In this document: one piece after another, positions 1 to 64,000 of the stretch
Layout of the letters: each line of letters starts with the position of its first letter
How positions within the stretch are numbered: position 1 is the first letter of the stretch
From: Propionibacterium acidifaciens DSM 21887
Lineage (GTDB): Bacteria; Actinomycetota; Actinomycetes; Propionibacteriales; Propionibacteriaceae
Reading direction: 5' to 3'
NCBI RefSeq assembly: GCF_000426605.1
Contig: NZ_AUFR01000008.1
Span: 1 to 64,000 of the forward strand
DNA length: 64,000 bases
Translations under genes and position numbers: made by a program
Notes under the pieces: generated by a model
What the model was told of the DNA's origin: nothing
Databases searched by the model: none
Seen by the model: only the letters and a program-made list of their open reading frames with translations

Positions 1-125
1 GTCGAGGACTTGGGTCGGTTTCGCCAGGCGTAGTAGCCGGACTTGGATACTTTCACCCACCGGCACATGGACTGGACGGGGCGGTTGCCTTCTTCGCGGT
101 GGATGCGGCGGTATTTCGCGCTCAC
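1..125 (-). CDS. IS3-family transposase OrfB (partial, runs off window)
   Basis: This is the N-terminal part of the IS3 OrfB (DDE transposase) frame. From a GTG at 125 it reads VSAKYRRIHREEGN, followed by CRWVKVSKSGYYAWRNRPKS, which is the typical N-terminal zone (a short helix-turn-helix ending in SGYYAW) of IS3 OrfB proteins. The catalytic DDE domain would lie beyond position 1. The GTG overlaps the OrfA stop (GTGA), but the usual product is an OrfAB fusion made by -1 frameshifting at the A6G heptamer at 160-154. Completeness of the gene cannot be judged from this window. Confidence 0.85.
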   Translation of the reverse strand, partial: MSAKYRRIHREEGNRPVQSMCRWVKVSKSGYYAWRNRPKSS

Positions 126-409
126 CCGGATTCCTGGGCGGAGAAGGCCGCCGCTTTTTTCAGGAACTCGTTTTCCATGCGGGCTTCCCGGAGCTCTGCC
201 TTCAGACGTTTGATCTCGGCGTGCTCTTCCGCGGTCATGGCATCAGTGCTGAGGTCGGGGTGTTCCTTCCGCCATCGTGCGACCCAGTTCCCGACTGTCT
301 GCGCCACAAGACCGTACGATCTGGCTACCTCGGCTATCGGCCTGGACTTCTGGACGATCTCGAGAACGACTTGTTCCTTAAATTCCGCACTATATTTCGG
401 TGCCGACAT
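122..409 (-). CDS. IS3-family transposase OrfA
   Basis: A 95-residue protein. An N-terminal helix-turn-helix covers about residues 8-45 (KYSAEFKEQVVLEI, then IAEVARSYGLVAQTVGNWVARW). A leucine-zipper-like coiled coil follows at about 60-88 (EIKRLKAELREARMENEFLKKA). This is the standard OrfA design of IS3 elements: the HTH binds the terminal repeats and the zipper mediates multimerisation with OrfAB. The slippery AAAAAAG lies under the codons for LKKA near the end, so ribosomes can leave this frame for OrfB. Length and motifs match the family; OrfA looks intact. Confidence 0.93.
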   Translation of the reverse strand: MSAPKYSAEFKEQVVLEIVQKSRPIAEVARSYGLVAQTVGNWVARWRKEHPDLSTDAMTAEEHAEIKRLKAELREARMENEFLKKAAAFSAQESG

Positions 410-434
410 GATCTAATTCTACCTCACGATCATT

Positions 435-677
435 TCACCCACTGTCCGAAAAACACCAAGCACTCCATGCACCGGTGAGGGTGTCGACACAGATTCGACC
501 ATTGCTTTTCGCGAAGGCGATCAGCCCTTCAAGGGGTCCGTTCTGGCTGGTGATTCGACATGGCCGGTCAAGGACGCTGTACACGCCATGCAAATGTGTG
601 GGTATCGTTCTCAGTCGTACGAGAATGTCCTGTGGGATATTGGCATCTGCGGCAATGGGCCAATCGAACCTGCCCAC
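435..677 (-). pseudogene. hypothetical gene remnant cut by the IS border
   Basis: An open stretch of about 80 codons starting at a GTG (677) reads GRFDWPIAADANIPQD early and SNGRICVDTLTGAW late. Its last residues (CFSDSG) are encoded by what looks like the IS end, so the original C-terminus is missing. It is in the same frame as the gene upstream (711-1058), separated only by a TAG at 711-713 and 11 open codons. It may therefore be a second gene or the back half of a nonsense-broken one. The 'RICVDTLTG' stretch loosely recalls SUKH-type immunity proteins, which is not enough for a call. Confidence 0.4.
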
Positions 678-710
678 CTTGTCGCCGACAAGATGACCGG
701 CGTCGCCCCA

Positions 711-1058
711 CTACGGATCCTCCTGCTCGGTCCCCTCCGGCGGACTGATCCTCGGCCACGAGAGCACAGCCTCACGCTCGGCGAGATAAGCGTCCTCTCC
801 AAGTTCCCTGGTGATGGCATCCGAGGGAATGCCGCGCAGATACGCCACTCGCCGACCAGCTTGCAGTGTGGACATGTATTCCCAGAGAGCATCTTTGGCC
901 GACTCCGATGAATCGAATGATGCCTCGATGTGATCCAAGGACAGAGCAAGCTCGTCCATGATGGTGAGAACCTGTTTGATCTCGGACTCGTCAAAACGAA
1001 TCATCTTCAGTTCACGGTGCATCATTTCCTCACGGTAGGGGTAGCGTTTCAGTCCCAC
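711..1058 (-). CDS. hypothetical protein, acidic and alpha-helical
   Basis: A 115-residue soluble, acidic protein with no signal peptide or membrane segment. Its central part (IRFDESEIKQVLTIMDELALS) suggests amphipathic helices. The start is uncertain: a GTG at 1058 gives the longest form, while an internal ATG pair about 12 codons later follows GAGGAA. Codon use is less GC-biased than in nearby housekeeping genes. Its position beside an IS end and a truncated frame suggests an accessory pair of genes, possibly toxin-immunity or restriction-like, but no domain is recognised. Confidence 0.5.
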   Translation of the reverse strand: MGLKRYPYREEMMHRELKMIRFDESEIKQVLTIMDELALSLDHIEASFDSSESAKDALWEYMSTLQAGRRVAYLRGIPSDAITRELGEDAYLAEREAVLSWPRISPPEGTEQEDP

Positions 1059-1323
1059 GTCACCGACGACACAACTCTCACCGAGGCTTATTCACAGCCA
1101 CAATGAACCAGACCATGGCTAGTGGTCGCATCTCTCGCTGAGCCTCTTGTGAGCAAGTCTCTCCGTACCCTGTCAAGGGATTCAGCAGCATGAACGGCGG
1201 GGCCGACAACCTGACCCGGTCCATCGCGAAGGAGGACCCGCGCCGCAGCTGGTGAAGCAGATCCGCGACAACAGCGACGCGTTCGAACCGGTGCTCGCCC
1301 GGCGGAGCCCCGCCGGGCGACCG

Positions 1324-1632
1324 TCACCCGAGCTCGTCGAGGGCCTTGTCCAGCCGGTCGAGCTTGCCGGTCATCTCGCCTGTGAAGCCGGTGCGGATAT
1401 CGGCCTTGAGGACGAGCGAGACGCGCGGGCTCACTGCGGCGACGGCCTCGCAGGCGTCGTGGACGACCCGCATGCACTCGTCCCAGCTCCCCTCGATGTT
1501 CGTGAACATCGCATTGGTCTCGTTGGGCAGGCCGGACTCGCGAACCACCTTGACCGCGGCGGCCACCGCGTCGTGCACGTAGCCATGGGCGTCGTCGCTC
1601 GTGGTGGGGCTGACCGAGAAGGCGATGAGCAT
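1324..1632 (-). CDS. MTH1187/YkoF-type thiamine-binding protein
   Basis: A 102-residue protein of the UPF0045/MTH1187 family, a ferredoxin-like fold that binds thiamine or related pyrimidines in characterised members. Features are the N-terminal beta strand MLIAFSVSPT, the central NETNAMFTNIEGSWDECMRVV segment typical of the family, and the final beta strand before the C-terminal helix. Length is normal for the family (about 100). It stands alone, with no thiamine transporter beside it. The ATG lies six bases after a TAGGCT box, so it is probably translated from a leaderless mRNA. The physiological ligand is inferred from the family only. Confidence 0.85.
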   Translation of the reverse strand: MLIAFSVSPTTSDDAHGYVHDAVAAAVKVVRESGLPNETNAMFTNIEGSWDECMRVVHDACEAVAAVSPRVSLVLKADIRTGFTGEMTGKLDRLDKALDELG

Positions 1633-1638
1633 GGCACG

Positions 1639-1644
1639 AGCCTA
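1639..1644 (-). promoter_or_regulatory. -10 box of a leaderless promoter (thiamine-binding gene)
   Basis: TAGGCT on the minus strand, then six bases, then the ATG at 1632. Transcription would start at or next to the start codon. The same geometry recurs at several genes in this window. No clear -35 is visible. Confidence 0.5.
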
Positions 1645-1953
1645 CGACCGCAGGGACATCCGCGCCAGGGGCACGGGGCGAGAGCCGCGGCCGAGTGATC
1701 TGACTCCAGAGACGCGCGCACCAGGGCGCGGGGCGGGAACGAGGCGAACCGCCCGGTCAGTACGGTGCCCGGTCCGCGCCAAGGGCCCGCCGGGCGGCGC
1801 CCCGCTCCCGGCCTGGCTCGACCCTGGACGAGCGGGCCCCGTCGTGAAACAGTGAGGATGACCGCGAGGAGGCCGTCGGGCCCCACAACCGCCTCCCGAG
1901 CGGCCCGGTCCGCATGCATCGGCCCAGCGCCGGTCCTCCCTTGGAGGCATCCC
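1645..1953. other. intergenic, no gene seen
   Basis: GC-rich spacer between divergent genes (thiamine-binding protein and DUF1440-type protein). Reading frames here are open only because of base composition, and none shows family-like sequence. A purine-rich TTGGAGG ribosome binding site ends the region at 1941-1947. Confidence 0.5.
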
Positions 1954-2544
1954 ATGGCCACGTGGTTCTCGCATCCGTTCAACCGGACCGATCCGGCGCG
2001 CCGACGCACCGGCACGGCGGTCCTCGTCGGCATCATCGGAGGCTTCTTCTCCGCGATCGTCAAATTCGGCTGGGAGGTGCCCTTCCCGCCCCGCACGCCC
2101 GAGCGCAATGCCACGAATCCCCCGCAGACCATGCTCGAGCACTGGTTCGGCATGAGCTCCGCCCAGTCCCACACGACCGTGTCCTTCAACCTCAACGACA
2201 CGCTGCCGATCTACTCGTTCATCGTCCACTTCGCCTTCGCGATCGTCCTCGCGATCTTCTACTGCGTCATGGCCGAGTACCTTCCGAGGATCAAGCTGTG
2301 GCAGGGCGCGGCCTTCGGCCTGCTCGTGTGGATCGGCGCGCACCTCGTCCTCATGCCGCTCACCGGGATCGTCCCCTCACCCTTCCCGTGGGTCGACGGC
2401 GGCCAGACCTGGTCGGAGCACTTCTCCGAGGCGCTCGGCCACGTCGTGTGGATGTGGTCGATCGAGATCGTCCGCCGCGACCTGCGCAACCGCATCACCC
2501 ACGAGCCGGACGCCGAGGTGCCGCTGGCCGGCGCGACGCGCTGA
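1954..2544 (+). CDS. YagU/DUF1440-family inner-membrane protein
   Basis: A 196-residue membrane protein starting at the ATG preceded by TTGGAGG six bases upstream; longer in-frame extensions look like non-coding sequence. Hydrophobic segments lie at about residues 22-42 (GTAVLVGIIGGFFSAIVKFG), 88-110 (FIVHFAFAIVLAIFYCVMAE) and 120-142 (GAAFGLLVWIGAHLVLMPLTG). The EVPFPPRTP and NPPQTMLE segments and the overall design match the DUF1440/YagU family. In E. coli YagU contributes to acid resistance; the molecular activity is unknown. It is transcribed alone. Confidence 0.8.
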   Translation: MATWFSHPFNRTDPARRRTGTAVLVGIIGGFFSAIVKFGWEVPFPPRTPERNATNPPQTMLEHWFGMSSAQSHTTVSFNLNDTLPIYSFIVHFAFAIVLAIFYCVMAEYLPRIKLWQGAAFGLLVWIGAHLVLMPLTGIVPSPFPWVDGGQTWSEHFSEALGHVVWMWSIEIVRRDLRNRITHEPDAEVPLAGATR

Positions 2545-2971
2545 ACCGGCGCCCGACCGAGGGGCGAAGGGCCGCTGCGCCGGGGCTGCGCCGGGACCCC
2601 GCGGCTGATGCCGCTCCGGTCGTGAGCCCGAGGGGCCCGGCCCGCACCGCCGTCGAATCCGCCATCGACCGCCGAGACCGAGGTCGTGAGCGCGCGGGGG
2701 CCGGGCCCGCCCGGCCGCCGCTCCCCCGCCGCGGCGCTGTCGACCGGCAACCAGACCAACAATCGCGAGAGGAACGAGACCATCCCCCGCCCCCGGCGCT
2801 GTCGGCCGGCAAGCTGTCGGTCGGCGATCCAGGCCGGGCCCGCCCGGCCGTCGTTCCCCGAACGACCGCACCGGAGGGCTCTCGTCGGAGCGGCCCGGTC
2901 GGACCGGCCCCGGTCGGAAGGCGCGGCCGCAGGCGGCAGACCCGCTCCGCTCCCCTCATCCGCCGTGGCCT
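2545..2971. other. intergenic, no gene seen
   Basis: About 430 bases of very GC-rich sequence between the convergent ends of the DUF1440-type gene and cydDC. Frames are open on both strands by composition only (arginine/proline-rich). I saw no convincing gene or long hairpin. Confidence 0.5.
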
Positions 2972-5900
2972 TCAGGTCCGCACAACCACCGGCCGCAGCG
3001 CCGTCTCGCGGTCGCAGGCTGCCACGAGGCCCGGGTCGTGGGTGATGACGAGCGCCCCTGCGCCCGCGACACCGGCCCAGACGTCATCCATGAGCGCCTC
3101 GGCCGTGTCGTGGTCGAGGTGCTCGGTGGGCTCGTCGAGGATGACGAGCCGGTCGCGGTCGCGGCCGACGAGCACGCGGGCCATCGCGACGCGGCGGGCC
3201 TCGCCGCCGGAGAGGGTGGCCCCCTCCTCCCCCACCTCGCGGTCGGGGCTCATGGCCGCCAGCCCGGCTGCGTCGAGCGCGGCGCGCACCTGCCCGTCCG
3301 TGGCGTCCCGGTCGCCGATGCGCACGTTCTCGGCGATCGTCGTGGCGAAGATGTGGGCGTCCTGGGCCAGGTAGCCGATGCCCGACGGGGCCGTGAGCGC
3401 GCCGCCGCGCGGGGGGATGAGACCCATGATCGTGGCCGCCAGGGTCGTCTTGCCGGTGCCGGACGGGCCGGTGAGCGCCACCCGCTCCCCGGGGGCCACG
3501 GTGAGGCCGATGCCGTCGACGATGACCGGGCCGCCCGGCCAGCCGATCGCCAGCTCGTCGAGCACGAGCTCGCGCACGCCGTTGTCGACGCCGATCTCGC
3601 GGTCGCCGCTGCCGACGGGCTCGGCGGACAGGAGGGCGAGGACGCGGCCGAGCGACGACCGGGCGCGGGTGAGGCTCTGGGCCCCCTTGATGAGGTCGTT
3701 GAAGCCCTCGTTGAGAGCGAGCGGCGTGAGGACGAGGACGGCGAGCTCGCGGGCGAGGAGCGTGCCGGCGGCGACCTCGTGCCCTCCGATGAGCAGCCCG
3801 CCGACCACCGCCGCCGCGCACATGAGCATCTGGCCCGCCGAGGCCAGGCCGCGGGTCCAGGCCGCGCGGGCCTCGGCCGCGGCCAGCTCGCCGTCGAGTT
3901 CGCGCAGCCCGGCCAGGGCGGTGCCGACGTCCCCGTAGGCGACGAGCTCGGGCGCGCAGCGGGCCAGCCGCCGCACCTCGTCGCCGAGGCGGCCGCGCAG
4001 GGGCGCCGCCGCCCGGTCGGCCCGCTCGGAGAGCCGCTGGCCGAGCCGGGGCAGGGCGAAGCCGGCGAGGACGCTCGTGACGAGCAGCAGCACGGCGTCC
4101 GCCGGTGAGAGCGCCCCCATGAGCGCGCTCGAGGCCGCTATGACGAGACCGGCGCCGGCGAAGGGCACGAGGACGCGCACGACGACGTCGAGGACGCCCT
4201 CCACGTCGGCGGTGACGCGCACGAGCAGGTCGCCGCGCCGGCTGCCGAGCAGCGTGGTGCGGGCCAGGCGGGCGAAGACGGTCTCGCGCAGGGCGCTCTC
4301 CATGCGCAGCGCCAGGTCGTGGCCGAGGAGGCGTTCGGCGTAGCGGAAGGCGCCCCGCCCGATGCCGAAGAAGCGGACGAGCACGGAGGCCGCGAGCAGG
4401 TGGAGCACGGGCGGGTGCTCTGCGGCGCGGGACAGCAGCCAGCCGGCCACGCCCATGAGGCCGACGGACGAGCCTGCCGCGCAGAAGGCCAGCAGGACGG
4501 AGCCGACGAACCGGAGGCGGCCGGCCGGGACGACCCCGAGCAGCGCGCGCACGAGCCGGCCCGGGGTGGTGACGCGCCGGGCCGGGGCGAGGACGGGCTG
4601 CGCCTCGGGCTCGGGGACCCGTCGGCGCAGGGCGTGCGGGTGCCCGGCGTCGGACAGGAGGAAGGCGTCCTCGGACCCGGCGGGCCCCTCGCCGCCGACT
4701 CCCACGACCCCCACGCGCCCGGACACCTCGTCGCAGGACCCGCCCGTTACCCTGTTGGTGGTGTCGGCGATGGGGTGCCGGCAGCCGGGGCCCGGCTCCC
4801 CGTCGCCGGGGCCGGTGTCCGACTCCGGGACGGGCCGCGGCGGGACGACCTCGACGACCCGGTCGGCCATCTCCAGCAGCGCCGGGCGGTGCGAGATGAT
4901 GACGGCCGAGGCGCCGCTGGCGCGGACGGCCTCGAGGGCGCGGGCCTCGGTGGGCTGGTCGAGACCGGCCGTCGGCTCGTCGAGCACGAGGAGGCGCGCC
5001 CCGCCCAGCTCGATGCGCAGCAGGGCGCGGGCCAGGGCGACCCGGCGGCGCTCGCCGGAGCTGAGGCCCTCGCCCTCGTCGGCCACGACGCGGTCGAGGG
5101 CCAGCGCCTCCCCTCCGGCGCGGTCGAGGGCGTCGCGCAGCCGGGCGTCGTCGGCCTCCGGGAAGCCGATGCGGACGTTGTCGGCGATCGTCCCGCCCGG
5201 CATGGCCGGGTCCTGGGAGACGTAGGCGATGCGGGCCCGCCACTGGTCGGGGTCGACGCTCGCCAGGTCGACACCGCCGACGAGGACGCGGCCGCCGGTG
5301 GCGGCCCGGAAGCCCATGAGGACGCTGAGGGCGGTGGACTTGCCGCCGCCGGAGGGGCCGGCCAGGGCCAGCACCCGGCCCGGCTCGATCCGGCAGCTGA
5401 GCGGGGCGAGGGCGGGGCGGTCGGCGCCCGGGTAGGTGACCGACAGCTCGTCGAGGACCACCGGCACCCGCCCGGGGTCGGGGGCCGGGGCGGTGCCGCC
5501 GATCCGTCCGGCCTCGGCCCGCTCGATGACCTCGAACGCCTTGGCCGCGGCGGCGGTGCCGTCGGCGGAGTCGTGGAAGTGGACGCCGACCTGACGGATC
5601 GGCAGGTAGACCTCGGGGGTCAGGATGAGGACGAACAGGGAGGTGCGCAGGTCGAACCGGGCGTCGACGACGCGCATGCCCATCGAGACGGCCACGAGCG
5701 CGACCGACAGGGTGCTGATCAGCTCGAGCACGAAGGACGACAGGAAGGCCAGGCGCAGGGTCCGCATCGTCTCGGTGCGGTGGGCGCGCTCGGTGATGCG
5801 CAGGCCCTCGAGCTGGGCGCGGGCGCGGCCGAAGACCTGCAGGGTCGGCAGGCCCGCGACGAGATCGGCGAAGTGGTTCGACAGGCGGGCCTGCTGGGCG

Positions 5901-6463
5901 AAGCGCCGGTCGACCTGCCGCTGGGTGGCGATGCCGATGAGCGCCATGAAGACGGGGATGAGCGGGATCGTGGCGGCGATCATGAGCGCCGAGCGCAGAT
6001 CCTGGGTGAGGATGGCGACGCCGGTGACCAGCGGCACGCTGACGGCCATCATGAGCTGCGGCAGGTACTTCGAGTAGTAGCCATCGAGGGCGTCCAGGCC
6101 CTGGGTGACGAGCGTGATGAGCGTGCCCGAGGGGGTCGAGGCGTCGTCGGGCAGCGCGAGACGGGCCCGCATGACGTCGGTGCGCAGCTGGGACTTCACC
6201 GCCGAGCAGGCGCGGTGGGCGAACAGCTGGGACAGCCAGTTCAGGCCGGCGCGGGCGGCGAGGACGGCCAGCAGCCCGGCGGCGACGGGCCCGATGCCGT
6301 CCATGGCTCCCGTGTCGACGACGCGGGCGACGCCGTCGGAGAGGAGGCGCGCCTGGGCCAGGACGAGGAGGGCCGTCGCCACGCCGACGAGGGCGACGGC
6401 GACGAGGAAGAACCGCGTCGCCTTGGCGCGCCTGACGAGGCGCGGATCGAGCGGACCCGGCAT
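2972..6463 (-). CDS. cydDC: fused CydD-CydC thiol/heme ABC exporter for cytochrome bd assembly
   Basis: A single 1163-residue polypeptide carrying two complete ABC half-transporters. Half 1 (CydD-like) has membrane segments over residues 1-300, Walker A GPSGGGKST near 370, signature LSSGERRRVALARALL, and Walker B LLVLDEP. Half 2 (CydC-like) has its membrane domain at roughly 600-900, Walker A GPSGTGKTT, signature LSGGEARRVAMARVL, and LVILDEP. CydDC exports reductant (cysteine/glutathione in E. coli) and is needed to assemble heme in cytochrome bd; in many actinobacteria the two are fused, as here. The ATG at 6463 is chosen for its GGAGG seven bases upstream; an in-frame ATG at 6532 lacks one. 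It lies just downstream of cydAB but behind its own putative operator. Confidence 0.93.
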   Translation of the reverse strand: MPGPLDPRLVRRAKATRFFLVAVALVGVATALLVLAQARLLSDGVARVVDTGAMDGIGPVAAGLLAVLAARAGLNWLSQLFAHRACSAVKSQLRTDVMRARLALPDDASTPSGTLITLVTQGLDALDGYYSKYLPQLMMAVSVPLVTGVAILTQDLRSALMIAATIPLIPVFMALIGIATQRQVDRRFAQQARLSNHFADLVAGLPTLQVFGRARAQLEGLRITERAHRTETMRTLRLAFLSSFVLELISTLSVALVAVSMGMRVVDARFDLRTSLFVLILTPEVYLPIRQVGVHFHDSADGTAAAAKAFEVIERAEAGRIGGTAPAPDPGRVPVVLDELSVTYPGADRPALAPLSCRIEPGRVLALAGPSGGGKSTALSVLMGFRAATGGRVLVGGVDLASVDPDQWRARIAYVSQDPAMPGGTIADNVRIGFPEADDARLRDALDRAGGEALALDRVVADEGEGLSSGERRRVALARALLRIELGGARLLVLDEPTAGLDQPTEARALEAVRASGASAVIISHRPALLEMADRVVEVVPPRPVPESDTGPGDGEPGPGCRHPIADTTNRVTGGSCDEVSGRVGVVGVGGEGPAGSEDAFLLSDAGHPHALRRRVPEPEAQPVLAPARRVTTPGRLVRALLGVVPAGRLRFVGSVLLAFCAAGSSVGLMGVAGWLLSRAAEHPPVLHLLAASVLVRFFGIGRGAFRYAERLLGHDLALRMESALRETVFARLARTTLLGSRRGDLLVRVTADVEGVLDVVVRVLVPFAGAGLVIAASSALMGALSPADAVLLLVTSVLAGFALPRLGQRLSERADRAAAPLRGRLGDEVRRLARCAPELVAYGDVGTALAGLRELDGELAAAEARAAWTRGLASAGQMLMCAAAVVGGLLIGGHEVAAGTLLARELAVLVLTPLALNEGFNDLIKGAQSLTRARSSLGRVLALLSAEPVGSGDREIGVDNGVRELVLDELAIGWPGGPVIVDGIGLTVAPGERVALTGPSGTGKTTLAATIMGLIPPRGGALTAPSGIGYLAQDAHIFATTIAENVRIGDRDATDGQVRAALDAAGLAAMSPDREVGEEGATLSGGEARRVAMARVLVGRDRDRLVILDEPTEHLDHDTAEALMDDVWAGVAGAGALVITHDPGLVAACDRETALRPVVVRT

Positions 6464-6518
6464 GGGCGGACCTCCCTGGTCATCGTGCGCCGTCGTCGGG
6501 CGGACGCCGGCACGGCAT

Positions 6519-6542
6519 TTTTCACAGTACAACTTGTGAAAA
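6519..6542 (-). promoter_or_regulatory. AT-rich dyad upstream of cydDC, candidate operator
   Basis: TTTTCACA, eight bases, TGTGAAAA: perfect 8-bp arms in an otherwise GC-rich region, 56 bases before the cydDC start and after cydB. The half-sites resemble those of Rex and CRP/FNR-type sites but are in the opposite order (TCACA first, TGTGA second), so the cognate regulator is not obvious. Position suggests control of cydDC separately from cydAB. Confidence 0.5.
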
Positions 6543-6647
6543 TTATGCCGCGGTCGTCACCCCGGCCCCGCGCCGTCGCCGGTTCCGGGGGCCGGCAGGC
6601 TCTCGCGAGGGTGGGACGTCACCCCGCCCCCGCGCCGCCGTCGGTCC

Positions 6648-7802
6648 TCACGCCCAGATCGTGGTCGCGACCTCGTTCGGCTCGGTCTCGTGCTCGGGCA
6701 GCTCCCGGCCGCTGATCCGCCTGTGGAAGACCCAGTAGCTCCAGATCTGGTAGGCCAGCACGACCGGCACGACGCAGGCCGCGAAGATCGTCATGAGCCT
6801 CAGCGTGTGCGGTGAGCTGGACGCGGTGACCATGGTGAGGGGGTCCCCCATGTCCGCCGGGACGAAGCCGAGCGTCCCGTAGATCCTCGTGAAGATCATG
6901 ACGAACAGGGCGACGATCGTCGCCCCGGTGAGGAGGAAGGCCCAGCCGTTGCGCTCGACGCGCTGGGCCAGGACCGCCACGGCCAGGGCGAGGACCGAGC
7001 CGAGGCCGGCGACCCACACGACGACGCCGGCCGCGGTGCCGAGGTAGGGGTTCCGTCCGGCGCCGTGGACGGTGCAGGCGATGACGACGAAGGCCGCCAG
7101 GACGGCCACGGTGACAGGGCCGAGGGTCCGCAGGAGCGCCATGGCCCGCTCGCGCACCTCGCCGTAGGTCTTGAGGGCGAGGAAGACGGCGCCGTGGGTG
7201 CAGAACAGCAGGACGAAGAGCGCGCCGCCGAGCAGACCGAACGGGTTGAACAGGCTCCAGAAGCCCCCGGTGAACAGGTTCGGGGAGCCGAAGGCCGTCG
7301 GGTCGGGGGCGACCGGCAGGCCGCGGACGAAGTTCGCGAAGCCGATCCCGAGCACCAGCGAGACGACGAGGGAGCCGATGCTCGCGCAGGCGTCGAAGGC
7401 GTCGCGCCAACGGTCGTCGGGCATCTTGGCGCGGTACTCGAAGGAGACGCCGCGCGCGATGAGCCCGACGAGGACGAGGAACAGCGGCAGGTAGAGGGCG
7501 CTGAACAGCGTCGAGTACCAGCCCGGGAAGGCCGCGAACATGCCGCCGCCGGCGGTCAGCAGCCACACCTCGTTGCCGTCCCAGGTGGGGCCGATGGTGT
7601 TGATCATGACGCGGCGGCGCCCGGGATCCCGGCCCAGGACCGGGTAGAGCATGGCGACGCCGAAGTCGAAGCCCTCGAGGAAGAAGAAGCCCGTCCACAG
7701 GAGAGCGATCAGGCAGAACCAGACGACCTGCAGGGGGCTCGCGCCGAGCTCGATCTGCAGGGGGACCGCGCCGGTCAGCATGGTGGTCAGCATGTCAGTC
7801 AC
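6648..7802 (-). CDS. cydB: cytochrome bd ubiquinol/menaquinol oxidase subunit II
   Basis: A 384-residue polytopic membrane protein of the CydB family. The N-terminal helix (LQVVWFCLIALLWTGFFFLEGFDFGVAML) and the GRDPGRRRVMINTIGPTWDGNEVWLL segment are hallmarks of CydB. With CydA it forms the high-affinity terminal oxidase that reduces O2 to water using quinol, without proton pumping. The GTG start at 7802 is one base past the cydA stop (TGA 7806-7804), so the two are translationally coupled. An alternative ATG lies three codons downstream. Length is normal for the family. Confidence 0.95.
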   Translation of the reverse strand: MTDMLTTMLTGAVPLQIELGASPLQVVWFCLIALLWTGFFFLEGFDFGVAMLYPVLGRDPGRRRVMINTIGPTWDGNEVWLLTAGGGMFAAFPGWYSTLFSALYLPLFLVLVGLIARGVSFEYRAKMPDDRWRDAFDACASIGSLVVSLVLGIGFANFVRGLPVAPDPTAFGSPNLFTGGFWSLFNPFGLLGGALFVLLFCTHGAVFLALKTYGEVRERAMALLRTLGPVTVAVLAAFVVIACTVHGAGRNPYLGTAAGVVVWVAGLGSVLALAVAVLAQRVERNGWAFLLTGATIVALFVMIFTRIYGTLGFVPADMGDPLTMVTASSSPHTLRLMTIFAACVVPVVLAYQIWSYWVFHRRISGRELPEHETEPNEVATTIWA

Positions 7803-7803
7803 C

Positions 7804-9312
7804 TCAGTACGCGAAGGACATCGGACGGTCGGCTCCGTCCGCGACGGGGTCGACCAGCTCGGGCAGGCCCTCGCGGATCGTCCGGATGAACAGCATGAGC
7901 ACGACGACCGCCACCGCCGCGTAGACGAGCGTGTAGAGGATCATCGTGAACAGCAGGTCGCCGGCGCCGTTGCCCGGCGAGACGCCCGCCGCTGTGGGCA
8001 GGACGCCGTAGACGAGCCACGGCTGACGGCCCATCTCGGTGAGGATCCAGCCGAAGGAGTTGGCGAACAGCGGCAGGAACGGCAGGCACACCATGACGGC
8101 GGTGAAGAATCGCCCGCCCCGGGGGACGCGCCCTGTGCGGGTGAGCCACAGCATGACGACGCCGACGAGGATGGCCAGGCAGCCGAGCCCGATCATGAGG
8201 CGGAAACTGCAGAAGTTCACCATGATGTTCGGCACGGGGTCGACGGGCATGCCCTTGAGCTCGGAGGCGAAGGCGTCCTGCAGCTGGTTGACCTCGCCGT
8301 CATCGGTCCGGTAGCCCTCGTCCAGGTACTGCTGGCGCAGGTCCTGGATGCCCTGGACGGTGGCGTTCGGGTCGTGTTGGGCGAGGACCGACAGGACATA
8401 GGGCACCTCGATGCTCAGCGCCTTGTGGTAGGTGGTCTGCTCGCCGTCGCCCTCGGTCGTGATGATGGCGACGACGGAGAACGGCGCCCCGTCCTCGGTC
8501 TCGGTGAGGCCCTCCGAGGCGGCCAGCTTCATGGGCTGGTAGCGGGTCTCGAGCTGGGCCTGCAGATCGCCGGAGACGAGGGTGACGAGGCCGGCGAACA
8601 GCAGCACCCAGGCGCCCAGCCGTGCGGACCTGCGCCAGGTGGCGGTGTCGGGCTCGACGCCGGCCTCGGCCTGGGCCGCACGGCGCTTGGCCGCCAGCCA
8701 CCAGCCGCTCACCCCGAGCAGGAGGGCGCCGGCCACCATGAGGGAGGCGCCGAGCTGGTGGGGCAGGGTCGCGAGGAAGAACGGGTTGGTGAGCACGTCG
8801 GTGAAGCTCGCCAGTTCGGCGCGTCCGGTGGCCTCGTTGTAGACCGCGCCGACAGGGTTCTGCATCCAGCAGTTGGCGGAGAGGATGAAGGCGGCCGAGG
8901 CGGTGGTGCCGATGGCGACCAGGTAGATGCAGGCAAGGTGCAGTCCCCTGGGCAGGCGGTTCCAGCCGAAGATCCACAGGCCGATGAAGGTCGACTCCAT
9001 GAAGAAGGCGACGAGCGCCTCGAGCGCGAGGGGGGCGCCGAAGATGTCGCCGACGAACCGGGAGAACTCCGACCAGTTCATGCCGAACTGGAACTCCTGC
9101 ACGATGCCGGTGACGACGCCGGCGGCGAAGTTGATGAGCATGAGTTTGGCGAAGAACTTCACCAGGCGCAGCCACTGGTCGTCCTTCGTGCGCAGCCATG
9201 CCGTCTGCATTCCCGCCATGAGCCAGGTGATGCCGATGGTGAGGGGGACGAAGAAGAAGTGGTAGACGGTGGTGATGCCGAACTGCCACCGCGAGAGAAC
9301 CTCAGCATCCAT
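7804..9312 (-). CDS. cydA: cytochrome bd ubiquinol/menaquinol oxidase subunit I
   Basis: A 502-residue CydA. The heme ligand His18 in WQFGITTVYHFFFVPLTIG corresponds to His19 of the E. coli enzyme. Family landmarks GMNWSEFSRFVGDIFG, FMESTFIGLWIFGWNRLP and PHQLGASLMVAG (second heme-ligand histidine) are present, and GRQPWLVYGVLPT lies near the C-terminus. The Q-loop between about 230 and 330 is of the short type. The ATG at 9312 is six bases after a TAGCCT box, so the cydAB mRNA is probably leaderless. First gene of cydAB, with cydDC downstream on the same strand. Confidence 0.96.
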   Translation of the reverse strand: MDAEVLSRWQFGITTVYHFFFVPLTIGITWLMAGMQTAWLRTKDDQWLRLVKFFAKLMLINFAAGVVTGIVQEFQFGMNWSEFSRFVGDIFGAPLALEALVAFFMESTFIGLWIFGWNRLPRGLHLACIYLVAIGTTASAAFILSANCWMQNPVGAVYNEATGRAELASFTDVLTNPFFLATLPHQLGASLMVAGALLLGVSGWWLAAKRRAAQAEAGVEPDTATWRRSARLGAWVLLFAGLVTLVSGDLQAQLETRYQPMKLAASEGLTETEDGAPFSVVAIITTEGDGEQTTYHKALSIEVPYVLSVLAQHDPNATVQGIQDLRQQYLDEGYRTDDGEVNQLQDAFASELKGMPVDPVPNIMVNFCSFRLMIGLGCLAILVGVVMLWLTRTGRVPRGGRFFTAVMVCLPFLPLFANSFGWILTEMGRQPWLVYGVLPTAAGVSPGNGAGDLLFTMILYTLVYAAVAVVVLMLFIRTIREGLPELVDPVADGADRPMSFAY

Positions 9313-9318
9313 GGACGC

Positions 9319-9324
9319 AGGCTA
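9319..9324 (-). promoter_or_regulatory. -10 box of leaderless cydA promoter
   Basis: TAGCCT (minus strand) followed by six bases and the cydA ATG. A possible -35, TTGCGT, lies 18 bases further upstream. Confidence 0.5.
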
Positions 9325-9683
9325 GGGCCCCGCGACACCCTGACGCAAAGCTCCGGAACAGGGCCGTTCGCGTCCGGCTGACGGATTCGCCCCGGATGAT
9401 CTCGACAGCCGTTTAATCATGGTCCCAGCCATGCAAAAGAATGGGTGACACGCCTTGTGACGAGGATTCCACCGGGGCGGTTCACCGGCCGCGAACGACG
9501 GCGGCCCGCACCCCGGGAACCGGCCGCTCCGGGGCGGCAGGTACGGGACCGGGGCACCGCGGGCGACTGCCCGCACTCGTCCACACCTCCGCCCGGATGG
9601 TGCGTGCGCGGCGGCCGGACGACCGCCCGCACCCCGTGCCCGCGACCGACCGCGGGGCCGGGACGCCATGAGCCCGGGGCGGC
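9325..9683. other. intergenic between cydA and exonuclease gene
   Basis: About 360 bases. The end near cydA carries its promoter. A slightly AT-richer patch (GTTTAATCATGG near 9411-9422) could be part of a regulatory site. The remainder is GC-rich and I see no gene in it. Confidence 0.45.
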
Positions 9684-10307
9684 TCAGGGCCGCGGGAGCA
9701 GCGGGGCGTCGTCGGGACCGACCAGGCCGACGGGCCAGGGGTAGTCCTCCGCCGGCCCGAGCTCCCGCTCCCACGGCGCCGGGCCGTCGAGCCCGTCGGT
9801 GATGCCCATGTAGACGCGGAACAGCTCGGCCGTGGCCCTGGCGTCCCCCAGGGCCGAGTGCGCGTGGTGCAGGCCGACGCCGGTGGCCCGGCAGCAGTCG
9901 GCGAGCTTGAACGTGGCCGGGCGGGGGCGCAGCAGGGCGCGCCCCAGGCGCATCGTGCAGGCCCGGGGCATCATCGGCCCCGGGAGCGGGACGCCGGCGC
10001 GACGCAGCTCGGCATCGAGGAAGGGCACGTCGAAGGAGGCGTTGTGGGCGACGACGAGACGCCCGCGCAGCTGCTCGACGAGGCGCCCGGCGATCTGCTC
10101 CATGGTCGGCGCGCCGGCGACGTCCTGCTCGGTGATGCGGTGCACGGCGGTGGCGCCGACGCTGCGCCCCGGCTGGACGAGCGTGCCCCACTCCCCCTGG
10201 CCCCGGCCGCGTCCGTCGAGCAGCACGACGCCGATCTCGACGATCCGGTCCCCCCGGCGTGGTGAGAAACCGGTGGTCTCGAGGTCGAGCACTGCGTATC
10301 CGGGCAT
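9684..10307 (-). CDS. DnaQ-family 3'-5' exonuclease (DNA polymerase III epsilon-like)
   Basis: A 207-residue DEDDh exonuclease. Exo I is LDLETTGF (Asp8, Glu10), Exo II is NASFDVPFLD (catalytic Asp near residue 100), and Exo III is HSALGDARATAELF (catalytic His and Asp near 155-160). These residues bind two metal ions and remove 3' nucleotides. There is no C-terminal alpha-binding extension, so this could be a stand-alone nuclease rather than the true replicative proofreader. The start is set at the ATG directly before GYAVLDLETTG; a longer in-frame extension upstream is arginine-rich and unlikely. Transcribed alone. Confidence 0.9.
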   Translation of the reverse strand: MPGYAVLDLETTGFSPRRGDRIVEIGVVLLDGRGRGQGEWGTLVQPGRSVGATAVHRITEQDVAGAPTMEQIAGRLVEQLRGRLVVAHNASFDVPFLDAELRRAGVPLPGPMMPRACTMRLGRALLRPRPATFKLADCCRATGVGLHHAHSALGDARATAELFRVYMGITDGLDGPAPWERELGPAEDYPWPVGLVGPDDAPLLPRP

Positions 10308-10466
10308 GGAACGATTCTTCCACCGAACCGGAAGCCCCCGTCGCCCCTCGTCATCGCGATTTCGACGCACCGGGGGCGATGGCATCGGCCGCCGTCGGGG
10401 CCCTTCGCGGCGCGCAGCCGGAGGATGCGAGGAACGGACGGCTCCCCCTGAACCGGCCCGTTCTCA

Positions 10467-10472
10467 TAAAAT
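10467..10472 (+). promoter_or_regulatory. candidate -10 (TAAAAT) before the 484-residue protein
   Basis: TAAAAT in a locally AT-rich patch (TTCTCATAAAATGAG) 30 bases before the ATG at 10502, followed by a CAGGAGAGG ribosome binding site. A good -35 is not evident. Confidence 0.4.
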
Positions 10473-10501
10473 GAGCACGCCACAGGAGAGGATCGATCGT
10501 C

Positions 10502-11956
10502 ATGAGTACACCCCAGCAACCAGGATCCGGCGGACCCGGGCAGAACGGGCCCTGGATGGACCAGCCGCCCCAGCCCGCCAACGGATGGCAGCCCGGCGGC
10601 GCCCCGCCCCAGGGCCCCGGCGGCCAGAATCCCCAGGGCTGGCAGCAGCCTCAGCCAGGCGGTCAGCCGCCCCAGCACGACGGCCAGCAGCCCCAGTCGC
10701 CCTACGGGCAGTCCGCGGCCTTCGCCGCGCAGGGTCCGCAGGGCCCCGCGCAGCCCGGCCCGGGCCAGCCGAACGCCTTCCCCGGCCAGCCCGCCGGCCC
10801 CCAGGGTCAGCCCGGCCCCGGCCAGCCGAACGCCTTCCCCGGCCAGCCCGCCGGCCCCCAGGGTCAGCCCGGCCCCGGCCAGCCGAACGCCTTCCCCGGC
10901 CAGGGCACCGCCTTCGCCGCCCCCGGCGCCGCATTCCCGGGAGGCCTGCAGACGGGCTCGGCGACGAAGCCGAAGTCCAGGAAACTCGCCATCATCATCG
11001 GCAGCATCGTTCTCGCGCTCATCATCGGCACGGTGATCGCCATCGTCCTCGCCGCCGGGGGATCCGACCAGACGAAGGCCAAGAAGACAGTCACCGATTA
11101 TCTCACCGCCGTCTCCGAGGGCAACGCCAGCAAGGCCAAGGACTACCTGTCGAACAGCCTCGATGACACCTCGCTGCTCACCGACGACGTGCTGAAGGAC
11201 TCGCTCTCGCGCGCCCCGATCTCCAACATCGTCGTGAGCGACGCGGCCCAGGGGCCCACCAACTACGAGTTCGACGTGCCCGCCACCTACACGATCGGCG
11301 ACAAGGACGTCTCGACCACCTTCGAAGTCGACTTCTTCTCCAAGAAACCGGTCATCGCCACCAGCTCGTACCTCTCGTTGTCCTCGTTCGACGGCGTCAC
11401 CGTCACGGTCAACGGCACCGCCCCCAGCAGCACCTCGCCGTACGTCTTCCCCGGCGACTACAAGGTCTCCACCGACCACCAGTACCTGACGATCAACGGC
11501 AGCGACATGCAGGCCTACGACCCCGCAGACGGCTACGTGAGCGGTTCGGACCTCGAGCTGGCCGTCTCCGACGCCGGCGTCCAGATGTTCCGCCAGAAGG
11601 TCATCTCCGAGGCCCAGGCCTGCCTGGCTTCGACGAAGATCGACCCCGGGTGCGGCGCGAAGCTGGCGGATCTGGACGACGGCTCGCAGATCAAGGAGGA
11701 CTCGGTGCACCGCACCCAGGACGCCGAGAACGCCGCCAAGCTGCAGTCGGTGACCCCCGAGCCCGGCATCACGACGCCGACCGTCATCAAGGCCGATTAC
11801 TACGATCTCGGCAAGATGGACATCACCGCCTCCTGCGGCAAGGACGGCAACTGGAGCAACTGCGAGCTGTACGGCTTCGGCTCCGGCTCGGGCATGTACT
11901 TCGGCTCCCCGTCCATCGACCTCAACGATCCCGACCTCAAGGTCGTCTGGGGGTGA
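10502..11956 (+). CDS. membrane-anchored protein with Pro/Gln/Gly-rich cytoplasmic repeats
   Basis: A 484-residue protein in three parts. Residues 1-155 are low-complexity Gly/Pro/Gln with 19-residue tandem repeats (QPGPGQPNAFPGQ core). One membrane helix follows at about 160-185 (LAIIIGSIVLALIIGTVIAIV). The exported region starts with KKTVTDYLTAVSEGNASKAKDYLS, which resembles NTF2-like DUF4878 domains, and ends in a domain with a conserved Cys pair (CGKDGNWSNC). Orientation would be cytoplasmic tail and extracellular C-domain. Such proteins are common in actinobacteria and mostly uncharacterised; no function is assigned. A good ribosome binding site and the length make the start secure. Confidence 0.8.
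   Translation: MSTPQQPGSGGPGQNGPWMDQPPQPANGWQPGGAPPQGPGGQNPQGWQQPQPGGQPPQHDGQQPQSPYGQSAAFAAQGPQGPAQPGPGQPNAFPGQPAGPQGQPGPGQPNAFPGQPAGPQGQPGPGQPNAFPGQGTAFAAPGAAFPGGLQTGSATKPKSRKLAIIIGSIVLALIIGTVIAIVLAAGGSDQTKAKKTVTDYLTAVSEGNASKAKDYLSNSLDDTSLLTDDVLKDSLSRAPISNIVVSDAAQGPTNYEFDVPATYTIGDKDVSTTFEVDFFSKKPVIATSSYLSLSSFDGVTVTVNGTAPSSTSPYVFPGDYKVSTDHQYLTINGSDMQAYDPADGYVSGSDLELAVSDAGVQMFRQKVISEAQACLASTKIDPGCGAKLADLDDGSQIKEDSVHRTQDAENAAKLQSVTPEPGITTPTVIKADYYDLGKMDITASCGKDGNWSNCELYGFGSGSGMYFGSPSIDLNDPDLKVVWG
10751..10903 (+). repeat. 57-bp in-frame tandem repeat, 2.7 copies
   Basis: Units begin at 10751, 10808 and 10865, each opening with CAGCCCGG; the third stops after 39 bases. They encode a 19-residue Gly/Pro/Gln unit. 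Near identity of the copies implies recent duplication or ongoing copy-number change. Confidence 0.9.
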
Positions 11957-12006
11957 TCGGGCCCTCGTGCACCGTTCCGCGCACGGGGCAGTGCTGACGC
12001 CTGCCC

Positions 12007-12081
12007 TTCCCCTGCTCCCACCTCACTTTTCTGCTGACACCCGGGACATGTCCGAGGTGAGAACGCAAAGGTGAGGCGGGA
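12007..12081 (+). repeat. dispersed palindromic repeat, copy A
   Basis: About 75 bases starting TTCCCCTGCTCCCACCTCAC and ending GGTGAGGCGGGA. The ends form an imperfect inverted repeat (CCCACCTCAC against GTGAGGCGGG), with an ACCCGGG core between. A clearly related copy in the opposite orientation lies at 63918-64000. It sits between the 484-residue gene and the FKBP gene and does not appear to encode protein. It looks like a REP/MITE-type element. Confidence 0.6.
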
Positions 12082-12165
12082 ACGCGCAAGTGGAACGCAA
12101 AAGCGGGGCGGGGACGAGGAGGACGCCGCGCGAAGGGCGCAGCGACCATGCTTCGCCTCCCCCGG

Positions 12166-12253
12166 CCCGCACCCCATGCCCCGGGCTGTGCCCTGACCGA
12201 CCACGTCGAGTGCGATGGACAGAGCCCCGCACCCCATGCCCTAGGCTGTGCTC
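12166..12253 (+). repeat. 28-bp direct repeat at 60-bp spacing upstream of FKBP gene
   Basis: CCCGCACCCCATGCC followed by CNNGGCTGTGC occurs at 12166 and again at 12226. The second copy carries TAGGCT, the likely -10 box for the FKBP gene; the first carries CGGGCT at the same place and should be inactive. Confidence 0.7.
12242..12247 (+). promoter_or_regulatory. -10 box of leaderless FKBP promoter
   Basis: TAGGCT, seven bases, then ATG at 12255. No Shine-Dalgarno sequence precedes the ATG, consistent with leaderless initiation. Confidence 0.5.
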
Positions 12254-12254
12254 C

Positions 12255-12629
12255 ATGACGAACCCCACGAAACCCGACGTCGTCCTGCCCTCCACCGTTC
12301 CCACCAGCCTCGTCGTCGAGGACCTCGTCGAGGGCGACGGCGACGAGGCCGCCAACGGCGCGCTCGTCGACGTCCACTACGTGGGGGTCGCATTGAGCAC
12401 CGGCGCCGAGTTCGACTCGAGTTACGACCGCGGCGACCCGCTGACCTTCCGGCTCGGCGCCGGCCAGGTCATCTCCGGCTGGGACCGCGGTGTGCGCGGC
12501 ATGCGAGAGGGCGGACGCCGTCAGCTCACCATCCCTCCGCACATGGGTTACGGCGCCCGCGGCATCGACGGCGTGATCAAGCCGGACGAGACCCTCGTGT
12601 TCGTCTGCGATCTCGTGGGCGTCCACTGA
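12255..12629 (+). CDS. FKBP-type peptidyl-prolyl cis-trans isomerase
   Basis: A 124-residue single-domain FKBP. The order VDVHYVGVALSTGAEFDSSYDRGDPLTFRLGAGQVISGWDRGVRGMREGGRR then IPPHMGYGARG is the complete FKBP fold. The VISGW motif, the FDSSYDRG segment and the MGYGA segment line the active site. It catalyses proline isomerisation during protein folding. There is no signal peptide, so it is cytoplasmic. The ATG fits the leaderless promoter; upstream in-frame extension is rejected. It is monocistronic. Confidence 0.94.
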   Translation: MTNPTKPDVVLPSTVPTSLVVEDLVEGDGDEAANGALVDVHYVGVALSTGAEFDSSYDRGDPLTFRLGAGQVISGWDRGVRGMREGGRRQLTIPPHMGYGARGIDGVIKPDETLVFVCDLVGVH

Positions 12630-13248
12630 AACCCGTTCACAGCGCCGATGAACCGAGTCATGCCATGACCAGGGGCTGCTCCTCGCTGGACCTCCTGCGA
12701 ACAGGCCCCACCGGGTTGAGGAGGCTGACGAGCAGCGGGCGGGGGAGGGGCCCGGACGAGCGGTACGCCCCGCCGAACGGTCTGCGGAGAGCGCCCGGCG
12801 AGCCGGACGACCGACGCACGGCTGCGGAGCCCGGCAGCGGAACGACGGCCGATGCACGAGGACGCCGACGCGAGAACATCGCGTAAGAAAGGCTCGTCCT
12901 GATGGCAGCGGGATGACGTCCGTCGCTCGAGGACCCCGACCGTCCGGGGAGACGATCCGAAGAAGAAGCGGTGGGCTCGGCGCATCCGATCTCGCCGAGC
13001 CCACCCCGCCGCCCGATCACGGGGAGCCGGGCATGCCCCTGGGCCCGTCCCCACGAGCGGCGCTCCGCGCGGTGCGCGGAGCCGGGTTCCCCGATCCACA
13101 GGAGGGAACCTCATCTTGTGGGAGCCGGGCGTCGATCCGAGACTCCGCGCCCGACCCACTGGCAGTGATGATGACTCGTCAATGCTGGGGCTTCCTTCGA
13201 GACTCCGTTGAGTCCTCTGTGAGAACGGGGCCCGTCGGCCCCGGACTC
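12630..13248. other. intergenic, no gene seen, two hairpins
   Basis: About 620 bases with no believable coding sequence. It holds a strong hairpin (12971-13006, listed separately) and a smaller one at 13062-13082 (GCTCCGCGC, three-base loop, GCGCGGAGC). A structured RNA cannot be excluded, but I recognise none. Confidence 0.45.
12971..13006. terminator. hairpin with 13-bp perfect arms
   Basis: GGTGGGCTCGGCG, ten-base loop, CGCCGAGCCCACC. On the minus strand it is followed by a CTTCTTCTTC run. It could end transcription from the decayed regulator gene (minus strand) or from the FKBP side. Confidence 0.55.
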
Positions 13249-14248
13249 TCAGCGATGACGCAGCTGGGTGACCGTGGCCGTGCCGCCGTCGCCCCGCGAT
13301 GAGTCCACGCGGGGATGAAAGGAGCGTCGAGGGCCGCGAACCGGTTCCCGGAGTGCTCCGCGGCATCGGGAGGGGGCGTCATGACGGTGGTGACCAGCCG
13401 GTGGGCGGGCTCGTCCGGACCGCTCAGGGCATTGACCCAGCCCTCCCCCGCGTCGACGTCGAGGGAGCGGCCCAGCGGAGCGGCCATCACGGCCCCGAGC
13501 GTGATGATGTCGTGCAGGACGAGGGCCTCGGCCAGCGAGCGCACCAACGGCTCGCACGCTCCGATCCCCTTCTCGACCAGCCGGTGCTGCATGATCCGGC
13601 AGAGCCCGCCCAGCTGGTGGACGAACTCGTAGTCGTAACGCGTCGACCACGGCTCGGGAAGGGTCCGTCGGATGTGGCTCTTCCCGAGTTCGCCGAGACG
13701 GGCCCCTCAGGGCAGTTCGGCGAGGCCCTCCAGGTCCTCGGTGAGGGAGCGATCGCAGGGATCGGCGCCGAGGGCGAAGCAGCGCGCAGCGTCCTCGCCG
13801 AGGGCCGCCACGAGCAGCGATGAGCAGCCCTCCCCAGGGCGAAGGGGATGTCGTCCCATTCCGGGAGGCCGAGTCGTCCTCCTGCGCCCCGCATGACGGC
13901 GTCGAGGGTCTCCGGATCCTCCCAGGCGCGACGGATGGCCTCCTCGCCTCCTCGTCATCGCTGTCGAGGGGGCCGAGCAGCTCGGGATCGTCCAGCCATG
14001 CGGGCCCGGAGCGGGCATTCGGCCGCTCCCACCCCAGCCCCAGGGCCCGCCACACCGCGGGCTGCCTGTCCTCCCGCACCCGGGTGCGCCCCCTGCTCGT
14101 GGTTGCGCCGACTCTGCTCGGAGACCTCGGCGCGCCGGGCCATCTCCCGGGTCGACGGACCGGGTTCCCCGCGCCGGGCTCGCATCGCCACGGCGATGTC
14201 CGGGTCGTCGGGTTCGTGATGCACGGATTTCATGCTCCTACGGCTCAT
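13249..14248 (-). pseudogene. XRE-like helix-turn-helix regulator, multiply frameshifted
   Basis: One protein can be followed across three frames. It starts MSRRSMKSVHHEPDDPD (AGGAG seven bases upstream), then an HTH (STREMARRAEVSEQS), then REDRQPAVWRALGLGWE, then AIRRAWEDPETLDAVMRG, then SSLLVAALGEDAARCFALGA, then HQLGGLCRIMQHRLVEKGIG. Visible lesions: an extra C in the run at 14089-14093; a tandem 8-bp duplication GCCTCCTC at 13938-13945 and 13946-13953; a one-base loss in the C run near 13832; an in-frame TGA at 13707-13709; probably another shift near 13300. It was presumably a DNA-binding regulator. Confidence 0.75.
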
Positions 14249-14438
14249 GCCCATGCTCCTGCGCGATCCTTCGGATGGTTCGCGTCTCGCCCGAGGGGGT
14301 CCGACATGCCCGCGGGGCCCACGCCGGCCAAGAGCGCGCCAGCAGACGATGCGGGAGTCCCCGGGGGAGTCACAGGGAACTCCCCCGGCCGCTCGGGCGG
14401 CCCCGGTGGCCCGGGCCGTCGGGACCGCCGCGGCCGGC

Positions 14439-15164
14439 TCAGCGTTGCAGCATCCCAACGGCCTGCTCGCCCGTCCAGCTGTACTCGGTCATCTCGATGA
14501 CGCGCGAGGGCGCCAGCTCCTCGCCCCAGCCGATGCCGGCGCAGGAGACGGCGACGGCGATGCAGGCGTCCTGGAGCCCGGGCACCAGCCACTCGGGCTC
14601 GGCCTGCTCGTTGACCAGCTCGTCGAACTCGTGGTGGTCGCCGGCGATGGCGGCGCGGACGGTGAGCATGGCGTAGGCCCGGGCGGCGACCTCGGACTGC
14701 TCCTGCGACTCCGTCACCAGACGCTGGCCCAGCACCGTGGCCACGAGGTGGGGCAGCTGCTCGGGGGTCAGGCCGGCGCCCTGCTCGGCGAGCCAGTCCG
14801 GCACGAGGACGGGCTCGCCGGAGTCGACGGCGGCGCGCATGCGCCTGCCCAGGTCGGTGAGCATGCTGCAGGCCAGCGTCAGGGCGCCCACGAACTGGCA
14901 GACGAAGGTGACGCCGTAGGTGAGCCAGTTGCTCTCGTCCGAATCGCCGACGCCCTCGCCGGCCTCGACGGCCCGCGCGTCGGCCAGCAGCACGTCCCTG
15001 TTGAGCCGCCAGGCCTCCTCCCAGGGGATCGTCACGGAGTAGGGCTGGTAATGGATCTCGCCGTTCTCGTCCGGCGCGGGCGCGGGCACGGGTTCGGCGT
15101 CCGGGTCGCCCCACCACCGCCCCGTGACCGGGTAGGCGATCTTCTTGTCGTGGCTCATGCTCAT
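14439..15164 (-). CDS. hypothetical actinobacterial protein
   Basis: A 241-residue protein I do not recognise. It begins MSMSHDKKIAYPVTGRWWGDPDAEP. The middle is helical with small and hydrophobic residues (WLTYGVTFVCQFVGALTLACSMLTDLG), and it ends ELAPSRVIEMTEYSWTGEQA. There is no signal peptide; one weakly hydrophobic helix near 85-110 is probably buried rather than membrane-spanning. The ATG at 15164 follows AAGGG by seven bases; a GTG at 15179 is an alternative. Codon use is typical of the chromosome, so it is likely an expressed core gene. It sits between a decayed regulator and a divergent cupin gene, which says little about its role. Confidence 0.7.
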   Translation of the reverse strand: MSMSHDKKIAYPVTGRWWGDPDAEPVPAPAPDENGEIHYQPYSVTIPWEEAWRLNRDVLLADARAVEAGEGVGDSDESNWLTYGVTFVCQFVGALTLACSMLTDLGRRMRAAVDSGEPVLVPDWLAEQGAGLTPEQLPHLVATVLGQRLVTESQEQSEVAARAYAMLTVRAAIAGDHHEFDELVNEQAEPEWLVPGLQDACIAVAVSCAGIGWGEELAPSRVIEMTEYSWTGEQAVGMLQR

Positions 15165-15344
15165 GGTCGGGCCCTTCACGTGCGGGAACTCGCGGGGTGC
15201 GGATCACCGGCCGCCGGGACGTCCGCAGCGCCGAGACTACCGGGCGGGTCCCGGTCGGGCCTCGGAGGGGCGCCGGCTTGCCCCCGCCGGCGGGCCGGGG
15301 GAGGCTGGACCCAGGGCACTCGGACGGCGCCGAGGAGGGCGGTC

Positions 15345-15689
15345 ATGGACGAACGGATCATCACCATCGCGGATCATGCGCGCAGCAGCGAGGAGGCGGC
15401 GGTCAAGACCGTCCTCCACAGCACCGACACGAGCAGCACCTCGGTGTGGGTCGTCCGGCCCGGTCAGCAGGTGCGGCTGCACAGGCACCACCACGCCGGC
15501 GACGTGTGGGTCTGTCTGGCCGGCACCGGTCTCTACCATCCCGGGCCCGGCGTCGACGTGCCGCTGCGCGCCGGCCAGGTGGCCGTGGCCCCGAAGGAGG
15601 CCTGCCACGGGCTGACCAACACCGGCGACGAGGACGTCGTCTTCGTCAGCGTCTGCCCCGAGACGAGCAACTACGAGCCGATCGACTGA
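15345..15689 (+). CDS. single-domain cupin protein
   Basis: A 114-residue cupin-2 beta-barrel. Motif 1 is LHRHHHAGDVWVCLAGTG (three consecutive histidines plus Asp as possible metal ligands). Motif 2 is around GQVAVAPKEACHGLTNTG with its histidine. The fold usually binds a metal and a small molecule; substrate is unknown. GAGGAGGGCGG precedes the ATG at 15345. Its last 19 bases overlap the convergent histidine kinase gene. It is not obviously linked to the kinase cassette, being on the other strand. Confidence 0.85.
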   Translation: MDERIITIADHARSSEEAAVKTVLHSTDTSSTSVWVVRPGQQVRLHRHHHAGDVWVCLAGTGLYHPGPGVDVPLRAGQVAVAPKEACHGLTNTGDEDVVFVSVCPETSNYEPID

Positions 15690-16597
15690 TCGCCGCCGCC
15701 GGCCAGCGGCAGGGCGACGGCGAGGACCAGCTCGTCGTCCTCGAGGGAGGCCTCGACGGTGCCGTCCATCCGCGCCACCAGCTCGGCGACGATCGACAGG
15801 CCCAGCCCGGCGTGCGGGCCGCGCCTGGCCGGATCAGTGCGGTAGGAGCGCTCGAAGAGCCGCGCCAGCTCACGCGCGTGCACCTCGGGGGCCCGGTTGG
15901 CCACGACCAGCACCGCCAGCCCGCGATCGGCGGACAGTTCGACGCGCAGCCCGCCGTCGCCGTGCACGAGCCCGTTGGAGACGAGGTTCGTCACAACGCG
16001 GGTCAGCGCCGTCCGGTCGGCCATCACCATCACCGAGCGCGGCGGAAGGCTCACCCGCGGCGCGACGCCGCGCACGGAGAGGTGCGCCCGGTGGCCCAGC
16101 AGGGTCTGCGAGACGAGCGCCGTGGCATCGACCCGTTCGATGGTCAACTCGTGGTCGTCCGAGTCCAGCACGCTCAGCTCGAAGAACTCGTCGACCAGCC
16201 TCGACAGGTCGTCCACCCTGGCCAGAACCGTGTTCATGCGCTCCGGGGAGGCCTGCGGCCCGTCGCGCTCGAGGAGCTGCAGATAGCCCTTGACGGCGAT
16301 CATCGGCGTCCTGAGGTCGTGGGAGATGTTGGCCATCTCCTGGCGCAGGCGCTGCTCGCGGCGCCGGGCGTCGGCCAGAGCCGACTGCTGGGCCTGCCTG
16401 GTGAGGTCGATCTGCGCGGCGAGGGCCTCCAAGGCGTCCCCGCTGGCGTCGACGACGAGGGGCTCGCGCGAGTCCGACTCCCTGCGCGCCTCCACCTGGT
16501 CGCCGAGGCGGCGGATCCGTGCCCGCTGCCGCCGGAGCCGCCATCCGAGCACGACCGTGACGGCCGCCAGCGCGGCCGTCACGGTCCATCCGAGCAT
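15671..16597 (-). CDS. sensor histidine kinase of a two-component/ABC cassette
   Basis: A 308-residue kinase with one N-terminal membrane helix (about 2-20) and no extracellular sensor domain. A coiled linker leads to the phospho-acceptor H-box (NISHDLRTP near 110), then ATP-binding N-box (NLVSNGLVH) and G-box (GLGLSIV). With so little outside the membrane it probably senses through the adjacent ABC transporter or within the membrane. The gene is last in the order regulator, ATPase, permease, kinase, 12 bases after the permease. The partner is most likely the response regulator at 18591-19277. Confidence 0.88.
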   Translation of the reverse strand: MLGWTVTAALAAVTVVLGWRLRRQRARIRRLGDQVEARRESDSREPLVVDASGDALEALAAQIDLTRQAQQSALADARRREQRLRQEMANISHDLRTPMIAVKGYLQLLERDGPQASPERMNTVLARVDDLSRLVDEFFELSVLDSDDHELTIERVDATALVSQTLLGHRAHLSVRGVAPRVSLPPRSVMVMADRTALTRVVTNLVSNGLVHGDGGLRVELSADRGLAVLVVANRAPEVHARELARLFERSYRTDPARRGPHAGLGLSIVAELVARMDGTVEASLEDDELVLAVALPLAGGGDQSIGS

Positions 16598-16609
16598 GCC
16601 CCGATCCTG

Positions 16610-17434
16610 TCAGCTCAGCTCGCGCCGGCGCAGCAGCGCCGCGCAGCCCGCCAGGCAGGCGGGAACCGCCACCGCGACGAGGAGCCACGCATGCGCGAGG
16701 ATCTCCGGTTCGGCCCAGGCGCGGGAGATGGAGAAGACGAAGTGCATGGGGTTGAGCTGCTGCACCGTGCCGATCCAGTGGTGATCCGCGTGCGACAGCG
16801 CGCTGAGGATGACGTCCGCGACCATGAGGGCGATGACCACGGCCAGGGAGGCGATGCGGCTCCCCGTGAGCACCGTGACGAGCGCCGCGACGAGCATGAC
16901 CGTCAGGTAGAGGCAGAACTCGGTGCCGACGAAGCCGAGCCAGGTGCGGACCTGGGCCGCGGTGACCGACTGGTCGTAGTGGGCCAGGGTGAGGAGAAGG
17001 CTCACGACGTTGTGCACGAGCCACAGGACGGCCGTGAGGACGGTGACGATGAGCACCTTCGAGAGGAAGAGCCTCTCCTGGGACTGGCCGCCGGCGACCG
17101 CCAGCTTCGTGATGCCGTCGCGGTCATCGGCGGAGACGACCATCACCATGGTGAGCACCATGCCGAGGATCGCGAAGAGCCCGAAGCAGGAGGCCGTGTA
17201 GAGGAGCTCCCAGAAGGCGGGGTGCGCGGGATCGGTGAAGCCGAAGCCGTAGAAGCCGTCGATGAGGGCCACGCCGTCCTTGTGACCGATGACGCCGCCG
17301 AACGCGAAGGTGCTCCCGCCGTGCATCATGAGTGCGAAGAGCGCCAGCAGGAGGACGAAGCAGGCGGCCGCGATCCGGGCGAAGCGCGAACGGACGAAGC
17401 GGTAGGAGTCGGCGCGGACGATGTTGACGAACAT
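16610..17434 (-). CDS. ABC-2-type transporter permease
   Basis: A 274-residue permease with about six membrane segments (for example FARIAAACFVLLLALFALMM near the N-terminus, FGLFAILGMVLTMVMVVSA, and a C-terminal LLVAVAVPACLAGCAALL helix). It starts MFVNIVRADSYRFVRSRFAR, typical of ABC-2 permeases of lantibiotic-immunity or multidrug systems. The ATG is one base after the stop of the ATPase gene, so synthesis is coupled. Predicted role: export or extraction of a membrane-active compound together with the upstream ATPase. Confidence 0.83.
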   Translation of the reverse strand: MFVNIVRADSYRFVRSRFARIAAACFVLLLALFALMMHGGSTFAFGGVIGHKDGVALIDGFYGFGFTDPAHPAFWELLYTASCFGLFAILGMVLTMVMVVSADDRDGITKLAVAGGQSQERLFLSKVLIVTVLTAVLWLVHNVVSLLLTLAHYDQSVTAAQVRTWLGFVGTEFCLYLTVMLVAALVTVLTGSRIASLAVVIALMVADVILSALSHADHHWIGTVQQLNPMHFVFSISRAWAEPEILAHAWLLVAVAVPACLAGCAALLRRRELS

Positions 17435-17435
17435 C

Positions 17436-18338
17436 TCAGGCCCCCTTCACGAGCTCGGTGTAGTAGTTCTCGAGGCTCATGGAGCGCGCCTCGAGCGCGT
17501 CGACCGCGACGCCGGCGTCGACCAGCGCCGCGTTGAGGGCGGCCGCGTCCTCGAGGCGCTCGGCCAGGACGATCCCGCCGTCGCCGATCGTGTAGCGGCG
17601 CACGCCGAAGGACTCCTCGAGGACGGTGGCGGCCCGGGCCGGATCGTCGACGCCGATGCGCAGGCTCCGCTCGCAGCGGGCGTGCAGCTCGTCGGCGCTG
17701 ATCTGCTGGACGAGCCGTCCGTGGTGGATGAACCCGTAGTGGCTGGCGAACAGGTCGAGTTCGGCCAGCAGGTGGGAGGAGACGAGGACGGTCGTGCCCT
17801 GCTCGCGGGCCCGCCGGACGAGTTCGTGGCGGATCGCGATCATCCACGTGGGGTCGAGGCCGTTGACCGGCTCATCGAGGACGAGCAGTTCCGGGTCGCC
17901 CAGGAAGGCGCTGGCCAGGGCGAGGCGCTGGCGCATGCCGAGCGAGAAGGAGCGCACCTTCTTCCCGCCCTCGTCGGCGAGCCCGACGATCTCGAGGGCC
18001 TCGTCGGTCCAGTGGCGCCCGGCGAGGCCCCGCTGGACGCGCAGCGCCTCGACGTGCTGCCTGGCGGTGAGGTCGAGGCAGAGCGCCGGGACGTCGATGA
18101 GGGCGCCCGCGCGGCGGCGCTGCCTGTTCAGGCCCGTGGTCCGCCCGAACAGCGAGAGCTCGCCGGCGCTGGGGCGCGCCAGGCCGGTGAGCAGCCGGAT
18201 GAGCGTCGTCTTGCCGGCGCCGTTCTGACCCACGAGGCCGTAGATCTGCCCGGTCCCCACCTCGATCGACACGTCGTCGAGCGCCTTGAGGCGCCCGTAG
18301 GCCTTGCCCAGCCCCTGCGTTCGGATGACGGTCTCCAT
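17436..18338 (-). CDS. ABC transporter ATP-binding protein, ABC-2 family
   Basis: A 300-residue ATPase. Walker A is GQNGAGKTT (about 38-46), the Q-loop and helical region follow, then signature SFSLGMRQRLALASAFLG, Walker B LLVLDEP and the H-loop SSHLLAEL. The C-terminal extension of about 80 residues is normal for the CcmA-like group. It energises the permease encoded immediately downstream. The start is the ATG at 18338 with AGGAG five bases upstream; a GTG one codon earlier is possible. A 252-base gap separates it from the response regulator gene, so it may have its own promoter. Confidence 0.9.
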   Translation of the reverse strand: METVIRTQGLGKAYGRLKALDDVSIEVGTGQIYGLVGQNGAGKTTLIRLLTGLARPSAGELSLFGRTTGLNRQRRRAGALIDVPALCLDLTARQHVEALRVQRGLAGRHWTDEALEIVGLADEGGKKVRSFSLGMRQRLALASAFLGDPELLVLDEPVNGLDPTWMIAIRHELVRRAREQGTTVLVSSHLLAELDLFASHYGFIHHGRLVQQISADELHARCERSLRIGVDDPARAATVLEESFGVRRYTIGDGGIVLAERLEDAAALNAALVDAGVAVDALEARSMSLENYYTELVKGA

Positions 18339-18590
18339 CACTGCTCCTGATCCGGGGTTCGCCCCGCGCGTCCGCCCCTGCGGCGATGCCATGATCCTGT
18401 CGGGTCGACCTCAAGAGAATGTGAAGCCGGCCCTCAAGACTTCGTCAAGGATCGGGGGCGCGGCCCCGGCGCTCCCGGGGGAGCCGGGCATGCCGCTGAG
18501 GACGGGGGTGGGTGAAGGACGGCACCGGCGTTCCCGACAGGACGGACGACAGCGGCCCGTCCCCACGCGGCCGGGCCCGGGGCGGGCCGC

Positions 18591-19277
18591 TCAGGCCGGT
18601 CGCAGCGTGTAGCCGATCCCCCAGACCGTCCGTATCGGGTCGGCGCCGCAGGCCTCGCGGATCTTGCGCCGCAAGTTCGACACGTGCGTGTTGACGGTCC
18701 GCTCGTCGTAGCCGACCGACTCGCCCCAGACCTCGGCGTACAGCTGCGGTTTGGAGAAGACCAGGCGCGGGGCCCTCATGAGCACGGTGAGCAGGCCGAA
18801 CTCGGTGCTCGTCAGGGCCAGTTCGCGCCCGCCCGCGGCGGCGCGGTGCTCCGTCTCGTCGAGCACGAGGCCGGCGGTCTCGTGGACGGTCCTGGCGGCG
18901 CAGGCCCCGCCCGCCCTGCGCAGCGCGGCCTCGGCCCGGGCGACCACCTCGTCGACGTCGAAGGGCTTCGTGACGTAGTCGTCGGCCCCCATGCGCAGCA
19001 GGTCGACCTTGCTGCGGGTGGTCTCGCGGGCGGAGACGACGATGACCGGCACCTGGGAGGAGGCGCGGATCGACGCCAGCACCTCGTCGCCGCTCTTGAA
19101 GGGCAGCATGAGGTCGAGCAGCACCAGGTCGGGTCGGGCGGTGCGGGCCAGCCGGATGCCGTCGGGGCCGGTGAGGGCGGACACGACGCGATAGCCCTGC
19201 TCGGCGAAGATCTCGCCGAGCAGGCGACCGGCCTGTCTGTCGTCCTCGACGATCAGCACCACGGGGTTCGCGCTCAC
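18591..19277 (-). CDS. OmpR-family response regulator
   Basis: A 228-residue regulator. The receiver domain has the acidic pair Glu11-Asp12, phospho-acceptor Asp55 (VLLDLMLPFKSGDE), Ser and Lys switch residues (VVSARE and YVTKPFD). The winged-helix DNA-binding domain occupies the C-terminal 100 residues (LTSTEFGLLTVLM, then DERTVNTHVSNLRRKI, GIGYTLRPA). It starts at GTG 19277, six bases after GACAAT, which may be a -10 box for a leaderless mRNA. It likely controls the ATPase-permease-kinase genes downstream on the same strand. Confidence 0.93.
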   Translation of the reverse strand: MSANPVVLIVEDDRQAGRLLGEIFAEQGYRVVSALTGPDGIRLARTARPDLVLLDLMLPFKSGDEVLASIRASSQVPVIVVSARETTRSKVDLLRMGADDYVTKPFDVDEVVARAEAALRRAGGACAARTVHETAGLVLDETEHRAAAGGRELALTSTEFGLLTVLMRAPRLVFSKPQLYAEVWGESVGYDERTVNTHVSNLRRKIREACGADPIRTVWGIGYTLRPA

Positions 19278-19361
19278 AGGGTCATTGTCCCAGCCCTTCC
19301 CGGACGGCGGGCGGCGCGGGGCGGACTGGTCGCGGGTGCCGACCGGGCCCCGGGGCGGGGC

Positions 19362-21620
19362 TCAGCGCACCGGCCGGAAGCCGCGCAGCCGCAGGCTGTT
19401 CGTCACGACGAAGACCGAGCTGAAGGCCATGGCGGCCCCGGCGATCATCGGGTTGAGCAGGCCGAACGCGGCGATCGGGATCGCGCAGACGTTGTAGAAG
19501 AAGGCCCAGAAGAGGTTGCCCCGGATGATGCGCAGCGTGGCGCGCGACAGGGCGATGGCATCGACGGCGAGCATGAGGTCGTGGCGCATGAGCGTGAGGT
19601 CGCCGGCGGCGATGGCCGCGTCGGTGCCGGTGCCCATGGCGATGCCGAGATCGGCGGCGGCCAGGGCGGCGGCGTCGTTCACCCCGTCGCCGATCATCGC
19701 GACCCGGTGGCCCTCCGCGCGCAGCCCGTCGACGACCGCCAGCTTCTCCTCGGGCAGCACCTGGGCGTGCACCTCGTCGATGCCCACCAAGGCGGCCACG
19801 TGGCGCGCGGCGCGCTCGTTGTCGCCGGTGAGCATGACCGTGCGCAGGCCCAGCGCGTGGAGGCGCCCGACGGCCCGGGCGGAGTTGTCGGCGAGCTCGT
19901 CCGAGACGGTGAGGACGCCGCGCACGGCGCCGTCCCACGCCACGAGGACGACCGTCGCGCCCCGGTCCGAGGCGGCCACGGCCGCGGCGGTGAGGACGTC
20001 GGGGACCTCGAGACCCTCGTCGGACATGAGGGCGGCGCTGCCGACGAGGGCGTCCGCCCCGTCGAGGACGGCCCGCACACCGCGCCCGGGGACGACCCGG
20101 AAGTCGCCCGCCGCGGGCGCGGGGCCCCGTCCAGCGGCCCGGGCGACGACGGCCCGGGCGATCGGGTGCTCCGAGCCCGCCTCGAGGGCGGCCGCGGCGA
20201 CGAGCACGCGGTCCTCGTCCTCGCCGGGCGCCGCGGTGATCCGCTGGACGCTCATCTCGCCCCTGGTGAGGGTACCGGTCTTGTCCATGACGACCGTGTC
20301 GATCGCCCTGGCCCGCTCCAGCGCCTCGGGGCCCCGGATGACGACGCCGAGCTGGGCGCCGCGCCCCGTGCCGGCGAGCAGGGCCGTCGGGGTGGCCAGG
20401 CCGAGGGCGCAGGGGCAGCTGATGATGAGCACCGAGACGCCGGCGGTGATGGCGAAGCCGACGCCCGCGCCGGCGACGAGCCAGGCGCAGAAGGCGAGGA
20501 GGGCCAGCACGATGACGACGGGCACGAAGACCGAGGCGATCCGGTCGGCCAGGCGCTGGGCGTTGGACTTGCCCGTCTGCGCCTGCTCGACGAGGTGGGC
20601 GATCTGCGACAGCTGCGTGTCGGCGCCCACGGCCGTGGCCCGCACGACGAGGCGGCCGTTCGTGTTGAGCGTGGCGCCGACGACGCGGTCGCCGGGGCCG
20701 ACGTCGACCGGCACCGACTCGCCGGTGATGACGTGGGCATCGATGGCCGAGGCGCCCTCGACGACCTCGCCGTCGGAGGCGATCTTCTCGCCGGGACGGA
20801 CGACGAAGCACTGACCCACCCGCAGGGCCTCGATGGGCCGGGTGGTCTCGGTGCCGTCGTCGTCCAGGACGTGGACGGCCCTGGCGCCCATCGTGAGCAG
20901 CTCGCGCAGGGCCGAGCCGGCCTCGGAGCGCGAGCGGGCCTCGATCCAGCGGCCCAGCAGGATGAAGGTGATGGTGCCGCAGGCGGCCTCGAAGTAGACG
21001 GCGTCGAGCGAGTCGGCGCGCACCAGGTGCAGGCTGAACGGATGCTTCATGCCGAGCGTCCCGGCGTTGCCGAAGATCAGGCAGAAGGCGCTCCACAGGT
21101 AGGCGGCCAGGGTGCCGACGCTGATGAGCGTGTCCATCGTGAAGGCGCCGTGCCGGAGGTTGACCCATGCGGAGCGGTGGAATCCCCGGCCGCTCCAGAA
21201 GAGCACCGGGGTGGTGAGCGCGAAGGCGACCCACTGCCAGCCGGGGAACTGCCACGGGGTGACCATCGAGACGGCCATGACCGGCACGGCGATGGCCGCC
21301 GAGACGACCAGCCGACGCCTGATCGCCTCGGTGCGCGCCCTGGCCGCGGCCTCGGCGTCCTCGCTCGGGTCGGGCGGGCCGGCGTCGTAGCCGGCGGCGC
21401 GCACGACGTCGATGAGCGCCTCACTCGTCGTGCCGCGCGGCGCCAGGACGTGGGCCCTGGCGGTCGCGTAGTTCACCGCGGCCCGCACGCCGTCGATCCT
21501 GTTGAGCTTCTTCTGGATGCGCGCGGCACAGGACGCGCAGGTCATGCCCTGGACGTCGAGGTCGATGCTCGTGAGGGCCTCGCCCCGCTCGGCGGCGGGC
21601 GTGCCGACGGTGTCGGTCAT
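19362..21620 (-). CDS. copA: copper-exporting P1B-type ATPase
   Basis: A 752-residue P-type ATPase. One N-terminal heavy-metal domain has GMTCASC (about residues 25-31). Eight membrane helices are expected. The actuator loop has the ITGES motif, the intramembrane copper site is SCPCALGLATP, the phosphorylation loop is DKTGTLT, and the ATP-binding and hinge regions include HPIARA and GDGVNDAAAL. The CPC motif with CsoR and CopZ upstream points to Cu(I) export. GGAAGG precedes the ATG. It is the third gene of csoR-copZ-copA, 45 bases after copZ. Confidence 0.95.
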   Translation of the reverse strand: MTDTVGTPAAERGEALTSIDLDVQGMTCASCAARIQKKLNRIDGVRAAVNYATARAHVLAPRGTTSEALIDVVRAAGYDAGPPDPSEDAEAAARARTEAIRRRLVVSAAIAVPVMAVSMVTPWQFPGWQWVAFALTTPVLFWSGRGFHRSAWVNLRHGAFTMDTLISVGTLAAYLWSAFCLIFGNAGTLGMKHPFSLHLVRADSLDAVYFEAACGTITFILLGRWIEARSRSEAGSALRELLTMGARAVHVLDDDGTETTRPIEALRVGQCFVVRPGEKIASDGEVVEGASAIDAHVITGESVPVDVGPGDRVVGATLNTNGRLVVRATAVGADTQLSQIAHLVEQAQTGKSNAQRLADRIASVFVPVVIVLALLAFCAWLVAGAGVGFAITAGVSVLIISCPCALGLATPTALLAGTGRGAQLGVVIRGPEALERARAIDTVVMDKTGTLTRGEMSVQRITAAPGEDEDRVLVAAAALEAGSEHPIARAVVARAAGRGPAPAAGDFRVVPGRGVRAVLDGADALVGSAALMSDEGLEVPDVLTAAAVAASDRGATVVLVAWDGAVRGVLTVSDELADNSARAVGRLHALGLRTVMLTGDNERAARHVAALVGIDEVHAQVLPEEKLAVVDGLRAEGHRVAMIGDGVNDAAALAAADLGIAMGTGTDAAIAAGDLTLMRHDLMLAVDAIALSRATLRIIRGNLFWAFFYNVCAIPIAAFGLLNPMIAGAAMAFSSVFVVTNSLRLRGFRPVR

Positions 21621-21665
21621 GTCAGTGCCTTCCGTGCCCGCGACCGCGGGCGCTCCTCGGTCGGA

Positions 21666-21881
21666 TCAGGCCTCGGCGACCCGGTAGTCGCCGGCCTCGT
21701 CGACCGCCTCGGCGATTCGGGCGAAGTCGATCGGGGCGTCGCTGGTGACGACCATGGAGCCGTCGGCGAGGCTGACCTCGACGTCGATGACGCCGTCGAG
21801 GGCCGAGACCTCCTCGGTGATGTGGTGGACGCAGTGCTCGCAGGTCATGCCGGTGACGGTGTAGGCGGCGGTGGTGGCCAT
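21666..21881 (-). CDS. copZ: CopZ-type copper chaperone
   Basis: A 71-residue single heavy-metal-associated domain with a ferredoxin-like fold. The Cu(I)-binding GMTCEHC motif lies at residues 11-17. It carries copper to CopA. The ATG at 21881 is preceded by CAGGAGGAAG. It lies 83 bases after csoR and 45 bases before copA, and should be part of the same CsoR-controlled transcript. Confidence 0.95.
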   Translation of the reverse strand: MATTAAYTVTGMTCEHCVHHITEEVSALDGVIDVEVSLADGSMVVTSDAPIDFARIAEAVDEAGDYRVAEA

Positions 21882-21964
21882 GTCTTCCTCCTGGTTTCTC
21901 ATGGGTGCCGACGGTGGGTGGACGATGGGTTGCCCGTCGGACCACGGGTCCGGGGGCGTCGGGC

Positions 21965-22369
21965 TCAGGAGCGGACGAGCCGGGCGATGGCGTCGGAGGC
22001 CTCGGCCAGCCTGATCTCTGCCTCGTCGCCTCCGGCCCGGGCGGCGCGTACGACGCAGGTGCTCAGGTGCTCGTCGAGCAGGGTCAGGGCCACGGACTGC
22101 AGCGCCCTCGTCGTGGCGGAGACCTGGGTGAGGATGTCGATGCAGTACTGCTCGTCGTCGACCATCCGCTGGAGGCCGCGCACCTGACCCTCGATGCGAC
22201 GGAGTCGCTTGAGGTAGCCGTCCTTGTCGGCGAGGTAGCCGTGGTGGTGCCCGCACTCGGGGTCACGGCCCCGTCCGGGGTCGCCGTCGGACACGGCGCC
22301 GCCGGACGGGGCCGGCGCCGTTCCTGTGACGGAGAACCCCTTTTCTGTGTGTCCGTCCTGCGCGTTCAT
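21965..22369 (-). CDS. csoR: CsoR-family copper-sensing repressor
   Basis: A 134-residue all-helical repressor. The three Cu(I)-ligand positions of CsoR are present: Cys76 (QYCIDIL), His101 and Cys105 (DEHLSTC). A basic DNA-facing segment, YLKRLRRIEGQVRG, is conserved. A His/Cys-bearing N-terminal stretch (DPECGHHHGY) is extra. Without copper it should bind the palindrome in its own promoter and repress csoR-copZ-copA; copper binding releases it. The ATG at 22369 is seven bases after the -10 box TAGTCT. Confidence 0.94.
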   Translation of the reverse strand: MNAQDGHTEKGFSVTGTAPAPSGGAVSDGDPGRGRDPECGHHHGYLADKDGYLKRLRRIEGQVRGLQRMVDDEQYCIDILTQVSATTRALQSVALTLLDEHLSTCVVRAARAGGDEAEIRLAEASDAIARLVRS

Positions 22370-22376
22370 GGGGCTG

Positions 22377-22405
22377 AGACTAATACCCCACAGGGGTACT
22401 TTCAA
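22377..22405 (-). promoter_or_regulatory. csoR-copZ-copA promoter with CsoR box in the spacer
   Basis: Read on the minus strand: -35 TTGAAA (22405-22400), a 17-base spacer, -10 TAGTCT (22382-22377), seven bases, then the csoR ATG. The spacer is almost entirely the palindrome TACCCC-N3-GGGGTA (22384-22398), a CsoR-type operator. Bound repressor would occlude RNA polymerase. Confidence 0.8.
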
Positions 22406-22406
22406 G

Positions 22407-22423
22407 ATACCCCCACCCGGTAT
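22407..22423. promoter_or_regulatory. second CsoR-like box
   Basis: ATACC, seven bases (CCCACCC), GGTAT: a palindrome just upstream of the -35 element. It resembles the GC-rich-centre CsoR operator pattern and may be an auxiliary site. Confidence 0.5.
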
Positions 22424-22507
22424 CCGCAACGGTCTCGTGGAGCGGTACCGGTTGTCTTCAACAATTCAATCACCAGGGTCGGATGTTCCCTAGTGGACGC
22501 GCATGAA

Positions 22508-22554
22508 ACACCCCTAGGGGGCGACCCTCTCGAAGGGGGTCGCCAGGGGTCCCT
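22508..22554. other. bulged dyad upstream of the DnaA-box cluster
   Basis: ACCCCT-AGGG-GGCGACCC on the left pairs with GGGTCGCC-AGGGGT on the right, around a short centre (TCTCGAAGG). Fourteen pairs form with a four-base bulge. It could be a terminator, a protein site, or part of the adjacent replication-related region. Confidence 0.5.
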
Positions 22555-22556
22555 CG

Positions 22557-22821
22557 TTATCCACAGCAGGGGTGCCCGCCCGTGGACAACCCCGGTCTCC
22601 CCCGGCGCCCATAGCGCAGCGACGAGGAGAGCGCAAGTCGCCCGCCGACCCGCCGCAGCGCACAGAAAATCTCACAGTCGACGCACATCACCCCTTGTCA
22701 AATAGATTTACCCGCACACGATCCTGTGAGCGCACAGCACTGTGCACAAGCCGTCCACGGGACACGCCGGGAACGTCCACACCCATCCCGGAGTTGTCCA
22801 CACGGCCTGTGGACAACTCCG
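22557..22821. promoter_or_regulatory. DnaA-box cluster upstream of dnaB
   Basis: Exact boxes: TTATCCACA at 22557-22565 (+), TTGTCCACA at 22794-22802 (+) and 22808-22816 (-). One-mismatch boxes: TTGTCCACG at 22581-22589 (-) and TTGTGCACA at 22741-22749 (-). The last exact pair forms a perfect palindrome with 14-bp arms (22789-22802 and 22808-22821) around CGGCC. An AT-richer patch, CTTGTCAAATAGATTTAC, lies at 22694-22711. Either an origin-like region or a DnaA-responsive promoter for dnaB. Confidence 0.65.
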
Positions 22822-23015
22822 TCGGAATCGGTCGGCCCGCGGTGGACTGGCACCCCGCGCAGCGCTAGCGTGAGGGGCCGTGCGGGTCGATCGACTCACC
22901 CGCGGAGGGCCTTCGGACGCCGCCAAGACGGGCCGGCGGGCGCTGCGCGGATCCGTGTCGGTGGTCATCCCTAGCGTGGTCCGCATCGCCGCTCGGAGGA
23001 CGGAAGGGGAGGATC

Positions 23016-24374
23016 ATGACCATCACGTCGATCATGAACGAGGCGCCGGGCCCCGAGGCCCTCGACCGCACCCCCCCGCAGGACATCGAGGCCGAGAAGT
23101 CCGTGCTCGGCGCCATGCTGCTGTCGAAGGACGCCATCGCCGACGTCACCGAGGGCCTGCGCGCCGACGACTTCTACCGTCCCAACCACGAGGCGATCTT
23201 CAACGCCATCATCGAGCTCTACGGCCACGGCGAGCCCGCCGACGCGGTGACTGTCGCGGCCCAGCTCGAGAGGACGGGCGAGCTCGAGCGGGTGGGCGGG
23301 CGCGTCTACCTCATCGACCTCATGCAGTCCGTCTCGATCGCCGCCAACGCCGGCCATTACGCCCAGATCGTCCACGACAAGGCCACGCTGCGACGCCTCG
23401 TCGAGGCGAGCATGAAGATCTCCCAGCTCGGCTACCAGGGCGCCGGCGAGGTGCCCGACATCGTCGACGCGGCCCAGCAGGCCATCTACGAGGTCTCCGA
23501 CATCAACACCTCCGACGACTACCAGTCGCTGAAGGATCTCCTCGAGCCGACGATCGACGAGATGGAGGCCATCCAGTCGCACGACGACGCGATGTCGGGC
23601 GTGCCCACCGGCTTCGCCGAGCTCGACGAGCTCACCAACGGCCTGCACGCCGGCCAGATGATCATCGTCGCGGCCCGCCCGGCCGTCGGCAAGTCGACGC
23701 TCGCGCTCGACCTGGCGCGCTCGGCGGCCGTGAAGAACGGCCTCACGACCGTCTACTTCAGCCTCGAGATGGGCAAGACCGAGCTCGTCATGCGCCTGCT
23801 GTCGGCCGAGGCGGGGGTGCCGCTCAACCACATCCGCAACGGCAGGATGAGCGAGGACGACTGGCAGCGGATCGTCCGCAAGACGGGCCACGTGCAGGAG
23901 GCGCCGCTGTTCATCGACGACTCGCCCAACCTCACGATGATGGAGATCCGCTCCAAGGCCCGCCGCCTGCGCCAGCGCAACGACCTGCGGCTCGTCATCA
24001 TCGACTACCTCCAGCTCATGAGCTCGGGCCGCAAGGTCGAGAGCCGTCAGCTCGAGGTCTCCGAGTTCAGCCGCCAGATCAAGCTGCTCGCCAAGGAGCT
24101 GCAGATCCCCGTCATCGCGCTGTGCCAGCTCAACCGCGGCCCCGAGCAGCGCAACGACAAGAAGCCGATGCTGTCCGATCTGCGCGAGTCCGGTTCGCTG
24201 GAGCAGGACGCCGACGTCGTCATCCTGCTCCACCGCGAGGACGCCTACGACCGCGACAGCCCCCGCGCCGGCGAGGCCGACTTCATCGTCGCGAAGCACC
24301 GCAACGGCCCGACGGCCACCGTCACGACCGCGTTCCAGGGCCACTACTCGCGGTTCGTCGACATGCAGCGCTGA
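23016..24374 (+). CDS. dnaB: replicative DNA helicase DnaB
   Basis: A 452-residue hexameric helicase. The N-terminal collar domain is residues 20-160 (PPQDIEAEKSVLGAMLLS at its start). The RecA-like motor has Walker A ARPAVGKST (Lys226), Walker B LRLVIIDYLQLM, and the arginine-finger region near LREGSG-type segment LRESGSLEQDAD. There is no intein, unlike many mycobacterial dnaB genes. GGGGAGGATC precedes the ATG. It is not accompanied by rpsF, ssb, rpsR or rplI, which often lie near dnaB. It starts just beside a DnaA-box cluster. Confidence 0.97.
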   Translation: MTITSIMNEAPGPEALDRTPPQDIEAEKSVLGAMLLSKDAIADVTEGLRADDFYRPNHEAIFNAIIELYGHGEPADAVTVAAQLERTGELERVGGRVYLIDLMQSVSIAANAGHYAQIVHDKATLRRLVEASMKISQLGYQGAGEVPDIVDAAQQAIYEVSDINTSDDYQSLKDLLEPTIDEMEAIQSHDDAMSGVPTGFAELDELTNGLHAGQMIIVAARPAVGKSTLALDLARSAAVKNGLTTVYFSLEMGKTELVMRLLSAEAGVPLNHIRNGRMSEDDWQRIVRKTGHVQEAPLFIDDSPNLTMMEIRSKARRLRQRNDLRLVIIDYLQLMSSGRKVESRQLEVSEFSRQIKLLAKELQIPVIALCQLNRGPEQRNDKKPMLSDLRESGSLEQDADVVILLHREDAYDRDSPRAGEADFIVAKHRNGPTATVTTAFQGHYSRFVDMQR

Positions 24375-24694
24375 CGCCGCCCGCGGGTCTCCGCCGGGAT
24401 CCCCACGGGGAGCGTGCTGTCACGAACCGCCGCCCGCCCCGCTCGCGGGCTCGGCACCGGCCCGTGCGGGATGCGCGCCCGAGATCCGGGCGCATCCGAC
24501 ATGCGAGCCCGGGCCGGGGGGTACGTCGTCGGACCGGGGGCCGCCGACCCGACGGCCGGCGGGAGCGCATCCGGCCCCGCGAGGGGCGCCCGCGGGCCAT
24601 CAAGGGGTTGAACCCGGGTGGAACACTGTCTCACTGAGCAACCGCCACACGAGGCGCCGCGCCCTGCGGGCGGGCGCCGGAATCCGGAGAACCG
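24375..24694. other. intergenic, no gene seen
   Basis: About 320 bases after dnaB. It is GC-rich with no convincing gene or terminator hairpin. A CGGAGA ribosome binding site ends it, six bases before the next ATG. Confidence 0.45.
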
Positions 24695-25243
24695 ATGAAC
24701 ACGACCGTCCTCGTCTTCCACCCGCACTTCGACCGCTCGCGGGTCAACCGGGCGCTGGCCGACGCCGCCGAGGGCGTTCCCGGCGTCCAGGTGCGCCGGA
24801 TGTACGAGCTCTACCCCGACCTTCGGATCGACGTCGCCGCCGAGCAGGCCGTCCTGGCCGCCGCCGACCGCATCGTTCTGCAGTTCCCCATGTACTGGTA
24901 CTCGTGCCCCCCGCTCCTCAAGCAGTGGGAGGACGACGTCCTCACCCACGGCTGGGCCTACGGCTCGACCGGCACCGCCCTGCGCGGCAAGGAGCTCCTG
25001 CTGGCCGTCTCGCCCGGCGCCCCCGCCGACAAGTACCGCCGCGACGGCGACTACAGGTACCGGGTCACCGATCTGCTGCGCCCCTTCCAGGCCACGAGCA
25101 ATCTCATCGGCACCCGCTTCGTCACGCCGTTCGTCACGGCCGGCGCCATGTCGATCGGCGACGCCGAGCTCGCCGCCCGCGCCGAGGACTACGCCGCCTA
25201 TCTGACCGCCACCGTCCTGCCGGCGCTCGGCGACCACGAGTAG
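24695..25243 (+). CDS. NAD(P)H-dependent flavodoxin-fold oxidoreductase (KefF/MdaB-like)
   Basis: A 182-residue flavodoxin-like protein. The phosphate-binding start is VLVFHPHFDRSRVNRAL, followed by the family signature LQFPMYWYSCPPLLKQWEDDVLTHG around residues 67-92, which contacts the FMN ring. Such enzymes reduce quinones or act as ancillary proteins of K+ efflux systems (KefF). No kef gene is present nearby, so quinone reduction or redox protection is more likely. The start has CGGAGA upstream. The gene lies 29 bases before cysE but cysE has its own promoter-like box. Confidence 0.88.
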   Translation: MNTTVLVFHPHFDRSRVNRALADAAEGVPGVQVRRMYELYPDLRIDVAAEQAVLAAADRIVLQFPMYWYSCPPLLKQWEDDVLTHGWAYGSTGTALRGKELLLAVSPGAPADKYRRDGDYRYRVTDLLRPFQATSNLIGTRFVTPFVTAGAMSIGDAELAARAEDYAAYLTATVLPALGDHE

Positions 25244-25259
25244 TCGGGCGCCCCGCCCG

Positions 25260-25265
25260 TAGGAT
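25260..25265 (+). promoter_or_regulatory. -10 box of leaderless cysE promoter
   Basis: TAGGAT, seven bases, ATG at 25273. No Shine-Dalgarno sequence lies before the ATG. Confidence 0.45.
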
Positions 25266-25272
25266 TGGGCCC

Positions 25273-26046
25273 ATGACCGCCAAGGATCCCCTGTGGGAGC
25301 TGATCCGCTCCGAGGCGCGCCGCGACGCCGACGAGGAGCAGCTCCTCGCCAGCTTCCTGCACGCCTCGATCCTGGATCATGAGCGCCTCGAGGACTCGAT
25401 CAGCTTCATCCTCGCCTCGAAACTCGGCAGCGAGACGCTGTCGTCCATGAGCCTGCGGCGCCTCATCGACGACGCCCTGGCCGGCGAGCCGGGCATCGGC
25501 GTCGCCATCCGCGAGGACCTGCGCGCGGTGCTGCGCCGCGACCCGGCGTGCCGCAGCTATTCGACGCCCCTCCTGTTCTTCAAAGGATTCCACGCCCTGC
25601 AGTCCTACCGCGTCGCCCACCACTACTGGGTGGCCGGGCGCACGGTGCTGGCCCTGTACCTCCAGAGCCGCATCTCCGAGGTCTTCGCCGTCGACATCCA
25701 CCCCGGGGCGCGCATCGGCAAGGGCATCATGTTCGACCACGCGACGAGCGTCGTCATCGGCGAGACCGCGGTGGTCGAGGACGACTTCTCGATGCTCCAC
25801 GAGGTGACGCTCGGCGGCACCGGCAAGATCGGCGGCGACCGCCACCCGAAGATCGGCCGCGGCGTCGTCATCGGGGCCGGGGCCAAGGTGCTCGGCAGCA
25901 TCCGCGTCGGCGAGGGCGCCCAGGTGGGCGCCGGCTCGGTGGTGCTCCGCGACGTGCCGGCCCATGCGACGGTCGTCGGCGTGCCGGCCAAGGTCGTGAG
26001 CTTCCCGATCGAGGACTCCCCCTCCGACAACGACCCCGGGGGCTGA
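25273..26046 (+). CDS. cysE: serine O-acetyltransferase
   Basis: A 257-residue CysE of the full-length (E. coli-like) type. It has the N-terminal helical domain (DPLWELIRSEARRDADEE) and the left-handed beta-helix built from hexapeptide repeats (IHPGARIGKGIMFDHATSVVIGE region). The catalytic histidine is in IMFDHAT, and the acetyl-CoA loop is LGGTGKIGGDRHPKIG. It makes O-acetylserine from serine and acetyl-CoA for cysteine synthesis; cysK is not adjacent. The start is supported by the leaderless promoter geometry and by conservation of the N-terminus. Confidence 0.95.
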   Translation: MTAKDPLWELIRSEARRDADEEQLLASFLHASILDHERLEDSISFILASKLGSETLSSMSLRRLIDDALAGEPGIGVAIREDLRAVLRRDPACRSYSTPLLFFKGFHALQSYRVAHHYWVAGRTVLALYLQSRISEVFAVDIHPGARIGKGIMFDHATSVVIGETAVVEDDFSMLHEVTLGGTGKIGGDRHPKIGRGVVIGAGAKVLGSIRVGEGAQVGAGSVVLRDVPAHATVVGVPAKVVSFPIEDSPSDNDPGG

Positions 26047-26081
26047 CGGGGGTGGCGGGGAGGGCGCGGGCCGGCGCCCGG

Positions 26082-26219
26082 TCAGTCTCCGTCGCGGCGC
26101 CCCCGGTTGGAGCCGCGCATCGCGGCGGACAGGACGCTCACGACGGCCAGGAGGAGCAGGGCCGGGAGGCCCTCGCCGCGGAAGGCGCCGCGCTGCCTCC
26201 CGATCGTCTTCCTCGCCAT
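26082..26219 (-). CDS. small predicted membrane protein (45 residues)
   Basis: A short frame on the minus strand with an excellent ribosome binding site (GGGGAGG four bases before ATG). It reads MARKTIGRQRGAFRGEGLP, then a hydrophobic segment (ALLLLAVVSVLSAAM), then a short basic and acidic tail ending RRDGD. Basic ends around a single helix suit a small membrane protein. It is convergent with cysE (35 bases away) and divergent from the CoA-transferase gene. Function unknown; the evidence is the ribosome binding site and the amphipathic pattern. Confidence 0.5.
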   Translation of the reverse strand: MARKTIGRQRGAFRGEGLPALLLLAVVSVLSAAMRGSNRGRRDGD

Positions 26220-26382
26220 CGTCCTCCCCTTGTCGCGTCAGGATCCTTCGGCCGGGCAGGACCCCGCCGGCGCGTCCTGCCGGGACGCCCCGCGCCCGCA
26301 AGGTTAACGCGGCGGCGCGCCGGGCGGCGCACCGACCAGTCCGCGGGCGCCGTCGGCGCCGGGCGGCGCGGCGGCCCGTCGG

Positions 26383-26388
26383 TACCCT
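26383..26388 (+). promoter_or_regulatory. -10 box of leaderless CoA-transferase promoter
   Basis: TACCCT, seven bases, ATG at 26396. Same layout as several other genes in the window. Confidence 0.5.
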
Positions 26389-26395
26389 GTGCGGC

Positions 26396-27625
26396 ATGAG
26401 AATGATCCGCCCCGAGGGCCTCGGCGCCGTGACCGATGGCCTTCCCGACGAACCGCGCCTCGTCGCCCCGGGCGGCTTCTCGACTCCGCTGGAGCTGCTC
26501 GCCCTTCTCGACGCCCGGCTCGACCGCTGGGCCCTGTTCTGCGTCAACGCCCCGGCCGGCATCCCCTCGCACGAGGGCGTCACGCACGAGACGATCTTCC
26601 TCGGCCCGGCCATGCGCGCCTCGGGCCGATCCCGCTACTTCCCGATGCGGCTGTCCCTGTCGACGCGGCTGTTCCGCACCACCTGCCCGCCCGACGTGGT
26701 CGTCCTGCACACGACGGCCCCGCGCGGCGGCAGGGTCTCCATGGGCATCGAGGTGCAGGTCATGCTCGGCGCCCTCGAGGCCGTGCGCGCCCGCGACGGC
26801 ATCGTCGTCGCGCAGGTGAACCCGCGGATGCCGTTCGTCCACGGCGACGGCGTCCTGAGCGTGGACGACATCGACTACGGCGTCGAGATCGACCACCCGA
26901 TGATCACGATCCCCGAGCCCGTCCCGGACGAGGCCTCGCTGCGGCTCGGCGAGCTCATCGCCGCCCGCGTCGAGGACGGCTCGAGCATCCAGGCCGGCAT
27001 CGGCGCGGTGCCCGACGCCGTGCTCGGCTGCCTGCACCCCCGGCGGGGGCTGCGCTTCTGGAGCGAGCTGGTCAGCGACGGCGCCATGCTCCTCGACCGC
27101 GCCGGGGCCCTCGACCCCGACGAGCCGCTCATCGGCACCTTCATGCTCGGCACCCAGGAGTTCTACGACTGGGCCGACGACAACCCGCGCGTCCGGCTGC
27201 GCCGCTGCGAGGTGACGAACGATCCCGCGATCATCTCGACCCTCCCGAAGGTGGTGAGCGTCAACACGGCCATGCAGGTCGACCTCTTCGCGCAGACGAA
27301 CGCCACCCGCCGCGGCGACCGCATCTACTCGGGCACCGGCGGCTCGACGGACTTCCTCGTCGGCGCCCTGCACTCGCCCGGCGGTGAGGCGATCATCGCC
27401 CTCCGCAGCCGGCACCCGAAGGCGGGGGTCTCAACGGTCGTGCCGAAGATCGCCTCGCCGATCACCTCGCACCAGATGAGCGCCATCGCCACCGAGAACG
27501 GCATCGCCCAGGTCTTCGGCAACGACGAGGACGAGCAGGCCCGGCAGATCATCGAGCACGCCGCCCACCCGGACGCCCGCGACGAGCTGCGCGAGGCGGG
27601 CAGGGCGATGGGTCTGAAGGTCTGA
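26396..27625 (+). CDS. acetyl-CoA hydrolase/CoA-transferase family protein
   Basis: A 409-residue class I-type CoA-transferase with the 4-hydroxybutyrate/acetate CoA-transferase design. Landmarks are the GIGAVPDAVL motif near 200, FWSELVSDGAM just after (the region holding the catalytic glutamate), and the glycine-rich SGTGGSTDFLVGALHSPGG near 320, followed by HPKAGVSTVVPKI. It would move CoA between acetate and another acid or hydrolyse acyl-CoA. The acid substrate is not readable from sequence. It is monocistronic; its last 77 bases overlap the convergent MFS gene. Confidence 0.88.
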   Translation: MRMIRPEGLGAVTDGLPDEPRLVAPGGFSTPLELLALLDARLDRWALFCVNAPAGIPSHEGVTHETIFLGPAMRASGRSRYFPMRLSLSTRLFRTTCPPDVVVLHTTAPRGGRVSMGIEVQVMLGALEAVRARDGIVVAQVNPRMPFVHGDGVLSVDDIDYGVEIDHPMITIPEPVPDEASLRLGELIAARVEDGSSIQAGIGAVPDAVLGCLHPRRGLRFWSELVSDGAMLLDRAGALDPDEPLIGTFMLGTQEFYDWADDNPRVRLRRCEVTNDPAIISTLPKVVSVNTAMQVDLFAQTNATRRGDRIYSGTGGSTDFLVGALHSPGGEAIIALRSRHPKAGVSTVVPKIASPITSHQMSAIATENGIAQVFGNDEDEQARQIIEHAAHPDARDELREAGRAMGLKV

Positions 27626-28955
27626 GGGCGACGGCGGCGGTCAGGAGCGCTGCGGCGCCGAAGACCCCGCCCGCGGCGGCGGCGGCCGAGTGGAAGCCGG
27701 GAAGAAAGGCTCCGCCGGCGACCCCGGCGCCCAGGACCGCGACGCCGACGACGCTGCCGGTCTGGCGTGCGGCATTGACGACCCCTCCGGCGACGCCGAC
27801 GTGCTCCGGCGGGGCGGACGCCACCGCCGCCGAGGTCGCGGCCGGCACCGCGAGGGCCGTCCCGAACCCGGCCGTGAAGGTCAGCGCCGCGACCACCGCG
27901 TAGGGGGTCTCCGCGGTGAGGAGTACGAGGCTGCTGAAGCCGGCAGCGCCGATCACCAGGCCGGCGAGCATGGTGGGGAACGCGCCCCACCGGGCGGCGC
28001 AGCGACCGCCCAGCGGTGACGCGACCACGGCACTGCACGCCTGGGGCGCCAACGCGAGGCCCGCCAGCCACGGCTCGTAGCCCAGGTACCGCTGGAAGAA
28101 GAGGGAGAGCACGAAGAGCTGCCCGAAGAAGCCGACGTTGAGCGCGAAACCCACCACCGCGGCCACGGAGAACCGGGCACGGGTGAACAGGGCGACCGGC
28201 AGCATCGGCTCCGGTCGCCGTCGCTCCACGACGGCGACCAGGGCGAGGAGGACGCCCCCGACGATCAGTGTGCAGACCTGCCGCGGCGACCACCCCCGTT
28301 CCCCGGCGGTGATGACCGCATGGGTGAGCGCCACCAGCGCGAGCACGGAGAGCAGCTGCCCGGGCGGGTCCGCACGCCTTCCGCGCCTGCCTGCGGGCGC
28401 GGGGACCGCCCGCAGGGTCAGGAGGCACCCGACGGCGATGACGGGGAGGTTGGCCCAGAACACCGCCCGCCAGCCGATCGTCGACACCAGCGCCCCGCCG
28501 AGGACGGGTCCGATCGCCGCGGCAGCGCCTCCCGCGCCGCCCCACAGCCCGATGGCGCGTGCCCGTTCCCCCGGATCGGCGGACACGACCGACAGCAGCG
28601 CCAGCGAGCCCGGAACGATCGCTGCCGCGCCGAGGCCCTGGACGGCGCGGCCGACGACGAGGAGGCCGCCCGTCGGGGCGAGTGCGCACACGGCCGAGAG
28701 CACGGCGAAGACCACGAGGCCGGCGAGGTGGACCCTGCGAGCACCGAGACGGTCGCATGCGGCCCCGGCGGTGAGGAGGAACGCGGCGAACGTGAGCGCG
28801 TAGGCGTCGACGACCCACTGCAGGGAGCCCACCGTCATGCCGAGGTCGGCGCCGATCCCCGCCAGGGCGACATTGACGATGGTCGTGTCGAGCATGACGA
28901 CGAAGAACCCGAGGAGGATCGCGGCCAGTGCCGTGCGCCGGGCCGTCGTGGTCAT
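27549..28955 (-). CDS. MFS multidrug transporter, DHA2 (EmrB/QacA) type
   Basis: A 468-residue, 14-helix major facilitator. The N-terminus reads TALAAILLGFFVVMLDTTIVNVAL, with motif D1-like LDTTIVNVALAGI. Motif A is DRLGARRVHLAG and motif C lies around GPVLGGALVSTIGWRAVFWANLP. These mark drug:H+ antiporters of the QacA group. The start is the ATG at 28955; upstream in-frame sequence is not protein-like. It is divergent from an ArsR-like regulator across a strong palindrome, which suggests ligand-induced efflux. The C-terminal 25 codons overlap the convergent CoA-transferase gene. Confidence 0.9.
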   Translation of the reverse strand: MTTTARRTALAAILLGFFVVMLDTTIVNVALAGIGADLGMTVGSLQWVVDAYALTFAAFLLTAGAACDRLGARRVHLAGLVVFAVLSAVCALAPTGGLLVVGRAVQGLGAAAIVPGSLALLSVVSADPGERARAIGLWGGAGGAAAAIGPVLGGALVSTIGWRAVFWANLPVIAVGCLLTLRAVPAPAGRRGRRADPPGQLLSVLALVALTHAVITAGERGWSPRQVCTLIVGGVLLALVAVVERRRPEPMLPVALFTRARFSVAAVVGFALNVGFFGQLFVLSLFFQRYLGYEPWLAGLALAPQACSAVVASPLGGRCAARWGAFPTMLAGLVIGAAGFSSLVLLTAETPYAVVAALTFTAGFGTALAVPAATSAAVASAPPEHVGVAGGVVNAARQTGSVVGVAVLGAGVAGGAFLPGFHSAAAAAGGVFGAAALLTAAVALRPSDPSPCPPRAARRGRPGGRRAR

Positions 28956-29179
28956 GAGTGCGCCCCCGGCGGGGCCTCGGCCGTCCGCCCGCCCGGGCCC
29001 CGGCCCCGGGTTCGATACGGCCGGTCCGGCGATGTCGGCGGCACCGGGCCCGCCCGGGACCCGGTCACCGCGTCCCCGGTGGAGACGCCCGTCGTCGTGC
29101 CCGCGCAGCCGCCGGCGGCCCTCGTCCATTGCGCTCACTCCCCTCGTCCGCGGATGCCATGGATCCGGTGCGTCCAGGC

Positions 29180-29223
29180 TGCGCCCGTGACTGTTCGGTC
29201 GGCGCCGAACAGTCACGGGCGCA
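29180..29223. promoter_or_regulatory. 19-bp-arm palindrome between MFS and regulator genes
   Basis: Left arm TGCGCCCGTGACTGTTCGG (29180-29198), six-base centre, and a perfect reverse complement at 29205-29223. It ends ten bases before the regulator ATG. Candidate operator through which the adjacent regulator controls itself and the divergent pump gene; a transcript hairpin is the alternative. Confidence 0.7.
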
Positions 29224-29233
29224 CACTGGGGGC

Positions 29234-29968
29234 ATGGGTGCGCGCGTGTTCCCCGAAGCGGTCCCGGATGTCTCGGCCGTCGCCTCGGCTCTGGCCGACC
29301 CGTCGCGGGCGGCGATGTGCGCCGCGCTCATGGACGGGCGGGCATGGACGGTCGGGGAGCTCGGCAGGTACGCGGGCCTGGCCCGGTCGACCGCCAGCGA
29401 GCACGTCGACGCGCTCACCGCCCACGGCCTCGTCCGCGAGCTCCGCCAGGGCCGTCACCGCTACATCCGCCTGGCCGGGGAGGACATCGCCCGTGTCATC
29501 GAGAGTCTCGGCGTCGTCGCCGGCTCGTCCCTGCCCACTCCCCGCAGCCTCAGCGCCTCACGCGCGAACGCGAACCTCCGAGCGGGCCGCACCTGCTATC
29601 GGCACCTCGCCGGTCGGCTCGGGGTGCGCCTGGCCGAACAGCTCGAGGACCGCGGGCTCATCGACCCCTGCTGGCGGGTCACCGGCCGGGGCCGTCGCCT
29701 CCTCGCCCGGTGGGGCGTGCCCGCCGAGATGCTCGACACGGGCGGCCCGTGCATGGACGCCACCGAACGCCGCTTCCACCTCGCCGGCCCCCTCGGCACC
29801 GGTGTCTGCACGGCCCTGCTGGACAGGGGATGGCTCTCCCGCACCGGCCGCACCCGGGCCGTGCGGCTCACCCCCGCCGGACGGGCGGCGCTCGACGACG
29901 CGGGCATCCGGCTCGACCGCCCGACGGCCGCCCCCGAGGATCCCGGTCGCCCTCCGGCCCGGACGTGA
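29234..29968 (+). CDS. ArsR/SmtB-like winged-helix regulator with C-terminal extension
   Basis: A 244-residue protein. The N-terminal winged helix spans about 15-85: ASALADPSRAAMCAALMDG, then AWTVGELGRYAGLARSTASEHVDALTAHGLVRE and the wing RQGRHRYIRLAGED. The remaining 150 residues have a second helical domain with three cysteines (TCYRHLAG, DPCWRV, GPCMDA), which might bind a ligand or metal. ArsR proteins are usually about 100 residues, so this belongs to the longer group. It probably represses the divergent MFS pump through the palindrome just upstream. The ATG is close to the operator. Confidence 0.85.
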   Translation: MGARVFPEAVPDVSAVASALADPSRAAMCAALMDGRAWTVGELGRYAGLARSTASEHVDALTAHGLVRELRQGRHRYIRLAGEDIARVIESLGVVAGSSLPTPRSLSASRANANLRAGRTCYRHLAGRLGVRLAEQLEDRGLIDPCWRVTGRGRRLLARWGVPAEMLDTGGPCMDATERRFHLAGPLGTGVCTALLDRGWLSRTGRTRAVRLTPAGRAALDDAGIRLDRPTAAPEDPGRPPART

Positions 29969-30165
29969 CCCCGGGGGATCGTGCCCGGTGCCCAGCACCC
30001 GCGCCCCGGCCGGGACGACGAGCGGCGCCGCCTGTGCGGGGAGGAGCCCGGGACCGGGATCGTGGGATGCCCGCGCGCCCCGACCGCCACGCCGCCCCGT
30101 CCGTCACGGCACGGCTCTCGGACGTCCGATAATGGGGGACGCCCACGACCACGGGAGGAGGGCCC

Positions 30166-30444
30166 ATGGACGACGTGCGGAGCGTCCGCGTCCTCGTGAG
30201 CGGCCTCGTCCAGGGCGTCGGCTTCCGCTGGTGCACGCTGCGGCAGGCCGACGCGCTGGGGCTGACCGGGTGGGTGCGCAACCTGCCCAGCGGCGACGTC
30301 GAGGTGTTCGCCCAGGGGTCGGCCGACGCGGTCGGGGAGCTCGTCGCATGGCTCCGCGAGGGCCCCGGTTTCTCACGGGTCACCGGGGTGCGGGTGCGCG
30401 AGGCGCCGCGGAGACCCGGACTGGGCGGGTTCACCGTGCGCTGA
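30166..30444 (+). CDS. acyP: acylphosphatase
   Basis: A 92-residue acylphosphatase with the two family signatures: VSGLVQGVGFRW (catalytic Arg21) and GLTGWVRNLPSGDVEV (catalytic Asn39). It hydrolyses carboxyl-phosphate bonds such as those of acetyl phosphate and 1,3-bisphosphoglycerate. GGGAGGAGGG precedes the ATG, and GATAAT at 30128-30133 could be the -10 box. It is a single-gene unit with normal family length. Confidence 0.94.
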   Translation: MDDVRSVRVLVSGLVQGVGFRWCTLRQADALGLTGWVRNLPSGDVEVFAQGSADAVGELVAWLREGPGFSRVTGVRVREAPRRPGLGGFTVR

Positions 30445-30880
30445 CTTCGGCGGGCGAGGACGAGGAACCGGGCGGGCGCCGGCCGCCGGCACATCTGCCG
30501 CAGACCCCGTCGCACGCATGGGCCGGCCGCGTCATGGCCCTCGTCCACGACACACCAACCGTCCCTGGCCCCCGACTGCCGACGGGATCGCCGGAAGAAC
30601 CCTGCAGCGCATCGGATCGGGCGGGCCGCGAAGCACGAGGGCACCGGGATCCCGTTCCGGGCGGAACGCCCCTTCCGCGGACCGTGCGCCTCGGCCCCTT
30701 CTCCCCAGGGATGCCCGCCGCCCCACCCGGAGGCCCGGGACGCCGGGTGGCACGAGGAAGCTCGTTCACAGCATGCGGCCGGGGCGTGACAAGGGGCACC
30801 GCCTCTGCATGGGGTCCGGGCGATCCACGAGGCATGGTGGATCGATCGCGGCTCCGACATCCTCCACGGCCACCCCGTCT
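30445..30880. other. intergenic or eroded sequence, no gene seen
   Basis: About 440 bases between acyP and the decayed permease. No frame shows family-like sequence. It may include eroded downstream parts of the ABC exporter locus. Confidence 0.4.
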
Positions 30881-32600
30881 GCCGGGCGCCGCCGACGAGG
30901 CTCTTCCGCGGCAGGACGGCCCATGCCATGGGCACAGCGAGCAGGGGGAGGAAGAACAGCCCGGGCACGAACGTCCGGGGAAGCGGTTCGACCTGGACGA
31001 GCGTGTTCACGTGGAACCAGGAGAGCGGGAGCCGTCTGTCGAGGACAGCCGACATCACCGGCGAGGAGGGGGAAGGCCACAAGGACGGGCAGCACCCCCG
31101 GGACCGTGGATCCGAGGACGACGATTCCCCGGACGGCGCGATCCGCGAAACCCATGACGCCTCAGAAGACGGTGCTCCTCCCGTCTGCCGATGATCGTGC
31201 AACCCAGGCATGCCCCGACGAGAAGTCCGGCCACAAGAATGCTCATCAGCGCGCCAGCCCACAGCAACGCCGTGACCTGATCACTCGACTGGACCACGAG
31301 CGTCGAGATCCCGCTCTCCGTCATCGCCTGCCGCACGGCGCCCTCGCCACCCAGCTCGTGCGCCGGGCTCTCGGCCGTGGGACCCGTCCCGTCAGGCCGA
31401 ACCACGACTCCCGTCACCCGCCCGCCCAGGCCGGAGAGCTCCTGACCCGGCTCCTCGGGGACTCTCGCCTCTCCCGGCAGCGCCGAGGACATCGTGCCCA
31501 CCAGCCGGACCCGGCAGGAACCGCCTGCGGCGCGAATCGTGAAGGAGTCCCCCGGGGCCGGATCGAGGTCGCGAGCGACCCCCGATTCGAGGACGGCATC
31601 GTTCTTCGCATCGACGTCGATGTCCCGGCCCTGCAGGATGCTCACCTCGTGCCAGTGGTTCGTGGGGTCGAAACCCTCCTGCGAGAAGAGTGTGCGAGTC
31701 CCCGCCGTCGCCCCCTGAACCACCGTCTTGACGCAAGGGGTCCGCTGCTGCCGCTGCACACCAATGATCACCCATCAGCGTCCCCGCCTCACCGGTGGTG
31801 ACGGGTCTCCCGGAATCGACCATCACGTCCCACTCATGACGGGCCGCCGAGTCCGTGGACGTCGTCATCACAGTGGGGCAGGAGAGGAAGGAGGCGGCGG
31901 CGAGGCTGGATCCGGCCCCCACCGGCAGAACGGTGACGAGGGACACGAGCGGGGTGCGCAGAGGATCTCCTGCCGCGATGCGCGGCGGAGGCCACGGTGT
32001 TCCGGTGGCGAGTCGGCTGAACCGGCCCGGCCGATGACCATGATGAGGGCGAATCCGCGCCATGGCCTCCTCGGGCGACATCGTGAAGACGACTCGCAGC
32101 GCCAGCGCGGCTCCCCCTGCGAAGATCACGGCCGCCGAACCGACGGGGACGAGCAAGGGGTCCATCACGAGCTCGGCCCTCGGAAGACCGACGCTCCCGG
32201 TGAACGCGGAGCACCAGCCGGCCGACGGCCTGATCGTCGATCGTCGCCGGCGCGGGGACCACCGAGACGGCCAGATCCCTCCGCCCCTCGACACCGGTGC
32301 GCCCCTTCGCGATCGTGTCGGGTGACCGCCGAGTCCACACCCTCCGCGGCGGGGAGCGAGGCGAGGGCGTCGGGGGACGCCTCGTCGAAACGGAGCTCCA
32401 CGTCGGGCGGCTCGCCCTCCTCGTACCAGCCGTTCCGGCCATGGGCGATGGTCCCGTCCCCATCGCCGGGCAGGCTCCGCAGGAGGACGCCGGCGCGACG
32501 GCTGCGACAGCGCGCAACAGCACCAGGCGCCCCGCCATCCCCCATGCGGAGCCGAGCGGGAACCTCGCCGAGGCCCACCGGGAACGTGGTGACCTGGTTC
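30880..32600 (-). pseudogene. FtsX/MacB-like ABC permease, decayed
   Basis: Pieces of one permease appear in different minus-strand frames, in order: WGMAGRLVLLRAVAAVAPA (first membrane helix), WYEEGEPPDVELRFDEASPD, then LAVSVVPAPATIDDQAVGRL. These are followed by SAAVIFAGGAALALRVVFTMSPEEAMARIRP (FtsX-type core), GRDIDVDAKNDAVLESGVA, ALMSILVAGLLVGACLGC, and terminal helices (RGIVVLGSTVPGVLPVLVAF; TFVPGLFFLPLLAVPMAWAV). Frame changes occur between most pieces and stops intervene. Boundaries are approximate. It pairs with the broken ATPase upstream. Confidence 0.7.
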
Positions 32601-33280
32601 CGGATCCTTCTCGCTCCCTCACCACCTCGACATGCCCCGACGCGAGGCGCCGCCCGACGGAGGCGTGTCGTACGACCAGCGCATCATGCGTGGCCATGAT
32701 GAGTGCGGTCCCGAAGGAGCGCTGCGGCTCGCGCATGAGATCCATGACCTGCTCCGCCGACCCCTCGTCGAGGGCACCGGCCGGCTCATCGGCGAGAAGA
32801 AGGCGCGGACGCTTCACCGGTGCGCGCCATGGCCACCCGCTGCTGCTCGCCCCGGGGAGCTGGTCGGGGAGCTTCTCGACGTACCCACCGATCCCGACGG
32901 CGTCGAGCATCGCGATCGACCGCCCGCGCCGTTCACGACGACCCACCCCGAGGGCCGTGGGCGAGATCCCCACGCTCTCCACGACGTTCAGCACGGGGGA
33001 GGATCGAAGTACTGGAAGACGAAGCCGATGCTCTCCGCCCGGGATCCCGCTCTCCGGGGCACGGGGAGTCCTCCGAGGCCCCGCCCGCAGACCGTGACGC
33101 CTCCCGAGTCGAATCCGTCGAGGGCGCCGAGCACGGTGAGAAGCGCCGACTCGCCGCTCCCCGGGACGCCGCGGAGGACCACCGCCTCCCCGGGTCCCGC
33201 CGAGCACGAGATCCCGTCGGGCACCGTCACCGACCCGTCGGCGACGGATGGCTCTTCGCCAGCCCCCTCGACTCGACCAT
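32600..33280 (-). pseudogene. MacB/LolD-like ABC ATPase, decayed
   Basis: It starts MVESRGLAKSH, shifts frame before TVPDGISCSAGPGEAVVLRG, and has a damaged Walker A (GVPGSGESALL: the essential Lys is Glu). The Q-loop GFVFQYFDP is followed by another shift. The signature region is out of frame (the alternative frame still spells EQQRVAMAR). LLLADEPAGALDEGSAEQV (Walker B, D-loop) and MATHDALV (H-loop) remain. A functional ATPase cannot be made. Such ATPases drive FtsX-type exporters of peptides or lipoproteins. Confidence 0.75.
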
Positions 33281-33547
33281 CGCCTCCGATCCCGGACCGA
33301 TCGGTCCGTGCTGCGCGCCCGCCCCCATCGGTCCCCTCGCTCCCGGACGCGTCACGGGATCGGCGGGAACGACCGCCCTCTCCCCGACCCGGAATCGGGC
33401 TCCCACGCCGTACCCGCCGTCCCCCTCACGATGGGGGTCCGGCCCCGTGGGGCGCACGACGGGTCATGGGCACCAACGATGCGTGACCGGACGCCCTCGT
33501 CGCAGGACACGAGCCCTGCCCCCATCATCCTCCCCGCAGGCCCGCTC

Positions 33548-36478
33548 TCAGTCCTCCTGCCGACCCCGGTTCGCCGCCCAGAAGCGCTCGGCCTCGTCGC
33601 TGCGGCCCTCGCGGTCGAGCCAGGTCGCGCCGAGCGCCGCGAAGTCCCTGCGCAGTGCGGCGTCCTCCATCCGGTCGGCCAGCCCCATGGCCGCGCCGAT
33701 GTCGGCGAAGGCACCGCGCTCGTCGTGGACCGCCAGGCGGAGCCGGGCGCGCAGGTCGTGGACCGTGGCGGCGAACCTCTCGTTGCCGTGGGCGAGGATC
33801 CGCTCGGGCGCGTCGCCGAGCTCGGCCAGGGCCCGGTCGGCGGCGTGGTTGCTCCCCAGCAGGCGCACCCGGTCGATCGCGATGTCGAGCATCGTCATCT
33901 CGGGGTCGATGTTCGTCCGCTCGGCGAACTCGGGGTCGGTGAGCACCCGCTCGCACAGCGCCTGTCCGGCGGCGACCGCCTCGGCATGCACGGCGAGCCC
34001 GGCGTCCAAGCCGTCGGCGTCGGCGGCGGACCACATGCGGCGGCGCTGCAACGCCAGCAGCTCCATGGCGTCGCCGGCGGCGCGGGCCTGCTCGACGCCC
34101 TCCGTGTACGCCCGCAGCGCCTCGATCGCGTCGCGCTCGCTCAGCCCGTCGCCGACGATCTCGAGCAGCTCCGCCGCAGTGGCGGCCCTGCCGAGCTGGA
34201 TCGCGTCGTCGGCGCCGCGCCGGGCCAGCGAGACGGACCGTTCGGTCTCCCCGAGGCCGAGGCACAGCCGGGCGCCCATGCCGGCGATCTGGGTGCGCGA
34301 GTCGAGCATGGCGTCGGTGCCCCATCCCACATAGGGGTCGTCGGGGATCTCCAGGTCGGCCAGGGCGTGCTCGGCCACCTCGATCGCCTCGACGTCCCGG
34401 CCCTGCTTGAGCAGGAGCGAGCACAGGAAGCCCCGCGCATGGGTGCTCGCCTTCGGATCGCCCACACGCTGGGCGCAGGCGAGAGCGCGCTGGTAGCGGC
34501 GCTCGGCCGTGAGCCGGTCGCCCAGGAACTGGTGGATGCGGCCGCTGTAGCGCAGGGCCTGCGCCAACTGGTCGAGGGCGCCGGCGCTCTCCAGACGCCC
34601 CACGGCGTCGTCCACGACGGCGGCCGCCTCCTCGGCGCGGTCCTGCCTCCACAGCGCCTCGGCGCGGTGGTCGGCGAGGCGGCGCTGGAGCTCCGGGAAC
34701 TCCCCCGGCTGCAGCAGCGCGGCGGCGCGCTCGCACAGCGCCGACGCGACGTCGGGGTCGCCCGAGCAGCACATGAGCACGAGGCCGACCCAGCGGCTGC
34801 GGAGCTTCGGAGCGGACTCGGCCGTGACGCCGAGCGAGTCGAGCTCGTCGAGACGGGCCCGGCGCGACGCAGGGTCCTCGGGATCGAACACGGCGGTGCC
34901 GATGACGTTGAGGATCTCCTCGACGTCGCCGCTGGCCCGCACCTGCTCGGCGAGCGCGGCGGCACGCTCCTCGTCGTGGGTGATGGCGCTCGCGATCGCA
35001 TGCTGGAGCGCCGCCGCGCCCACGGTGTCGCCGGCCTGCTCCAGCAGCCGGATGGCGATCTCGGTCGCCTCGAGGCGCTGGGACTCGTGCACCGCCCCGG
35101 CGAGGTGGAGCGAGTTCACCACGAGGCTCGCGACGCTCCGGAGCAGCTGCGGGTCGCCGCTCGACTCGGCCCGGGCGATCGCCTCGTCGCGGAGCGTGCG
35201 CCAGCGCGCCTCGAACGCCGCGGCGGCGTCGGAGCCGCCCCACCGCAGGATGCGGTCGAGCAGCCCCTCGAGGTCCTCCGGCCGCGCGGCGGCGATCTCG
35301 TCCGGACGCACCGCGCGCGGATGCGACGACAGGCCGTTGAGCGGCTCGGCACGGCGCGCATCGGGCGCCGTGCCCGTGGTCAGCGGCATCGGCGGCAGCG
35401 GGCCGGCATCGATGAAGTCCTCGCGCACCATGCGGCCCACGGAGTCGTTCCCGTTGCGGGCGTCGTAGGCGGCGGCGGTCTCGAGGGCGCGGGCGACCAG
35501 GTCGTCGTAGAGGCCCTGGTCGATGACGAGCTCGCTGCCGTCGTGGACGCGCAGCGCCTGCCCCGCCATCCCTTCGGCCAGGCAGGCGCCGACGAGCCGG
35601 GCGGCAGCGGCCCGCAGGAGCATCCCGGTCCGAGGGTTGTCGAACTCGCGCACCTGCTCCCAGCGGTGGGCCATCAGCTCCAGGCCACGGGCCAGGGCCC
35701 CGGTGCGCGCGCACAGCAGGACGTGCCTGTCCACGACGCCGGTCTTCCCGACGTCGTCGCGCGTCTGGCGCCAGGCGCGCAGGTGGTGCCCGGCGGCGTC
35801 GTCCATCCGGCCGAGCTCGGCGGCGCACAGGGCGGCCAGGCTCAGCGAGTGACAGGGCTCCTCCTCGCACGCGGACCCGCCCTGCAGCACGGGGGCGAGG
35901 AGTTCGAGGGCGCGCTCGTACCGGCCCCGGTCGTACCAGTGCTCGGCCCGGGCCCGGGCCGAGCAGGCCGGGCAGTCGCTCATCTCGCAGCGGGGCAGGG
36001 CGGTCCAGGCGTCGAACTCGGCCTCGGCGGCGGCTTCGCCGCGGGTGGCCGAGACGAACTCGTAGCGGCACTTGGCGACCGGTTCCGGGCCGATCCCGGC
36101 CGCCGTGTAGCGCCGCTGCATGTCGGCCAGCAGCGCCTCGACCTGGGCGAGGGGGATCTGCGGGTAGTCGGGGGCGTTGTCGACGATCCACTTGTTGCAC
36201 CACAGGATGGCGTGGCGGTACTCGTCGGTGAGGGCCGGTGAGTCCGCGTCGTAGCGCTGCACGAGCCAGGCGAAGGGGACGAAGGACTCCGAGGGGCGCC
36301 CGCCGAGGGTGAGTGCCGTGACGAGCGCCAGGCGCACGGCGATGCCGAGCCGCTCGTCGCCGAGCTCGTCGGCCAGCCCCACGGCCTGCTCGAGCGGCCC
36401 GATCCGTTCGGCGTAGGGGCGTCCGATCATCGTGTCGTGCAGCCGGATGATCCGTTCGCGGATGTCCTCGTCGCTCAT
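33548..36478 (-). CDS. large helical-repeat (TPR-like) protein in an HSP90-like operon
   Basis: A 976-residue soluble protein almost entirely of helical pairs resembling tetratricopeptide repeats (for example AEHWYDRGRYERALELLAPVL near 178; RQDRAEEAAAVVDDAVGRLE near 600; GDRLTAERRYQRALACAQRVG). A cysteine cluster at 164, 169, 172, 204 and 209 (CEMSDCPACSA and ACEEEPCHS) may bind a metal. Residues about 380-445 (GLSSHPRAV, RWGGSDAAAAFEARWRTLRDEAI) match the N-terminus of the preceding gene product, so the two are paralogues. Its ATG overlaps that gene's stop (ATGA). Likely a scaffold or partner of the HSP90-like ATPase; function unknown. Confidence 0.8.
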   Translation of the reverse strand: MSDEDIRERIIRLHDTMIGRPYAERIGPLEQAVGLADELGDERLGIAVRLALVTALTLGGRPSESFVPFAWLVQRYDADSPALTDEYRHAILWCNKWIVDNAPDYPQIPLAQVEALLADMQRRYTAAGIGPEPVAKCRYEFVSATRGEAAAEAEFDAWTALPRCEMSDCPACSARARAEHWYDRGRYERALELLAPVLQGGSACEEEPCHSLSLAALCAAELGRMDDAAGHHLRAWRQTRDDVGKTGVVDRHVLLCARTGALARGLELMAHRWEQVREFDNPRTGMLLRAAAARLVGACLAEGMAGQALRVHDGSELVIDQGLYDDLVARALETAAAYDARNGNDSVGRMVREDFIDAGPLPPMPLTTGTAPDARRAEPLNGLSSHPRAVRPDEIAAARPEDLEGLLDRILRWGGSDAAAAFEARWRTLRDEAIARAESSGDPQLLRSVASLVVNSLHLAGAVHESQRLEATEIAIRLLEQAGDTVGAAALQHAIASAITHDEERAAALAEQVRASGDVEEILNVIGTAVFDPEDPASRRARLDELDSLGVTAESAPKLRSRWVGLVLMCCSGDPDVASALCERAAALLQPGEFPELQRRLADHRAEALWRQDRAEEAAAVVDDAVGRLESAGALDQLAQALRYSGRIHQFLGDRLTAERRYQRALACAQRVGDPKASTHARGFLCSLLLKQGRDVEAIEVAEHALADLEIPDDPYVGWGTDAMLDSRTQIAGMGARLCLGLGETERSVSLARRGADDAIQLGRAATAAELLEIVGDGLSERDAIEALRAYTEGVEQARAAGDAMELLALQRRRMWSAADADGLDAGLAVHAEAVAAGQALCERVLTDPEFAERTNIDPEMTMLDIAIDRVRLLGSNHAADRALAELGDAPERILAHGNERFAATVHDLRARLRLAVHDERGAFADIGAAMGLADRMEDAALRRDFAALGATWLDREGRSDEAERFWAANRGRQED

Positions 36479-37485
36479 GCCGCTCCCCCTCCCGCCGGAC
36501 TCCCGGACGGATCGTTCCACGGACCCGGGTCGTCCCGGTGGTCCTCGTCCCAGCGCACGGCCTCCTCGTGGCGCCCGTGCTCCTCGAGCCAGTCGCGGCC
36601 CTCCGCCAGCAGCCGCCGGTGCTCCCGCTCGTCGCCCCGCCCGCGGGCCAGGTCCTCCAGCTGCTCCGAGGCCCTGTGCATGAGCCTGGTCACCTCCACC
36701 GTCATGCCCATCGAACACTGGCGGTCGGCCTCGGCGCGCAGGATGGCGACGGCCTGCGCGCCCTGGCCGGTCTGCCGGGCCGGGTCCGCCCGGCGCCGGG
36801 CCCGGGCGGCGCGCAGCGCGGGGAACTCGTCGTCGAGCAGACAGGCGTCCACGGGATCGGGGAGGTCGAGGATGCCGTCGAAGGCCGCTCCGAGGCCGAG
36901 GACCGCGCGGCCCATCCGCATACGGGTCATCGGCTCGCTCATCACGTCGATGCCCAGGGCCCGCAGCTCGGCCAGCCGGGCGCGCGCAGCGTCCGGGTCG
37001 CCGCCGTCGATCCGGGTGCGGGAGAGCGCGGTGACGAGGACGCGGGCCCCGCCGCAGGCGCGGGTCCGGTCGAGCAGCATGTCGCCGCGCACGGCGTCCC
37101 CGTCGAGCCCGACCGCGAGCAGGTGCTCCAGGTCGAGCGCGCGGGCGGTGTCACCGGCCCGGGTGAACAGGTCGACCACGGTCTCGATGCGCTCCGGGTC
37201 GCGGGCGTCGGTGACGCCGAAATCGGCGATCCCGGTGTCCATCTCCAGGCAGGCCGGCGCATGGGGCGGCTCGCGGTCTCCCGTGGCCCCGGCCCACTCG
37301 ATCGCTCCGGCGCGCAGCTCCTCCCAGCGCGTCACGATCGCCTGCTGCGCCTGCCAGCCACCCCAGCGGGTCGCGTCGACGAACAGCTCGGCGAGACGGC
37401 GGGCGCCGGCGCGGGCCACCGCCTCGGGGGCGAAGGGATGACGGGACAGGCCGCTCGCCGGTCCCGCCTCGTGGTCACCGGTCAT
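36475..37485 (-). CDS. helical-repeat protein, paralogue of the following gene product
   Basis: A 336-residue soluble alpha-helical protein. It starts MTGDHEAGPASGLSRHP, then RLAELFVDATRWGGWQAQQA and TRWEELRAGAIEWAGATGD, which align with residues 380-445 of the 976-residue neighbour. The latter half has TPR-like helices (GAQAVAILRAEADRQ; RLLAEGRDWLEEHGRHEEAVRWDEDH). The gene overlaps the HSP90-like gene by 11 bases and the next gene by 4, so all three are translationally coupled. It looks like a shorter co-factor of the same system. No catalytic motif is visible. Confidence 0.78.
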   Translation of the reverse strand: MTGDHEAGPASGLSRHPFAPEAVARAGARRLAELFVDATRWGGWQAQQAIVTRWEELRAGAIEWAGATGDREPPHAPACLEMDTGIADFGVTDARDPERIETVVDLFTRAGDTARALDLEHLLAVGLDGDAVRGDMLLDRTRACGGARVLVTALSRTRIDGGDPDAARARLAELRALGIDVMSEPMTRMRMGRAVLGLGAAFDGILDLPDPVDACLLDDEFPALRAARARRRADPARQTGQGAQAVAILRAEADRQCSMGMTVEVTRLMHRASEQLEDLARGRGDEREHRRLLAEGRDWLEEHGRHEEAVRWDEDHRDDPGPWNDPSGSPAGGGAA

Positions 37486-39298
37486 CGTCGCCCTCCAGGG
37501 CGCGTTCGAGCAGGGCGAGGAAGGAGTGGTCGACGGCCGCCAGGTCGGCCGCGCGCAGCCGGTGCCCAGCGGCCAGCAGGGCGCGGGCGTAGAGCGACTC
37601 GGCGGCCGGGGAGACGAGCTCGTCGTCGCCGAGGGCGAGCATCCTGCGCACGAGGGGGTTGTCGTCGTTGAGCAGCAGGCGGGGTCTGACCGGCGTCGGA
37701 CGCATCGTCGCGAGCAGGGCCGCCCAGGTCTCGTCGGCGCCGGCGGCGACCTCGTCGGAGGCGGCCGCGGCGCGGGCCCGCCCGTCCTCCAGGTGGAGGG
37801 CCGGCATCGAGGACGGCGCGAAGGCCCGCAGCTCCACGTCGACGTCGAGCCGCCCCAGGGCCCGGCGGGCGCGCTCCAGCGCGGGCCGGGCGGCGCGCAG
37901 CCGTTCCTCCGGCACGGCGCGGATGTGCGCGTCGAGGTCGCGCGGCGACAGGGGTTCGGCCCGCAGCCCGGGCAGCACCCGTGGGGCGCGCAGGGCCAGC
38001 TCGGCGTCGTAGACGTAGCCGCCGTTGAGCACGTCGATGCCCTGGGCGGCGCCGACCGCGGCCATCTGACGGTAGTCGTCGACGGTGCGCGCCACGCGGA
38101 TGACGTCGGTGCGCTCGGCGAGCTCGGGCAGGGTCGCCTCGCCGGTGTTCGTCTCGAAGCGCAGCACCGGCAGCAGGGTCTCGAAGAGCTCGTCGTCACC
38201 GAGCGCCATCGACTTGGCGGCGACCGAGTGCACGGCGAGGAAGCGGTTGATCCGGGCCGGGTCGGTGGCGGCCAGGCGCAGGATCCAGCGGCGGATCTGC
38301 CCGCCGAGGCTCGTGCGGACCGTCTCGTGGAGCTCGTCCTCGCGGAGCCCCTCGCGGCTGGCCGTCGGCGTCAGCCGGGTGGCGTCGACGACGGCCCGGG
38401 CGAAGAAGGCCCAGTCGGGCAGCAGACCGGGAACGTTCTCGGACAGGAGCATGCCGTGCAGGTGGACGCGGTGGCCGCCGCGCGAGCCGGCCTGCGCCTG
38501 CTGGTCGAGGATGACGACGACGCCGTCGAGACCGGCCTCGGGGACGGCCACCGGCAGCACGGCGAGGGGCTCGACGCCCAGCTCCTCGCGGGCGAGGCGC
38601 TCGCACTCGCGACGTCGGGCGCGGCCCGCCAGCCGCCACGGCGGCGTCGTCGGGGCGATGGTCACCGGGGTCGCGTCGGGGCGGGCGCTCACGACGCGGT
38701 ACGGCAGGTAGGAGCCGAAGGTCCTCGCCAGCCGGGTGACGCGCTCGGAGGTGAGCCAGTGGGCGGTGGCGGCCGTCGGGCGCAGCGAGACGCACGTGCC
38801 GGGGCCGGCGGCGAGCCAGGCGGTGCGCTCGTCGTCGAGGCCGGACGCCGGGACCGTCTCGTGGGTGCCGTCCTCGTGGCCGATCCAGCGGATCGCCGGC
38901 CCGTCGCCCTTGCGGGTGAGCACCTCGATGCGGTCGGTGACGACGAAGCAGCTCAGCAGGCCGATGCCGAAACGGCCGAGCATCGTCTCGTCGTGGCCGC
39001 GCTTCGACGAGCCGCCGATGGTGGCGAGGAAGGCGCGCACGTCGTCGGCGTCCAGCCCGACGCCCGAGTCGAGGCAGTGCATGCGCCCGTCGGAGGCGGC
39101 GTCCGAGCCGATGAGCTCGATGCCGGGGCGCCGGTCGCCGGGGCGGGGATCGGATGCGGTGAGCGCGTCGACGCCGTTCTGCAGGAGCTCGCGCACGAAG
39201 ACGCGCGGGCTCGAGTAGAGGTTGTGGCCGAGCAGGCCGACCAGGCCGCGCAGGTCGACCCGGAAGGCGTCGTCGCTCTGGGTGTCGTTGCTGGGCAC
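37475..39298 (-). CDS. HSP90-family (HtpG-like) ATPase, divergent C-terminus
   Basis: A 607-residue protein with a GHKL ATP-binding domain: ELLQNGVDA (Glu37 catalytic, Asn41 Mg2+ ligand), DSGVGLDADDV (Asp77) and GRFGIGLLSCF (108-118). The middle domain keeps the family loop TASREGLREDEL with its arginine. The C-terminal third is unlike canonical HtpG and lacks a recognisable dimerisation sequence. HSP90s are ATP-driven chaperones. The GTG at 39298 lies seven bases after TAGGCT, supporting a leaderless start; an in-frame ATG at 39418 is rejected. First gene of a three-gene coupled operon with two related TPR-like proteins. Confidence 0.88.
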   Translation of the reverse strand: MPSNDTQSDDAFRVDLRGLVGLLGHNLYSSPRVFVRELLQNGVDALTASDPRPGDRRPGIELIGSDAASDGRMHCLDSGVGLDADDVRAFLATIGGSSKRGHDETMLGRFGIGLLSCFVVTDRIEVLTRKGDGPAIRWIGHEDGTHETVPASGLDDERTAWLAAGPGTCVSLRPTAATAHWLTSERVTRLARTFGSYLPYRVVSARPDATPVTIAPTTPPWRLAGRARRRECERLAREELGVEPLAVLPVAVPEAGLDGVVVILDQQAQAGSRGGHRVHLHGMLLSENVPGLLPDWAFFARAVVDATRLTPTASREGLREDELHETVRTSLGGQIRRWILRLAATDPARINRFLAVHSVAAKSMALGDDELFETLLPVLRFETNTGEATLPELAERTDVIRVARTVDDYRQMAAVGAAQGIDVLNGGYVYDAELALRAPRVLPGLRAEPLSPRDLDAHIRAVPEERLRAARPALERARRALGRLDVDVELRAFAPSSMPALHLEDGRARAAAASDEVAAGADETWAALLATMRPTPVRPRLLLNDDNPLVRRMLALGDDELVSPAAESLYARALLAAGHRLRAADLAAVDHSFLALLERALEGDDDR

Positions 39299-39305
39299 GT
39301 GGGCA

Positions 39306-39311
39306 AGCCTA
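39306..39311 (-). promoter_or_regulatory. -10 box of the HSP90-like operon (leaderless)
   Basis: TAGGCT on the minus strand, seven bases, GTG at 39298: identical in sequence and spacing to the FKBP promoter box. Confidence 0.5.
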
Positions 39312-39555
39312 GGCCCTGCCCCGCCCGGCGCGCCGGACGGCCGCGGAAGGGCCCGGAGGGGTCGGGGCCCTCGTACGCCCGCGGGGCGAGCCGCGTCCGG
39401 GCTCGTCAGGGCCCTCATCGTGCGGGGCGGGCGGCCCGCGCGACGGCCTCCGCGCCCCGGCGCGTGCGGGGCGGCGCCACGCCGGTGCGGGGCCCCGTCA
39501 GGGGGTCCCCGAGCGCCCCGGCCCGCGGATCGCCCCTGCCGCCGAACCGGCCCTA

Positions 39556-39561
39556 TAGCCT
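39556..39561 (+). promoter_or_regulatory. -10 box of leaderless malQ promoter
   Basis: TAGCCT (overlapping TATAGC), six bases, GTG at 39568. The malQ and HSP90-operon promoters face away from each other across about 270 bases. Confidence 0.45.
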
Positions 39562-39567
39562 GGGGGG

Positions 39568-41493
39568 GTGAGTTTGAAAGAGAACGCTCACGCCCCTGGC
39601 TTCGGCGATCAGGCTGCGGGCGGGCAGAGCACCGAGGCGAACCGGCGCGACGACCTCCTGGGACGACTGGAGCCGTTGGGCGTGAGCGGCAGCTACGTCA
39701 ACGCCGCGGGCGCCGTCGTCGAGGTCCCCACGAGCACGCTCGAGCTCGTCGACGACCACTTCCGCGACGAGCCGCCCCCCGGCATCGGCGCCCCGCTCGT
39801 CTGCACGCCGGGCCGCCACCATCCCGAGCTCTTCGGCGATCTCGTCCTCGAGGGCGGCCACCACTACCGGGCCCACGGCGTCGTCGACGTTCCCGGCTAC
39901 CACGTCCTGCACACCGATGACGGTCTGCGCCGCTTCGTCATCGCCGCGCCCGAGAGCCTGCGCTCCCCCGACCGCAGCTGGGGCTGGCAGCTGCAGCTGT
40001 ACGCCGCCCGCTCGCAGGACTCGTGGGGCATCGGCGACTTCCGCGACCTGGGACGCATCTGCCGCATCGCCCATTCCCAGCACGCCGGCTGCGTCCAGGT
40101 CTCCCCGGTGCACGCCATCGCCCCGGTGAGCCATCCGCAGGACTCCCCGTACTCCCCGGCGAGCCGCCAGTTCCTCAACCTTCTCCACGTCGCGCCCGGC
40201 GAGGCCCCCGGCGCCGAGCGCGTCGACCTGTCCGATCTGTCGGCGGCCGGGCGGGCCCTCAACGCGGAGCGCCTCATCGACCGCTCCGCCGTGTGGGCCC
40301 TCAAGAAGGAGGCGCTGTGGCGCGTCTGGGGCGCCGTGCGGGACGAGGAGAACATCGAGTACACCGACTACCGCCAGCGCCGCGGCAGGGCCCTGCGCGA
40401 CTTCGCCGTGTGGTGCGCCATCGCCGACGAGCTCGACAGCTCCGACTGGCAGGAGTGGCCCGCCGAGCTGCACCGCCCGGGCTCGGAGGCGGTGCGCCGC
40501 TGGGCCGGGGCGCACGCCGACAAGGTCTCCTTCTACGCGTGGTGCCAGTGGGTCGCCGACGTCCAGTACGCCGAGGCCTGCACCTGCGGCGTCGACGTCA
40601 TCGCCGACCTGGCGGTCGGCTTCGACCAGGGCAGCGAGGACGCCTGGGCCTTCCAGGACTCGTTGTGCTTCGACTTCGAGATCGGCTGCCCGCCCGACAC
40701 CCACAACATCGAGGGCCAGCGCTGGGGGCTGCCGCCGTTCAACCCGCAGGCGCTCGTCCTCCACGACTTCGGACCGTTCATCGAGATGGTCCACGAGGGG
40801 CTGCGCCACGCCAAGGCGCTGCGCATCGACCACGTCATGCAGTTGTGGCGCCTGTACTGGGTGCCGAAGGACGGCACCGCCGCGGAGGGCGTCTACGTCA
40901 CCTACCCGGTGCACGCGCTGCTGGCCGTCCTCCGTCTGGAGGCCATGCGCGCCGGCGCCTGGATCGTCGGCGAGGACATGGGCACCGTCCCTGCCGGGGT
41001 GCGCGAGTCCATGACCGACATCGGCATGCTCGCCAACCGCTCGGCCATGCGCGTCGACACCGACGACTTCCCCGAGCTGGCCATCGGCACCTCGTCGACC
41101 CACGACCAGGTGACGGTCGCCGGGCTCATCACCGGCTCGGACGTCGAGGACCTGCGGCGCATCGGCAAGAGCGCCGACTGGGACCAGATCGAGCGCACCC
41201 GCCGCGAGCTCGCCGTCGACGCCGGCGTCGATCCCGGCAAGCCCGGCCGCCGGATCGGCGAGCAGGAGATCCACGACGCCATCATGGCGCGCTACCGCCG
41301 TCTCGGCTCGGCCCCGAGCAGGGTCGTCCTCGCGGTGCTCGACGACGCCGCCATGGTGCGGGGCCGGCCCAACATGCCCGGCACGGTCGGCGTCTACCCC
41401 AACTGGCGGCTGGCCCTGCCCGAGCCGGTGGGCCGCACGATGCGCAGCCCGATGGCGCGTGACCTCGTGCAGCTGCTCAGCGAGAACCGCTGA
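39568..41493 (+). CDS. malQ: 4-alpha-glucanotransferase (amylomaltase, GH77)
   Basis: A 641-residue GH77 enzyme. Core motifs are SWGIGDFRDLG (donor site), SPYSPASRQFLN, ALRIDHVMQLWRLYWVP (nucleophile Asp in RIDH), IVGEDMGTVP (acid/base Glu) and SSTHDQVTVAG, with NMPGTVGVYPNW near the end. It transfers maltooligosaccharide units in glycogen and maltodextrin metabolism. An N-terminal region of about 110 residues precedes the barrel, as in actinobacterial MalQ. The GTG start agrees with the leaderless -10 box. Monocistronic, followed by a strong terminator. Confidence 0.95.
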   Translation: MSLKENAHAPGFGDQAAGGQSTEANRRDDLLGRLEPLGVSGSYVNAAGAVVEVPTSTLELVDDHFRDEPPPGIGAPLVCTPGRHHPELFGDLVLEGGHHYRAHGVVDVPGYHVLHTDDGLRRFVIAAPESLRSPDRSWGWQLQLYAARSQDSWGIGDFRDLGRICRIAHSQHAGCVQVSPVHAIAPVSHPQDSPYSPASRQFLNLLHVAPGEAPGAERVDLSDLSAAGRALNAERLIDRSAVWALKKEALWRVWGAVRDEENIEYTDYRQRRGRALRDFAVWCAIADELDSSDWQEWPAELHRPGSEAVRRWAGAHADKVSFYAWCQWVADVQYAEACTCGVDVIADLAVGFDQGSEDAWAFQDSLCFDFEIGCPPDTHNIEGQRWGLPPFNPQALVLHDFGPFIEMVHEGLRHAKALRIDHVMQLWRLYWVPKDGTAAEGVYVTYPVHALLAVLRLEAMRAGAWIVGEDMGTVPAGVRESMTDIGMLANRSAMRVDTDDFPELAIGTSSTHDQVTVAGLITGSDVEDLRRIGKSADWDQIERTRRELAVDAGVDPGKPGRRIGEQEIHDAIMARYRRLGSAPSRVVLAVLDDAAMVRGRPNMPGTVGVYPNWRLALPEPVGRTMRSPMARDLVQLLSENR

Positions 41494-41596
41494 GGCGCCA
41501 CGGCCCCGTCCCGCGGCTGGCTGCCACGACCGATGTCCGCCGGTCACGGGCTCGTGGTGGCTCCGGGGGAAACACCCGATGTCGTGCCGACGACAG

Positions 41597-41633
41597 GCGG
41601 GTGTCCCGGGCAGGAACTGCCCGGGACACCCGC
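41597..41633. terminator. strong hairpin, 17-bp perfect arms, 3-base loop
   Basis: GCGGGTGTCCCGGGCAG, loop GAA, then the exact reverse complement. It lies between malQ and the convergent sugar operon and can serve both strands. Confidence 0.85.
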
Positions 41634-41665
41634 TCATCCGGCCGGTTGGACGACCACCGGAGGAT

Positions 41666-42439
41666 TCATGGCGTGCGGACGGTGGCCTCACCGGGGTGGG
41701 CGGCGATCACCCGCGCCTTGTCCGTGGCGGCCAGGAGCTCGGGCGCCAGCTGATGATCGACGGACAGCGCGAAGCCGACCCTTCCGCCCTGCTGCCCCAC
41801 CAGGTCGATCAGCCGTTCGAGCACTTCCTCACGTCCCCCGATCAGGTCGACCCGCTCAGGGGCCGCCGTCGTGAACAAGTCGACCTCGAGGTCCTCGTCG
41901 AAGTGGATGAGAAGACTCGCCACGAGCCGGTCGACGTCGTGACTGCCCAGAACCACCCAGGAATCCGGCGATATCGCCGAGGCCACCTTGGCGACGATCT
42001 CCTCATGGCCCCAGCCGAGTCGCCATTGCAGTCCCAGCTGACCGCTTGCCGGCCCGGGATGCACCACGATACCCTCAGGATCGTCGTCGAGGGCGGCAAA
42101 CATGGTCGTCACGAAATCGTCCAGATCGGCGTCGATCGTCCATGCCCCTTGGACCCGGGCGAAGTAGTCATCGACGGCATCGCGTTCCATGACCATGACG
42201 AATTCGACCCGCTCGTTGAACTCGGCGAACAGTTCCACGGCCGTCCGCCTGGGATCGGTGATCGAGGTCGGGGCATCGGCGAGGGGTTCCCCGTCGGAGA
42301 AACGCGCCTTCTGGACTCGGCCATGGTCGTGGATGATGACCAACCGGGGAGCAGCCTTCCCGGAATGCAGGATGAGGTCCTGGGCGGCGCGCCATTGATC
42401 GACGTCGATGTCAAGCATCTGCGCATTCGCGTGCAACAT
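41666..42439 (-). CDS. hypothetical protein of the galactoside operon
   Basis: A 257-residue soluble protein that I do not recognise. Parts suggest alternating strands and helices (LVIIHDHGRVQKARF; RVEFVMVMERDAVDDYFARVQG; SWVVLGSHDVDRLVASLLIHFDEDLEVDLF). Two similar blocks (about 20-110 and 120-215) might be internal repeats of one fold. It starts 12 bases after the beta-galactosidase gene and is the last gene of the LacI-controlled operon, so a role in handling the imported sugar or its regulation is inferred. Codon use matches the island rather than the flanking genes. Confidence 0.7.
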   Translation of the reverse strand: MLHANAQMLDIDVDQWRAAQDLILHSGKAAPRLVIIHDHGRVQKARFSDGEPLADAPTSITDPRRTAVELFAEFNERVEFVMVMERDAVDDYFARVQGAWTIDADLDDFVTTMFAALDDDPEGIVVHPGPASGQLGLQWRLGWGHEEIVAKVASAISPDSWVVLGSHDVDRLVASLLIHFDEDLEVDLFTTAAPERVDLIGGREEVLERLIDLVGQQGGRVGFALSVDHQLAPELLAATDKARVIAAHPGEATVRTP

Positions 42440-42451
42440 TGATGGTTCCTT

Positions 42452-44536
42452 TCAGTCCAGGGCGATGCGGAAGGCGTGGACGGTGTAGGGCAGGAGTTCG
42501 CACATGAGGGGTTCCGTGCTGGACAGCTGTTCGCCCGACCACGCATCCTGGCATGCCACGATGGGGGTCTCGGCCGTGACCGTAGCGGTCTGCGGCTCGT
42601 CCGTGGGGTTCGCGATGAAGACGACGACATCCTTCGGGTTCGCCGAATTCAGATGGATCGTCGAGCGCAGCAGCTGGTTGTCGACCGTCACCGGGGTTTC
42701 CCCGAGACCGGCCAGGACCCGGCCCAGTACAGCCGCCATGTCGCCGGGCGACGCGACGACGTGAACGCTCCCCTCGCCGAGCTCCGCCGATCCCGCCGAA
42801 TTGCCGCCCAGGGCGTCGGAAAGGATCGTGCACGGCTCCATGTCGGCACCGAGAGTCGGGACCGTGGGCCCGATGATCAGCGTCCCGCCCTGACGAACGT
42901 AATCGACAAGGGTCCGCTGGGTCTGCGCGGAGAGGAACTCGAAGGTGGTGAGGACAACGATCCTGCGCTGCGCGAGCAGCTCGAGATCTGCCTCCGTGTC
43001 GCTGATGACGAAGCCGGCACGTGACCGCTCCAAGTTCTCGTACCAGGCCCCGAACCAGTCGCGCTTCGCCAGCTGGACGGGCTGCTGGAATCCGATGTCG
43101 CTCTCATCGACGGTGAGGATGTTCGGGTACTCGCTGAACGTGCTGGGGGTCTCCAGGAAATCGCCCGGGAACGACACGAGCACGCTGGCAGCCTCCAGCC
43201 TGTCATAGTCACGATTCGCCAGCAGGGCGACCGGGGCGAGAAGATCCATGTGCTGCCAGTCGAGGCGGTCGAGCATTCTGTTGGCCTGCCCGAAGACGTG
43301 GGCCTTGTCCTCCCGCACGGTGCCATCACGACGGATCGGGGAGTCGAGCCACCTGTCGCGTTCGACGAGCATGTACCTGCTGAACCCCTTGATGCCATGC
43401 ATCAGTGCAGCCTTGGTGACGAATTCCTCATCACGCAGGTCCCCGGGGTTCAGGTACCAGGCCCAGACACCTGCGATGAACTCCGGGATGTACGGATACC
43501 GGCTCGACCCGGACACATAGCTCGTGACCGTCCTCACGTGCTGGAAGAGTTCCTTGCGGGAATAGACATCGAAGCCGACGAAATCGACAACCCGCTCCAA
43601 GGCGATGAGATTGAACGGCGTCGTGAAGTTGGACGAGGCACCGCCCGGCCCGAGCGGATGCGGGTAGTTGTGGAAGAGCGGAATCGAGGCCAGGCCACGC
43701 TCACGGAGCATGTCGGCGAGCCGAGCAATCGAGTCGACCAGATAGTTCTCCCGGTACTGCGCCCAGTCCAAGTAGACCGGCAGGTCGCCGGGCTGCCGTG
43801 CGCAGAACTTGCGCGGCGGATCCACGTCTTCCAGGGCGTCGTACCGGGTACGGTGGGCCTTGGAGATCCCGGCCAGGGAACCGTACTTCTCGGCGAGGAA
43901 CGCGCGATACTTCTCGATCGAGGCCTCGGAGTAGTCCGACGAATAGTAGTTGAGTCCGAAGAAATAGGCCATCTCGTTGTCGACCTGGCAGGCGACGAGC
44001 CCGCCCTTCGGGTAGGCGTGCCGTGCTAGGATGGGGCAGATCGCGTCATACCACAACGCGGTCTCCTCGAAGAACTTGTCAGCGGCGTAGCTCAGGGCCG
44101 GGATCGGGCGGGGCGCCTGGGTGAGGACCACTCGCGTACCGCGTGCATTGCGGGCGTGCAGCGACTCATCGGCGAGGATACGCTGCGGGTACCCGAATCC
44201 GGTGAGTTCGGAATTGATCTGCGGCCCCGGCCGCACGACGATACGAAGGCCTTTCTCCTCACAAAGGCTCAGGAAGGCATCGATGTCGTTCGCGGGGTTG
44301 ATCTCACCGAAATCAAACCTGCCGCGCTCCAGCTCATGGACCTCCCACGGGATGTAGATGGAGATCATGCGATAACCCATGGCCACGACGGCGTCGAGGA
44401 TCCCTGACCACTTCTCCCGATCAAGCCGCCAGTAGTGGACGGCACCGCCGTAGAGCGCCCCGGGCTCACCCTCGATCAGGAATCTCTGGTTCGCCACCTC
44501 GAGCTGAGGCGTCTTTTCCAATGGAACGGTTCCCAT
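42452..44536 (-). CDS. beta-galactosidase-like glycoside hydrolase (GH35/GH42 clan)
   Basis: A 694-residue TIM-barrel hydrolase without signal peptide. GGAVHYWRLDREKW near 30 and IYIPWEVHELERGRFDFGE near 60 are the beta-galactosidase start. Acid/base Glu188 lies in QVDNEMAYF and nucleophile Glu352 in PEFIAGVWAWY, matching the GH35 layout. A Rossmann-like domain follows (GTLIIGPTVPTLGAD), then a small beta domain. It should release galactose from a sugar imported by the adjacent ABC system. ATG at 44536 with GTGAAAGGA upstream, 20 bases after the permease gene. Confidence 0.88.
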   Translation of the reverse strand: MGTVPLEKTPQLEVANQRFLIEGEPGALYGGAVHYWRLDREKWSGILDAVVAMGYRMISIYIPWEVHELERGRFDFGEINPANDIDAFLSLCEEKGLRIVVRPGPQINSELTGFGYPQRILADESLHARNARGTRVVLTQAPRPIPALSYAADKFFEETALWYDAICPILARHAYPKGGLVACQVDNEMAYFFGLNYYSSDYSEASIEKYRAFLAEKYGSLAGISKAHRTRYDALEDVDPPRKFCARQPGDLPVYLDWAQYRENYLVDSIARLADMLRERGLASIPLFHNYPHPLGPGGASSNFTTPFNLIALERVVDFVGFDVYSRKELFQHVRTVTSYVSGSSRYPYIPEFIAGVWAWYLNPGDLRDEEFVTKAALMHGIKGFSRYMLVERDRWLDSPIRRDGTVREDKAHVFGQANRMLDRLDWQHMDLLAPVALLANRDYDRLEAASVLVSFPGDFLETPSTFSEYPNILTVDESDIGFQQPVQLAKRDWFGAWYENLERSRAGFVISDTEADLELLAQRRIVVLTTFEFLSAQTQRTLVDYVRQGGTLIIGPTVPTLGADMEPCTILSDALGGNSAGSAELGEGSVHVVASPGDMAAVLGRVLAGLGETPVTVDNQLLRSTIHLNSANPKDVVVFIANPTDEPQTATVTAETPIVACQDAWSGEQLSSTEPLMCELLPYTVHAFRIALD

Positions 44537-44556
44537 GTTATTTCCTTTCACTTCTC

Positions 44557-45528
44557 TTATTTCTTGCTGCCCAGTGCCACGGCAAGGATGATGATGACCC
44601 CTCGGACGACCTGCTGCTGCGGGGAACTGAGACCTGCCAGAATCAGCCCGTTGTTGATGAGTCCCATGAAGAGTGCGCCGAACACGGTCCCGAGGACGGA
44701 GCCACGGCCACCCGCCAGGGCCGTGCCGCCAAGAATGACGGCCGCGATGGCGTTCATCTCGTCGCCTTGGCCCCACTGGTACCGTCCGGATTGCAGCCGC
44801 CCGGCGTACAGCATTCCGCCGAGCGCAGCGACGACCGCGGAGATCAGCATGACCAGGAATTTCGTTCGGACAACGCTGATCCCGGTGTAGATCGAAGCAG
44901 TCGGATTGGCGCCGACCGAGACGACATGACGCCCGAAGCGGGTCTTCTTGAGAACAAATGCGCCGCAGCCCGCCACGATGAGGAACCAGATCACCAGGCC
45001 CGGCAACGGTCCGATGTCACCGGAGCCAAAGGCCATGTTGTAGCCCTGCTTCAGGATGGGCTGGGGCGCAGAATCAGTGACCCATTGGGCCAGGCCGAAC
45101 GCGATCCCCATCATTGCCAGGGTCACCAGGAATGACGGGATCTTCACGAAGGCCACCAGACTTCCGTTGATGAGACCGATGAGCATCCCGACCATGAGCC
45201 CCACGACGATTCCGGCAAGAATGCCCCAGTGGGAGATCGCCATGGCCGTGACCACGGAAACGAGTCCGGCCACCGAGCCGACCGAAAGATCGATTTCGGC
45301 ATCGGCGATGACGAAAGTCATCCCCACCGCGATCACGCCCACGATGGCGCTCTGCCGGAGGATGTTCATGAGGTTTCCGCTGGTGAGAAAGCCCCGATCG
45401 TCAAGCACGACTGCGAACAGGACGAAAGTGACGGCGAACGCCAGGTATATGATGTACTGCCCAAGGTTCACCCGGCTCAACAGGCCCTTGGCCCGGGAAT
45501 GTGTCCCCCCGATTGATGATTCGGTCAT
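44557..45528 (-). CDS. CUT2-type sugar ABC transporter permease (RbsC-like)
   Basis: A 323-residue permease with about eight to ten membrane helices. The CUT2 loop IDLSVGSVAGLVSVVTAM and the C-terminal AVILGGTALAGGRGSVLGTVFGA are family signatures (RbsC/MglC/XylH). It passes a sugar delivered by the lipoprotein encoded upstream. Its start overlaps the ATPase stop by four bases. Confidence 0.93.
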   Translation of the reverse strand: MTESSIGGTHSRAKGLLSRVNLGQYIIYLAFAVTFVLFAVVLDDRGFLTSGNLMNILRQSAIVGVIAVGMTFVIADAEIDLSVGSVAGLVSVVTAMAISHWGILAGIVVGLMVGMLIGLINGSLVAFVKIPSFLVTLAMMGIAFGLAQWVTDSAPQPILKQGYNMAFGSGDIGPLPGLVIWFLIVAGCGAFVLKKTRFGRHVVSVGANPTASIYTGISVVRTKFLVMLISAVVAALGGMLYAGRLQSGRYQWGQGDEMNAIAAVILGGTALAGGRGSVLGTVFGALFMGLINNGLILAGLSSPQQQVVRGVIIILAVALGSKK

Positions 45529-47036
45529 TGCTCAACTCCTTGTACCCACATCTCCAACGTGGTTTCGTCCGGCACCGCATCCGCCGGAAGACTGCGGATG
45601 ATGGAGCCACCTCGCATGATGAGATACCGATCACTCATGGCGATGAGTTCTTGATACTCACTCGAAACAACAAGGACTGCACCGCCGTCTCGAGCAAACT
45701 CCCTCACCTGTCTGACAATTTCTGATTTCGTTCCGATGTCCACCCCTGCGGTCGGCTCGTCCATGAGCAGCAGTCGGGGGCCGACCCCCAGCCACTTGCC
45801 GATCACCACTTTCTGCTGGTTGCCGCCCGACAGCACCTCGACGGGCAGGTTCGGGCCTGCGCCCCTGATGCCGTAGGAACCAATCAGCTGAACTGCGCGA
45901 TCCCGTTCGGCGGCCGCGGAGAGCAGACCGCCGCGCAGCACCGCCGAGAGATCCGGAAGAACGAGGTTCTCCTGGACGGAGTGCTTGAGTATGAGTCCTT
46001 GACGGCGCCGATCCTCCGGAATCAGCACGACGCCTGCCGCGATGGCGTCCCTCGGACTCTTCGGCGACATGGGTCGACCGTCGAGGACGACACTGCCCAT
46101 GGTTATCCGATTGATTCCGAACAAGGCCTCAAGGAGCTCGGTCCGGCCGGATCCCATGAGTCCTGCCACCCCTATGACCTCACCGGCGTGCACCTCGAAG
46201 GAGACATCGTGCAGCTTGCGCTGCGCACTCACGCCGGTGACTTGCAGCAGCACGCCCCCGCACTGCCCCGTGGAACCAGCAGCAGTGAGGGCCACGGCCT
46301 TCCCCGCTATCCCCCGAACGATCTCTTCCTGGGTGGTCTCGGAGATCGGCCTGGTGAGCAGATTCGATCCATTCCGGAGAATCGTTATCCTGTCCGCTAT
46401 CTCGTAGATCTCCTCCATGCGGTGGGATATGTAGATGATGCCGATGCCCTGCTCCCGAAGGTTCCGCAGCAGCTCAAAAAGCCGATCCGCCTCCTTCCTG
46501 GCCAATGACGCGGTGGGCTCGTCCATGATGAGCACTCGGGCTCTCCCCCGCAAGGCCTTGGCAATTTCGGTGAGCTGCCAATAGGCCGTGCCCAGGGACG
46601 CCAGCTCGGCACACGGATCCAGGTCGACCTGCATCCGCTCCAATATCTCCCGGGCGCCGGCAACCATCTCAGCATCCCGGATGAGCATTGCCGAGCGCGG
46701 CTCATCATTGAGGTAGATGTTCTGCGCGACCGTCAGCGTGGGGACCAGGGAGAACTCTTGGAAGACCATCCCGATACCCTGACGCCGCGCATCGGCGTAC
46801 GTGTTCAGCTGGGCCGGCCTCCCCTGGATCTCAATCGTTCCGGCATCTTTCTGGTAGACGCCCTGGAGGATCTTCATGAGAGTTGACTTGCCGGCCCCAT
46901 TCCCTCCCGCCAGCGCGTGTATCTCCCCTGCCCTCACTTCGAAGCCGACATCGTTGAGGACCTGCACGCCGTTGAAACTCTTGCGGATGCCCGACATCCT
47001 GATCAAGGTCGGCTCAGTGCAACCGGTCACAGTCAT
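45525..47036 (-). CDS. CUT2-type sugar ABC transporter ATPase (RbsA-like, two domains)
   Basis: A 503-residue tandem ATPase. Domain 1 has Walker A GGNGAGKST (about 48-56) and Walker B VLIMDEP, but its signature reads LGTAYWQLTEIAKAL instead of the usual LSVGQQQMVEIAKAL. Domain 2 has the CUT2-type degenerate Walker A (AGLMGSGRTELL), signature LSGGNQQKVVIGKWL and LLLMDEP. It drives sugar import. Its ATG overlaps the stop of the binding-protein gene by four bases, and its stop overlaps the permease start, so the three are coupled. Confidence 0.93.
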   Translation of the reverse strand: MTVTGCTEPTLIRMSGIRKSFNGVQVLNDVGFEVRAGEIHALAGGNGAGKSTLMKILQGVYQKDAGTIEIQGRPAQLNTYADARRQGIGMVFQEFSLVPTLTVAQNIYLNDEPRSAMLIRDAEMVAGAREILERMQVDLDPCAELASLGTAYWQLTEIAKALRGRARVLIMDEPTASLARKEADRLFELLRNLREQGIGIIYISHRMEEIYEIADRITILRNGSNLLTRPISETTQEEIVRGIAGKAVALTAAGSTGQCGGVLLQVTGVSAQRKLHDVSFEVHAGEVIGVAGLMGSGRTELLEALFGINRITMGSVVLDGRPMSPKSPRDAIAAGVVLIPEDRRRQGLILKHSVQENLVLPDLSAVLRGGLLSAAAERDRAVQLIGSYGIRGAGPNLPVEVLSGGNQQKVVIGKWLGVGPRLLLMDEPTAGVDIGTKSEIVRQVREFARDGGAVLVVSSEYQELIAMSDRYLIMRGGSIIRSLPADAVPDETTLEMWVQGVEQ

Positions 47037-48196
47037 CCCTCCAGCGCCTGCCGCACTTCTTCGGGCGGATCGGTGTGATAGACGCTCCGCCAGGCATCAG
47101 CAACATTGTCCCTGGTCACCGCCAGCGGGCTCAGCGCAATGAAGGCCGGAATCGTCTGGCCAAACAGGGCCTTGACCGCTGCATTTGCCTCGGTGATCCC
47201 GGCATCATATGGACGCTGTGCGCCGAGTCCGCAGACATACTGGCCCTGGGCCATTGCGATAGCAACATTCTTGCCAAGATCTTCGGAGGCCACTCCAAGA
47301 TCTGTCCGGCTTGCCGAACGCGCCGCCGCGATGACTCCCTCAGCGGGGACGTCCCACACGGCCCAGATGCCGTTCAGATCGGCGTTCTGGCTGAGGAGGG
47401 CATCGGCTTGTTTCTGCGCAGAGCCGGCGAGATCCGAACCACTGATGCCTCGCTCCGCAATGATCCGGATGTCCGGGTAATTGCTCGTGAGCGTCTCTTT
47501 GAACCCCTGGTAGCGCTGGTTCGTCACGAAGTAATCGGCTTCGTAATAGATGGCAGCGATCTTCCCCTGCCCGCCGAGGGTCTTCGCCATGAGATGCGCT
47601 GAGATCGCCCCGTTCCCGTAGTTGTCGGACGAGACGACACAGGCATAGTCCGAACCAGCGGTGAAGCCGTCCGGACAGTTGTCCATGAACACGACCTTGA
47701 CGCCTTGGTCCACGGCCATTCGATATGCCGAGGCAGTCGCGACAGGATCGGTGGGGATGGAGACGAGGATGTTCGGTTTCTGGGCCAGGATCGTCTCGAC
47801 GTCGGACACCTGCTTGCTGGGGTCCATGTTCGCGTCCGTGGTCGACGTGATCTTGATGCCGAGCTCGTTGAACCGCGACGTGAGGCCAGCGATCTGCGCC
47901 GCCGACCAGTCGTCACCGCTCGTGTGCATCGCAATCGCGGCGGTCGCCCCCATCGCTTTCACGGTGTCGATGTCGGAGTCGGTGAGGTCGACCTCCGAGG
48001 CGGCGGCGGCGCTCTCGCCATGCGGCCCGGTGGCACTCACGGCCGATTCCAGCTGACGGATCGCCTCATCGGCCTTCGCGTTGACCTCCGCATTCGTTGC
48101 CGTTGCCGTGCTCTCACCAGAAGACGTACATCCCTGCAGGAACAACGCGCTGATCGGAATACCAGCCGCAGCAAGCAAGACAGTTCGTCGTTGCAT
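47033..48196 (-). CDS. sugar-binding lipoprotein of the CUT2 importer
   Basis: A 387-residue lipoprotein. The signal peptide MQRRTVLLAAAGIPISALFLQGC ends in a lipobox (LQGC), so the mature Cys is acylated. The rest is a periplasmic-binding-protein fold of the ribose/galactose type (ILVSIPTDPVATASAYRMAVDQGVKVVFMDN; GNGAISAHLMAKTLGGQGKIAAIYYEAD; ADLNGIWAVWDVPAEGVIAAAR). The ATG at 48196 follows AAGGAG by eight bases; an upstream in-frame ATG lacks one. First gene of the galactoside operon. Confidence 0.92.
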   Translation of the reverse strand: MQRRTVLLAAAGIPISALFLQGCTSSGESTATATNAEVNAKADEAIRQLESAVSATGPHGESAAAASEVDLTDSDIDTVKAMGATAAIAMHTSGDDWSAAQIAGLTSRFNELGIKITSTTDANMDPSKQVSDVETILAQKPNILVSIPTDPVATASAYRMAVDQGVKVVFMDNCPDGFTAGSDYACVVSSDNYGNGAISAHLMAKTLGGQGKIAAIYYEADYFVTNQRYQGFKETLTSNYPDIRIIAERGISGSDLAGSAQKQADALLSQNADLNGIWAVWDVPAEGVIAAARSASRTDLGVASEDLGKNVAIAMAQGQYVCGLGAQRPYDAGITEANAAVKALFGQTIPAFIALSPLAVTRDNVADAWRSVYHTDPPEEVRQALEG

Positions 48197-48255
48197 CGTC
48201 AATCTCCTTCGATCCACGTTGACTCACGGTTGACGCGTGCGCCGCAATCCTTTGA

Positions 48256-48297
48256 TTGTGAACGTTTCGTCATCACATAGTGTGAACGTTTTGCACA
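48256..48297. promoter_or_regulatory. putative LacI-family operators upstream of sugar operon
   Basis: The sequence TGTGAACGTTT occurs twice in direct orientation, at 48257-48267 and 48281-48291, each with a palindromic AACGTT centre typical of LacI-family sites; the second is followed by TTGCACA. The pair lies about 60-100 bases before the operon start and is the natural target of the adjacent LacI-type regulator. Confidence 0.6.
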
Positions 48298-48619
48298 GCC
48301 GTGTCAAGAGCTGCTCCCGCACGGATCAGCGCCGCTGATGCGTGGCTCGGATCCGCCCCGGGACGAGGCATCACACCTCTTCCCGTGGTGGGCAGCGGGA
48401 TCGAGCACAAGGGCGGCGGTACGTCACGTGAACGCCATGAGTCCGCTCACCCGGCGCCCAGCGCACTGGTGGGACGTCCGGTGACTGACGAGCCGATGGG
48501 GGCCACGCCCGTCCCGTCGGCCCGACTCGCTCGGAGGACGTCCCGTTGCACCGCACCCCGGGACGCGACCGGACGTCGCGGCACGCCGGGCCGCGCCCCC
48601 CGGGTCACCGATCGGGAAC
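48298..48619. other. intergenic, no gene seen
   Basis: About 320 bases between the sugar operon promoter and the 3' end of the LacI-type gene. No convincing gene or hairpin. Confidence 0.45.
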
Positions 48620-49696
48620 TCACCCGGTGGTGCTGGACCGTGCGACGGCGGCACGGGGCCGTGCGACAGAGCTCCTCACCGTCAGCACCGGCGGTATGGC
48701 GACCGTGCCGGCGGGTTCGCCCTGGATGAGACGCAGGAGCATGTGCACAGCCTCCTGCCCCAGGCGGTTGAAGTCCTGCCGGACGCTGTCGAGCGGGGGG
48801 TAGAACTGGGCGGCGAACTCGCTGTCGTCGAAGGAGACCGCGCTGATGTCGTCCGGCACACGCACCCCGGCCTCGTAGAAGGCCCTCAGCATCCCCAGGC
48901 ACATGAGATCACTCGCAACGAAGATCGAGGAGGGCAAGCCCTCGTCGAGCATGCGCCTACCCGCGGCGTAGCCGCTCTCCCCGGTCCAGTCGCCCTGGAT
49001 GTGGGGTGGCGGCTCGATGCCCGCTGCGCGCAGCTCGGACTGCCACCCGCGCAACCGCACCCGGCCATCCAGCCAGCTGAGTTCCCCCGCGAGGTGAGCC
49101 ACTTCACGATGTCCCTTGTCGAGCAGGCGACGTGTCGCGAGCCGCGCACCGTACTCCTGGTCCTCCGAGACGACGGCGACCCCTGGGACGCTTGACTCCC
49201 CGGCAGCGACCATCACGACCGGCACTGAGAACTTCGTCTCACGGACCGCCTCCGCCAGAGGCAGTTTGGGGGCGATGACCACGATGCCCGCGACGCCCTG
49301 ATCGATGAAGTGCTGGTACGCGCGAACCGTGCCACGCGAGTCGGCCTCGGCAAGCACGAGGACATTCGCGGCGTAGCCCTCGTCCCTGGCCGCGTTCTCG
49401 ACTGCCGCGAGAACGCCGGCCGGCCCGTAGCGCGTCGAGCCATCGGTGAGAATTCCGATGAGGCTCGACCTCCGCATGACCAGCGCCCGGGCTGCGGGGT
49501 TCGGGACGAAACCCGTGGACTGGATGATCCTCCACACGTGATCGCGAGTACGGTCGCTCACCCGTGGGTCGTCATTGATCACGCGTGAGACAGTCTGGTA
49601 CGAGACATCTGCCAAGCGGGCAACGTCCTTGATGCTCATCCGTTCCGAGCGATGGGCCCGCGCGACGGTTGCCCTGGTCTTCTTGGGGTTGCTCAC
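48620..49696 (-). CDS. LacI-family transcriptional regulator
   Basis: A 358-residue regulator. The N-terminal LacI helix-turn-helix and hinge are SIKDVARLADVSYQTVSRVINDDPRVSD and VPNPAARALVMRRSSLIGIL. A periplasmic-binding-like sensor domain follows (AGIVVIAPKLPLAEAV; SIFVASDLMCLGMLRAFYEAGVRVPDDISAVSFDDSEFA). It should repress the sugar operon downstream until an inducer binds. GTG 49696 is chosen because GACAAT lies six bases before it as a possible leaderless -10; an ATG at 49639 directly before SIKDVARL is the alternative. Confidence 0.92.
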   Translation of the reverse strand: MSNPKKTRATVARAHRSERMSIKDVARLADVSYQTVSRVINDDPRVSDRTRDHVWRIIQSTGFVPNPAARALVMRRSSLIGILTDGSTRYGPAGVLAAVENAARDEGYAANVLVLAEADSRGTVRAYQHFIDQGVAGIVVIAPKLPLAEAVRETKFSVPVVMVAAGESSVPGVAVVSEDQEYGARLATRRLLDKGHREVAHLAGELSWLDGRVRLRGWQSELRAAGIEPPPHIQGDWTGESGYAAGRRMLDEGLPSSIFVASDLMCLGMLRAFYEAGVRVPDDISAVSFDDSEFAAQFYPPLDSVRQDFNRLGQEAVHMLLRLIQGEPAGTVAIPPVLTVRSSVARPRAAVARSSTTG

Positions 49697-49985
49697 CTCG
49701 GAATTGTCCCACTCCAGTCGTGAGAACCGGCCGGCCCGGCCCGGATCTCCTGGCTGCAGCACGGCGCCCCGGCCCGAGGCGCGATGCTTCCAGCCGATCG
49801 CTCATGCGCACCGGGCGTATGAACAGGGCCGGTACGGTACGCACTCCTGCTGCACTGGCGTCCCGGCATCTCTTCGCAGCACCGGTCCACGTTCCTGGTT
49901 CTCGCCCGCACCGGGACGGAAGTACTGGCGCGCACCAGACACGGGCAGGAGCCGGTCGAGCTCGCGGATTCGAACCCCGACCTTC
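49697..49985. other. intergenic, tRNA T-arm-like fragment
   Basis: No gene seen. On the minus strand the stretch 49982-49966 reads GGTCGGGGTTCGAATCC, which looks like the T-arm of a tRNA, but no D-arm, anticodon arm or acceptor stem can be built around it. Confidence 0.4.
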
Positions 49986-50022
49986 GAGCATCGAGATGAC
50001 CACCGGCGTGTCGGCCCCGCCG
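49986..50022. repeat. 37-bp near-copy of an internal pntB segment
   Basis: Matches 59394-59430 (inside pntB, codons for [10 protein letters not shown]) with two mismatches over 37 bases. It lies directly downstream of the sortase gene stop and next to a tRNA-T-arm-like sequence. Confidence 0.6.
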
Positions 50023-50023
50023 C

Positions 50024-50950
50024 TCACTCCTCCCGCGTTCTCGTCCTGGCGGGCTCGTACCCGGCGCGCCACACGTACACGCCGATGAGCGCGGTGCCGC
50101 CCGCCATGGCGGGCGCCCACCAGGGGAAGCCGGGGTCGGCCGGCCGGCCCGCCGCCTCGATGTCCTCGGTCGGGGTCGGCTCGACGCGCTCCCCGGTGAC
50201 GAGGATGCGGTGGGTGTTGATGCCGAGCGGCGTGCAGGTGACCAGCGTCACGAGGTCGTGACCGGCCTGGACGCTGAGGGTCTGCGTCTCGGTCGGCTCG
50301 ACCACCCGGGTGTCGTTCACCTGGTAGGTGAGCACCTCGCCGAAGACCTCGATGACGAATCTGTCGCCGACCTTCACCTCGTTCAGCCTGGTGAACATCT
50401 CGGCCTGGGCCAGGCCGCGGTGGCCGGTGATCACCGCGTGGGTTCCGACGCCCCCGACCGGCAGCGACGTGCCCTTGAGATGGCCGAGCCCCTTGAGCAG
50501 GGTCTCGTCGGAGGTGCCGTGGTAGACGGGCAGGTCGAGGTCGATCGAGGTGATCTTCAACCGCGCCATGAGCCCCTGCGAATCGGCGGTGAGCATGGAG
50601 TCGTAGTCCAGGGAGTCGTCCGCGCTCGTCCCGTCGCCAGTGGGCACGTTCGAGCCGGCCTGGAGCATGGCGCCGGCGTTGAGCGCGTCGTTGTAGGCCC
50701 GGGCCCGGGCCAGCTGCTCGGCGGCGTCGGGCTCGGCCGTCGCGACGTCGGACGCGTAGTCGCTGACGACCTTCGACTGGTTGTACCGGGAGATCCAGCC
50801 GGCCACCGTCGGATAGGCGAAGACGACCATGCCGACGAGGGCGAGGAGCCCGGCCAGCAGCGAGAACGGGGACAGGCGCCACGTTCGCTTCGCCGTGTCC
50901 TCCGCGGGTCGTTCATCGGGCACCGCCGCGCCCCTCCTCTTCCCGGTCAT
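50024..50950 (-). CDS. class C (pilin-polymerising) sortase
   Basis: A 308-residue sortase. It has an N-terminal membrane helix (about 30-50), the class C lid region (Asp-rich segment near 110-120), the catalytic set His177 (ITGHRG), Cys239 (TLVTCTPLG) and Arg248 (NTHRILVTG), and a second membrane helix near 285 with a basic tail. It joins pilin subunits via isopeptide bonds between the LPxTG threonine and the pilin-motif lysine. GGGGGAGAGC precedes the ATG. It is the last gene of the pilus locus, behind a strong hairpin. Confidence 0.95.
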   Translation of the reverse strand: MTGKRRGAAVPDERPAEDTAKRTWRLSPFSLLAGLLALVGMVVFAYPTVAGWISRYNQSKVVSDYASDVATAEPDAAEQLARARAYNDALNAGAMLQAGSNVPTGDGTSADDSLDYDSMLTADSQGLMARLKITSIDLDLPVYHGTSDETLLKGLGHLKGTSLPVGGVGTHAVITGHRGLAQAEMFTRLNEVKVGDRFVIEVFGEVLTYQVNDTRVVEPTETQTLSVQAGHDLVTLVTCTPLGINTHRILVTGERVEPTPTEDIEAAGRPADPGFPWWAPAMAGGTALIGVYVWRAGYEPARTRTREE

Positions 50951-50981
50951 GCTCTCCCCCGGTCGTGCTCTTCGCGGTCAT

Positions 50982-51022
50982 GATGATGTGGTGGGGAGGC
51001 CGGGCCTCCCCACCACATCATC
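50982..51022 (-). terminator. 19-bp-arm hairpin between pilin and sortase genes
   Basis: GATGATGTGGTGGGGAGGC, three-base loop, perfect reverse complement. It follows the pilin stop by about 44 bases and ends 32 bases before the sortase start. It likely terminates most pilin transcripts so that sortase is made at a lower level, or stabilises pilin mRNA. Confidence 0.85.
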
Positions 51023-51065
51023 GTCCTCCCGGCCGGTCATCGGGCCGGTCGGTTCATCGGTCGCC

Positions 51066-52616
51066 TCAGGCGCTCGTCGCGTTCCGGCGGGAGCGGACGA
51101 CCACGGTGGTCGCCGCCGTGAGGATGAGGACGGCGCCGACGACCATCATGAGCAGCCGGCCCTGAGCGCCGGTGAGCGGCAGGCCGGGGACGGCCTCCTT
51201 GGTGTTCTTGATGGTGGCGTCGTAGGCGACGCTGGTGTCGGTGGTGCCGGTCTTGACCGTCACCGGGGTGTCCTGGCCCAGCTTGACGAAGCCGGCCGGG
51301 GCGGCCGTCTCGACGAGCACGTAGCAGCGCTGGGTGGCGTTGACCGGGCTGTTCTTCGAGTCGGACACGAACAGGCCCGCGACGTTCACGACGCCGCTGT
51401 CATCGGAGGTGAAGCTGCTCTGGTTGTTCACCGTGATGGGATCGCCGGTCTTCGTGGCGCCGGAGCAGTCATCGGCGTAGGGATCGGTCGCGTTGTACAC
51501 CTGGAAGGTGGCGCCGGCCAGGCCGGCGTCGGTGTGGTCGGCATCGACCTTGTGCACCGTGAGGTCGCCCCAGTGGGTCTGCACCTCGGGGCTCGTGGGC
51601 GGGTTCGGCGGCGTGGGCGGGGTGTCCGGCGGGGTGTCGGGCACGGGGCCGTACTGGGTGTCGGTGAGCAGCTGGGCGGTGTTCTTGATGGTGCCGTCGC
51701 CCACCGAGGACACCGTGCCCTGGAAGGTCGCCTTGACATCCTGGCCGGCGCTGTTCTTCAGCTTGGTGAGGCCGGTCTTGGTGAACTTCACCGTGACGGT
51801 GTTGGTGGCGTCGTCGACCGCCACCGTGTAGTCATCGCCCGCGGTCAGCGGGGCGCCGTTGAGCGTCACCGTCGGGACGCCCACGCCGGTGAACCTGGCG
51901 TCCATCGTGTCCTTGATCTGGAAGTACTGGAAGTTCGCGTTGTTGTCCAGGGCCGGCACGGTCGTGGTCACCGGGAACGAGACGATCGAGCCGAGGCCGT
52001 AGCCGTACTGCGACTGCTGCTCGACGGTCTTGTCGATGGCGGCCACGGTGTTCTTCGGGTAGACGTTGACGTCGTACAGCCACTTGCCGTTGTCCGGGTA
52101 GGGGATCGTCGCGACGAAGGGCTTGGCCTTCTGGACGACATTGGCGGGCGCGGCGGTCTCGCACACCAAGTAGGCCCTCACGGGCAGATCGCCGATGGTG
52201 GCCTGACCATTCGAAGCGGTGGTGCCGCTGCCGGCCGAGGCGCCGAGCGTCTGGCCGGACAGGGTCGGCGCGGTCGGGTTGGCGCAGGAGCTGTCGGGCA
52301 CCACGAGATTCGACAGGGTGTCCCAGTCGGTCTGCTTCGACAGGTCGAGGCTGGTGATCGGGTAGGCGGCGAAGGTGACGTCGGCAAGGGGATCGCCGTC
52401 GGCATCGGCCGAGCCGTCGGGCTTGCCCTGGCTGCCATCACCGCCCGTCAGGTGCTTGTGGATGATGATCGAGCCTTTGGCGTTCTGATCGATGTTGCCG
52501 TACGAGGGGTCGGCACTGGCGATGCCGGCGCCGCCGACCAGGCCGGACAGGCTCAGTGCCAGAACCCCGGTGGCTGCGACGAGGCGCCTCCCGACGGGGT
52601 GTGCATTCGTGTCCAT
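51066..52616 (-). CDS. major pilin, SpaA-type, LPLTG-anchored
   Basis: A 516-residue pilin. The signal peptide is cleaved after ASA near 35. The pilin motif WLYDVNVYPKN carries the cross-linking Lys188. E-boxes are at YLVCETAAPAN (about 153) and YVLVETAAPAGF (about 455), marking Cna-B domains that form internal isopeptide bonds. A proline/threonine spacer (DTPPDTPPTPPNPP) lies near 355. The sorting signal LPLTG, hydrophobic helix and basic tail (RSRRNATSA) complete it. Class C sortase polymerises it into the pilus shaft. ATG at 52616 with GAAAG upstream. Confidence 0.95.
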   Translation of the reverse strand: MDTNAHPVGRRLVAATGVLALSLSGLVGGAGIASADPSYGNIDQNAKGSIIIHKHLTGGDGSQGKPDGSADADGDPLADVTFAAYPITSLDLSKQTDWDTLSNLVVPDSSCANPTAPTLSGQTLGASAGSGTTASNGQATIGDLPVRAYLVCETAAPANVVQKAKPFVATIPYPDNGKWLYDVNVYPKNTVAAIDKTVEQQSQYGYGLGSIVSFPVTTTVPALDNNANFQYFQIKDTMDARFTGVGVPTVTLNGAPLTAGDDYTVAVDDATNTVTVKFTKTGLTKLKNSAGQDVKATFQGTVSSVGDGTIKNTAQLLTDTQYGPVPDTPPDTPPTPPNPPTSPEVQTHWGDLTVHKVDADHTDAGLAGATFQVYNATDPYADDCSGATKTGDPITVNNQSSFTSDDSGVVNVAGLFVSDSKNSPVNATQRCYVLVETAAPAGFVKLGQDTPVTVKTGTTDTSVAYDATIKNTKEAVPGLPLTGAQGRLLMMVVGAVLILTAATTVVVRSRRNATSA

Positions 52617-52714
52617 TGGTTTCAGGCTTTCTTTCTCGAACCGTCCGGACCATCCGGTACGGCATGGGGGTGGGCTGGGTGGGGTCGGCCACTCCGGTGG
52701 CGTTCCCCGGTCGT

Positions 52715-52734
52715 GCCGGCCCCTGCGGGCCGGC
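52715..52734 (-). terminator. hairpin after the 906-residue surface protein gene
   Basis: GCCGGCCC, loop CTGC, GGGCCGGC, about 45 bases past the stop codon. There is no T-run, as is usual in high-GC genomes. Confidence 0.5.
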
Positions 52735-52779
52735 TCGGTCCGGGCCCCGGGGGGCCGTGGCTCATGTTCATGGCGGTCA

Positions 52780-55500
52780 TCAGGCGCTCCGGTTCTCCGC
52801 GGACGCCCGGACACGGCGCCTGCGGACGGCCGCGGTGCCCGCGCCGACGCCCAACAGTGCCCCGCCGAGGAGGAGGAAGAGCTGTGCGCCTCGCCCGCCC
52901 GTGAGGGGGATGGTCGGTGAGCCGTGCATCGCATTGGTGAAGCTGCCCAGGTCGATCGTCGTGCCGGCGTTGGCGGCCCCGATCCGCACGCCGTGCACGT
53001 CCTTGGACAGGACGTAGCCGGCGGGCGCCGATTTCTCCTTGAGCTCGTAGTCGCCCCACGTGAGGCCCTCGACGAGGAAGCCGCCGGCAGCGGGGTCCTT
53101 GTCGGGGCCGGTGCAGTCATCGGCGGAATCGGCCCGGCAGTCCTCGACAGTCATCGCGACGCCCGCCGGGTCGGTGGGTGTGAGGGTCCACGTCGACTCG
53201 CCGAGGGGCGAGCCGTCCGCAGCGGTCTTCGACCACTTCACCGCGGCGTCCTTGCGGTCGTCGGGCACCGCCTGGTCGAGGCTCGCCTCGAGGGAGGAGT
53301 CGTTCACGGTGAGGATGTAGGTGTTCGGGTTGAGCCCGTAGCCCTGCGGGGCCGACTTCTCCTTCAGGGCGTAGTGCCCCCAGTCCAGGCCGGCCACGGT
53401 GAACGCCCCCTCCCCGGGATCGGTGTCGGGGCCCGTGCAGGCGGCGGCGTCGTCGGCCACGCAGTCCTCGACATCGGTGCCGTCGGGATGGCTCGGGCCG
53501 GTGAGGGTCCACACGGTGCCGCCCAGCGGCCGGCCGTCGGCACCGTCGATCTTGGACCACGTGGCGCTGCCCTGCCGCGCGGCGTTGGTGAGGGTGCACG
53601 TCACCCTGTCGTGGCCGGTCAGGTCGACCGTGGCCCCGCCATCAGCGTCGCCGGTCGTCAGCTGCTGCCCGTCGGGGGTCGTGCACTCGACGTCGGTCAG
53701 CTCGTAGGCCTGGGCACGGGGATCGTCGGAGGACTCGGTGACCGTGTACCGCCCCGGTCTCACGACGGTCTCGGCGGTGGAGCCCTGGCCGGACAGCACG
53801 TCCCGACCGTCGGCGGCGGCCGTGAGCGTCCAGGAGTCGGGTGCGAGGGGCTGGTCGTCGGCGACGTGCGCGGCGTCGACGTCCTTCACCAAGCGCAGGG
53901 TCGGCACGCGCACGTCCACGGCGTAGTCCTCGACCTCGCCGGTGCGGGTGTTGCCGGTGGCCCTCAGCGGGCCCGCGTCGTTCGTGATGCGCACGCGCAG
54001 ATAGCTCGTGGCGCCCTCGTCCGCCACGGAGCGGACCACGTCGTCGGGCACCGTCCAGCTCAGCGTCGCGCTCCCGGACGCGGAGCAAGATCGTTCGGCG
54101 CTCTTCTCGGTGGATTCGTCGAACCGGCCGTTGCGGTTCCAGTCGACCCAGCCAGCGATCCTGCCGGGACCGGTGCAGGAGACCTGCTGCGTGTACGAGC
54201 CCCCCGGCTCGGTCTCGATGCCGCCGGCAGGCAGTGCGACGCCGTCCTCGTCGTCGATCCCGCTGTAGTCGTCCCCGTTCGCGCCGGTGGAGAACTTCTG
54301 GTCGCCCTCGCTGTCGATGCCGGCCCCCAGCCGGGTGTCGGAAGCGCTCATGGTGGCCTGGTCGACGGCGAAGGCGTCGGTGGTGCGGGTGATGCGGCCG
54401 CCGGTCCAGGTGGGCTGGAACAGCGAGCTGGCCCGGCCGTACGAGGCCGGGGCGTCGCCGAAGTCGGTGCCGACGACGAGGCCCAGGGCGACGGCGCTGT
54501 AGCCGCGGCCCTGCATCGAGATGCGGGCCTCGGTGCTGCCCTGCATGAAGAGCACGGTGCCGGGGCCGCCGGTGCCCTCCGGCCTGGAGTACCTGCCGCC
54601 GTTCTGGTAGACGCACTCCTCACCGGTGGGCAGGAGCTGCACGGTGTCGCCGCCGTTGGAGACGACAGCCTGGGTCGTGACGGGGCAGCTCGAGTCCTTG
54701 TAGGCGTCCAGGACCCGCCAGCTGGTGTCGGAGCCCTGGGTCGCGGTGGCCTGCACCCACTCGTCGCGGTAGCCCTTGGGGCTGTGGGCGCTCGAGGCCT
54801 CGGCGTCGGCCAGCACCAGCCCGCTCAGCGGGACCTCCTCGCCGTTGAGCGACGCCGAGCACTGCATGTCGAAACTCATCCTGGAGCCGTAGCCGACGCC
54901 TGCGTTGCCCCGATCGGCGAAGCCGTTGGACAGGCCGATGACCATCCGGTTGTCGTTGACGTAGTCCCCGGGGTAGGTCAGGTTGCCGCTCCTGGCGATC
55001 TGCCCATCGCTCCAGTGGCCCGGGCCGCCGACGTTGTACAGATTGTCGAGTGCGTCGCCGGCCCACTTGCCGGGAACGGTGGCGACGAGCGGGGCCCGTT
55101 GCACCGGGCCGGCGTCGCCGTTGGCCTGCCCCACGTTCTCGGTGACGAGGCCCGACAGGGTGCACGTCGTCGTGAGCTTCAGGGTCTGCGCGTCGTCGAG
55201 GTAGCGGTAGTTCGTGATCGTCCGCGTGGCCGAGCCGTACTGGTCGCCGTAGCCGAGCACCGTGTTGTCCTCGGCGTTGGCGGCCAGCGGGTAGTCGCTC
55301 CACTGGAGCCACTGGATCGCGTCGGTGAACCGGCCGTCGCCGCCCGTGGCGTACACGGCGGGCAGTTCGCCGCCGGGGGCGGCGGCCGCCGGCGGTACGG
55401 CCCCGATCATGCCGAGCAGGAGCGCCGCCGCGCTGGCGGCGGCCGCCGCGCCGCGCAGACGGCCCCTCGTCCCCGTTCTCGTCGCTCTGCGGGGGATCAT
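52780..55500 (-). CDS. LPxTG surface protein with tandem Cna-B/SpaA domains (pilus-associated)
   Basis: A 906-residue exported protein. The signal peptide ends near AAAA-APGG. A large N-terminal domain is followed by WVDWNRNGRFDEST and GEVEDYAVDV (a motif frequent in actinobacterial surface proteins). Two similar Cna-B/SpaA repeats end in YALKEKSAPQGY and YELKEKSAPAGY (E-boxes), each with a conserved ED-C...CTGPD Cys pair. The sorting signal is IPLTG. It has no obvious pilin lysine motif, so it is likely a tip or base subunit. ATG at 55500 after GAGAGGGGTGG. Confidence 0.88.
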   Translation of the reverse strand: MIPRRATRTGTRGRLRGAAAAASAAALLLGMIGAVPPAAAAPGGELPAVYATGGDGRFTDAIQWLQWSDYPLAANAEDNTVLGYGDQYGSATRTITNYRYLDDAQTLKLTTTCTLSGLVTENVGQANGDAGPVQRAPLVATVPGKWAGDALDNLYNVGGPGHWSDGQIARSGNLTYPGDYVNDNRMVIGLSNGFADRGNAGVGYGSRMSFDMQCSASLNGEEVPLSGLVLADAEASSAHSPKGYRDEWVQATATQGSDTSWRVLDAYKDSSCPVTTQAVVSNGGDTVQLLPTGEECVYQNGGRYSRPEGTGGPGTVLFMQGSTEARISMQGRGYSAVALGLVVGTDFGDAPASYGRASSLFQPTWTGGRITRTTDAFAVDQATMSASDTRLGAGIDSEGDQKFSTGANGDDYSGIDDEDGVALPAGGIETEPGGSYTQQVSCTGPGRIAGWVDWNRNGRFDESTEKSAERSCSASGSATLSWTVPDDVVRSVADEGATSYLRVRITNDAGPLRATGNTRTGEVEDYAVDVRVPTLRLVKDVDAAHVADDQPLAPDSWTLTAAADGRDVLSGQGSTAETVVRPGRYTVTESSDDPRAQAYELTDVECTTPDGQQLTTGDADGGATVDLTGHDRVTCTLTNAARQGSATWSKIDGADGRPLGGTVWTLTGPSHPDGTDVEDCVADDAAACTGPDTDPGEGAFTVAGLDWGHYALKEKSAPQGYGLNPNTYILTVNDSSLEASLDQAVPDDRKDAAVKWSKTAADGSPLGESTWTLTPTDPAGVAMTVEDCRADSADDCTGPDKDPAAGGFLVEGLTWGDYELKEKSAPAGYVLSKDVHGVRIGAANAGTTIDLGSFTNAMHGSPTIPLTGGRGAQLFLLLGGALLGVGAGTAAVRRRRVRASAENRSA

Positions 55501-55755
55501 CGCCGACCACCCCTCTCGGAGCGGCACCCGACCAGGGCCGGCCGGCCCCGCAGAGGGTTCGAGGGCGTCCGGAACGAGCCGGTCCGCTGGGCCGTCCCCA
55601 GCGGAACGCCGTCGGCACGGCACCCGACCGTCCCGGCCGGGATGCGCACCAGGACAGGGCGAACAGGGGTTTTCTCAGGGTGAGGTGTCATGACAGTCTT
55701 CGACCAGAGGCGTTGGTAGGAATGCAGATCGCACCCAAGGGCCATCTGACCCTTA

Positions 55756-55797
55756 GGTGAATCAAAGATACATTAATTGTCAATCATTGATCAAGTC
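55756..55797 (-). promoter_or_regulatory. AT-rich promoter region of the 906-residue gene
   Basis: A markedly AT-rich island in GC-rich DNA. On the minus strand TTGATC, 18 bases, TATCTT is a possible -35/-10 pair; TTGACA also occurs within it. It lies about 260 bases upstream of the start, leaving a long 5' leader. Confidence 0.45.
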
Positions 55798-55812
55798 AGG
55801 GTTCCTCGGGGT

Positions 55813-55836
55813 TCCGGGCCGGCGTGCCGGCCCGGA
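55813..55836 (-). terminator. hairpin after the 833-residue surface protein gene
   Basis: TCCGGGCCGGC, GT, GCCGGCCCGGA: 11-bp perfect arms. A smaller stem (CTCGCT-AGCGAG type) covers the stop codon just upstream. Confidence 0.75.
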
Positions 55837-55848
55837 GCCTTCGCTCGC

Positions 55849-58350
55849 TCAGCGAGCGTTCCTCCGCCGGGCCCGCCGCTGGTGAAGAGCCGCTGCGCCA
55901 CTGCCCGCGAACAGCGCCGCGGCGCCGAGGGCTGGGAGCAGCCGGGCGAGACCGCCGCCGGTCAGCGGCAGCGGCACGGCGATCGCCGTGTCGTGGATCG
56001 TGATGGTGTCGGGCACCCGGCCCGTCCGGGACACGGTGACGGTGCCCGCTGCCGTCTCGGGGTCCAGCAGGGTGACACCGTCTGCGGCGAGGTGGAAGCC
56101 GACGGGCTCGGACAGCCGCTGGTGACCGGCCGGGGCCTGCGTCTCCACCAGCCAGTAGTCGTGGTTGATGTCCAGGGGGACGGTGGTGAAGAGCGAGCCG
56201 TCATCGGGGTTCACCATGACGCCCCGGTCGACGGGCGCGGCGCCCGGCGTGCTCGGGTCCATCGAGTAGACGTCGAAGACGGCCCCGCTCACGTCACCCA
56301 TGACGCCGGTCTTGTGGATCGTGACCGGGAGCCTGCCGACGCCCGGGTCCACCGGCCCGCAGGCCGTGTTGTTCCCGGGGCCGTCGACGTCCTTGCCGTC
56401 CTCTGCCAGCACCTCGTTGAACAGGCCGTGCCCGGCCTCATAGGCGCCGGAACCGGTCTGGGAGCAGCCCAGGTTCTCGTCGGTGTAGCCGGACGCGGCC
56501 GGGTCCAGCGTCGCGTTGACCCGGACGTAGAAGACCTGGCTCTGCCCGGGCTGGACCGGTACGCCCTCGGTGAGCCGGTACCCGTCGGCCGCGCCTTGGA
56601 CCACGGACTGGGGCTGACCGAGTAGGCCCTGGTCCTGGCTGGCCCACACCGTGTTCACGGTCAGACCGGGGGCGAGGTCGGGCCGGTCGACGAGCGCACC
56701 GGTGTCCTGGGCCGTGCTGCCGTCATTGGTGACGGTGATCGCATAGTCGGCGTTGAGGGTCGGTGTGCCGGCGGTGGCGTCGGAGCCGATGAAGGTCTTC
56801 TCCACCCTCAGCCGGGGAGTGGGGTCGACGTACTCGTTGTGCCAGGTGCAGGTGATGGGGACCTCGGCGGAGCTCCGGGCCAGCCCGGCGCGGTCCAGGT
56901 CCAGGGTTCCCGCATCGAGGTTGACGGCGTCGGTCTGGTCGAGGACCCTGCCGTCCTGGTCGAGAAGGGGTGTGCCGTCCCCCTGCGTGCAGGTCACGCC
57001 GGACAGGCGCCACCCGGGCGTGCTCTCGGTGGGAGCCGGCCCGGACTGGTCCTCCCTGACGGCGGCACCGCCGCCTGGGGCGAACAATTCGTAGGTCCTC
57101 GGGTCGGTCGCGGCGTGCTCGCCGCCCCATCCGGTGGGCCGGAGCGGGCTCGGGTCGCCCCAGCCCTCGAGGGCGGAGGACCCGGTCTGGGAGACGTTGG
57201 TGTAGGTGAACTGGGGGATGCCCACCGTTTGCTGCGTGATGGCGCTGCCCGAGACGTCCTTGGCGAAGGTGACCTGACGGACCTGCTCGAGGGAGCCGTA
57301 GAGGCAGCCGTAGGTGTCGTTGTTCTCCTGGGTGACGAAGGAGGTCTCCAGCCGGGCCTCGGCGGTCTCCGGGTCCATCACGGTGCACGTCTCGTTCCGG
57401 CCGTTGTTGACGAAGCCGCGCAGCACGAGCTTGTACGGGACCCCGTTCGCGTCCGCCCAGACGCTGTCGGAGCTGACGGCGGTCATCGTGAGGACGTCGT
57501 CCTCGCAGGACCTGCCGTCGAGGCCGTAGAGGGCGCCGTCGTCGGACCCGCTCGCCGAGGTGTCCCCGGCGGGGAAGGACCGCAGTCTGCCACTGCGGTC
57601 GTAGGCGTAGTGGTAGTCGGAGCTCCACCCCCGGAACTGCCAGGAGGCCCTCGGGCCGATGGCCCCGGTCGAGTCGAAGGCGTAGCCGCCGTTGCCGGAG
57701 GGGTCGTAGTCGCCGGACGCATCGAAGGTGGAGCGGCAGATGTTGGAGGTCTCGTCGAGGGTCCAGGGGAAGGACGTCCGGATCGTGTTGGCGAGGTCCA
57801 CCTCCATGCCGCCGGAGATGAGGGCGCCCCCGCTGCCGTCGGCTCTCTCCGAGCCCGGGTCGGTGAAGATGGGGGCGTTGTGGTGGTGCATGGTCCCGAT
57901 GAGGAAGGGGGCGCCGACGCTCACCGTCCGCGTGTCCCCGGGGAGGAAGCCGACGGAGCTCTGCTGGTCGCTGAAGTCGTCGGGGCAGACCTGCCGGCCG
58001 TTCTGCCGGTACCGCCCGTAGGAGAAGGCGGCGTACTGTCCGGACCCCGAGGTCACCGTGGCCGTCGTCGTCATGTCGAGGGTGGAGCCCCCGCCCCGAG
58101 GGCTGTACCGCACGCAGGCGTGGGTGTTCGCATACCGCTCGGGGTTCGACACGTCCTGTCTGGTGACGACGTTGTGTATCTGGGCGGAGGTCGCGCCCAG
58201 GTCGACCTGCATCGTCGGGACGGCGACGCTCGGGGCCGCGTGCGCCACGTTCAGAAGGCAGGCGAGCACCAGTGCGAGCGCACCGAGCAGGCGCGGGAAC
58301 CGCCGCGCCGCGGCGGGGCGCGGGGGTGCGGCAGGAGCTGAGAGGCGCAT
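55849..58350 (-). CDS. large LPxTG surface protein, probable pilus tip adhesin
   Basis: An 833-residue exported protein. The signal peptide is about 1-40 (LLGALALVLACLLNVAHA). A long N-terminal region of roughly 450 residues has no recognised domain and contains eight or more cysteines and an IGTMHHHNAPIF stretch. A DUF11-like segment follows (LNADYAITVTNDGSTAQDTGALVDRP), then a Cna-B domain with E-box YWLVETQAPAGHQ, sorting signal LPLTGG, helix and basic tail. The first position in the pilus locus and the large unique N-terminus suit a tip adhesin. Confidence 0.87.
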   Translation of the reverse strand: MRLSAPAAPPRPAAARRFPRLLGALALVLACLLNVAHAAPSVAVPTMQVDLGATSAQIHNVVTRQDVSNPERYANTHACVRYSPRGGGSTLDMTTTATVTSGSGQYAAFSYGRYRQNGRQVCPDDFSDQQSSVGFLPGDTRTVSVGAPFLIGTMHHHNAPIFTDPGSERADGSGGALISGGMEVDLANTIRTSFPWTLDETSNICRSTFDASGDYDPSGNGGYAFDSTGAIGPRASWQFRGWSSDYHYAYDRSGRLRSFPAGDTSASGSDDGALYGLDGRSCEDDVLTMTAVSSDSVWADANGVPYKLVLRGFVNNGRNETCTVMDPETAEARLETSFVTQENNDTYGCLYGSLEQVRQVTFAKDVSGSAITQQTVGIPQFTYTNVSQTGSSALEGWGDPSPLRPTGWGGEHAATDPRTYELFAPGGGAAVREDQSGPAPTESTPGWRLSGVTCTQGDGTPLLDQDGRVLDQTDAVNLDAGTLDLDRAGLARSSAEVPITCTWHNEYVDPTPRLRVEKTFIGSDATAGTPTLNADYAITVTNDGSTAQDTGALVDRPDLAPGLTVNTVWASQDQGLLGQPQSVVQGAADGYRLTEGVPVQPGQSQVFYVRVNATLDPAASGYTDENLGCSQTGSGAYEAGHGLFNEVLAEDGKDVDGPGNNTACGPVDPGVGRLPVTIHKTGVMGDVSGAVFDVYSMDPSTPGAAPVDRGVMVNPDDGSLFTTVPLDINHDYWLVETQAPAGHQRLSEPVGFHLAADGVTLLDPETAAGTVTVSRTGRVPDTITIHDTAIAVPLPLTGGGLARLLPALGAAALFAGSGAAALHQRRARRRNAR

Positions 58351-58610
58351 ACGGGATCCGTTCGGTCAGGGGCGACTGCGCCCCTGCGGGTATCCGACCC
58401 GCAGGGGTTGGGGTGCGGAACACCCTGAATGATCCCAGGTCTAGCACACAATCGTTGATTTTGAAAGTTTCACCATTCGTGCCCTGACTGCCCCCATCAC
58501 CCAGATCGGGCCGCCTCGCCTCGTGCCGCTGCGACGTCGGCGGAGACGGGTCATCGACGGCCGCGGTGCGCGTCCCCCGCCGGAGTCGTGGGCCCACCGC
58601 GACGCGACCC

Positions 58611-58652
58611 GGGCCTGAGAGACCCGGCCCCTCGTCCGTGTCTCTCAGGCCC
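58611..58652 (-). terminator. hairpin after pntB
   Basis: GGGCCTGAGAGAC, 16-base loop, GTCTCTCAGGCCC: 13-bp perfect arms, some 22 bases past the pntB stop. The remaining intergenic DNA (58351-58610) holds the promoter side of the adhesin gene, including an AT-richer patch at 58446-58480. Confidence 0.75.
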
Positions 58653-58673
58653 CGCCCGCGCGGGGACCGCCCG

Positions 58674-60062
58674 TCACAGGGCGGCGTTGATGGCGTTGAT
58701 CGACTCCTTCGCGTCGCCGAAGCACATCACCGTGTTCTCGTTGAAGAACAGGGGGTTCTGGACGCCGGCGTAGCCGGCGCTCATGCCGCGCTTGAAGACG
58801 ACGACCCGGCCGGCCTCCCACACGTGCAGGACCGGCATGCCCGAGATCGGGGTGCCCTGCTCCATGGCGGCGGGGTTGACGGTGTCGTTGGCGCCGATGA
58901 CGAGGACGACGTCGGTGTTCTTGAAGTCGTCGTTGATCTCGTCCATCTCCAGGACGATGTCGTACGGCACGTGCGCCTCGGCCAGCAGCACGTTCATGTG
59001 GCCGGGCAGGCGCCCCGCCACCGGGTGGATGCCGAAGCGGACCTCGACGTCGTGGTCGTGCAGCTTGCGGACGAGCTCGGCCACCGGGGCCTGCGCCTGC
59101 GAGACCGCCATGCCGTAGCCGGGCGTGATGATGACCGAGGTGGAGCCCTTGAGAAGATCGGCCACACCGGTCGTGTCGAGCTCGGTGATCTCGCCCTCGG
59201 GACCGGCGCCCGCCCCGGCGTCGGACTGGCCGAAGCCGCCCAGGATGACCGAGACGAAGTTGCGGTTCATGGCCTTGCACATGATGTACGACAGGATCGC
59301 GCCGGACGCGCCGACGAGGGCGCCGGTGACGATGAGGACGGGCAGCTGGAGGCTGAAGCCGCTGAAGGCGGCCGCCCAGCCCGAGTAGCTGTTGAGCATC
59401 GAGATGACGACCGGCATGTCGGCCCCGCCGATCGCCGCGACCAGGTGGACGCCGAGCAGCAGCGACAGGATCGTCAGCGCGATGAGCGGGAACCAGCCGC
59501 CGCCGTCGGCGAACCAGATGCCGCAGGCGATGATCGCGATGAGGGCGCCCAGGTTGAGCCAGTTGCGTCCGGGCAGGGTCAGCGGGGCCGACTTGATCTT
59601 GCCGGCCAGCTTGCCCCAGGCCACGATCGACCCGGTGAAGGTCACGGCGCCGATGAAGACGCCGATCCACATCTCGTGCATCTGGAAGGCGGGGGCCTCG
59701 GGGTTCTCGATGAACGCGTTGATGCCCACGAGCACGGCGGCCAGGCCGACGAAGCTGTGCAGCTGGGCGACCAGCTCGGGCATGCCGGTCATCTCGACCT
59801 TGGCGGCCTTCCACAGACCGATCACGGCGCCGATGACCATGGCGATGATCATGAGGGCCCAGGCGAGGGCCCGCGTGTCGCCGACCGCCAGCGAGACGAT
59901 CGAGGCGATGAGCGCGAAGGCCATGCCGAGGATGCCGAAGACGTTGCCCCGCTTGGCCGTCTCGTGCTTGCTCAGCCCCACGAGGGCGAGGATGAAGAGC
60001 AGGCCGGAGATGATGTAGGTGGCCTGCGTGAAATTGGCGACGCTCGCTTCGAGGAGAGTCAT
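58674..60062 (-). CDS. pntB: NAD(P) transhydrogenase subunit beta
   Basis: A 462-residue PntB. The N-terminal half holds about nine membrane helices with the proton path (domain II; for example [25 protein letters not shown] near 240). The C-terminal half is the NADP(H)-binding domain III ([48 protein letters not shown]). It couples proton movement to hydride transfer between NADH and NADP+. Its ATG overlaps the pntA stop by one base (TGATG). Confidence 0.97.
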
Positions 60063-61624
60063 CAGCGATCACCCTTCCTGAACATGTTGAGCATGCGGCG
60101 CGTGACCGAGAAGCCGCCGAAGATGTTGATCGACGCGATGAGCACGCCGAGGGCCGCGATGACCGTGATCACCATGTTGTCCTTGGGCAGCTGCAGGAGC
60201 GCGCCGACGATGATGATGCCGCTGATCGCGTTGGTGACGCTCATGAGCGGCGTGTGCAGGGCGTGCGAGACGTTCCACACCACGTAGTAGCCCACGACGC
60301 AGGCCAGGGCGAAGGTGCCGAACAGGCTCACGAAGCTTCCGGGCGCGAAGGTCAGCAGCGCGATGAGCGCCACCGACAGCAGACCGACCACCAGGAGCAG
60401 GAACCACCAGGGCCGTTCCTTCTTCGGCTTCTCCGGCTCCCTCTCGGCGGGTTCGGCGGCGGCCGCGCCGGGGGCGGGTTTCGGCGCCGCGGAGACCTGG
60501 ATCGGCGGCGGTGGGAAGGTGACCTCGCCGTCGCGGGTCACGGTCATGTTGCGCAGCACCTCGTCGTCGAAGTCGATGACGAACCGGCCGTCCTTGGCCG
60601 GGGTGGCCAGCTTGGCCAGGTTCACCATGTTCGTGGCGTACATCTGGCTGGACTGGGCGGGCAGGCGGCTGGCCATGTCGGTGTAGCCGATGATGGTGAC
60701 GCCGTTGTCGGTGACGTACTCCTCGCCCGGGTGGGTGAGCATGCAGTTGCCGCCGCCCAGGGCCGCCATGTCGACGATGACCGAGCCGTGCTTCATCGAG
60801 GCCACCATCTCGGGGGTGATGAGCTTCGGGCTCGGCTTGCCGGGGATGGCGGCCGTGAGGATGACGATGTCGACCTTCCGGCACTGCTCCTCGTAGAGCT
60901 CCGCGGCGCGCTTGTTGTAGTCCTCGGAGGTCTCCTTGGCGTAGCCGTCGGAGCTGACCCCCTGGTCGCCGGCCGCGGGACGGACGTGGACGAAGGTGCC
61001 GCCCATCGACTCGACCTGCTCGGCCGTCTCGGGGCGGACGTCGGTGGCGAAGACCTCGGCGCCCATGGACTTGGCGGCGCCGACCGCCGCGAGGCCGGCG
61101 ACGCCGGTGCCGATGATGAAGACCTTGGCCGGGGGCATCTTGCCGGCGGCGGTGACCTGACCCGCGAAGGTCTTGCCGTACGCGTAGGCCGACTCGACGA
61201 CGGCCCGGTAACCGGCGATGCTCGCCGTGGAGCTCAGGGCGTCCATGGCCTGGGCCCGGCTGATGCGCGGCACCATGTCCATGCTCAGGCCAGTGACGCC
61301 GGCCTTCCGCAGGGCCTCGAGGAGGCCGGGATTGGCTCGCGGGTGGAGGAAGGTGATGAGCGTCGCGCCCGGACGCATCGCACCCAGCTCCTCGACGCTC
61401 GGCTCGTTGACCGCCATGACGATGTCGCTGCCCCACACCGTGCCGGTGTCGGCCAGTTCGGCGCCCGCCGCGATGTAGTCGTCGTCCAAGTAGGAGGCGC
61501 GCTCGCCGGCGCCATGCTCGATCACGACGCTGTAACCCAGCTTGATGAGCTGTGGAACCGTCTTGGGCGTTGCCGCCACCCGCTGTTCGCCGGGCAGCGA
61601 CTCCCTTGGTATGCCAATTCTCAT
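60062..61624 (-). CDS. pntA: NAD(P) transhydrogenase subunit alpha
   Basis: A 520-residue unsplit PntA. Domain I (NAD(H)-binding, residues 1-380) has [34 protein letters not shown] and the Rossmann start [23 protein letters not shown] Pro/Ala/Glu linker follows ([25 protein letters not shown]), then four membrane helices of domain II. Many bacteria split this gene in two; here it is one piece. The start is ATG 61624, seven bases after TATGGT. Upstream in-frame ATG (61636) lies inside that box and is unlikely. Confidence 0.96.
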
Positions 61625-61631
61625 GATCCCG

Positions 61632-61637
61632 ACCATA
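61632..61637 (-). promoter_or_regulatory. -10 box of leaderless pntAB promoter
   Basis: TATGGT on the minus strand, seven bases, ATG at 61624. Confidence 0.45.
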
Positions 61638-61728
61638 GCGGGTGGACATTCTCACCGGGGACGGGGGGCCGGCGGGTCGACGACCCGACGTGGATCGGGC
61701 CACAACGGGTTTCGCTCCGCGACGGGGC

Positions 61729-62172
61729 TCAGCAGGCGTCGGCGGGCGGCTCGATCATGCCGACCCGGCGGGCGTGGCGGCCGCCCTCGAACTCCGCGTC
61801 GAGGAACTCGTCGACGATCATCTCGGCCAGGCCGGGGCCGAGGACGCGCGAGCCGATGGCCAGCGCGTTGGCGTCGTTGTGGCGGCGGGCGAGACTCGCC
61901 GAGTAGGGCTCGGAGACCACCGCGCAGCGGATGCCGGGCAGCTTGCCGGCGCTCATGCCGATGCCGATGCCGGTGCCGCACACGAGGACGGCGCGATCGG
62001 CCTCGCCGTCGAGCACCTTCCGGGCCGCCCGCCTGCCGAACGTCGGGTAGTCGACGCTGGCCGGGCCGTGGGTGCCGACGTCGATGGCCTCGTGGCCCCT
62101 GGAGCGCACGTGCTCGACGAGCCGCTCCTTCAGGTTGAAACCGGCGTGATCGGCGCCGAAGGCGATGCGCAT
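61729..62172 (-). CDS. rpiB: ribose-5-phosphate isomerase B
   Basis: A 147-residue RpiB/LacAB-family isomerase. It has RIAFGADHAGFNLKERL (Asp8, His9), active-site Cys65 in VLVCGTGIGIGMSAGK, and HNDANALAIGSR. It interconverts ribose-5-phosphate and ribulose-5-phosphate in the pentose phosphate pathway. The ATG directly before RIAFGADH is chosen (GGAG upstream); a longer in-frame start at 62226 would add 18 unlikely residues. It lies about 100 bases upstream of pntA on the same strand and is divergent from the flavoprotein gene. Confidence 0.95.
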   Translation of the reverse strand: MRIAFGADHAGFNLKERLVEHVRSRGHEAIDVGTHGPASVDYPTFGRRAARKVLDGEADRAVLVCGTGIGIGMSAGKLPGIRCAVVSEPYSASLARRHNDANALAIGSRVLGPGLAEMIVDEFLDAEFEGGRHARRVGMIEPPADAC

Positions 62173-62315
62173 GGAGTGCTCCTCGTACTCTCCCGTGGCC
62201 GCCGGCGGCTGCGGCGACGAGTTCATTCTCTCACCGCCGGTCGCGGCTCCGACGCGGGCCCGCCCGTGGCATTGTGAGCAGGGGCGGTGCGAAACTCCGC
62301 GGACGAGGGGGACCC

Positions 62316-63893
62316 ATGGCGACGACGATCCGATCGGCGCGACAACTCGGCGCGCCGGAGCCCGGGCTCACGAGGCGGGCCCGCGTCGTGGTCGTCGGCG
62401 CGGGGGCCGCCGGCTCGGGCGCAGCCATGCAGCTGGCCGCCGCCGGCGTCGACACGGCGCTGGTGACCGGCGGCACGCTGCTCGACGGGGCCACCGCGAT
62501 CTCGACCGGACGCCTCGACGGGTGGGCCGGGCCCCACGACCCCGAGGAGGCGCTGCGCAGGGGCCTCGGCGTCGCCGACCGGCGGGCGCTGAGCCATCTG
62601 CTGAGGACCGCGCCGCTCGTCCACGCCAGGGTCGCGGAGCTCCTCGAGCGCGCCGACGCGACTCGGCCGGGACGCCACGAGACCACCGGGCACCAGGTGC
62701 AGCGCGGCCTCGCGTCGGCGGTGCGCACCATGGCCGGGCGCCTGGGCACGCGCCTGCGGCTGGAGACCGGCATGCGCGGCGTCGACGTGCTCACCGACGA
62801 CGAGGGCCGGGTCGCCGGCTTGCGCGCGCTGCGCTCCGATGGGGCGCTCGTCGACTGGCTGGCCCCCGTCGTCGTGCTGGCCGGCGGCGGGGCCGAGCAG
62901 TTCTGGCCGCGCACGACCGCCCCGGTGACCGCCACCGGCGACGCCGCCGCCATGGCGCTGCGCGCCGGCGCCGAGCTGCGCGACATGGAGTTCACCGCCT
63001 GCGCCCCGACCGCCGTCGACCTGCCGGACGAGCTGGCCCTCCCGCTCGACCCGGCGATCACGCTGGGCCGCGAACTGCGTCGAGCCGGGGCCGTGCTCGT
63101 CGACGGGCAGGGGCGCCCGGCGCTCGCCGGGCTCGGCGAGGACGAGCTGAAGCCCTCCGACGAGCTGGCGATGGCGGTCCACGACTGGCTGGCCGGGCAC
63201 GCCGGCCAGCGCCTCCTCCTGGACGGCACCCGCATCGGCGAGTCCAGCTGGGCCGCACCGCCCCTGTCCGCGACGCTGGCCGCCTGCCGGGCGCACGGCA
63301 TCGACCCGGCGCGCGAACCGGTGCCGGTCCGGCCCGCGGTGCAGACGATGATCGGCGGTATCGGCGTCGCCCCGGACGGCTCGAGCACCGTCCCCGGGCT
63401 CTACGCGGCCGGCGAGGCCGCCTGCACGGGTGCCCGCGGCGCGGCCGGCCCGTCGAACGCCGGCCTGGTCGAGGCCCTCGTCGGCGGGTTCACCGTCGGC
63501 GCCCGTCTGGCGCGGACGGCGGACTCCTTCGACGAGCCCGGCACGCCGGTCGAGCGCACGCCCGGCGGCTGCGTCCCGGCGGCCGCCCGGCCGCGCATCA
63601 CGGGGGCCGGCCGGGCCGTCGGCCTGGCGCGCGAGCACACCGAGCTCGCACGGGCCGCCGACGAGCTCGTCGGGCTGCCCACCGGCGCCCCGCTGACCGG
63701 GGCGGCGCTGTCGACGACGAACCTGCGGCTGGTCGGCGCGACCGTCGTCGCCGCAGCGAGGGCCCGTCCCGAGAGCCGTGGCTGGCATCGGCGCACGGAC
63801 CATCCGGGCACGAAGGACGCGTGGAGGCGCACCGTCCGCATCGCCCTGGACGACGACGGCCGCATGCGGGTGCGCAGCACCCCGATCCCCTGA
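62316..63893 (+). CDS. L-aspartate oxidase-like FAD protein
   Basis: A 525-residue flavoprotein of the succinate dehydrogenase/fumarate reductase/NadB superfamily. The dinucleotide-binding start is VVVVGAGAAGSGAAMQLAAAG (about 24-44). A substrate-loop region follows, with TSE-like catalytic part replaced by less typical sequence. FAD site is GLYAAGEAACTGARGAAGPSNAGLVEALVGG near 365, and the C-terminal helical domain contains ESRGWHRRTDHPG, very like NadB. It would oxidise L-aspartate to iminoaspartate for NAD synthesis, but nadA and nadC are not adjacent and the active-site region is divergent. GAGGGGGA precedes the ATG. Confidence 0.78.
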   Translation: MATTIRSARQLGAPEPGLTRRARVVVVGAGAAGSGAAMQLAAAGVDTALVTGGTLLDGATAISTGRLDGWAGPHDPEEALRRGLGVADRRALSHLLRTAPLVHARVAELLERADATRPGRHETTGHQVQRGLASAVRTMAGRLGTRLRLETGMRGVDVLTDDEGRVAGLRALRSDGALVDWLAPVVVLAGGGAEQFWPRTTAPVTATGDAAAMALRAGAELRDMEFTACAPTAVDLPDELALPLDPAITLGRELRRAGAVLVDGQGRPALAGLGEDELKPSDELAMAVHDWLAGHAGQRLLLDGTRIGESSWAAPPLSATLAACRAHGIDPAREPVPVRPAVQTMIGGIGVAPDGSSTVPGLYAAGEAACTGARGAAGPSNAGLVEALVGGFTVGARLARTADSFDEPGTPVERTPGGCVPAAARPRITGAGRAVGLAREHTELARAADELVGLPTGAPLTGAALSTTNLRLVGATVVAAARARPESRGWHRRTDHPGTKDAWRRTVRIALDDDGRMRVRSTPIP

Positions 63894-63898
63894 GCGCC

Positions 63899-63916
63899 GC
63901 CGGACGATCGTCCGGC
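63899..63916 (+). terminator. palindromic hairpin after the flavoprotein gene
   Basis: GCCGGACGA followed directly by TCGTCCGGC, six bases after the stop codon. Confidence 0.6.
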
Positions 63917-63917
63917 C

Positions 63918-64000
63918 TCTCCCGCCTCGCTCCTTCCTCTTGCGTCAACACCCGGGACGCATCCGGGGCGACAGCACAGAAGCGAGGTGGGAACAGGGGA
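63918..64000 (-). repeat. dispersed palindromic repeat, copy B (inverted)
   Basis: On the minus strand it starts TCCCCTGTTCCCACCTCGCTT and aligns along its length with the repeat at 12007-12081, ending GCGAGGCGGGA. Shared blocks are TCCCCTG, TCCCACCTC, TGCTG, ACGCAA and GAGGCGGGA. It may continue past the window. Confidence 0.6.

Follow-up and report, generated by a model that had tools for sequence, protein, structure and literature searches.

The closest described counterparts of the locus studied here come from mycobacteria. A DnaA pull-down in Mycobacterium tuberculosis recovered Rv0057, upstream of the replicative helicase gene dnaB, among its five top regions, and the available text of PMC7738170 reports binding of DnaA upstream of dnaB in vitro and in vivo, in both M. 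tuberculosis and M. smegmatis. The Rv0057 region concerns the same gene at the same place as our locus, and dnaB expression is described as dropping in a weak-binding DnaA mutant (available text of PMC7738170). The same source describes, at Rv0010c–Rv0011c of M. tuberculosis, a DnaA-bound palindrome of two DnaA-box-like sequences resembling the one analysed below, but among other genes and tied to drug susceptibility rather than to dnaB. In a distant phylum, dnaB of Caulobacter crescentus is a member of the DnaA regulon, with boxes upstream and a response to DnaA (as cited in the accessible part of PMC8203912). Double boxes in Escherichia coli likewise depend on a pair at fixed spacing, although the pairs in the accessible part of PMC11317965 are separated by 2–3 bp and given in a single orientation, whereas the pair described here is inverted with 5 bp between. 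The dnaB gene of Streptomyces coelicolor (SCO3911) belongs to the modelled HrdB regulon (PMC6344877). Within the open-licence literature, PMC7738170 was the sole paper found to report DnaA at dnaB in Actinomycetota.

The window, by which we mean the whole 64-kb stretch of DNA that was analysed, carries dnaB on the forward strand at 23016–24374 (452 aa, PF00772 and PF03796), the one DnaB match at E ≤ 1e-50 in its genome. The switch of gene direction noted in the preliminary description was borne out: dnaB runs rightward, and its divergent neighbour at 21965–22369 on the reverse strand encodes a CsoR-family copper repressor (PF02583), the first gene of a leftward copper operon that also comprises an HMA protein gene (about 21666–21881) and a P-type ATPase gene (19362–21620). 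Using a CsoR query that began upstream of the gene and had three stops set to X, we found CsoR and CopA homologues upstream of dnaB in three other Propionibacterium genomes, the divergent csoR-copA layout being present in 4/4 compared. An inverted repeat, TACCCC-ACA-GGGGTA, stands before csoR at 22384–22398 and resembles a CsoR operator. In several relatives (L178, L180, L207 and L230–L236), dnaB itself consists of two matching parts inside one open frame, as inteins would give.

All three exact TTRTCCACA sites of the window fall within 22557–22821 (shuffled sequences: mean 0.17, maximum 1), out of 21 exact DnaA boxes in the 3.04-Mb genome (Propionibacterium in the broad sense, assembled in 85 contigs), a genome-wide count that had been proposed beforehand. 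The distal box, TTATCCACA, lies at 22557–22565 on the forward strand, 237 bp upstream of the first proximal box, and converges with a one-mismatch partner, TTGTCCACG (22581–22589, reverse strand), at an offset of 24, roughly one helical turn above the usual 14. An intermediate box with one mismatch, TTGTGCACA, occupies 22741–22749 on the reverse strand. The proximal pair consists of two exact copies of TTGTCCACA, at 22794–22802 on the forward and 22808–22816 on the reverse strand, which converge inside a perfect palindrome at 22789–22821 with 14-bp arms (22789–22802 and 22808–22821) and a 5-bp centre. The preliminary description's account of three exact boxes, two one-mismatch boxes and a perfect inverted repeat therefore stands, with no further exact box in the 64 kb. 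The AT-richer patch that it mentioned is present but modest: AT content is 35.5% across the span and 28.9% in the window as a whole, which ranks the span at the 87th percentile among stretches of 265 bp, and its richest 25-mer, at 22687, reaches only 64%.

Conservation of this arrangement upstream of dnaB in relatives, suggested beforehand as a check, was assessed in a one-per-genus sample of 27 Propionibacteriaceae genomes, 26 of them with a usable dnaB start (L178, with no N-terminus, was left out). At least one exact box was found upstream of dnaB in 26/26 genera, with 47 exact boxes against 0.12 expected; chance level was derived from Markov resamplings of 27 upstream regions, including that of the dnaB paralogue L179 and leaving out a second paralogue, L181. 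The inverted pair at offset 14 (5-bp spacer) was present in 17/26 genera at ≤1 mismatch per box and in 22/26 at ≤2, and at 0 loci in the Markov controls. Two of the 26 genera had no recognisable palindrome upstream of dnaB, and the divergent paralogue L179 had no DnaA box upstream. Conservation is wide at the 9-bp boxes, at the final two spacer positions and at a single base following the second box; arms of 14 bp are a peculiarity of the window, and flank symmetry was rejected as a part of the operator. A distal inverted pair is frequent in family members at a similar distance, and the converging offset of 24 ranks second commonest among Propionibacteriaceae in the comparison of Actinomycetota dnaB-upstream regions. 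Distal–proximal separations cluster at 226–249 bp; helical phasing between the two elements was considered and dropped, with no period standing out among these separations.

The gene rplI precedes dnaB in many other Actinomycetes, and the cluster might have been a relic of an rplI neighbourhood. This possibility was rejected, as the stretches within 1500 bp downstream of rplI in the family hold one exact box across 26 loci. Judged by sequence comparison, the inverted pair goes with dnaB rather than with rplI, and its spacing is unlike the tandem one preferred near dnaA. In a wider set of 81 deduplicated Actinomycetota dnaB loci (duplicate-genus loci L007, L008, L093 and L096 and upstream regions <500 bp removed), converging pairs at offset 14 with ≤1 mismatch per box occurred at 28/81 loci, and at 24/42 in and near the family, while 79 control stretches past dnaB contained no pairs at that threshold. 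The family part of this set overlaps the one-per-genus sample, so that the two are not independent; L010/L154 and L032/L166, for example, look identical at the palindrome. Class-level samples retained the loci with usable upstream sequence, 20/29 from the class and 24/27 from other classes. Exact boxes upstream of dnaB were found at 9/20 loci of the class outside the family and at 2/24 from other classes of the phylum; set against 26/26 genera in the family, these counts describe a feature that is pronounced in the family, uneven within the class and almost missing beyond it. The inverted pair was seen in Propionibacteriaceae, Streptomyces and Frankia, and tandem spacing (offset 11 or 12) was frequent in the class loci; the Mycobacterium loci compared have boxes in tandem, 2 bp apart, as opposed to the inverted pair of Propionibacteriaceae. 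Work on Streptomyces from 2006 reportedly described DnaA-box clusters named H69, H24 and D78, one of which may be the site upstream of dnaB.

A search of the 27 genomes for perfect DnaA-box palindromes returned 11 sites in nine genomes, six of them upstream of dnaB. The other five comprise one in G016, on the upstream side of dnaA and some 1.1 kb past the match to the DnaA domain; one in G006, at the far end of a contig whose start carries dnaA, which would place it next to dnaA if the contig were circular; and three elsewhere. A further perfect palindrome of two DnaA boxes lies in the Propionibacterium freudenreichii-like, single-contig genome G003 at C1:283962–283984 (L090:7963–7985), far from dnaA and dnaB and in a stretch with no obvious gene. 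Upstream of dnaB in the same genome there was no exact box, one-mismatch boxes only.

The proximal pair of the window is followed by a putative housekeeping-type core promoter, P1, with a −35-like hexamer TGGACT at 22843–22848 and, after 17 bp, a −10-like hexamer TAGCGT at 22866–22871, both on the forward strand and the latter 49 bp after the second box. A sigma-70 scan of the site gave no promoter at its thresholds; TAGCGT and its surroundings are identical in the nearest relative, G001, in an alignment. To describe spacing across the family, the proximal pair was anchored in 24/26 genera (total mismatches ≤3). The start of a TANNNT element lay 28–29 bp after the pair at 15/24 loci, 38–40 bp at four and 48–51 bp at two, the window among the last group with its 49 bp, which amounts to steps of one helical turn; three of the 24 anchored loci had no TANNNT at 20–60 bp after the pair. 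Stricter anchoring (≤2 mismatches) was possible in 22/26 genera, at 27 loci of the wider family set and at four others. In the wider family set, which overlaps the first, TANNNT peaks fell at 28–30, 39 and 50 bp (27 anchors, N = 23, R = 0.86), and all four anchored loci outside the family (three Streptomyces, one Frankia-type) had TANNNT at 28 bp. We infer that TANNNT would be the −10 element of the dnaB promoter.

A similar periodicity was observed in the class. Across the 20 class loci outside the family, boxes on the plus strand lay 31, 42–43, 52–53, 62–64 and 74–76 bp before TANNNT. These distances follow a 10.5-bp phase (N = 23, R = 0.757, p about 2e-6, approximate as some loci contribute several distances), although a period of 11 fits as well; four control hexamers in the class loci showed no clear phase (p 0.05–0.59). 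For minus-strand boxes of the family in the 20–90 bp range, 10.5 bp was not the best period (R 0.495); periods of 10 and 12 gave 0.594 and 0.605. The phasing claim therefore rests on the proximal pair and the plus-strand boxes. At the Mycobacterium interjectum locus, inspection by eye gave no TANNNT at a phased distance from the tandem boxes. Helical phasing to the promoter is a feature of the loci compared here and is not mentioned for mycobacteria in the available text of PMC7738170.

The box cluster, the modestly AT-richer patch and the switch in gene direction had led the preliminary description to consider an origin-like site, a suggestion that did not hold up. An oriC would be expected at dnaA-dnaN, with an array of boxes and an unwinding element, and 22557–22821 does not answer to this: dnaA-dnaN lies on another contig, C25, with DnaA boxes of its own in the intergenic regions on both flanks of dnaA. 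Where relatives have both genes on one contig, dnaB is 64–350 kb from dnaA (64 kb in G021, 170–175 kb in G007, G015 and G025, 253 kb in G008, 317 kb in G014 and 348 kb in G023), and for G006 and the single-contig G003 a circular contig would give a separation of about 400 kb. The geometry also differs, since tandem pairs at offset 12 dominate around dnaA (13/26 loci) and the converging offset of 14 occurs there at 1/26. That the span serves as a replication origin, or as an additional site of origin type, is hardly credible. Two observations had been named beforehand as counting against the initial proposals; boxes at dnaA elsewhere were indeed found, whereas a loss of the boxes upstream of dnaB in relatives was not.

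A second candidate promoter, P2, lies on the forward strand at 22955–22977, 106 bp downstream of P1, and has the form GTGTCGGTG-N8-TAGCGT. It is of the RecA-NDp/PafBC type: the consensus of LexA/RecA-independent damage promoters is tTGTCRgtg-8 nt-TannnT (accessible part of PMC5656591), and P2 matches the promoters described there and in the accessible part of PMC6789036 except for the weak first letter. The main text of these two papers names dnaB nowhere. P2 is the sole copy of TGTCRGTG-N8-TANNNT in the window. Upstream of dnaB in the family, a motif of this type with a spacer of exactly 8 (≤1 mismatch in TGTCRGTG) was found in 16/26 genera against 0.1 expected, and outside the family at 5/40 and 1/20 loci. 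With one mismatch, the whole genome holds 22 sites against three for a reversed control. At the 13/22 sites inspected (TANNNT intact), the longest following open reading frame was considered, giving recC-like, radA, DNA helicase, gyrase B-like, RecF-like ATPase, BrxA, DUF3644/restriction-like, DUF6531 and dnaB products; one further site precedes a gene with a weak helix-hairpin-helix match behind a box cluster on C6, and three others had no clear name or were unscanned. The genome also has two adjacent WYL-domain open reading frames (404 and 337 aa), candidates for pafB and pafC, and PafBC would be the likely factor acting at P2.

Among the individual sites, the only exact genomic TTGTCRGTG-N8-TANNNT, at C2:8000–8022 (L238), precedes an open reading frame with a DUF6531/RHS-type domain. 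A RecA-NDp-like motif at C8:50391–50413 (L246) stands 79 bp before brxA and suggests that a BREX phage-defence system may be damage-induced. The C6 cluster is a second non-oriC group of DnaA boxes in this genome, with three exact boxes in 217 bp (C6:22274–22490; L003:8275–8491), upstream of the helix-hairpin-helix gene, which is divergent from a HAD hydrolase gene; the interval separating the cluster from the helix-hairpin-helix gene contains a RecA-NDp-like motif at C6:22609–22631. Homologues of the helix-hairpin-helix gene in G001 and G002 have box pairs 13 bp apart next to them.

Taken together, we favour, with a probability of about 0.78, the reading of the site as an upstream regulatory region of dnaB in which DnaA on the inverted pair, next to the core promoter P1, most likely activates transcription, with P2 as an additional putative damage promoter. 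The DnaA-controlled dnaB promoter named in the preliminary description is well supported by the comparative sequence data and by the mycobacterial DnaA binding upstream of dnaB (available text of PMC7738170). A member of the DnaA regulon should carry boxes upstream of the gene beyond chance, keep them in relatives in association with the gene rather than its neighbourhood, and hold them in a defined geometry relative to the core promoter; the dnaB locus shows all three, the last with the exceptions listed above and relative to a promoter that is itself predicted. In its mechanism, DnaA would bind the inverted pair, and probably the distal and intermediate boxes too, on a fixed face of the DNA, with two DnaA molecules presumably occupying the palindrome just upstream of P1. 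Bound DnaA would contact RNA polymerase and most likely activate dnaB, so that helicase supply would follow the amount or state of the initiator, while P2 should, through PafBC, allow dnaB levels to rise after DNA damage. The most frequent layout has the nearer box immediately upstream of the −35 region and the farther box slightly over one turn behind it, and whole-turn shifts are tolerated, which fits an activator touching RNA polymerase; activation also fits the M. tuberculosis DnaA mutant, in which reduced binding to the dnaB promoter goes with reduced dnaB production (available text of PMC7738170). We regard the site as a conserved DnaA regulatory region of dnaB, of a known kind, but its defined geometry, the phased inverted pair, was not found described in the open-licence literature.

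The same boxes might have other roles. DnaA is known to repress some promoters, its own included. Its autoregulation (accessible part of PMC8203912) provides a precedent for repression of dnaB, which we regard as quite improbable: the most frequent layout would place the end of the nearer box near −41, on the upstream side of the −35 element, the phase kept after a shift of one or two turns would suit an activator better than a blocker, and weaker DnaA binding in the M. tuberculosis mutant goes with less dnaB rather than more (available text of PMC7738170). We infer that DnaA activates dnaB rather than represses it. A DnaA sink or DnaA-state site of the datA, DARS or Streptomyces D78 type would lower or reset free DnaA, its adjacency to dnaB being incidental. 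Strong boxes clustered within a few hundred kb of oriC, a distal element at about 226–249 bp in many relatives and the other non-origin cluster on C6 would all suit such a site. It would, however, need neither linkage to dnaB nor phasing, and the boxes stay with dnaB whatever gene adjoins it (csoR in the window, elsewhere rplI or some other gene), are lacking from rplI regions without dnaB, and are phased to a −10-like element, so that a sink is unlikely. Sites of the datA/DARS type are defined in E. coli (accessible part of PMC4585315), with IHF- or Fis-dependent conversion of the DnaA nucleotide state as their hallmark. Sink and promoter roles could coexist.

The perfect 14-bp arms might equally suggest that the dnaB leader forms an RNA hairpin or a terminator, as might the fact that left and right boxes are rarely in the sole A/G combination that would break pairing. 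This very improbable reading was rejected: neither a terminator-like site nor an Rfam match was found at the site, complementarity outside the 9-bp boxes, taken over 58 pairs, drops to what chance would give within a few bases, and the predicted P1 start lies downstream of the palindrome.

Returning to DnaA control of dnaB, a broader version is tentative and, on balance, doubtful. It holds that a class-wide, helically phased DnaA operator would make dnaB a two-input gene in Actinomycetes, with the inverted pair, from which the initiator activates helicase synthesis, replacing the tandem pair of other promoters, the distal element (about 236 bp upstream) looping through a DnaA domain I dimer, of the kind described for Actinomycetes (PMC13270200), and the damage promoter serving to reload forks. 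If this were true, the helicase level would be a direct read-out of the state of DnaA.

Under activation, DnaA would not only recruit the replicative helicase but also set the amount made. The site represents a class of DnaA site, inverted with a 5-bp spacer, that is distinct from the tandem pairs of E. coli and of the dnaA surroundings here. With a fixed geometry kept across several orders, regulation of dnaB by DnaA passes from a loose notion to a promoter architecture open to testing, defined by face, spacing and nucleotide state; in Propionibacteriaceae, a candidate DNA-damage promoter also stands in front of the replicative helicase gene.

Follow-up and report, generated by a model that had tools for sequence, protein, structure and literature searches.

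A non-canonical bacterial Hsp90 and its co-occurring helical partner protein, a candidate dedicated co-chaperone

Introduction

Does a bacterial Hsp90 that shares an operon with helical-repeat proteins use them as co-chaperones of its own? To our knowledge, the standard account of bacterial HtpG is that of an Hsp90 acting without co-chaperones of its own. The question is raised by three genes in a 64,000-nucleotide stretch of the genome of Propionibacterium acidifaciens, the whole of which is called the window here. A genome-scale study that excluded hsp90B and hsp90C stated that obligate bacterial Hsp90 co-chaperones are not known (Press et al. 2013, PMC3708813). Our analysis of the locus and its homologs indicated that the window operon exemplifies a partnership present in many bacterial phyla, between an unstudied type of Hsp90 and an uncharacterised partner protein.

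Results

Organization of the operon

The operon consists of three minus-strand genes, located at 39298-37475, 37485-36475 and 36478-33548 and encoding proteins of 607, 336 and 976 amino acids, respectively. Gene 1 starts with GTG, with an in-frame ATG upstream at 39418, and genes 2 and 3 start with ATG. All three genes show a strong codon-position GC bias, with an in-frame GC3 of 0.93-0.97. Genes 1 and 2 overlap by 11 bp (37475..37485, minus strand) and genes 2 and 3 by 4 bp with the sequence ATGA (36475..36478, minus strand), exactly as an earlier note on this DNA had read them. From this strict coupling the note had argued for a stoichiometric complex, a step that we find unsupported, since gene overlap by itself is no demonstration of one. 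No CIRCE or HAIR heat-shock operator was found upstream beyond what shuffled sequences gave. Scans for sigma-70 promoters and terminators found nothing, as expected at the GC content of the window.

Gene 1 encodes a full-length NF010683-type Hsp90

The product of gene 1 (37475..39298, minus strand) matches the NCBIfam profile NF010683 over residues 7-604 of 607 with 602.2 bits (cut-off 455; E 1e-180). By this profile it is a full-length member of a known named family, NF010683 / PRK14083 “HSP90 family protein”, referred to here as HSP90C. The canonical HtpG model NF003555 gives 108.4 bits, under its cut-off of 371. The GHKL/HSP90 N-terminal and middle domains reported for this protein earlier are present, and the ATPase residues E37, N41 and D77 and the SRE arginine R315 are kept and invariant in our alignments. 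No other gene of the 3.04-Mb genome to which the window belongs matches the Hsp90 model.

An AlphaFold2 model of the protein (54-sequence alignment; pLDDT 90.1, pTM 0.86) places the N-terminal, middle and C-terminal domains in the Hsp90 order. It aligns end to end, C-terminal domain included, with human Hsp90, TRAP1 and HtpG (Z ~30). The alignment of residues 1-606 to 7krj_A has a Z score of 29.9 and an rmsd of 7.7 over 564 residues, and the best Foldseek match has an E value of 7.6e-33. The C-terminus had been described as non-canonical. Because the model aligns through the Hsp90 C-terminal domain, what was seen there is sequence divergence, and the protein is predicted to keep the complete Hsp90 fold. 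No conserved EEVD/MEEVD-type tail was found on HSP90C among 80 loci; the window protein ends in EGDDDR.

The partner domain of gene 3

Comparison of the neighbors of other NF010683 genes led us to recognise a domain of about 365 amino acids at the N-terminus of the gene 3 product (gene 3, 33548..36478, minus strand). This partner N-domain comprises residues 1-365 (35384..36478, minus strand) and, as delimited by two alignments (A1/A6) and the structural model, is all-helical with pLDDT mostly >90. No Pfam or NCBIfam model represents it, and scattered TPR repeat models match in some members only. A sequence profile built from the domain matched only generic TPR/PPR designs and repeats. Several positions are strongly conserved. 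A CxxC motif (Cys169 and Cys172; 35963..35974, minus strand) is 92-93% conserved in 119 sequences, and Cys204 (35867..35869, minus strand; 92%) is followed by Pro208 (97%). Near the end of the domain lies an FDxRNGND signature, here YDARNGND at residues 338-345 (35444..35467, minus strand), whose Arg341 is found in 116/116 aligned sequences.

Residues 392-976 of gene 3 (33551..35305, minus strand) form a C-terminal TPR array. The evidence is a TPR_12 match below threshold and an LGN-like TPR fold with a Z score of 18.5 over 317-325 residues; a fold search with the gene 3 model returned matches to this half only. TPR repeats of the partner are too divergent to register. The added array is characteristic of the actinomycete partners, while adjacent partners outside Actinomycetota are mostly a single domain of about 350 amino acids. 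The C-termini are modular, carrying TPR, DUF4026 or YbjN. DUF4026 occurs in some Oscillospiraceae-type partner paralogs (L113:9719-11995, L141:6301-8571 and L142:8827-11169), the last two of which lie away from the Hsp90 gene.

One HSP90C may have several partner paralogs, two in Listeria and four in Myroides. The four Myroides paralogs stand in tandem behind one Hsp90 (L118:7761-12209), and in Listeria two single-domain partners follow the Hsp90 gene in tandem on its 3' side (L015:7758-9726). One of the latter is probably lmo0941, a gene reported to be under selection in neuroinvasive strains and to have an unknown function (PMC6901971).

Gene 2 is a local duplicate

The earlier note had described a homologous block common to genes 2 and 3. 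The block is real, as blastp aligns gene 2 (36475..37485, minus strand) with residues 377-667 of gene 3 at 29.6% identity over 291 amino acids (E 1.4e-21). It lies in the C-terminal TPR half, and gene 2 carries no partner N-domain. What is conserved in gene 3 is the N-terminal domain, which the earlier note did not single out, rather than the block in common with gene 2. In a sister genome of the same genus, gene 2 encodes 602 amino acids (L018:9793-11598), and its homology to gene 3 extends over the entire C-terminal half. By blastp the window copy matches residues 1-296 and 562-600 of that protein; in comparison with it, about 265 amino acids are missing from the interior of the window copy, with the frame still open. 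Since the other sampled genera of the order have no gene of this type between the Hsp90 and partner genes, gene 2 looks like a copy of the TPR half of gene 3 that arose by duplication at the genus level and lies outside the core system.

Conserved order of the Hsp90 and partner genes

The partner domain adjoins HSP90C on its 3' side and on the same strand in 103 of 115 homologous loci, so the conserved synteny that the earlier note had asked about does hold for the Hsp90 and its helical partner. The two genes overlap in 70 of the 103 adjacent pairs, by exactly 4 bp in 48. Adjacent pairs occur in Bacillota, Planctomycetota, Acidobacteriota, Myxococcota, Bacteroidota, Pseudomonadota, Deinococcota and Actinomycetota. 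Among the remaining 12 loci, three are at or near a contig end (L079, L058 and L102) and one has a frameshift in its Hsp90 gene (L037). Gene 2 lies between the pair in L018, from the genus of the window, while the partner is directly upstream in L123 and convergent in L081. In the other five (L073, L094, L107, L109 and L129) the partner is not nearby, yet the domain is encoded elsewhere in each genome. Across 80 named loci no third gene family accompanies Hsp90 and partner, the next family being found in 9.

We found no natural fusion of HSP90C with the partner. A long frame at L037 (G002:C1:3205158-3206913), in a genome of the order of the window, was considered as one and rejected: the HSP90C gene is frameshifted near residue 490, which leaves its C-terminal part out of frame.

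Co-occurrence across genomes

A total of 745 genomes were sampled from Actinomycetota, Bacillota and Planctomycetota, and each sample was searched with both the Hsp90 and the domain queries. HSP90C was above cut-off in 10 actinomycete genomes, that of the window included, and the domain was present in 10/10; two further genomes have the domain alone. The same 4 genomes have HSP90C and the partner domain in Bacillota, as do the same 7 in Planctomycetota, where the two are unlinked in G819, G876 and G459. Summed over the three samples, the domain occurs in 21/21 HSP90C genomes and without HSP90C in 2 of 745 (Fisher p ~1e-38), domain genomes being counted by strong matches, with a few weak ones in the generic repeat region (E 1e-3 to 1e-8) left out. 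Repeat proteins usually occurring without the HSP90 gene had been named as an outcome that would speak against the pairing; only 2 of 23 domain genomes show it.

All 24 of the HSP90C genomes tested for the partner domain have it, including the five in which the genes are unlinked, and two genomes with a duplicated HSP90C have a partner for each copy. The partner is missing from the genomes listed with canonical HtpG alone in the three samples, except G351. One planctomycete genome, G903, has a fragmented Hsp90 below the cut-off, and no partner was detected in it. Taken together, the genome comparisons give good support for a functional coupling of HSP90C and its partner that survives both unlinking and gene duplication.

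The two domain-only loci are instructive. At L038:6802-11441 an IS110-like transposase gene lies directly upstream, at the position expected for Hsp90, which is possibly a case of Hsp90 loss through insertion. At L039:9005-10606 the domain and YbjN form one fusion protein, and another YbjN-like gene lies immediately upstream. On a plasmid of Actinomyces oris, for which the plasmid record alone was examined, the domain is two genes away from a YbjN gene (L164:5307-10024). YbjN may be a second, Hsp90-free companion of the partner domain.

Restriction to one Hsp90 clade

In a tree of 66 Hsp90s, a quick version with long branches, a single branch (SH-aLRT 100) separates the 48 partner-linked proteins from the 18 others, which comprise canonical HtpG and a second Planctomycetota type. 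Partner linkage changes once on this tree. Apart from the two domain-only genomes in 745, the partner domain is found only in company with a single Hsp90 clade. Hsp90 and partner distances are correlated over 104 pairs (mirror-tree r 0.945, or 0.69 among distant pairs), a correlation that shared descent alone would partly produce. The second Planctomycetota type (L146-L150, in G893, G877, G849, G736 and G832) is a further divergent Hsp90 that scores ~265-300 bits to NF010683, has no partner and is possibly Group B.

Genes around the operon

The neighbors of the operon in the window encode an MFS transporter, an acetyl-CoA hydrolase, a 4-alpha-glucanotransferase, a GH35 protein and sugar ABC components. 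At 42000-50000 the GC content falls to 0.61-0.67 from ~0.72; this region, with its genes for GH35, an ABC ATPase and a sugar-binding protein, looks like an acquired sugar-use cluster. An ArsR/SmtB-like regulator at 28958-29968 lies beside an MFS transporter gene, which is on the opposite strand. The ORFs tested at 30-33.5 kb matched no known family.

Discussion

Proposed roles of the two proteins

We lean, with modest confidence, towards a two-part chaperone system in which gene 1 is an Hsp90 paralog and gene 3 a dedicated TPR-type co-chaperone or adaptor. Gene 1 would be a non-canonical paralog that runs the normal ATP-driven clamp cycle. The N-domain of gene 3 would dock on it as an obligate partner, while the variable C-terminal part, which is a TPR array here, absent in most phyla and DUF4026 in some Oscillospiraceae, might recruit clients or add an effector. 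The conserved cysteines could bind a metal or sense the redox state. Gene 2, recently duplicated from the TPR half, would be at most an accessory client adaptor. We infer direct binding, a co-chaperone rather than a client direction, the role of the cysteines and the existence of clients. The earlier proposal, which paired a dedicated bacterial HSP90 with co-chaperones of its own, is borne out in part: the 103/115 synteny and the co-occurrence in three phyla agree with it, but the two co-chaperones it envisaged become one, gene 2 being a duplicate. More tentatively, this ancient Hsp90 branch may be an obligate two-component machine whose helical co-chaperone, through its cysteine site, makes Hsp90 activity metal- or redox-dependent, and which is independent of the eukaryotic system and docks differently.

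The main rival turns the relationship around. The helical protein would be an obligate client or effector that HSP90C folds, loads or switches, for example via the cysteine site, and the helical protein itself would do the cellular job. Co-occurrence alone cannot separate an obligate client from a co-chaperone, and a tight one-to-one gene order with near-perfect co-occurrence suits both. The conserved cysteines exceed the needs of a simple TPR scaffold, and the domain can stand alone or fused to YbjN, which also fits a client. However, a client would be expected at times to be lost with the chaperone kept, and no such genome was found above the cut-off; the variable C-termini and the several paralogs per Hsp90 look more adaptor-like, though they are compatible with clients. 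We regard a client as unlikely overall.

It is less probable still, indeed rather improbable, that the two proteins merely belong to one pathway and are co-expressed with no mutual contact. Operon structure alone would yield the synteny, but the co-occurrence holds where the genes are unlinked (the five loci and three planctomycete genomes above), and no other gene of a supposed pathway is common across the neighborhoods. A sensor or anti-phage defence complex of a GHKL ATPase and a helical sensor, which the earlier note had raised as a defence-island idea, is very improbable: the distribution of HSP90C is patchy, some copies are on records deposited as plasmids and PADLOC models matched gene 1 only in its generic GHKL portion (TmtA, E 5e-7), yet the neighborhoods give no defence signal, with carbohydrate and transport genes around the window operon, generic ABC-ATPase and ArsR-like matches among its neighbors (defence models having been run on the window proteins only), no nuclease, TIR or other effector common near the pair across 80 named loci, and five phage-record matches that are short, unannotated, in four cases labelled Listeria phage and perhaps host DNA.

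The two-part chaperone system remains the reading that we prefer. Because the partner protein accompanies this Hsp90 almost without exception, it is a strong candidate for a dedicated co-chaperone of the kind that bacterial Hsp90 had been believed to do without. The presence of the partner in 21/21 HSP90C genomes above cut-off in three phyla offers a direct answer, open to testing, to the question whether Hsp90 co-chaperones evolved in bacteria. A protein family without a Pfam or NCBIfam model is now named for testing, and Listeria, with lmo0941, is a well-studied organism that already carries the Hsp90 and partner system.

Relation to known systems

Gene 1 belongs to NF010683 / PRK14083 by the curated cut-off, and that record names the Hsp90 alone and not the partner, whose gene is a “hypothetical protein” in Streptomyces globosus and Listeria records. 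In open-licence PubMed Central we found no paper on the pairing of an NF010683 Hsp90 with a helical partner. Chen et al. 2006 placed HtpG Group C, which includes Firmicutes and Actinobacteria, at the base of the Hsp90 tree and reported that S. coelicolor has two HtpG copies in different groups (PMC1525184). Like gene 1, Group C or hsp90C is a deep-branching bacterial Hsp90 paralog beside canonical HtpG, and NF010683 is probably the same as HtpG Group C (PMC1525184) and hsp90C (PMC3708813), with which its distribution agrees. Canonical HtpG (NF003555) shares the Hsp90 fold and the ATPase residues with gene 1 but forms a separate clade without the partner, and gene 1 reaches 108 bits against its cut-off of 371. 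LGN/Pins and other TPR superhelices have the repeat fold of the C-terminal half of gene 3 in common with it, a likeness that is functionally uninformative.

Eukaryotic Hsp90 and its TPR co-chaperones (Hop, FKBP51/52, PP5 and CHIP) resemble the present pair in having a TPR-like partner with modular effector parts. The eukaryotic pair differs in its MEEVD tail, which is absent here, and the homology of the partner N-domain to TPR proteins is only generic. As HSP90C has no MEEVD-like tail, the TPR docking mode of eukaryotes is unavailable to it, and its partner must therefore dock in a different way.
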